From a virus: 22,330 nucleotides of DNA. The notes under the pieces are model-generated. The model was given only the letters and a program-made list of their open reading frames with translations, had not been told where the DNA came from and did not search any database. The position numbers and the translations under genes were made by a program. Location: the IMG/VR virus record IMGVR_UViG_3300031162_001177, positions 1-22,330 of that record. One strand, 5' to 3'. Numbering within the stretch: the first letter of the stretch is position 1; each line of letters opens with the position of its first letter. Positions 1 to 22,330 of this stretch are shown here, in pieces.

Positions 1-1419
1 AAAGAAGATAAGAAAGAAGATAAAGATCCAGAGTTTGATCAGCTAAAAAAGATAGAAGAAGTAAAGAAAAAAGAGGTCGCTAAAGTTGTAGGTATCACAT
101 CAGCACAGGGTGATACCATGATCAAGCTACTTGAAGATATTGCTAGAGGTATTGGCGATATTGATGGCGGCGGTGGCGGTGGTTCTATAATGCCACCCAA
201 CATCAAGACCAGAAAACCCCCTAAAGGTGGTAAAACACCTAAACCAAAAACCGTAAAACCAACAAAGGTGCCTACTAAGACACCCAGTCCGTTATCAAAA
301 ACTACCAATGCTGCAAAGAGTGTAGGATCTAAAGCGGTTGACACTGCAAAGAGTGTTGGATCAAAAGCAGTGAGTACGGGAAGTAGTGTCGCAAAAGGTG
401 TCGCGGGCACAGCAGCAAAAGTCGGAGCAAAAGGAATTCCCATACTTGGTACTGCACTTGCTGTTGGCGAAGGTGCATTAGATGTATATAATGCAGAACA
501 AGATATGGAAAACTTGGAGGTTACCGCAGAAGAAGCGCAAATCGCAAAAGGTGAAGGTGTAGGAAAAGCAGCTGGTACAATTGCAGGTGCAACTGCTGGC
601 GCTGCTATTGGTAGTGTTGTTCCTGTAGTAGGAACAATAATTGGCGGCATAGTAGGTGGTGCTTTGGGATACCTCGCAGGCGGTGAAGCGGGAGGAGCAC
701 TTGCTGATGCATTGCCTGTTGATCCCGGTGAAATTGCAGAATCAAATGCAGTCGCGGAAGAGCTACTATCAGATGCAAGCAAAAAGATAGATGGTAAGGC
801 AACAGTAGACAAAATACGAAGCGATGCATCTGAAATAGAAACTACACTAACAGCAGCAACACTTGAAGAAAGTGGAAACGAAAAGCTAAGTCAAAACGAT
901 GTAGCTGCGATTGAAAATGCGGCACTAGTCAAAGCTATTCAAAATAACAAATCAGAATTAGATGCAATAGGTGTATCAACAGATCCTGAAGCGATGCAAG
1001 CATTAAATGCTAAAATAGAAAACAAAGCAGATGCACCTAGCACATCGATAGAAAACAAAGCAGATGCACCTGAAAAACGTGGTCCGGCGATCCCAGCCGT
1101 AGGGGCGCCAAGGAGACAGTCTGCAACTGCTGCGAATATCAATCAGGAACTCAGCGAAGCCGTGCAAAAAGATACAAAATCGGTTGCAACAATGAAGCCG
1201 AATCCACAGAAAACAAACACTCCGGCATCATCAGTTGAAACTGCTACAGATGTTGCTGCAACATCAAATGTACCCGCACCCCCAGTAATAATACAAGCAC
1301 CAGGCGGTCAATCAGCACCTGCCGCAGCACCTGATGTTAATGTAATAGTATCACTGCCGAAAAGTATGAATACAAACAATGCAACAGGTAATCGATATGT
1401 TGCGTCCGTAATGTCATAA
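1..1419 (+). CDS. Partial phage structural-type protein, glycine/alanine-rich (5' end outside window)
   Basis: The reading frame is open from base 1, so the protein begins upstream; the ATG at 118 is internal, because the preceding 39 codons are uninterrupted and continue the same Lys/Glu-rich style. Visible order: charged Lys/Glu helix, a Gly-rich linker (six Gly in a row near 168-185), a Lys/Pro/Thr-rich basic segment, four 11-residue repeats (nt 310-441, type AAKSVGSKAVD), a glycine-rich hydrophobic segment (about nt 547-710, GxxxG spacing) and an Ala/Pro/Asn-rich tail. A second 11-residue repeat (ENKADAP core) lies at 1015-1071. Such composition is typical of phage tail, baseplate or ejected structural proteins; the hydrophobic segment could insert into a membrane. 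I cannot assign a T4 counterpart. Its transcript runs towards gp32 and meets the hairpin near 1500. The long antisense frame here is a composition artefact. Confidence 0.75.
   Translation, partial: KEDKKEDKDPEFDQLKKIEEVKKKEVAKVVGITSAQGDTMIKLLEDIARGIGDIDGGGGGGSIMPPNIKTRKPPKGGKTPKPKTVKPTKVPTKTPSPLSKTTNAAKSVGSKAVDTAKSVGSKAVSTGSSVAKGVAGTAAKVGAKGIPILGTALAVGEGALDVYNAEQDMENLEVTAEEAQIAKGEGVGKAAGTIAGATAGAAIGSVVPVVGTIIGGIVGGALGYLAGGEAGGALADALPVDPGEIAESNAVAEELLSDASKKIDGKATVDKIRSDASEIETTLTAATLEESGNEKLSQNDVAAIENAALVKAIQNNKSELDAIGVSTDPEAMQALNAKIENKADAPSTSIENKADAPEKRGPAIPAVGAPRRQSATAANINQELSEAVQKDTKSVATMKPNPQKTNTPASSVETATDVAATSNVPAPPVIIQAPGGQSAPAAAPDVNVIVSLPKSMNTNNATGNRYVASVMS
310..441 (+). repeat. Four tandem 33-nt (11-residue) repeats in structural-type protein
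   Basis: Four consecutive 11-codon units read AAKSVGSKAVD, TAKSVGSKAVS, TGSSVAKGVAG and TAAKVGAKGIP. The first two are nearly identical at DNA level and the last two are diverged. An 11-residue period fits a continuous amphipathic helix of the kind seen in LEA-like hendecad repeats; that structural reading is inference. Confidence 0.7.
1015..1071 (+). repeat. 24-nt perfect direct repeat, 33-nt period
   Basis: A 24-nt sequence at 1015-1038 recurs exactly at 1048-1071, coding IENKADAP twice, separated by nine bases. The offset is again 33 nt (11 residues), the same period as the repeats at 310-441. It looks like a recent in-frame duplication within the coding region. Confidence 0.85.
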
Positions 1420-1491
1420 GACTTTCACTTGATCAATAGCACCTGCTAATATAATACCATGCATGCAGTATTTCCGTTCAAATAAAAAGGT

Positions 1492-1515
1492 AAAAAAGGG
1501 GAGCATAAGCTCCCC
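1492..1515 (-). terminator. Rho-independent terminator after gp32 (region probably bidirectional)
   Basis: Read on the minus strand, a perfect seven-base-pair GC-rich stem (GGGGAGC/GCTCCCC, 1498-1504 with 1509-1515) with a four-base loop is followed by six T (1497-1492), about 20 nt after the gp32 stop. On the plus strand an outer A/T-rich arm (1484-1492 against 1530-1539) adds a T-run on the other side, so the same structure could also stop transcription of the structural gene. The gap 1420-1537 contains nothing else I can recognise. Confidence 0.75.
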
Positions 1516-1537
1516 CATAAAAGAGCATGTACCCTTT

Positions 1538-2452
1538 TTAATCGTCTTCAGCCAATGCTGCAAAGTAACTGAGTGTATCTTCCTCATCAGCACTTGAAGC
1601 GACTGTAACCTTAGAAGCCGTAGCAGAATTCACTGCTAACAAATCCTCAATATCATCAGAGCCTGTCTGCGCTGAAATAGTCTCAGCAGTTGTCACTTTC
1701 GCTCCTCCCGTGAGTACTTGATTCAGCTTAGCCTTCAACTCATCATAAGTCTTGAAGTTCTTAGGATCAACCATCTCAGCAAGTGAATGCTGCTTCACCC
1801 AGATTGCTTCAATGCCTTCATCTGAGTCTGCAACCGCAGAAGGAGATGATTCAAATTCAGACTTATCGTAATTACGATAGCCTTCTACCTGACGCGCCTT
1901 CAACTTGAAGTTAGAGCCTTCCCAAAAGTCAAACGGATTTGATGCCGTCTCATCTTGAAACTCGGGTTGCATTTGATCCTTGATCTTATCAAAGATTTTC
2001 TTACCAAACTTGTAGAGCATTACCTCACCCTCGTTCTGAGGATTAGCAGGATCTTTTAACACAAGGACGTTGGCATAATAAGACAATCGACGCTTTTGCT
2101 TTCGTGCAATGTCCTTATTAGATTCAACACCACTGTTCCAAAGTTCGCTGTTCAATTCTGATACAGGATCTTGTTGATTCAGTGTAGTGAGTGAGTTCTC
2201 AATGTACCACTTACCTGTAGGACCTTGAAAACCATGATTCCATAAACGAACCCAGGGTATTTCTTCACCTTTAGGGGGTGCAAGAAAACGTAAGACGGCA
2301 TACCCATTACCAGCAGTATCTACTGTGAGTTTCCATTCGTTACCGTTGTCTCGGCTTTGTTGTTTAGGGGAATCGATCTTTTCAACTTCTTTCATCAAGT
2401 TGTCGAAAGAACCTCTTGCTTTGCGCAAGTCTGATATGGAATTAAATGACAT
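1538..2452 (-). CDS. 32: Single-stranded DNA-binding protein gp32
   Basis: T4 gp32-type protein that coats ssDNA during replication, recombination and repair. Length 304 aa against 301 in T4. The N-terminal self-association segment is followed by an OB-fold core with the family signatures NHGF (72-75), GKWYIE (80-85), RLSYYANVLVLKDP (122-135), LYKFGKKI (146-153) and PWEG-like FWEGSNFKLK (176-185), then a low-complexity linker and an acidic tail (EDD end) that in T4 contacts partner proteins. Odd point: the T4 zinc ligands His64-Cys77-Cys87-Cys90 align with His73, Ser87, Asp95 and Ser98, and the whole protein has no cysteine, so the zinc site is gone. Start chosen at the ATG preceded by GGAG. 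It follows gp59 as in T4, with its own late-type promoter and a terminator behind it. Confidence 0.96.
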   Translation of the reverse strand: MSFNSISDLRKARGSFDNLMKEVEKIDSPKQQSRDNGNEWKLTVDTAGNGYAVLRFLAPPKGEEIPWVRLWNHGFQGPTGKWYIENSLTTLNQQDPVSELNSELWNSGVESNKDIARKQKRRLSYYANVLVLKDPANPQNEGEVMLYKFGKKIFDKIKDQMQPEFQDETASNPFDFWEGSNFKLKARQVEGYRNYDKSEFESSPSAVADSDEGIEAIWVKQHSLAEMVDPKNFKTYDELKAKLNQVLTGGAKVTTAETISAQTGSDDIEDLLAVNSATASKVTVASSADEEDTLSYFAALAEDD

Positions 2453-2512
2453 AGTTTGTATCTCCGTATATGCGTTGTATTTTTGTGTATTGTCCTGTAT
2501 TAGCGGACATCA

Positions 2513-3088
2513 CTATTTATAATGCCCACAAAAAGCGAATTTTAATTCTTCGCTAATTTGGACAAATGGACGATACTTCTTGATCAACATGTTGGTGTCT
2601 TCTAAGAAGATATCATCAGCCTCTATAGTAACATAATTGTAGAGTTTGTCAAGTGCTACAATCGTTTCTAAAGAAATCATTTTACCAAAATACAATCTGT
2701 ACACTAGAGGATGTCTTCCTTCGTGTGCATCAAAAGGAGAAGTCAATTCTTCTTTCTCCATTTCATAATCTATCTTGGCGATGTCTTGTCTGAAACTGTA
2801 CGCAAAGTTCTGTCGCACAGCCTTCCATTCTAAATATCGTTCCTTTGATTGCAAGTCAAACATCCCGCCCCAACGATCACCGGAGACAAAGTTAGCGACA
2901 AGAAAGTCAATCGCTTCCTTGCGGCTATAGTCTCTGGCGATCTTACGGATTGCAGTCAAGTCTTTTCGCTTCACAAAAGATTTCTGACTAGCCCTGACAG
3001 CACCCTTTGTTTTGGTGATGTCGTAATCCTTCTTTGTGAAGTGCAGTTTTAGTGCTAGGTAAAGTTTATATACTTCAAAAGGTTCCAT
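2513..3088 (-). CDS. 59: gp59-like loader of gp41 replicative helicase
   Basis: Homologue of T4 gp59, which binds forked DNA and gp32 and loads the gp41 helicase for recombination-dependent replication. Recognised by the N-terminal VYKLYLALK segment (T4 has VYKLYLMIK), an all-helical charged body, the late ISLETIVALDKLYNYV segment (T4 ISFETFILLDSFLNII), length about 191 aa against 217, and position between gp33 and gp32 as in T4. The ATG at 3088 starts two bases after the gp33 stop. A TTG two codons further up (3094) overlaps that stop and would also be possible; neither has a strong ribosome site, so translational coupling is likely. The last codons double as the gp32 late-promoter box. Confidence 0.9.
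   Translation of the reverse strand: MEPFEVYKLYLALKLHFTKKDYDITKTKGAVRASQKSFVKRKDLTAIRKIARDYSRKEAIDFLVANFVSGDRWGGMFDLQSKERYLEWKAVRQNFAYSFRQDIAKIDYEMEKEELTSPFDAHEGRHPLVYRLYFGKMISLETIVALDKLYNYVTIEADDIFLEDTNMLIKKYRPFVQISEELKFAFCGHYK
2514..2521 (-). promoter_or_regulatory. T4-type late promoter box upstream of gp32
   Basis: The minus strand reads TATAAATA exactly, the T4 late-promoter consensus recognised by gp55. It lies about 60 nt upstream of the gp32 ATG and is built from the last codons and TAG stop of gp59 (Tyr-Lys-stop). Exact consensus plus a suitable distance to a gene start support it; activity is inferred. Confidence 0.6.
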
Positions 3089-3090
3089 AA

Positions 3091-3354
3091 TCAAAAGGGT
3101 AGTTTGCCTGTTTTCTCTTTCATAAGATTTAGAGTTTCCGCTTCTTCTTTAACTTTTTCTTTAAGAGAAGGTGTTAAAAGTTTTCTGACCGATTCAATTT
3201 CTATTTCTTGTCTTGCGCAATAATCAACTAAACAATCAATCAATGGGTTGCCAGTGTTGTATGATGTTTTTTCAATATACTGAGAAAATTGCACCTGTGT
3301 TTTGAATTGCTTGGTTATTAAAAATACATCAGTCATCTTTGATGCATCTGTCAT
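3091..3354 (-). CDS. 33: gp33-like late transcription coactivator
   Basis: Likely counterpart of T4 gp33, the small protein that links host RNA polymerase to the gp45 sliding clamp during gp55-dependent late transcription. About 87 aa from the ATG at 3354 (T4: 112 aa). Body: an N-terminal helix (DVFLITKQF), a middle containing VDYCARQEIEIESVRKLL, and a SLKEKVKEEAETLNLM helix followed by a hydrophobic LPF end; the extreme C terminus of T4 gp33 also contacts the clamp. Assignment rests mainly on synteny (33-59-32) and overall pattern, since similarity to T4 is weak. The chosen start lies four bases after the SDR stop; longer starts at 3381 or 3438 would overlap the SDR gene by more than 20 nt. 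Confidence 0.72.
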   Translation of the reverse strand: MTDASKMTDVFLITKQFKTQVQFSQYIEKTSYNTGNPLIDCLVDYCARQEIEIESVRKLLTPSLKEKVKEEAETLNLMKEKTGKLPF

Positions 3355-3358
3355 GTCG

Positions 3359-3961
3359 TTATCTACTATAAGTTTGGGCATTAATCGGTACCGGTGATAG
3401 AATAATTCTAGAAGTGTGGACCGCGTCTTTGTGAACAATAAGGGTTGCTATTATTTCAGCTAGATTTGCGGTTGGCATTGTGTTGACATTCTTGTTCAAA
3501 TATGTTGTCATCCTTGATTCAAAGTAACTGGGTAGTATTTCTAAGACCCTAGGATATCTTGGCAAAATTTCTAAATCAGTATGCACATATGAGTGCAAGA
3601 TTTTTGATTGCTCTAACTTAGCATTATAATACATTTTAGCAACGGTGTCAAGTCTTTCTGGTTCAGGAGTTTCGATAGTTCTACTATTGATATTCACTAG
3701 CAATTTATTATTTTTTTCTGACCAAGCATCAAGCATCAGTGATAGCATATGAGTTTGTGCATCAGCATCTTCTAACGCCCATGCATTATTTACAAAAACA
3801 TCACAGTCTTCAATCTCTTGCCTGATCCTTTCTCTGTCTTCTGCTTTAGCAATATTATAACCGTTGCTTCTACTGAATCCTAAAACTGTATGAGACACGA
3901 TTAACTTGTTCGCTAGGTGTTCTCCCAATCCAGCAGTAGTTCCGGTGATTGCTATTTTCAT
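3359..3961 (-). CDS. Short-chain dehydrogenase/reductase-like protein
   Basis: A 200-aa Rossmann-fold protein starting MKIAITGTTAGLGEHLA: the TGxxxGLG loop is the classical SDR nucleotide-binding motif. An NNAW segment corresponds to the family NNAG, and a YYNAK sequence supplies the catalytic YxxxK pair; a serine in NINSRT may be the third residue. It is shorter than most SDRs (about 250 aa) and lacks much of the C-terminal substrate region. Its ATG overlaps the epimerase stop (ATGA), so the two are probably translationally coupled and may act in sequence on one nucleotide-sugar, but the substrate cannot be told. The gp33 gene follows after four bases. Confidence 0.82.
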   Translation of the reverse strand: MKIAITGTTAGLGEHLANKLIVSHTVLGFSRSNGYNIAKAEDRERIRQEIEDCDVFVNNAWALEDADAQTHMLSLMLDAWSEKNNKLLVNINSRTIETPEPERLDTVAKMYYNAKLEQSKILHSYVHTDLEILPRYPRVLEILPSYFESRMTTYLNKNVNTMPTANLAEIIATLIVHKDAVHTSRIILSPVPINAQTYSR

Positions 3962-4812
3962 TGTCTTGCCTTCCATTCTTGTATATATTCTATCACATCA
4001 AATTGTGATTCGATGTATGGGAGTTCGCATTTAGTTTTTTCAGCTTCACCTTTTCTATCAAACTCAAATACAAATGGATGCTCAAACGCTTCTGCTATTT
4101 CTAAAATTGTTTTCGGATCACCTGTACCTAAATGAACACAAGGGGGCTTTTTTTCTATGGGTGTTATCAATAACACTATAATGCCTGCAATAACATCCGC
4201 AACAAAGGTGAAATCTCGTTCTTTCCTACCAGTACCGTAGATGTGTAAAGGTTTGTTGTTTTTGATTCGATTTTTGAATGCACGAATAACGGTGCTGTGT
4301 TCACCGTAGTCTGCTTCTCTGGGACCGTAGACATTATAAAAATACAACAGATGTGATTGCACCTGATACAAGTTGTCGTACAGCTTCAGTGTTTCTTCTG
4401 CAAGTGTCTTACCAAACGTATAGGGATTTGCATACGGCGTACCCTGCAATCTGCTAGATGACTGAGCAAAAAACACAGGACACTCCCATCGCCTTGCCCA
4501 TTCACATACTGCTACTGTAGGACCAACATTATTCATAATAGAATCTGCTGGTTCTTCCATCGACAATCGGACTCTAGGTGTGTTAGCTAGGTGTATGATA
4601 CCATCAACTCGCGGGGTTGTCTCTTCAAATTTTACATCTTCAACTGCGCAATGAAGGTATTGTACATAGTTACTGTCAACAATATGTTTACCGTTTCGCT
4701 TATCATCTACAACGGTGACATAACACTCCATCGATGCCAGTGCTTCAACTAAATGTGATCCTATAAAACCACATCCACCGGTAACGATGTAATGTGTCAT
4801 GTTAAAATGCAT
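3958..4812 (-). CDS. NAD-dependent sugar epimerase/dehydratase (GalE-like)
   Basis: Extended SDR of 284 aa. TGGCGFIG (11-18) is the NAD-binding loop, HLAN (74-77) follows strand 4, SSS (118-120) and Y131xxxK135 form the catalytic set, NVYGPR (160-165) is the usual substrate-pocket motif, and RDFTFVADV resembles RDFTYVDDV of UDP-sugar epimerases. Expected to work on a nucleotide-activated hexose in the cytoplasm; UDP-glucose or UDP-GlcNAc epimerase and 4,6-dehydratase are all possible, as active-site details do not decide. The ATG at 4812 follows the hydrolase stop by two bases and has an AGG a few bases upstream; an alternative ATG at 4800 has no ribosome site. It overlaps the downstream SDR by four bases. 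Confidence 0.9.
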   Translation of the reverse strand: MHFNMTHYIVTGGCGFIGSHLVEALASMECYVTVVDDKRNGKHIVDSNYVQYLHCAVEDVKFEETTPRVDGIIHLANTPRVRLSMEEPADSIMNNVGPTVAVCEWARRWECPVFFAQSSSRLQGTPYANPYTFGKTLAEETLKLYDNLYQVQSHLLYFYNVYGPREADYGEHSTVIRAFKNRIKNNKPLHIYGTGRKERDFTFVADVIAGIIVLLITPIEKKPPCVHLGTGDPKTILEIAEAFEHPFVFEFDRKGEAEKTKCELPYIESQFDVIEYIQEWKARQ

Positions 4813-4814
4813 AA

Positions 4815-5372
4815 TTAACGCCTATAAAATATATGATTGTCTGCCGCCATTACCAACTCCATACTATCTTTCCAGTAAGGCTCTACATATTTCGCATGAT
4901 AAAACAAAGATCCTTCTGTAGTATCAATGCCTGTATTATACACTATTTCAGCCACATCGAACACCTTTTCATATACCGATTGGTCTTCTATGACATCTGG
5001 TTTACCATCACAATACCAACTGAATTGGCATTTATTTCTCACAGGAACCGTCTTGCCGCGATCTTTCCACCACTTTGAATACTTCGCTTGATAAACCACA
5101 CCACAAACTGTATTCGGAAAACGAGCTGATTTCACCCGGTTCAAGGTAACACTAGCAACCGCGACCTGTCCAGCGATTGTTTCTCCTCTAGCCTCATGAT
5201 ATATGTTGAGTGCTAGGCAAACTACTTCAGGATTTATTGGATTTGGAGCGATGACTGTGTGCATCTTCTCGAATACACCAGACGGTGATTGTGTTGCTTC
5301 TACTTCTTCACTTTGACAACCAACGCCAAAGACCCCGAGTAGCATGATTAAAATCATAAGACCTGTACGCAT
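4815..5372 (-). CDS. SleB-like cell-wall hydrolase, predicted lipoprotein
   Basis: Matches the Hydrolase_2 (SleB/CwlJ) family: IYHEARGE (57-64) with the candidate catalytic Glu60, GQVAVASVTLNRV (68-80), CQFSW (115-119) and FYHAKY (157-162). These enzymes cut peptidoglycan and are used by many phages for lysis or entry. The N terminus (MRTGLMILIMLLGVFGVGC) is a short positively charged, hydrophobic signal ending in a lipobox-like GVGC, so Cys19 may be lipidated and the enzyme anchored in the cell envelope. The start has a GGAG ribosome site. A late-type TATAAATA box lies about 90 nt upstream, which suits a lysis role. It is followed at once by an epimerase gene, so the two probably share a transcript. 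Confidence 0.87.
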   Translation of the reverse strand: MRTGLMILIMLLGVFGVGCQSEEVEATQSPSGVFEKMHTVIAPNPINPEVVCLALNIYHEARGETIAGQVAVASVTLNRVKSARFPNTVCGVVYQAKYSKWWKDRGKTVPVRNKCQFSWYCDGKPDVIEDQSVYEKVFDVAEIVYNTGIDTTEGSLFYHAKYVEPYWKDSMELVMAADNHIFYRR

Positions 5373-5460
5373 GAGATTGCTCCGTTAACGTAAGAAATTG
5401 GGTCGCCTCTCCTTTTGGTAACAAGGCGAAAGACTTTCCCCACTAGCCTATGCAGTCAGT

Positions 5461-5468
5461 TATTTATA
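5461..5468 (-). promoter_or_regulatory. T4-type late promoter box upstream of the cell-wall hydrolase
   Basis: Exact TATAAATA on the minus strand, inside the 114-nt gap 5373-5486 between the GT8-like gene and the hydrolase. The predicted start would leave a leader of roughly 75 nt, which includes a weak six-base inverted repeat (TCGCCT 5403-5408 with AGGCGA 5424-5429). The box sits in the largest non-coding gap of this strand besides the gp32 terminator region, which supports it as a real promoter. Confidence 0.65.
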
Positions 5469-5486
5469 ATACGACAATTGGAGTAA

Positions 5487-6146
5487 TTAGTCAACAGAAA
5501 GTTGTAATTTTTGGTACTCAATTGTCCATTGGTCACTGTACATTGTGTTTTCATATCCTTCAAACCAAGGACCACCGTCAGTATAGTGTATTGCTTTAGG
5601 GTTGTCAAGCAAATAATAGTCATCTAAGCAGTTCCAGTCAAGTGTCAATGATCCGATGCTTTCGGTCCACTTGAATTGTAAGAGATCCAGCCCAGGTTTG
5701 TGATTGTTTAGATACTCTGGAATGAGTTTCTTGCAATCAGGGTGGGCATTGTTAAATACCATAAGACTCGCCCAGTTCTTCCTGTAGTAGCTTTTCTGAG
5801 GTATTGAATCCATCTTTTGATGTGAATTTGGTATGTATCGAGGATGCTGCACACACCAAACAGCCTTTGATCTATCACGCATTGCAATAGCAATCAGCTC
5901 CTCAGGGTCTGCTTGAAACAAAAAATCACAGTCAACAAATATTGAAAATCCTTTATATCTTTCAAGATACGGTACCCAGAATCTTGTGAACGTGAAGTCT
6001 GTAGACTGTGCATCACCTGATCTTGTATACTTGTCGATATCCTTACTGTAGAGTTTTTTAATATCGATGCTACTATGATTCTCTATAGAAAACTCACACA
6101 CTTGATACGCAGCATGCTCTGCCGGATCATATCCGATGTAAATCAT
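5487..6146 (-). CDS. Glycosyltransferase, GT8-like (DXD motif)
   Basis: 219-aa protein beginning MIYIGYDPAEHAAYQV, as in GT8-like sugar transferases (GYD near the nucleotide site). IFVDCDFLF supplies the metal-binding DXD (Asp72-Cys-Asp74), and the C terminus has HYTDGGPWFEGY (187-198), comparable to the HxxGxxKPW ending of GT8 enzymes. Likely transfers a sugar from a nucleotide-sugar to an unknown acceptor. The ATG at 6146 follows the upstream stop by five bases; a GTG at 6161 would overlap it. Nothing downstream until the late promoter before the hydrolase. Confidence 0.8.
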   Translation of the reverse strand: MIYIGYDPAEHAAYQVCEFSIENHSSIDIKKLYSKDIDKYTRSGDAQSTDFTFTRFWVPYLERYKGFSIFVDCDFLFQADPEELIAIAMRDRSKAVWCVQHPRYIPNSHQKMDSIPQKSYYRKNWASLMVFNNAHPDCKKLIPEYLNNHKPGLDLLQFKWTESIGSLTLDWNCLDDYYLLDNPKAIHYTDGGPWFEGYENTMYSDQWTIEYQKLQLSVD

Positions 6147-6151
6147 GCTCG

Positions 6152-6592
6152 TTAATCCCACAGTCCTTCGTAATACTTACCAAACAATTTAAATCCGTTT
6201 GAGATGCGCTCTTGATATGCAGTGTCAAAATAATCTATCATGGCATCTGAATTTTTGCTCTCAAATGCAAAGATCATTTCATCCATCACCCAGTCCCAAC
6301 GATCATGTATCTTGCTGTCAGTCTTACCAGTCTTTTTATATGCGGTTAGTTCTTTCTTAGTAGGCCGCAACTCTTTAGGAACATCTGCGGGGTACACATA
6401 CGGAGAACCTTGTTTTGTCTCTTTGAGTTGCTTGAGCATTGGCAATATAATATATGCAAGAGTATGATCCATACTCCACGTATCAAAGTTATCAATACGC
6501 ACCGATACTTTCTGATCGTTGTTAATACCAAACTTATATAGGAAGTTGTGATACCAACGATGTGTTGGATACCCGCTAATCTTTACTCGCAT
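6152..6592 (-). CDS. Conserved-type phage protein of unknown function
   Basis: 146 aa, no signal peptide or membrane segment. It contains VRIDNFDTWSMDHTLAYIILPML (about 31-53), KQLKETKQGSP and a late RWDWVMDEMIFAFE segment, rich in Trp, Asp and Met. I recall closely similar unannotated proteins in T4-like marine phages, but no function is known to me. It lies in a tight run of small genes between the exonuclease and the GT8-like gene; the stop is five bases from the next start. A virion or assembly role and a takeover role are both open. Confidence 0.75.
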   Translation of the reverse strand: MRVKISGYPTHRWYHNFLYKFGINNDQKVSVRIDNFDTWSMDHTLAYIILPMLKQLKETKQGSPYVYPADVPKELRPTKKELTAYKKTGKTDSKIHDRWDWVMDEMIFAFESKNSDAMIDYFDTAYQERISNGFKLFGKYYEGLWD

Positions 6593-6595
6593 TCT

Positions 6596-6913
6596 TTACG
6601 CCTTCTTTCTGTTTGGCTTGGAAAATCCATCTCTTGGATTTGCGTCAGTTGCCATACTACTCTTATAGCCAGTTATAATATGTCTCAGCCGAGGTTCATC
6701 GATACCTGTTACCTTTTCAATTGCCGACTTCACTGCTTCTAACTCCTTCTCACGTTTCTCATTATTTACTCGCCTGAGTTGGGAGTTAACAATCTCATAC
6801 ATCTCATACAATTGATTACCTCTTAAACCAGCAACTAAGTCGCGGGCTTCTGATGCGTAGTTCCTGCTGCCTGTATGTTCGGTACCTCGGTAGTGTCTAC
6901 TCATTCTTGCCAT
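6596..6913 (-). CDS. Small basic protein of unknown function
   Basis: 105 aa (102 from the in-frame ATG at 6904). Mostly helical and charged: a Ser/Arg-rich start, a long helix with RRVNNEKREKELEAVKSAIEKV (about 47-68), and a Lys/Arg-rich end (KPNRKKA). No recognisable domain. It overlaps the 3' end of the BPSL0761-like gene by 8-17 nt depending on start, and is followed three bases later by the 146-aa gene, so the three are probably translated as a unit. Confidence 0.6.
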   Translation of the reverse strand: MARMSRHYRGTEHTGSRNYASEARDLVAGLRGNQLYEMYEIVNSQLRRVNNEKREKELEAVKSAIEKVTGIDEPRLRHIITGYKSSMATDANPRDGFSKPNRKKA

Positions 6914-7130
6914 CCATTATATTGCGTTTTTCTATCTGCTCACCCCAGATCCCAGGAGCTTGAATTGCAGCCTCATATATGTCCCAATCACCTGGGTAAT
7001 GTTTCAAACAACGGTATGCATGTTCTCTGACATTACGAGGAACCCTAGGTGTTTTCTTAGGGTCCATCAAGTCTACAAGGAACTGCCTAGTTCTATTTAC
7101 TGCTGAAAATCTTTCATTTGGCGTTGTCAT
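6897..7130 (-). CDS. BPSL0761-like small protein
   Basis: 77 aa. The sequence TTPNERFSAVNRTRQFLVDL, then PRVPRNVREHAYRCLKHYPGDWDI, follows the pattern I know from the bacterial BPSL0761 family (TxPxERTxAVxxTRxFL ... P..VR..A..LLRHYP), whose function is unknown. An AGGA about ten bases before the ATG supports the start. Family recognition is from memory of the pattern and could be tested with one profile search. Confidence 0.7.
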   Translation of the reverse strand: MTTPNERFSAVNRTRQFLVDLMDPKKTPRVPRNVREHAYRCLKHYPGDWDIYEAAIQAPGIWGEQIEKRNIMDGKNE

Positions 7131-7142
7131 ACTAGTCTATTC

Positions 7143-7919
7143 CTATTCTGGCATCCATATAACAGTTCCTTTTTTTCCATGTTGATATAATTCATACATT
7201 GATTTGAGTGTGCGATTCGCAGCTTCTTGCTGTAAAGTTTCGTCCATAACAAATTTATCCATAACAACTGCATTAGGAAATGATCTTTCAGATAGTGCGC
7301 GATTACCTGATATTATTACAGATGGCACACCCAAGAATCTCGCAAGCCACATAGCTGAACCATGATATCCAATTGCAAGTTTTGTGTGTAACAAAGTTTT
7401 TATTGCATCTGCAAGCGGTGTCTGATAACTGACAAACTTGGTGCGCTCAAATCTGTCATATATGCTACTCCAATCACTTACAGGATCTTTCCATAACTTA
7501 GCTGAAGGTACAGGATAATCAGTAAAAGGAACTTTGTTTTGTTCTGTAGTTATGAATGTAACGTAATCTCCGCGACTCAACGCATTGCCAGGCTGCATCC
7601 AATGGTTAGATGCTAATCTGTAATTGTGAAACTTATTTTTGTCAAATAAGTTTGTATGTTGTACTGGCATGTTTTCGTTGTAAGTTCTGAGTAGCTCGAC
7701 TTCACTATCACCTTTTTTCACTAACGAAAACAAGGTGCCCCCTATAAAAGATGAATCGTCCGTGTCCGGTGACTCATACCTGTCACGCACACCCTCGGGA
7801 TTGAAATGCACGAATTCTAACCAAACCTTTTTTTGAAGATGCTCTGATAGATTGTGAGCATAACAAATAGGAGATATAATATCTCCGTATCCTGGTTTAG
7901 CTTTCCAACGTATTCTCAC
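7143..7919 (-). CDS. Putative glycosyltransferase, GT9/heptosyltransferase-like
   Basis: 258 aa. Starts RIRWKAKPGYGDIISPICYAHNLS, a GxGD-type opening as in GT-B enzymes of the GT9 group, and near residue 190 has AIGYHGSAMWLARFLGVPSVIISG, matching the GT9 pattern of G.dSG..H.A..LGvP...lfG with His in place of the acidic residue. The fold call is moderate, and the acceptor and donor are unknown. Translation likely starts at a GTG (7919) that overlaps the exonuclease TGA stop, so the two are coupled. Shorter than bacterial heptosyltransferases (about 320-350 aa). Confidence 0.6.
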   Translation of the reverse strand: MRIRWKAKPGYGDIISPICYAHNLSEHLQKKVWLEFVHFNPEGVRDRYESPDTDDSSFIGGTLFSLVKKGDSEVELLRTYNENMPVQHTNLFDKNKFHNYRLASNHWMQPGNALSRGDYVTFITTEQNKVPFTDYPVPSAKLWKDPVSDWSSIYDRFERTKFVSYQTPLADAIKTLLHTKLAIGYHGSAMWLARFLGVPSVIISGNRALSERSFPNAVVMDKFVMDETLQQEAANRTLKSMYELYQHGKKGTVIWMPE

Positions 7920-8578
7920 TTATGATCACACTCATATAAGTCCCTTGCATGTAACAAGTTAGGCACATACTTGTCTCGCCTTGCAATAAACACTTGTGGC
8001 TCCTCCTCTTCAACTGCAATTAAAATTACAGATCGATTTATTGCAATACCTGTTCGTTCTTCGTACATGATAGAATACGCTGCTACCTGTGAAAAGTAAT
8101 TGGTGATCCACTCTTCTTTCTTGGGCTTCCTGGAAGTTTTGAAATCTATGACAGATAACTTGCCGTCGAATTCCGCAATACAGTCAACACGACCTGCAAG
8201 TCTCAAGTGATCACTGTATAGCGCAATTTCTTGTGCATGAATATTATCGATTCGTTCTAGTACAGGCTGAAATGATCGCCACATCTGCAAATCTATTAGA
8301 GACATGGTACCATGGTCTACCGCTTCATTGTCAAGTTTCTTCTCGCACATGTCGTGTATTTTAGTACCACGGGTTGATGCTTGTCGGCTTATCTTGTCTG
8401 CTTCTTCCGCACCTACCCGTTTTCTCCAGTGTAAAATAGAGTCGCGTGTTTGGTATCCTAAAACAGTAGTGACTGAAGGGTAGGCCGCCCCAGTTTCAGT
8501 AAAGTATTTTCTACTTCCATCTGGGGCGGTCTTGTCGTTTGCAAAATCTTGCAAGTTTTTAACGTGTGTATATATCAT
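7916..8578 (-). CDS. PD-(D/E)XK exonuclease (MGME1/RecB-like)
   Basis: 220-aa nuclease. GRVDCIAEFDGKLSVIDFKTSRK (129-151) carries the core: Asp132 after a beta-turn, Asp145-Phe-Lys147 of the D/E-x-K pair, an upstream Glu117, and a QVAAY motif (164-168) in the following helix. The N terminus has YPSVTTVLG and RGTKIHDMCE, as in phage RecB-like/Cas4-like exonucleases. Such enzymes in T4-like marine phages are thought to act in DNA degradation or recombination. No ribosome site precedes the ATG; a sigma70-like promoter sits immediately upstream, so the message may be leaderless. It overlaps the next gene by GTGA. Confidence 0.88.
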   Translation of the reverse strand: MIYTHVKNLQDFANDKTAPDGSRKYFTETGAAYPSVTTVLGYQTRDSILHWRKRVGAEEADKISRQASTRGTKIHDMCEKKLDNEAVDHGTMSLIDLQMWRSFQPVLERIDNIHAQEIALYSDHLRLAGRVDCIAEFDGKLSVIDFKTSRKPKKEEWITNYFSQVAAYSIMYEERTGIAINRSVILIAVEEEEPQVFIARRDKYVPNLLHARDLYECDHK

Positions 8579-8584
8579 ATGTGT

Positions 8585-8613
8585 ATCATAACAAAATTAA
8601 GGGTAAGTGTCTA
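8585..8613 (-). promoter_or_regulatory. Putative sigma70-type promoter for the exonuclease gene
   Basis: On the minus strand TAGACA (8613-8608) and TATGAT (8590-8585) are separated by 17 nt; each differs from the E. coli consensus at one position. Transcription would begin about seven bases further on, at or next to the ATG (8578). It lies in the 42-nt gap after PhoH. Confidence 0.4.
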
Positions 8614-8620
8614 GTAGTTT

Positions 8621-9367
8621 TTAACCATATTGGTCTTCATACTGCATTCGTGCTAGTATATATTCCTTTACGAGATCAGACCGGACAATATCATTGACGC
8701 CAAATTCAACGATGTTGAAGGACTTCATCATATCTGCAATGGCAATAAACTTTTTCAAACCAGACATATCGCTCTTATTTTTGTATAGATCTGATTGTCT
8801 AAAATCTCCACAAAAAATGATTTTGCTGTTTACACCTATACGAGTCATGATAGAATTTAATTCCATATCATTCATATTTTGGCATTCATCTACAATGACA
8901 ATACTATTGTCTAAGGTTATTCCTCTGATGTAAGATGTGATCATCCACTCTAAACTTTTAGCTTCTTGCAATCGTCCGAATGCATTGGATTTTTTACCAA
9001 AAAGATCCTGTACCATACTGATATATGGTTGCATGTAAACTTCGGTTTTTTCTGCTTGATCACCAGGAAGATGACCGATATCTCTTGAGGGTACTGCTGA
9101 CCTGCATACAATTACTCTATCGTAAGGTGTGCTTGGGTCTAGTGCTTCTTCTAGGGCCTTGTATAATGCGATGTATGTTTTTCCAGTGCCTGCTGCACCG
9201 TGTAGTAAAAATGCTAATCCTTTACTGTATTGCTCGAAAAAGATTCCTTGATTCGATGTCATTGGTTCGATTACGCCGAGATCATCGATTGATAGTTTGC
9301 AGCCTCCAGTCTTCTTTGATTTTGGGTCATTATGTACGATTTGAAGTTTTGACTTCTGCTTTGGCAT
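8621..9367 (-). CDS. phoH: PhoH-family ATPase
   Basis: 248-aa P-loop protein. Walker A is GAAGTGKT (57-64), Walker B IVIVDE (156-161) followed by CQNM, and GDFRQSD (187-193) is the conserved sensor region shared with the RecD/UvrD-like PhoH fold. PhoH is among the commonest host-like genes in marine phages; its role is unsettled, with RNA/DNA helicase-like or phosphate-stress functions suggested. AAGGG precedes the ATG at good spacing. A TATAAATA box lies about 93 nt upstream inside the preceding gene. Confidence 0.95.
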   Translation of the reverse strand: MPKQKSKLQIVHNDPKSKKTGGCKLSIDDLGVIEPMTSNQGIFFEQYSKGLAFLLHGAAGTGKTYIALYKALEEALDPSTPYDRVIVCRSAVPSRDIGHLPGDQAEKTEVYMQPYISMVQDLFGKKSNAFGRLQEAKSLEWMITSYIRGITLDNSIVIVDECQNMNDMELNSIMTRIGVNSKIIFCGDFRQSDLYKNKSDMSGLKKFIAIADMMKSFNIVEFGVNDIVRSDLVKEYILARMQYEDQYG

Positions 9368-9409
9368 TTTTTACCCTTTTGTTAGTGAATGTGAGATCGA
9401 AATTTGTTG

Positions 9410-9700
9410 CTATATACTACCCTCCTTTGTTGTTATTGGTTCTATGCTTGATACAATTTTATTTATAACTTTCTTTGCGTCATCAGACAATAATCCGCTA
9501 TGATATCCTCGCTCAAGGCTAGACAACACGTCATCCGACCCCAATCCTCGTAGACTGTCTCTAGTGACTTTCAACTCAGAGTCGAACCAAGTATTCATAC
9601 AGAAAAGCGTCATTTCAACTTCCTTTTCAGTATACAGGTTTATTTTGAACCCAGTTGGATTCGTTTTTATATAATGCCTTGGGAATTTTATAATGCTCAT
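9410..9700 (-). CDS. Small protein of unknown function
   Basis: 96 aa, soluble, with no recognised domain. The N terminus (MSIIKFPRHYIKTNPTGFKINLYTEKEVEM) looks beta-rich, and the rest (LSSLERGYHSGLLSDDAKKVINKIVSSI) is helical. It lies between the carbamoyltransferase (16 nt) and PhoH (42 nt), and contains the predicted PhoH late promoter in its 3' half. Coding is supported by position in a compact gene series and lack of any competing frame with recognisable content. Confidence 0.6.
   Translation of the reverse strand: MSIIKFPRHYIKTNPTGFKINLYTEKEVEMTLFCMNTWFDSELKVTRDSLRGLGSDDVLSSLERGYHSGLLSDDAKKVINKIVSSIEPITTKEGSI
9460..9467 (-). promoter_or_regulatory. T4-type late promoter box upstream of PhoH
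   Basis: Exact TATAAATA on the minus strand within the 96-aa gene, about 93 nt before the PhoH ATG. The octamer could arise by chance in AT-rich DNA, but the position matches the other boxes in this window. Confidence 0.45.
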
Positions 9701-9716
9701 ACTACTTTATTTATCT

Positions 9717-11168
9717 CTAAAAGACTTTCACGCCATATTCAAGCTCAAATGCTATGCCATCTGCTAGACCATTTACCATTGGCATACCCTTAATATTTAA
9801 ACTCGTATTGAGTAACATAGGGCAGCCGGTAGCTGCTTTCCATCGCGTCAGGAGTTCGTACAAGCCCCTGTGATTGTCGTGTGTAACCGTCTGCACTCTG
9901 CTAGTCCCATCCACGTGTACAATGGCAGGGAAGTCCTCTGGCTTTGTACATCGCACAACATACTGCATATACGTTGATTCAAAATCAGGCTCGACATCGA
10001 AGTACTCACTTACATGTTCTTGTAGAATAACAGGTGCAAACGGTCTAAACTCTTGTCTACGTTTTATCCTGTTAACTACATCTTTCATCTGGCCGCCGCG
10101 AGGATCAGCAAGGAGAGAGCGATTGCCCAATGATCTGGGTCCAAACTCAGCCTTGCCATTAGCCACACCGACAATGCCTGCTGTTTTAAGTTCTTTAAGT
10201 AATTCATTTACTGGGTACTCCCCTGCTATTTCGTGTCCTAAATAAGGTCCTTGCCAATTCGCTTGCTTTTTTGTATGAGCAAGAATTGCACCAAGCGATG
10301 AGCCAGCATCTCCTGGATTTGGCATTATCCACACATTTTCAAATTGTTCTGTTGCATATCTATTAGCCAAACAATTAAGCGCACACCCGCCCATCAATAC
10401 GAGATTTTCTGACTGAGCCTTTGTTCTTGCACTTGATTTGACTTTAGCTAAAAGCGTTTTGAATTCTAGCTCGTATACTGCCTGAGTAGCTGCTGCAATA
10501 TCGAAATAATCGTCTTCAGTAAGATCAGGTAAAAAGCCTCGACACCCTTGATGAAAATTCAGACCTGGCTCATTGAACATACGGTAAATTTGATAGACAT
10601 ATTTGTTACTGTCTCCATATGCTGACATGCCCATTAAGATGTATTCGTCTTCGTTTGCTTTCAATCCTATTCTATCAGTCATTGCAGAATAAAACAAGCC
10701 TAAAGACTTTGGATAGGTTTCATTGTATACTTTATACAAGGTCGTATCGCTTTTATTACCATGCCATATAGAGGTAGTATCAAACTCACCGATAGCATCA
10801 ATTGTAAGGCAGCTTGCCTCGTTGAAAGGACTTGTATAAAAACCAGCAGCCGTGTGGCTTTTGTGGTGACTCCCCCAGTAAACTTTTGATTTCACACCTA
10901 GACGCTTCAGTTCTCTAGCAGGATTCGTAAACTTGAACCCTTGTCCAGCATACAGTCTCCTAGCAGTTTTTAGCAAAGGATTCTCGTAGAAATGCACTTC
11001 TTCTGGGTAGCCGAAAGATAGCGCGTCTTTGATCATATACTGATTCAAGTGTGGATCATTTTTCACGCCGCTATATCGTTCTGCATGGCTAGCAAACAGA
11101 ATCTCTGAATCGTCCATGACACACATCGATCCATCATGCGCGCCACATGCAATACCCCATCTAATCAT
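9717..11168 (-). CDS. NodU/CmcH-family O-carbamoyltransferase
   Basis: 483 aa. The family moves a carbamoyl group from carbamoyl phosphate, through a carbamoyl-adenylate, to a hydroxyl of a sugar or antibiotic (NodU, TobZ, CmcH). The Kae1-like N-terminal domain has the metal-site HHKSH (101-105), DAIGEFDTTS (124-133), GGCALNCLANR (260-270) and NPGDAGSSLGA (284-294). The YrdC-like C-terminal domain has EFGPRSLGNRSLLADPR (341-357) and LLNTSLNIKGMP (452-463). It is shorter than the usual 540-600 aa but keeps both domains. The ATG overlaps the stop of the 37-residue gene. The acceptor is probably a sugar built by neighbouring genes, by inference. Confidence 0.93.
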   Translation of the reverse strand: MIRWGIACGAHDGSMCVMDDSEILFASHAERYSGVKNDPHLNQYMIKDALSFGYPEEVHFYENPLLKTARRLYAGQGFKFTNPARELKRLGVKSKVYWGSHHKSHTAAGFYTSPFNEASCLTIDAIGEFDTTSIWHGNKSDTTLYKVYNETYPKSLGLFYSAMTDRIGLKANEDEYILMGMSAYGDSNKYVYQIYRMFNEPGLNFHQGCRGFLPDLTEDDYFDIAAATQAVYELEFKTLLAKVKSSARTKAQSENLVLMGGCALNCLANRYATEQFENVWIMPNPGDAGSSLGAILAHTKKQANWQGPYLGHEIAGEYPVNELLKELKTAGIVGVANGKAEFGPRSLGNRSLLADPRGGQMKDVVNRIKRRQEFRPFAPVILQEHVSEYFDVEPDFESTYMQYVVRCTKPEDFPAIVHVDGTSRVQTVTHDNHRGLYELLTRWKAATGCPMLLNTSLNIKGMPMVNGLADGIAFELEYGVKVF

Positions 11169-11274
11169 AAATAAACGGATCTCGTTTCTTGATTTCGGCT
11201 AGACGCTTCTTAACGAGCCGCTTGTGTTTCCAGTTTTGATATTTCTGTTTAATCTTTTCTATTATTTGTTTCAA
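11161..11274 (-). CDS. Hidden 37-residue basic protein ending -DPFIYD
   Basis: The apparent 102-nt gap between the second SGNH gene and the carbamoyltransferase is fully open in one minus-strand frame. Translation from a TTG at 11274 gives 37 residues starting LKQIIEKIKQKYQNWKHKR and ending RDPFIYD. The TTG overlaps the preceding TGA stop (TTGA), and AAGGA lies seven bases upstream, a good ribosome site. The stop overlaps the carbamoyltransferase ATG by eight bases. It is a Lys/Arg-rich amphipathic helix with an acidic-aromatic tail. My impression is that similar short proteins ending DPFIY sit beside carbamoyltransferase genes in other marine phages; I could not check this. Alternatively it is a frameshifted tail of the SGNH protein. 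Function unknown. Confidence 0.72.
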   Translation of the reverse strand: MKQIIEKIKQKYQNWKHKRLVKKRLAEIKKRDPFIYD

Positions 11275-12122
11275 ACTATTTTCCTTATTGCATGTTGTAT
11301 TTGGCTATAGGTGCTCAGTTGACCCGCAGCACCTGGGTGCATCATATCTCTAGCCATTGGCCGTGCCGAACCTTGGATACTAACAAGATCTAATTGCTGT
11401 CCTTGCAATAGCACATTATCTTTGTTCTCCGTTCTGTCAGCAGCATACTGCCAATTATATGTTGGAACCCCTCTTAAATTAAATACCGTATTCGCCGTTA
11501 TGTAATTTTGAAAGACCGCTTGCTGTGCTTCGTGTACATACGGTACATATCTATTACGGTACCATTCTATATCAGCCTCTCGATATTTTGGAATAGAGTA
11601 TTCATTGTCGCTGTCATCATGCTCGCCTTCCTTGCCCACTGAAGGTGAATTAGGGTCTATATGATGCGCTGAATCCGAAGCAAACATTCGCCGGTGATCT
11701 CCAGGCCATTGAAATACAACAAACTTAGGTTTTGGTAAACTATTCTTGTTATACAACACGCTGTTTAATCTTATTATGTCGCCGCCAGTTCCACCTATAG
11801 CTAAATTCATGATTGGTAAGCCGCGCTCCAAAGACAAGTGCGAGTGCCAAAGATCTTCTTCATGTAACCCCACACCTTCTGTGTAACTACAGCCAAAAAC
11901 TAAAATAAATTCATTGTCCTTGAATGTATTTATCGCAGGCGTTCTGTACCCTAGATTATTGAATGTATAAGTTAGCGAGCCATCTGTATACTTAGGCAGC
12001 ATATCATACTCGATTTTGTGCTTTTCGTACTGCTCTTTTTCCCAGGCAGAAGCAAATTCATATGTACCAAATCTCCTAGAGCGCCGCTGTAAAATTTGCC
12101 CTGTTACTATGTTAATTTCCAA
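11271..12122 (-). CDS. SGNH-like hydrolase/acyltransferase-type protein, copy 2
   Basis: 283 aa. The segment FILVFGCSYTEGVGL (72-86) resembles block I of SGNH/GDSL enzymes with Ser79 as nucleophile; NLAIGGTGG (106-114) resembles block II/III; ARDMMHPG (257-264) gives a block V D259xxH262. SGNH proteins remove or transfer acyl groups, often on polysaccharides; which reaction is done here is unknown. It is a clear paralogue of the gene just upstream (shared FGCSxTE, PKFVVxQWPGxxRRMFA, ARDxxHxG). Translation most likely starts at TTG 12122, with AGAGGAG about ten bases upstream; the next in-frame ATG would lose 40 residues. It overlaps copy 1 by 11 nt and the 37-residue gene by four. Confidence 0.75.
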   Translation of the reverse strand: MEINIVTGQILQRRSRRFGTYEFASAWEKEQYEKHKIEYDMLPKYTDGSLTYTFNNLGYRTPAINTFKDNEFILVFGCSYTEGVGLHEEDLWHSHLSLERGLPIMNLAIGGTGGDIIRLNSVLYNKNSLPKPKFVVFQWPGDHRRMFASDSAHHIDPNSPSVGKEGEHDDSDNEYSIPKYREADIEWYRNRYVPYVHEAQQAVFQNYITANTVFNLRGVPTYNWQYAADRTENKDNVLLQGQQLDLVSIQGSARPMARDMMHPGAAGQLSTYSQIQHAIRKIV

Positions 12123-12942
12123 GTTGATATAACTCCTCTGCCCATCTTTTGTTGCTTTCTACTCCGGCGTGAATGAGGTCTCTTGCCGGAATCTCGTCTT
12201 CAAGGGTAAACGGGCTACTATACATGTCAAAATCTCGCAGTAAATAATTGTCCTCACGCACTGCATCATCAGAAAGTTGAAAATGTACTACATCAATTTC
12301 CAGTAACTGCAGTAAATAATGAGATGATGTTATATTATGATATACCTCATAATTACAATGTTCCGTATATGTAATATATCGATTTGTTAGCCACTCTTTG
12401 TCATATTTATCCGTTATCAAATCATGCTGATGGGCTTGATTGCTAGGTTGTATGCTGTTTAATTGATAGCAATCACCATGCAATAACATTTGCGCAAACA
12501 TTCTCCTAAAAGCCCCAGGCCATTGCACAACAACAAATTTTGGTTTTTTTAGTTCCCCAGCGATGACCAATTTTACGAATTGCAGTATATTGGTAGCCAC
12601 AAGATTGGGTGCTGCACCTGATATCGCCAAGTTCATCGAGTCCACACCGAATTTCTCTGCCAGCAAATAACTATAACATTCCTCATAGTTTATTCCTATA
12701 GCTTCGGTATTGCTACATCCAAATGCAACTAAATATCCATCGCCATAATCTCGGAACTCTTTATTACAACGATATCCTGCGCTGTTGTAAGTGTAATTAA
12801 CAGCATCAATTTCCATATATCTGTCTGGCATCGATTCTTTATTTTTTAGCCAGAGTTCTTTACTATCATCCACTTGCCAATTGCTATTAATGTCTGCGCG
12901 TTCAGGGCGAAATATTAATTTATCTTGGTGTATTATTGGCAT
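12112..12942 (-). CDS. SGNH-like hydrolase/acyltransferase-type protein, copy 1
   Basis: 276 aa from the ATG at 12942, which follows the dehydrogenase TAA by one base; an ATG at 12972 would overlap that gene by 29 nt. LVAFGCSNTEAIGI (71-84) places a candidate nucleophile at Ser77, NLAISGA (104-110) follows, and ARDLIHAG (253-260) gives D255xxH258. PKFVVVQWPGAFRRMFA is shared almost intact with the adjacent copy, so the two arose by tandem duplication. No signal peptide, so it would act in the cytoplasm on a nucleotide-sugar or a nascent glycan. Deacetylase, esterase or O-acyltransferase activity are all possible. Confidence 0.75.
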   Translation of the reverse strand: MPIIHQDKLIFRPERADINSNWQVDDSKELWLKNKESMPDRYMEIDAVNYTYNSAGYRCNKEFRDYGDGYLVAFGCSNTEAIGINYEECYSYLLAEKFGVDSMNLAISGAAPNLVATNILQFVKLVIAGELKKPKFVVVQWPGAFRRMFAQMLLHGDCYQLNSIQPSNQAHQHDLITDKYDKEWLTNRYITYTEHCNYEVYHNITSSHYLLQLLEIDVVHFQLSDDAVREDNYLLRDFDMYSSPFTLEDEIPARDLIHAGVESNKRWAEELYQLGN

Positions 12943-12943
12943 A

Positions 12944-14089
12944 TTATTTACGAGTATTTCCGTAGTGTACAACTAACTGATCTGCATGGCTAGAAACGTA
13001 TGTCCTATGAGGATCAAAAATCACACACTGCGGAGAAACATCCGAGACATCATCGTTAGCGTGGACTCTCACTATGACATCTGGTGAGACCGACGTTACG
13101 CGACCGCCGTGTTCTTTTACATAATGCTGCACTAGAAGACTGGGGCTACCGTCAGTATAGTCGACCCCAGCTTTATAAGAGTCTGACGTAAACGTTACAT
13201 ATTGGCCATACTTCACGATCTCCTTTGCCATATTTTCAGCTTGTATATCTCTTGCATTCATGATAGCGTCAAACATGTCATATCCTAAACCAAGATTTTC
13301 TGCCATATATCTCAGAGCAATATTGTCTCTAGGGTGACAGGCACCACCATCACCAAAGCCAGCTTTCATATAAGCTGGACTCATAATTCTATGTGTGCTG
13401 TCAGCTAGCGCCTTTGTTACTACATCAACATTGATATTACCTTGCTTCTGTGCAACGTCTTGTATCATGTTAACAAGGCTCAACTTAGTGCTAATAAAAG
13501 TGTTGTAAAATACTTTGATACATTCACACTCATCCCAAGTACCAACAACAATACGAGGCCGATTCTCAAGAATGCCGTGATAGAAGTATATCAACTCGCC
13601 TACTTCAAGGCTATCTTCGCCATTCTCGCTACCGATCATTACCATTTCAGGATTTACCATATCCCATGCAACCGTCCCCATAGCAATTAGATATGGGTTA
13701 TATAAAAATTTAGCGTTTTTGATTTGCGGTACAATATGAGATCTGACTGTGCCTGGAAGTACTGTAGAAATCAACACTAGAATTTGTCGATCTGTCATAT
13801 AAGAATCGACTTCTTTGATAACATCAACTGCAATACTATAGTCAAAATCCTTAGGTGGTAGATGACCTGTGGGTTTACTGCCACCGTATTCAGGTGAATG
13901 TGGAGTCGGTACTGCGACGAATACAATCATCGCATCCTTAACCGCATCTTCAATGGATTCTTTTTTGTTCACCCTATTTGTTACAATAGTGGAGTCAATA
14001 TCGTAACCATTCACCTCATGGCCTTTCTGTGCCATAACTTCTGCACAAGGCAACCCTAATTTACCTAAACCAATAAATCCTATACTCAT
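12944..14089 (-). CDS. UDP-glucose/GDP-mannose 6-dehydrogenase family protein
   Basis: 381 aa. Oxidises C6 of a nucleotide-hexose twice with NAD+ to a uronic acid. GFIGLGKLGLP (4-14) is the NAD site, VAVPTP (58-63) and STVLPGT (108-114) are family motifs, CIKVFYNTFISTKLS (190-204) contains the catalytic-type Lys192, and GFGDGGACHPRDN (244-256) holds the catalytic Cys251 in the usual GxGGxCxPxD context with His for Phe/Ile. The C-terminal domain is shorter than in bacterial enzymes (about 420-450 aa). AAGGA precedes the ATG. First gene of a run with the SGNH pair and carbamoyltransferase, and divergent from the aminotransferase by 25 nt. Confidence 0.92.
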   Translation of the reverse strand: MSIGFIGLGKLGLPCAEVMAQKGHEVNGYDIDSTIVTNRVNKKESIEDAVKDAMIVFVAVPTPHSPEYGGSKPTGHLPPKDFDYSIAVDVIKEVDSYMTDRQILVLISTVLPGTVRSHIVPQIKNAKFLYNPYLIAMGTVAWDMVNPEMVMIGSENGEDSLEVGELIYFYHGILENRPRIVVGTWDECECIKVFYNTFISTKLSLVNMIQDVAQKQGNINVDVVTKALADSTHRIMSPAYMKAGFGDGGACHPRDNIALRYMAENLGLGYDMFDAIMNARDIQAENMAKEIVKYGQYVTFTSDSYKAGVDYTDGSPSLLVQHYVKEHGGRVTSVSPDVIVRVHANDDVSDVSPQCVIFDPHRTYVSSHADQLVVHYGNTRK

Positions 14090-14114
14090 TGCAAAAGATC
14101 CTTATATATAATTT

Positions 14115-14702
14115 ATGTTCGATGCCATAACCAAATTTGAAAATCAATTAGCCCGCTACACTGGTGCAAAGTGGGTGGTCATGACAGACTGTTGTACGCA
14201 TGCAATCGAACTGTGTTTTATTTATAACAAAGTGTCTAAGACATCATTTACGCCGTACACCTATCTCAGTGTTCTGATGCTTATGCACAAGCTAGATATA
14301 CAGTATAACTTGTTAGACGAGCCGTGTCAAGAATGGATTGGCGAATATTCATTTGATAATACCAATATATGGGATAGTGCCAGGCGGCTTGAACGAAACA
14401 TGTACCGACCAGGTAGTATGCAATGTTTAAGTTTCGGTCATAGCAAGCCGCTTGAAATAGGTAGAGGAGGCGCAATACTACTCGACGATCCAACAGCTTA
14501 CAAGGCATTAAAAGAAATGTCATATGATGGCAGAGACTTGTCTATATCACCTTGGCAGGATCAGAAAGAATTTAGAGTAGGCTATCACTACAAGCCAACA
14601 ATTGAAGAAGCAAAAATCGGGTCAAGCCTACTGAACGAAATTAAAGAACAGAGCCAATTCATAAAATATCCGGATTTAAGAAATGTACGCATCATCACAT
14701 AA
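14115..14702 (+). CDS. Half-size DegT/DnrJ/EryC1/StrS-type sugar aminotransferase
   Basis: 195 aa, only the N-terminal half of the usual 360-400 aa PLP enzyme. Features: KFENQLARYTGAKWVVMTDC, then CTHAIEL (27-33, the family SGTxAL phosphate loop region); FTPYTYLS (45-52); IWDSAR (85-90), with Asp87 where the family has the Asp that contacts the PLP ring nitrogen; and SFGHSKPLEIGRGGAILLDD (106-125), where Lys111 matches the lysine that forms the Schiff base. The GRGG is the usual GEGG. It ends properly on TAA with an orderly helical C terminus, so it looks like a streamlined version rather than a broken gene. It would aminate a keto-sugar. It overlaps the amidinotransferase start by 20 nt. No clear ribosome site precedes the ATG. 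Confidence 0.85.
   Translation: MFDAITKFENQLARYTGAKWVVMTDCCTHAIELCFIYNKVSKTSFTPYTYLSVLMLMHKLDIQYNLLDEPCQEWIGEYSFDNTNIWDSARRLERNMYRPGSMQCLSFGHSKPLEIGRGGAILLDDPTAYKALKEMSYDGRDLSISPWQDQKEFRVGYHYKPTIEEAKIGSSLLNEIKEQSQFIKYPDLRNVRIIT
14219..14226 (-). promoter_or_regulatory. T4-type late promoter box upstream of the dehydrogenase operon, antisense to the aminotransferase gene
   Basis: Exact TATAAATA on the minus strand about 130 nt upstream of the dehydrogenase ATG, inside the 5' part of the divergent aminotransferase gene. The 25-nt intergenic space is too short to hold promoters for both sides, so a promoter embedded in the opposing gene is expected. Confidence 0.45.
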
Positions 14703-15591
14703 CGAATGGGATCCACTAAAACATGTTTTCGTTGGTGATGCTGAAAATGCGCATTGGCCTGTAGACTGCCCCATCTACAGAAAGACCGAAGAAACAACAG
14801 GATGGAAAAATACCCCTGTCCCGGAAGGTCCAGTCGATACAATAATCATAAGAGAAGCTAACGCAGATTTATTTCGCATGAGAGTTGCACTTATGCGCTG
14901 GGCTACCATATGGAAACCAAAGACATTAGATTTTCAGGCTTTCGATGGTATGTATAATTATTGCCCAAGAGACAGAGTGTTGATAGTAGGGGATAGGGTC
15001 ATTGATGCGCCTATGATGTTCCCTACGAGGAGAAAAGAGATAGACGCACTCAAATACGCATTTGATAACGAGATTATAACATGTGACGATCCCGAAGCAA
15101 GATTCGATGCCGCGAATGTTTGCCGGCTGGGAAAAGACTTACTATATCTTGTAAGCGACAGCGGTAACATAGAAGGTGCCAAGTGGTTACAAGAAACACT
15201 AGGTAAAGAGTATACCGTGCATGTTCTAAATGACTACAAAGGGGTTCACATTGACAGTACAATAAGTCCCGTTAGAGAAGGCTTGGTTGTAATAAACAAA
15301 GACAGGGTGAAAAGAGCACCCGAAGTATTTAAAAACTGGGATATTATTTGGCTTGGAAAAGAAGACATAGAAGAACAACCATTTACAAATTACCCATACG
15401 CCAGCAATTATATAGGTCTAAACTTCTTAACAATAAATCCTGAAACAGTTATGTGTGATCCTAAACAGAAAGTGTTGATTGACAGGCTAGATAAATACAA
15501 TGTAGATGTGAGTTGCGTGGATCTGAGACACAGCAGAACACTAGGTGGCGGACATCACTGCACAACATTGGATATTGTAAGAGAAGTATAA
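14683..15591 (+). CDS. Amidinotransferase (AGAT/StrB1-like)
   Basis: 302 aa. The family transfers an amidino group from arginine to an amine, as in glycine amidinotransferase and StrB1 (scyllo-inosamine-4-phosphate). CPRDRVLIVGDRVIDAPMMF (94-113) matches the AGAT segment PRD.lvvvGn.iieaPMaw. FDAANVCRLGKDLLYLVS (141-158) carries catalytic-type Asp142, HIDST (189-193) His189, and GGGHHCTTLDI (288-298) the nucleophile Cys293, so the full catalytic triad is present. It is shorter than AGAT or StrB1 (about 350-420 aa). It sits directly behind an aminotransferase, as expected if it modifies the new amine. Arginine deiminase is less likely because the GGGxHC context and PRD segment are amidinotransferase-like. 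Confidence 0.88.
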   Translation: MYASSHNEWDPLKHVFVGDAENAHWPVDCPIYRKTEETTGWKNTPVPEGPVDTIIIREANADLFRMRVALMRWATIWKPKTLDFQAFDGMYNYCPRDRVLIVGDRVIDAPMMFPTRRKEIDALKYAFDNEIITCDDPEARFDAANVCRLGKDLLYLVSDSGNIEGAKWLQETLGKEYTVHVLNDYKGVHIDSTISPVREGLVVINKDRVKRAPEVFKNWDIIWLGKEDIEEQPFTNYPYASNYIGLNFLTINPETVMCDPKQKVLIDRLDKYNVDVSCVDLRHSRTLGGGHHCTTLDIVREV

Positions 15592-15593
15592 TT

Positions 15594-16085
15594 ATGTACA
15601 TGCGAGGAAGAGTCCCTGTATTATGGGAAGACGATTATAAAAAGCTCACTTACATTGAAGATCCGATAACAGGTCTTCAAGCCGAAGAGTGGAAAAAACA
15701 AGGCTACTATCACGAAAAGACTTACGGTGAAATGTTTGGATTTCCAAATAGCATGCCTGAGTGGGTCTTTTCTGTAGCATCGAATTTAAATCTTTCTCGT
15801 ATAGGATTTGTTTTTTATAGAATGAAAACTCTTGACATCATGCCTGTACACAAAGACCACTTCAACCAGTATTGTGAGGTGTTTAACACCTTTCCGGAAA
15901 AGGTAAAGAGAGCCATTGTATTCTTAGAGGACTGGAAATCAGGTCATTACTTTGAAATTGACGGGGAAGCAATAGTGAATTGGAAAGCAGGGGATTTTGT
16001 GATGTGGCAGGGAGATGCTCCCCACTCTGCAAGCAATATTGGAATTGAAGATAGATATACACTTCAACTTACAGGGCAAACATGA
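15594..16085 (+). CDS. Small 2OG-Fe(II) oxygenase-like (double-stranded beta-helix) protein
   Basis: 163 aa from the ATG at 15594, two bases after the amidinotransferase stop and preceded by GAGAAG; the longer frame from 15513 lies inside the previous gene. FVFYRMKTLDIMPVHKDHF (72-90) gives H86xD88, and GDFVMWQGDAPHSASNIG (133-150) supplies the distal His144, with Arg154 in DRYTLQL as the likely 2-oxoglutarate anchor. This is the H-x-D...H...R layout of 2OG-Fe(II) hydroxylases, closest in style to the aspartyl/asparaginyl beta-hydroxylase group. A cupin with another activity cannot be excluded. The substrate may be the guanidino-sugar product or arginine. It overlaps the next gene by ATGA. 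Confidence 0.72.
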   Translation: MYMRGRVPVLWEDDYKKLTYIEDPITGLQAEEWKKQGYYHEKTYGEMFGFPNSMPEWVFSVASNLNLSRIGFVFYRMKTLDIMPVHKDHFNQYCEVFNTFPEKVKRAIVFLEDWKSGHYFEIDGEAIVNWKAGDFVMWQGDAPHSASNIGIEDRYTLQLTGQT

Positions 16086-17215
16086 TACACTTTGAGCAGA
16101 CGTTATATTATTGGAACGTACCAGGTCACGCAGATTACATAGGGTTCTTTGAAAATCATAGAGAAGGAGGTTTCTTCGATAACTTTTCTGACACAAATCC
16201 AATATTCGTATTTACTGGTGTGCAAGACATACCGTTTAATGCTACGGGAATTGATTTAAGCCAACTCGACGAAATAGATTTCTACTTGTATGAGCCTAGC
16301 ACTTATTACAACATCAACGAAGAAAAGAAATCTTGTTTTTTCTACCATGAAGATCTATGGGAAGAGAACCAAAACTTACGCTCTCACGAATTAGATACAC
16401 TCGCCTCGCTACAAGAAAAATATGACACAAAGATAAATGTATTCACATCTGATTACAACATAAACAAATATTTCAAAGACGCTTATCCTAACTTAACATT
16501 GAGTACCTTTGATACCTTTTTAAGGCAAATAGGAAACGGCGGGATATATCCCGATGATCTTTTAAAGACAAAAAAATTCGTATCACATAACAAAAGATTT
16601 GCAATGCATCGGCTAATTACTGTGAGTGCCTTACAAGACAAAAACGCAAACTATACATGGCCCTTCGTTATGGATTGTGATTTAAAATCTACTGCTTGGT
16701 ACGAGCATGAGAACCTGCCGCAAGTACACGATAAAATAGTAACACCCAGACTGATTGATGTCCAAACGCCAATGCATATTGCAGATTTAACGCATGCAGG
16801 TAGAGCGCCATATGTTGCAGAGTTTTTTCCAGGAGATCTCGTGACTTCTATGTCAGAAGCCTGCATCGCAGTAGTAAATGAAACTAGATTTGGTCAGCCA
16901 ACCGCATACTTCAGTGAGAAAACATTTGATGCAATGCGCTGTATGATTCCGTTTATCCTAGTCGCGCCCCCATACACACTAGAATATTTAAGAAAGTTTA
17001 AGTTTTATACATGGGGAGCTTTCTGGGATGAAAGGTATGATAAAATTGAAAATCACACTAAACGAATAGACGCTATAATAAAACTGATTGAACACCTAGA
17101 TACTTGGACGATTGAAGATATGCGAGAAGTCAATCGACAGGCAGAATGGGGAATCAATCGAAACTTACAGCAAGTTAATCAGTTCATCTCTAACTCAACC
17201 ACCCTCTATCAATAA
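16082..17215 (+). CDS. Putative glycosyltransferase of a marine-phage type (SEKTF/WDExYD motif)
   Basis: 377 aa. The C-terminal half has AYFSEKTFDAMRCMIPFILVAPP (275-297), then FYTWGAFWDERYD (308-320); the SEKxFxAxxxxxxPFI pattern resembles the nucleotide-sugar site of exostosin-like (GT47-type) GT-B enzymes. Upstream, SHNKRFAMHRLIT (168-180) corresponds to a KRPRLHR motif in the second protein at 18068-19327; the two are paralogues on different operons. Glycosyltransferase is my best inference, not a firm family assignment. Last gene of the plus-strand operon; its end overlaps the end of the convergent SGNH gene by 26 nt with no visible terminator. Confidence 0.6.
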   Translation: MIHFEQTLYYWNVPGHADYIGFFENHREGGFFDNFSDTNPIFVFTGVQDIPFNATGIDLSQLDEIDFYLYEPSTYYNINEEKKSCFFYHEDLWEENQNLRSHELDTLASLQEKYDTKINVFTSDYNINKYFKDAYPNLTLSTFDTFLRQIGNGGIYPDDLLKTKKFVSHNKRFAMHRLITVSALQDKNANYTWPFVMDCDLKSTAWYEHENLPQVHDKIVTPRLIDVQTPMHIADLTHAGRAPYVAEFFPGDLVTSMSEACIAVVNETRFGQPTAYFSEKTFDAMRCMIPFILVAPPYTLEYLRKFKFYTWGAFWDERYDKIENHTKRIDAIIKLIEHLDTWTIEDMREVNRQAEWGINRNLQQVNQFISNSTTLYQ

Positions 17216-18071
17216 ATTCCTTACGCATTTCATTTGCTATGTAGGCATGTCCCTTGTAATTAGGATGACAGCATCTACTAACATGCGGAGTGCCTTTAGG
17301 ATATTTGTCGTTGTAATTTAATCCGTCCCAATACCCACCATTCTGCATATCGTAATTGAAACCATCCTTTTCTAGTAGCATATGAAACACAGAAGGATGC
17401 CCTTCAGGTTTCCACATCTGAGAAGACAGGTCCCATTGCAGGTCAATAGTGCGCTGCACGTTTTTTAGTGTCCATTTTGAAACATAACTAAAATCAAACG
17501 CGGAAACTAACATCAACTTAGCGTTGTATAGTTTACACCAATCCTGCACCTGTTTGATAGCAAAGTAGGTGAGCAGCATAGTTTGCTTTTCACTGTACAT
17601 GTCAGTAGCATATGCACGCCATAGTGGGTTGTCTGAATTAGGGTCAGGCCATATAGATTGGAACACGCCATGAAAACGTTCTCCCCATTCAGAGTTAATT
17701 ATCGTATATCGTTCAGGACCCGACAACATAAAAACAACAATCTTTTCTTTACTAGTGTCCTCCAAATTAAGTTCAGGGTAGAGAGAAGTAAGACTTTGTG
17801 CAGCCGCATAATTTCCCGCACCTCGCACGCCTAAATTTATAGGAGTCCAATCAGGATAATGATTTTTACAAAATTGTGTCACCCAGCTTCCTTCCATTTC
17901 AACTTCTTCTAAATGAGACAGGGTATGTGTATTGGGAATGTTCCAGTCATATTCTTCCCACATCTCGTCTTTAAGCCCCCCCTGACCCTGAGTGAAACTG
18001 CAACCAGTGCCTATGAATAATTTGTCATTTTTAGAATTCTTTTTAAGTTGCGCATAATTTTCAGGTGTCAT
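17190..18071 (-). CDS. SGNH-like protein, third copy (diverged)
   Basis: 293 aa. KLFIGTGCSFTQGQGG (17-32) matches block I of the two SGNH-like proteins at 11271-12942, with Ser25 as candidate nucleophile; NLGVRGAGN resembles the Gly/Asn blocks; IVVFMLSGPERY replaces their FVVVQWPG. At block V the sequence is SRCCHPNYKGH, with His269 but Arg266 where Asp is expected, so the D-x-x-H dyad may be incomplete. Long Trp-rich insertions separate it from the other two. The ATG overlaps the preceding gene's stop (ATGA). It may be an esterase or acyltransferase on the same glycan, or a carbohydrate-binding relative that lost catalysis. Confidence 0.65.
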   Translation of the reverse strand: MTPENYAQLKKNSKNDKLFIGTGCSFTQGQGGLKDEMWEEYDWNIPNTHTLSHLEEVEMEGSWVTQFCKNHYPDWTPINLGVRGAGNYAAAQSLTSLYPELNLEDTSKEKIVVFMLSGPERYTIINSEWGERFHGVFQSIWPDPNSDNPLWRAYATDMYSEKQTMLLTYFAIKQVQDWCKLYNAKLMLVSAFDFSYVSKWTLKNVQRTIDLQWDLSSQMWKPEGHPSVFHMLLEKDGFNYDMQNGGYWDGLNYNDKYPKGTPHVSRCCHPNYKGHAYIANEMRKEFIDRGWLS

Positions 18072-19327
18072 GTGAGATAGTCCGTGTAGTAGTCTTTCAA
18101 TTTAGTAAAACTCGTATTTGGCTGCGAGCTATTTCTCATCAAGGTGTAATAGTTATAATCTAAAACCTGCCGCATCTCTTCAAACAGTGACATCTTATCA
18201 GGAATTTTGTCAATGTCATGCATCAGTTTTATAATTGCGTTATAACGTTCCCATGAAGGAAGATCATCGTAGCTCTCATCCCAAAAATCTGAAAACGTTT
18301 TGTAACCCAATTCTTTTAGCACCTTGAGCGAACCTCTATTGCCAAATATAATAAAAGGACTACGCAATCCAATTGCTTTGAATGTTTTCTCACTAACAAA
18401 GGTAGTTGCATCACCGTCAAAGAAACTAGCCTCACTTATAACAGTGAACCAAGTTTGCAACGAGACTTCTGAGTTTAACCGCTCAATATAATATGAATCA
18501 GATTTTGAACTATTATCAGGACCGCATGGCAGTTCTTGCATCATATCTTCTAAATCATAGGTGTATCGCTTACCTTCAACTGTATAATCATCGGGATGAT
18601 CAAACGGAATCTTTGGCATACTGAATATACCTTTTGTAAGAAACCCCTCATACTTCAATGTAGAATAGAACCAGCAACGATGCAATCTAGGTCGCTTCTG
18701 CAACACATTGAAAGTCAACGTTTCATTCATAGATTTATAATTTATATGCCTGTCTACTGACAACGGAGCCGATGAACGAAATATGAATTTGTTACCTATA
18801 GACTTTTCAAAGTGACAGTGCCCTATAACTTTTGCAGTGTCCACAAACGAGTTTTTAGAAATCCACTTACGATACTGAGATTCTGCTTTATAATTACCAG
18901 TTATAAAAACAAGGCTTTGCATCGGTAGTGCAGACTCTGCCATGACTTGATGAAACCAAGGCCAAAGTCTCTCGTCGTGATAGCCTTCAAGCGAAGAATC
19001 TAATACAAGAATGCACTTACCTTCTCTCATTTTTCTTTTTTGCATCTCAGACAAATATCGAGTGAATGGTTTTTGCCCTGCATTCCAACCAGCCCAATCA
19101 TCTGGGTTAGTATTGACACCCACACAAATTGCAAAATGATCTTCTCTAATAAGACAAGAAGTAACTCCGTAACCATTTTCCCATGCTTCATTTGCAACAG
19201 GGGCGGTGCCAAAACACAACTGACCGCCTGATGTCTTTGCATCCGAGTGTATAAAATTGTGCAGGAGAGTAGGTTCATTTATACCTTCATCATGCAACAG
19301 TGGGTGATTGTCAAAATATAGATTCAT
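18068..19327 (-). CDS. Putative glycosyltransferase, paralogue of the 16082-17215 protein
   Basis: 419 aa from the ATG at 19327, which overlaps the epimerase stop as TAATG. C-terminal signature: TFVSEKTFKAIGLRSPFIIFG (309-329), RGSLKVLKELGYKTFSDFWD (331-350), ESYDDL. Earlier, VLQKRPRLHRCWFYSTL (208-224) matches the SHNKRFAMHRLIT segment of the paralogue. The N-terminal 200 residues differ and may bind a different acceptor. Predicted cytoplasmic sugar transfer by analogy to exostosin-like GT-B proteins; no classical DXD is decisive. Neighbours are an epimerase that could supply its donor and an SGNH-like protein. Confidence 0.62.
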   Translation of the reverse strand: MNLYFDNHPLLHDEGINEPTLLHNFIHSDAKTSGGQLCFGTAPVANEAWENGYGVTSCLIREDHFAICVGVNTNPDDWAGWNAGQKPFTRYLSEMQKRKMREGKCILVLDSSLEGYHDERLWPWFHQVMAESALPMQSLVFITGNYKAESQYRKWISKNSFVDTAKVIGHCHFEKSIGNKFIFRSSAPLSVDRHINYKSMNETLTFNVLQKRPRLHRCWFYSTLKYEGFLTKGIFSMPKIPFDHPDDYTVEGKRYTYDLEDMMQELPCGPDNSSKSDSYYIERLNSEVSLQTWFTVISEASFFDGDATTFVSEKTFKAIGLRSPFIIFGNRGSLKVLKELGYKTFSDFWDESYDDLPSWERYNAIIKLMHDIDKIPDKMSLFEEMRQVLDYNYYTLMRNSSQPNTSFTKLKDYYTDYLT

Positions 19328-20325
19328 TATAGAAGTCGGTCTCTCCAAGTTTCGGGTGCATTATCAGAAATCTCAAGTCCAAAGCTATAGTCGAATTCTT
19401 TAGGGCCTTTTTCTTTTATGTATGCAACAGTTTTTTCGATAGCCGTCTCAACATCTGTTTTAGTTTGATAGCCAAGAAGAGTGCGAGCCTTATCACTTGA
19501 ACATGTAGCGTACTTAACTTCCTTGGGTCTATCTGTAGTATGTATAGGCGTGTGTTTGAATTTGCATACCTTAGCAACTAACTCAGCGGCTTCATTGATA
19601 GTTATCGGATTCTCATCCGGACCTATATTAACAATTTCACTTTGTATGTTTTCATCTAGTGCGAGTTTTTCAATACAACTAATACAATCATCAATATAAG
19701 AAAAGCATCGCAACTGATTGCCATCACCATATATGTATGAGGGAAGTTTTCGCAAGTTTCTGTTAGCCATAATGCTCAACACGTTTCTATACGGATCATC
19801 GTACCGCTGTCTTGGGCCAACGATGTTGTGAGGTACGGCAATATTCCATTGCATCCCATGCACATCACATAATGATTTTAAAGTCTGCTCGGCTGCAACT
19901 TTTGCAATGCCATACGGGTCAACAGGGGCAGTTTGCATCTCTTCAGTAAAGGGAGCCTCTTGATTTCCGTACCTAGCCATGCTACTACAAAAAACGAATC
20001 TACCAACGTTAGCTGTTATCGCAGCCGACATTGTAGACACACTCGCCTCGTAAATGTTTCTTGTAATAAATGAGGGACTAAACACTGATAGCCCTTCATG
20101 AGCAGTCGCTGCACAATGCACTACTATATCATATCCATGCAGTGTAGATGCCATCAAGTGACGGTCTCTACAATCAAAACCATACAGCATTACTTTAGGA
20201 TTCACATTGTCCCTATAGCCACCTAGAAAATTATCATTGCCGCCGACTTCATATCCTAACGAGAGGAATTTGTCCGCCAGATGACTGCCTAGAAATCCCG
20301 CCACACCAGTTATAAAAATCTTCAT
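19327..20325 (-). CDS. NAD-dependent nucleotide-sugar epimerase (GalE/WbpP-like)
   Basis: 332 aa. FITGVAGFLGSHL (4-16) is the NAD loop GxxGxxG (7/10/13), HCAATAH (70-76) follows strand 4, SSMARYG (114-120) and Y138xxxK142 are catalytic, NIVGPRQ (167-173) matches the GPRQ substrate motif, and RCFSYIDDCI (206-215) the R.F.YvdDv motif. Likely a UDP-sugar 4-epimerase; GPRQ is common in UDP-GlcNAc-type enzymes. The upstream in-frame ATG at 20376 would add 17 residues before the Rossmann strand and is unlikely. The chosen start lies 77 nt inside the radical SAM gene, an unusually long overlap. Confidence 0.9.
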   Translation of the reverse strand: MKIFITGVAGFLGSHLADKFLSLGYEVGGNDNFLGGYRDNVNPKVMLYGFDCRDRHLMASTLHGYDIVVHCAATAHEGLSVFSPSFITRNIYEASVSTMSAAITANVGRFVFCSSMARYGNQEAPFTEEMQTAPVDPYGIAKVAAEQTLKSLCDVHGMQWNIAVPHNIVGPRQRYDDPYRNVLSIMANRNLRKLPSYIYGDGNQLRCFSYIDDCISCIEKLALDENIQSEIVNIGPDENPITINEAAELVAKVCKFKHTPIHTTDRPKEVKYATCSSDKARTLLGYQTKTDVETAIEKTVAYIKEKGPKEFDYSFGLEISDNAPETWRDRLL

Positions 20326-21685
20326 ATTCAGGGAATGTCTCCAAAAAGTTTGTATCACGCCGGCGGTCATATTCATTGAACCAGTTATAGAAGTCCGCCC
20401 ATCCTTCTTCTAGCTTTTCATCATCGTAGAACGTAGTCTGCATATAATCATGCACACGCCTAAACTTCTCATATTCCATAGTTTGAAACATTGTAGGATC
20501 GTCATCATCTACATTTTCAAATATGAAAGCCAAGCACTCTGTCATATAAGGCATGAACTGTTCTTTAGGTAAGATATTCATGTCGTAGTGCAAAGGCTCT
20601 TTTAGATAAGGAGTATCGAATCTAATCGTGCGTCCCGTGTCATGCGTGTTCGAGCTAGGTATAATAATACCGTCATATGTTTTTCTCCATTCTAAAATCT
20701 TCACAAGCAAAGATTTGAATGTTGTAACAGTCAACGCATTAAAAGTAACCATTAGCGTGACAGGAGTTTTTGCTGTTCTTGCATAAGTATCAAGATTCTT
20801 TTCCCACAACTTCAAGTCTAAGCCAGTGCGAATGTACTCTGCTCTCTCGTTCCAGCAGTCAATGCTTGTGTATAACGAAAAGTCTTTAATCTTGTTTTCG
20901 CTTCTGAGTTCATTTACAGCTTCTGCAAGTTTAACAACACGCCTAGTTTGCACACCGAGATTCGTATTTACGCTGATCTCCATATGAGGCTTTGGATTTG
21001 CCTTCAACTCTTCAAACACTCTGTAAGTAGACTTGTGCAATAAAGGCTCGCCTCCTGTGATGCGAAGTATGTTCAACGTCTTAGAAACTTCAGGCCACCA
21101 TTTCCACCAAGCAGTGACATAAGGATTTTCTTCTTCAACGCTGATCAAATCAGTACCCAGATCTAGTCGGTGATTCTTCACCATATCATACGGGCCAAAC
21201 TTTTTAATTTCTTGCGCTAATCTGCTTGATGCATTAGGATGACAATAACCACACTTGAAATTACACTCATTACTAAAAGAGATTTCGATGTAATCAGGAT
21301 TCGCATCGAAATCCCACGGCTGTTCCTTGACTTCTTTTAAACGCTCAGGTGTATAGATGCTTGCTGATCTGATAGTTCTGTCAGACACATAGTCGCGTCC
21401 CATGTCTTCAACATTCCAACAATACTGACAGCCCTCACACTTTTCACCATTGAGCATTTGCTTGCGCTCTTCTTTTTTGTGAGGGGTGTTATGCAATGAT
21501 GAAGGATTGGCAGCTAAATCTTCTATAGGAATGTGATGTGGTGCTGGGTGATAGCATGAATGTGTCATGCCTGTTTGAAGATATAACTGAGTATGGTACC
21601 ACTTAGCAAAGCAGAATGTAGGGCTAATTTCCTTATCTGTAATATCACGCAAGACAAACGCTTTCTTCATATTATCATCATTCAT
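20249..21685 (-). CDS. Radical SAM enzyme with extra cysteine cluster (twitch/SPASM-like)
   Basis: 478 aa. SNECNFKCGYCHP (138-150) has the CX3CX2C motif (Cys141, 145, 148) that binds the SAM-cleaving 4Fe-4S cluster, and RITGGEPLLHK holds the GGEP motif. Before it, KCEGCQYCW (82-90) is a second CxxCxxC, with additional Cys25 and Cys44 in an N-terminal segment; this suggests an auxiliary Fe-S cluster as in twitch or SPASM proteins, but placed ahead of the barrel. Substrate unknown: sugar, peptide or nucleotide modification are all possible. The ATG at 21685 overlaps the methyltransferase stop (ATGA) with GAAGAA upstream. The C terminus runs 77 nt into the epimerase gene. Confidence 0.88.
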   Translation of the reverse strand: MNDDNMKKAFVLRDITDKEISPTFCFAKWYHTQLYLQTGMTHSCYHPAPHHIPIEDLAANPSSLHNTPHKKEERKQMLNGEKCEGCQYCWNVEDMGRDYVSDRTIRSASIYTPERLKEVKEQPWDFDANPDYIEISFSNECNFKCGYCHPNASSRLAQEIKKFGPYDMVKNHRLDLGTDLISVEEENPYVTAWWKWWPEVSKTLNILRITGGEPLLHKSTYRVFEELKANPKPHMEISVNTNLGVQTRRVVKLAEAVNELRSENKIKDFSLYTSIDCWNERAEYIRTGLDLKLWEKNLDTYARTAKTPVTLMVTFNALTVTTFKSLLVKILEWRKTYDGIIIPSSNTHDTGRTIRFDTPYLKEPLHYDMNILPKEQFMPYMTECLAFIFENVDDDDPTMFQTMEYEKFRRVHDYMQTTFYDDEKLEEGWADFYNWFNEYDRRRDTNFLETFPEYEDFYNWCGGISRQSSGGQIPLVRI

Positions 21686-22305
21686 TTCTTCACACCCCAA
21701 ACCATAAAACGTTCATATTGTGTATCATTAGGTCCAGCAAAATTCCATTGCGACATGCCTAGTATATTCTCATTTTCCACATTACTTATGTACAAAAAAT
21801 CCTCAATAGTTTTAGAGCATCTAACATGCTCTTCATTGTCAAAATAATTATTACCCTGTAAAAAGAATGCCGTGCCTCTCGGGACATTGTCCCACCACAT
21901 GTCATAATCATCCTGTCGCAAATGCTCAGTTACAGTATTTATCACAACAGAAGGCATGATAGGATACCTGTAAGTTGCACAATCGGCAGTGACAGCGGTT
22001 GCATGGTTGTCTCTAGATATAACATCATTAAACACCCACTCACACTGCGAATCGATGTCTATACTATATATCCATTCAGGATTAAAGTCAAGCGAGTCTA
22101 ACACCATTTGTGTCAGTACGCCATACCAACCACCGAAGATATACAACGGCCCTCGCATGTTAGGCATCTTTTCAAGTTCTATCAGCAAACGAGCCTTACT
22201 CTCTAGCTGACTTCCCCAGAAACAATCCATATATCGTTCTGCTAGATCGGGATGAAATCTAATAAACTTCATCCAGCTTTCGATTGTGTTAGCCTTAATT
22301 TCCAT
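21682..22305 (-). CDS. Class I SAM-dependent methyltransferase-like protein
   Basis: 207 aa. LYIFGGWYGVLTQMVLD (54-70) is placed and shaped like motif I (E/DxGxGxG) but is degenerate, with GGWYG. IYSIDID (79-85) matches the acidic end of strand 2, TADCATY (106-112) the adenine-site loop, and VVINTVTEHL (120-129) the motif IV strand. Together these fit a small Rossmann methyltransferase whose target is unknown. CAGGTAAATT precedes the ATG as a partial ribosome site. First visible gene of the minus-strand operon; any promoter is beyond the right edge or just before it. Confidence 0.68.
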   Translation of the reverse strand: MEIKANTIESWMKFIRFHPDLAERYMDCFWGSQLESKARLLIELEKMPNMRGPLYIFGGWYGVLTQMVLDSLDFNPEWIYSIDIDSQCEWVFNDVISRDNHATAVTADCATYRYPIMPSVVINTVTEHLRQDDYDMWWDNVPRGTAFFLQGNNYFDNEEHVRCSKTIEDFLYISNVENENILGMSQWNFAGPNDTQYERFMVWGVKK

Positions 22306-22330
22306 AATTTACCTGAAATTCTTTTGCAAC

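Follow-up and report, generated by a model that had tools for sequence, protein, structure and literature searches.

The virus record analysed here, a stretch of 22,330 bases taken as a whole and referred to below as the window, contains on its minus strand a 37-codon open frame wedged between the gene for an SGNH-like protein and that for a carbamoyltransferase (CT), and the question raised by this locus is whether so short a frame is a gene and, if so, what its product does beside the enzyme. Profile searches place T4-type genes in the window (a gp32-like single-strand binding protein and a PhoH-like protein), along with sugar-nucleotide and modification genes (UDP-glucose dehydrogenase-like and radical SAM). 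The features of the locus are as follows:

9717..11168, minus strand: CT, 483 aa (PF02543 and PF16861; NodU-type; model like GdmN/TobZ)
11161..11274, minus strand: tail-peptide gene, 37 codons, TTG start, TAG stop (sequence and family conservation)
11164..11181, minus strand: C-terminal tail codons, DPFIYD (DPFIY near-invariant across relatives)
11182..11271, minus strand: codons 2-31, predicted single basic amphipathic helix (AlphaFold2; hydrophobic moment)
11271..12122, minus strand: SGNH-like protein, directly upstream of the peptide gene (GCSYTEG motif)
11282..11286, minus strand: AAGGA, likely ribosome-binding site, 7 nt before the TTG (sequence)
12112..12972, minus strand: second SGNH-like protein (GCSNTEA motif)

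Read along the minus strand from 11274 to 11161, the frame is TTG-KQIIEKIKQKYQNWKHKRLVKKRLAEIKKRDPFIYD-TAG and encodes a basic peptide of 37 amino acids. The order SGNH-like gene, peptide gene, CT gene is closely packed, with overlaps of 4 and 8 bases: the TTG (11274-11272) shares bases with the TGA (11273-11271) of the SGNH-like gene, and the TAG ends 8 nt within the CT gene, whose ATG lies at 11168. These details, which an earlier note on this DNA had listed together with the AAGGA 7 nt upstream, all hold; its remark that an ORF caller would miss the frame is unsupported, as 114 nt exceeds the 90-nt minimum length usual for gene callers. The upstream gene that it called SGNH does carry a GCS/GDS-type motif, but both SGNH-like proteins of the window lack a Pfam match, and the assignment derives from the motif only.

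Conservation and codon usage provide the first part of the answer. In a first locus set of 80 viral contigs, fetched with the CT protein as the sole bait, a short same-strand frame ending DPF[I/T]Y lies upstream of the CT gene in 75, as had been predicted for short basic proteins ending DPFIY in other phages; in the remaining five, the upstream DNA ends early, 178 to 1858 bases before the CT gene. The nearest relative (L002) has a CT and a peptide that are each 89% identical to those of the window, with an ATG at the homologous start, and the two peptide genes are separated by 13 silent and 6 replacement differences. Over 860 pairs of the CT-selected set, the DPFI codons, which lie outside the CT overlap, give a pS of about 1.0 and a pN of 0.007; the selection test that the earlier note had proposed for the frame yields a pN/pS of 0.10 over the last 22 codons in close pairs of the same set, and in a larger set the ratio is about 1.6 for the two shifted frames. 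Because the motif is also kept where the peptide and CT genes do not overlap (L020, L055, L074, and L077), the CT overlap does not account for it. Lack of conservation of the frame or of the C-terminal motif in related phages, which the earlier note had named as fatal to its proposal, was checked for, and both were found to be conserved. A frame that is open by chance, kept so by the CT overlap and no gene at all, might be expected to be short and basic and to begin with TTG, as this one does; nevertheless, its presence in 75 of 80 loci, the retention of the motif without overlap, and a pN/pS far below 1 leave this explanation with a negligible probability, and the conservation and codon evidence rule it out. 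At the level of sequence, the peptide gene and its family are demonstrably real.

The family is also larger than the sample. Two degenerate motif scans of viral contigs yielded at least 152 distinct frames, mostly encoding peptides of 33-50 residues, in which the motif always occupies the extreme C terminus and is far more conserved than the rest of the peptide. Among the 181 different 22-residue tails tabulated, DPFIY is fixed partly because the search pattern requires it; the CT-selected set, recovered independently of the motif, agrees on DPFIY, with one DPFTY, and DPYIY variants occur in L321 and one of the L332-L411 loci. Under a position matrix, members score +32 or more and the best frame without the motif scores -3. 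The residue after DPFIY may be K, D, E, R, or H, may be missing, or may be followed by others, up to three extra residues in all. Searches of Pfam (E up to 0.01), PHROGs (0.1), and NCBIfam (1) assign the window peptide to no family, and the strongest library-profile matches of other members reach E values of about 0.09-0.1; a peptide family found in many marine and freshwater phage contigs has no convincing match to any library profile. No mention of DPFIY was found in the literature searched; an earlier, unnamed listing of the family in the supplementary tables of small-gene surveys is possible. A tblastn search of a phage collection with three family peptides returned no matches, even with E values of up to 10 allowed; masking of the basic helix by the low-complexity filter is the probable reason. 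Scanning bacterial and archaeal genomes for the helix plus DPFIY recovered only five contigs, all from marine metagenome-assembled genomes, which are taken as phage DNA because they closely resemble the phage loci; a host origin was also considered, and this helix-plus-motif scan gave no sign of a cellular family. A variant peptide directly precedes the CT gene in the single-cell virus contig AG-345-D19. Separately, divergent hydrophobic short peptides ending SFIYEDED directly precede the CT start in L434-L435 and are possibly remote family members.

The gene neighbourhood strongly supports a functional link between the peptide and the CT. Among the matches listed, the CT gene lies within the fetched DNA for 126 of the 152 motif-selected frames, on the same strand in all 126 and directly adjacent in 82; for 18 of the remaining 26 records, the CT gene is elsewhere in the record, always on the same strand, at distances ranging from a few bases to 60 kb. 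Among loci that are partly redundant, overlaps of 4 nt (110 loci) and 8 nt (52 loci) predominate. Such overlaps of stop and start, seen in most loci, would suit a leader frame with a purely regulatory role, one that only couples or tunes translation of the CT and whose amino acids are irrelevant; however, the strong amino-acid constraint alongside free silent change contradicts this idea, in many loci at least one gene separates the frame from the CT gene (direct adjacency is lacking in 44 of the 126, among the matches listed), and the tail persists in fusions and on the unrelated carrier described below, all of which render a leader function very improbable.

In a quick tree, the peptide-associated CTs form one clade with a support of 100; many clade members were found via the peptide, a sampling effect for which two further fetches by CT only correct. 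One of these, on one branch, recovered the peptide in 77 of 80 loci; the other, on another branch, in only 20 of 59. Named phages with CTs outside the clade (P-SSM2, HTVC008M, S-CAM8, and Mosig, among others) have no peptide, and in two records that carry a second, out-of-clade CT (G064 and G065) the peptide stands beside the clade CT only. The CT of C48C1 has no peptide and yet does not fall outside the peptide clade; it sits on a very long branch. Seven loci (L417, L419-L423, and L438) encode CTs 77% identical to the query L130, with the peptide cleanly absent between the same neighbours, and one 154-kb record in a CT-only fetch contains no peptide. Given the clean absences and the count of 20 in 59, the peptide is a usual but not an obligatory companion of its CT clade. 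An in-frame natural fusion of peptide to CT was not seen in these loci. As a separate observation, presence and absence can be seen side by side: L418 has the peptide gene, whereas L417, L419-L423, and L438, which share its upstream gene and have closely related CTs, lack it cleanly.

Profile searches identify the window CT as NodU-type, with matches to PF02543 (Carbam_trans_N, E 4.8e-36) and PF16861 (Carbam_trans_C, E 7.8e-51), and its AlphaFold2 model (pLDDT 94.6) superimposes on GdmN (7vyj) over 467 residues at 2.1 A with a Z score of 42.2. It is thus like the NodU/CmcH/TobZ-type O-carbamoyltransferases (TobZ, GdmN, NovN, and VtdB) in both Pfam domains and in full-length fold (Z about 42), but is shorter (483 aa versus about 570-700) and adjoins a tiny peptide, whereas no such partner is named in the solved TobZ/GdmN-type entries listed. 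Structure comparison also matches its N domain to Kae1/TsaD, enzymes that function together with small partner proteins (Kae1-Pcc1; OSGEP/LAGE3/GON7). As small proteins beside an enzyme with a Kae1-like domain, those partners (Pcc1/LAGE3, GON7, and TsaB) offer an analogy only: no sequence relation to them was found, and the peptide is predicted to be a single helix plus a tail. In 15 representative loci (L288, L198, L191, L127, L219, L132, L159, L143, L117, L218, L197, L194, L124, L167, and L285), the CT is reduced to 311-336 aa, comprising the N domain with no C domain nearby; 13 of these records have no C domain anywhere, and in the other two (G121 and G130), as in the added record G065, a C domain is found in a separate CT of 606-609 aa. 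All 15 loci keep the peptide, mostly with the 4-nt overlap, and the N domain is therefore the more constant companion of the peptide.

For the window peptide, AlphaFold2 predicts one helix, residues 2-31, at a mean pLDDT of 89.7, followed by a free tail of lower confidence. The hydrophobic moment of the helix is 0.46 versus 0.27 for shuffled sequences, and the amphipathic signal is moderately above shuffles (mean z 1.2). The helix adjoining the tail is strongly basic and patterned, and the part preceding it differs among members, being Trp-rich and amphipathic in some (Trp is present in 68 of 96) and acidic in others. As the amphipathic signal is moderate, contact of the modelled helix with a membrane is only a guess.

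Taken together, these features are best accommodated, with a rough probability of 0.45, if the peptide is a small helical adaptor of the phage NodU/TobZ-like CT clade, furnished with a C-terminal docking tail. The DPFIY tail would dock on the Kae1/TsaD-like N domain of the CT, a step given slightly less than even odds; the variable N-terminal part, in many members a Trp-rich amphipathic helix that might rest against a membrane, would place or tune the enzyme; and the CT might thereby act on a glycan produced by the neighbouring sugar-nucleotide and SGNH-like genes. Support comes from the 75 of 80 and 77 of 80 CT-selected loci, the same-strand linkage, the overlaps, and the single clade; from the retention of the peptide by N-domain-only CTs, whose remaining domain resembles Kae1/TsaD; and from the operon neighbours that occur fused to the tail. 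If this reading is correct, phage carbamoyltransferases gain a dedicated peptide partner. It is weakened by the CTs 77% identical to L130 and the 154-kb record that lack the peptide, by the tail-bearing SpeD of T7-like phages whose records yielded no CT, by the moderate amphipathic moment and the acidic N-terminal part of some members, by the solved relatives TobZ and GdmN, for which no such partner is listed, and by a phage 5-hydroxymethylcytosine CT (MetaGPA) that works alone in vitro (PMC8670742). The latter belongs to the same superfamily and is described there as co-occurring with thymidylate-synthase-type genes, in contrast to the sugar-nucleotide genes that neighbour the CT of the window, and the available text mentions no peptide for it (PMC8670742). 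The partner or chaperone of the CT put forward in the earlier note is well supported in its genomic link, which is on the same strand in every case found, with overlapping starts and stops, and to one CT clade; the role itself is less secure, given that some close CTs lack the peptide and that SpeD bears the tail in T7-like phages with no CT found, and no observation speaks for a chaperone rather than an adaptor or docking role.

The tail is not confined to the standalone peptide. It also ends an SGNH-like protein (L122), a GatZ-like protein (L166), and SpeD (S-adenosylmethionine decarboxylase; L268), always with a free C terminus. The SGNH-like and GatZ-like carriers have homologs that are usually encoded immediately before the peptide and therefore look like fusions of operon neighbours. 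SpeD carries the tail in 12 of 16 relatives, L486 being counted among them via its full-length 100% match; tailed examples fall within L478-L490 and at L500:17976-18464, one of them ending DKIERLKAKDPFIYE. No CT was found in the SpeD-tail records, which are fragments of 31 kb or shorter, and in one of them the genes appear to be ordered as in a T7-type phage. Apart from these, close SpeD relatives in L488 and L491-L493 end EV[VM]YD instead, and L153:5966-6184 (also L217) encodes, directly downstream of speD, a 72-residue Cys/His-rich protein ending KKRLEDLKKRDPFIYK, possibly a metal-binding carrier of the tail.

Such carriers suggest a different account, in which DPFIY is a portable docking tag, needed once per genome, whose receptor would be not the CT but some host protein or a widely shared phage protein; any protein could then bear the tail, and the CT operon would merely be its commonest home. 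With rare exceptions, a record of any size up to 374 kb contains a single tail, regardless of which protein bears it (G064, with a further copy 8 kb away, and G113 have two), and this is the chief argument that the receptor may not be the CT. The diversity of carriers, the SpeD-tail phages with T7-like virion genes and no CT found, and a strictly C-terminal tail far better conserved than the rest point the same way; nevertheless, linkage to a single CT clade, on the same strand and with overlapping genes, that persists across very wide divergence would be unexpected of an unrelated function, phages with only out-of-clade CTs have no tail, and the SpeD records are fragments. On balance, the portable tag with its separate receptor is rather unlikely, though it is a serious rival to docking on the CT and the leading one; only tentatively might one common receptor be proposed to recognise the DPFIY tag of aquatic phages in both T4-like and T7-like phages. 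Were the tag indeed portable, phages would have moved it between enzymes.

By comparison with CT adaptor function, the idea that the peptide is a substrate, that is, an acceptor or carrier (akin to a glycan primer or amino-group carrier) that the CT cassette modifies at its Tyr or its C terminus, appears improbable. The near-invariant Tyr, the free C terminus, and the small, single-copy nature of a peptide encoded in an operon of modifying enzymes would befit such a role, but the last residue varies, making a C-terminal conjugation site unlikely, and the fused carriers are enzymes themselves. LysW-type amino-group carriers are small proteins with a C-terminal EDWGE motif; the peptide resembles them in being small with an invariant C-terminal motif, but ends in DPFIY plus a variable residue rather than in EDWGE. 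Elsewhere in the window, within the sugar-gene cassette, plus-strand positions 14683-15591 encode a protein that resembles the arginine deiminase family weakly, below the threshold, and that is possibly amidinotransferase-like.
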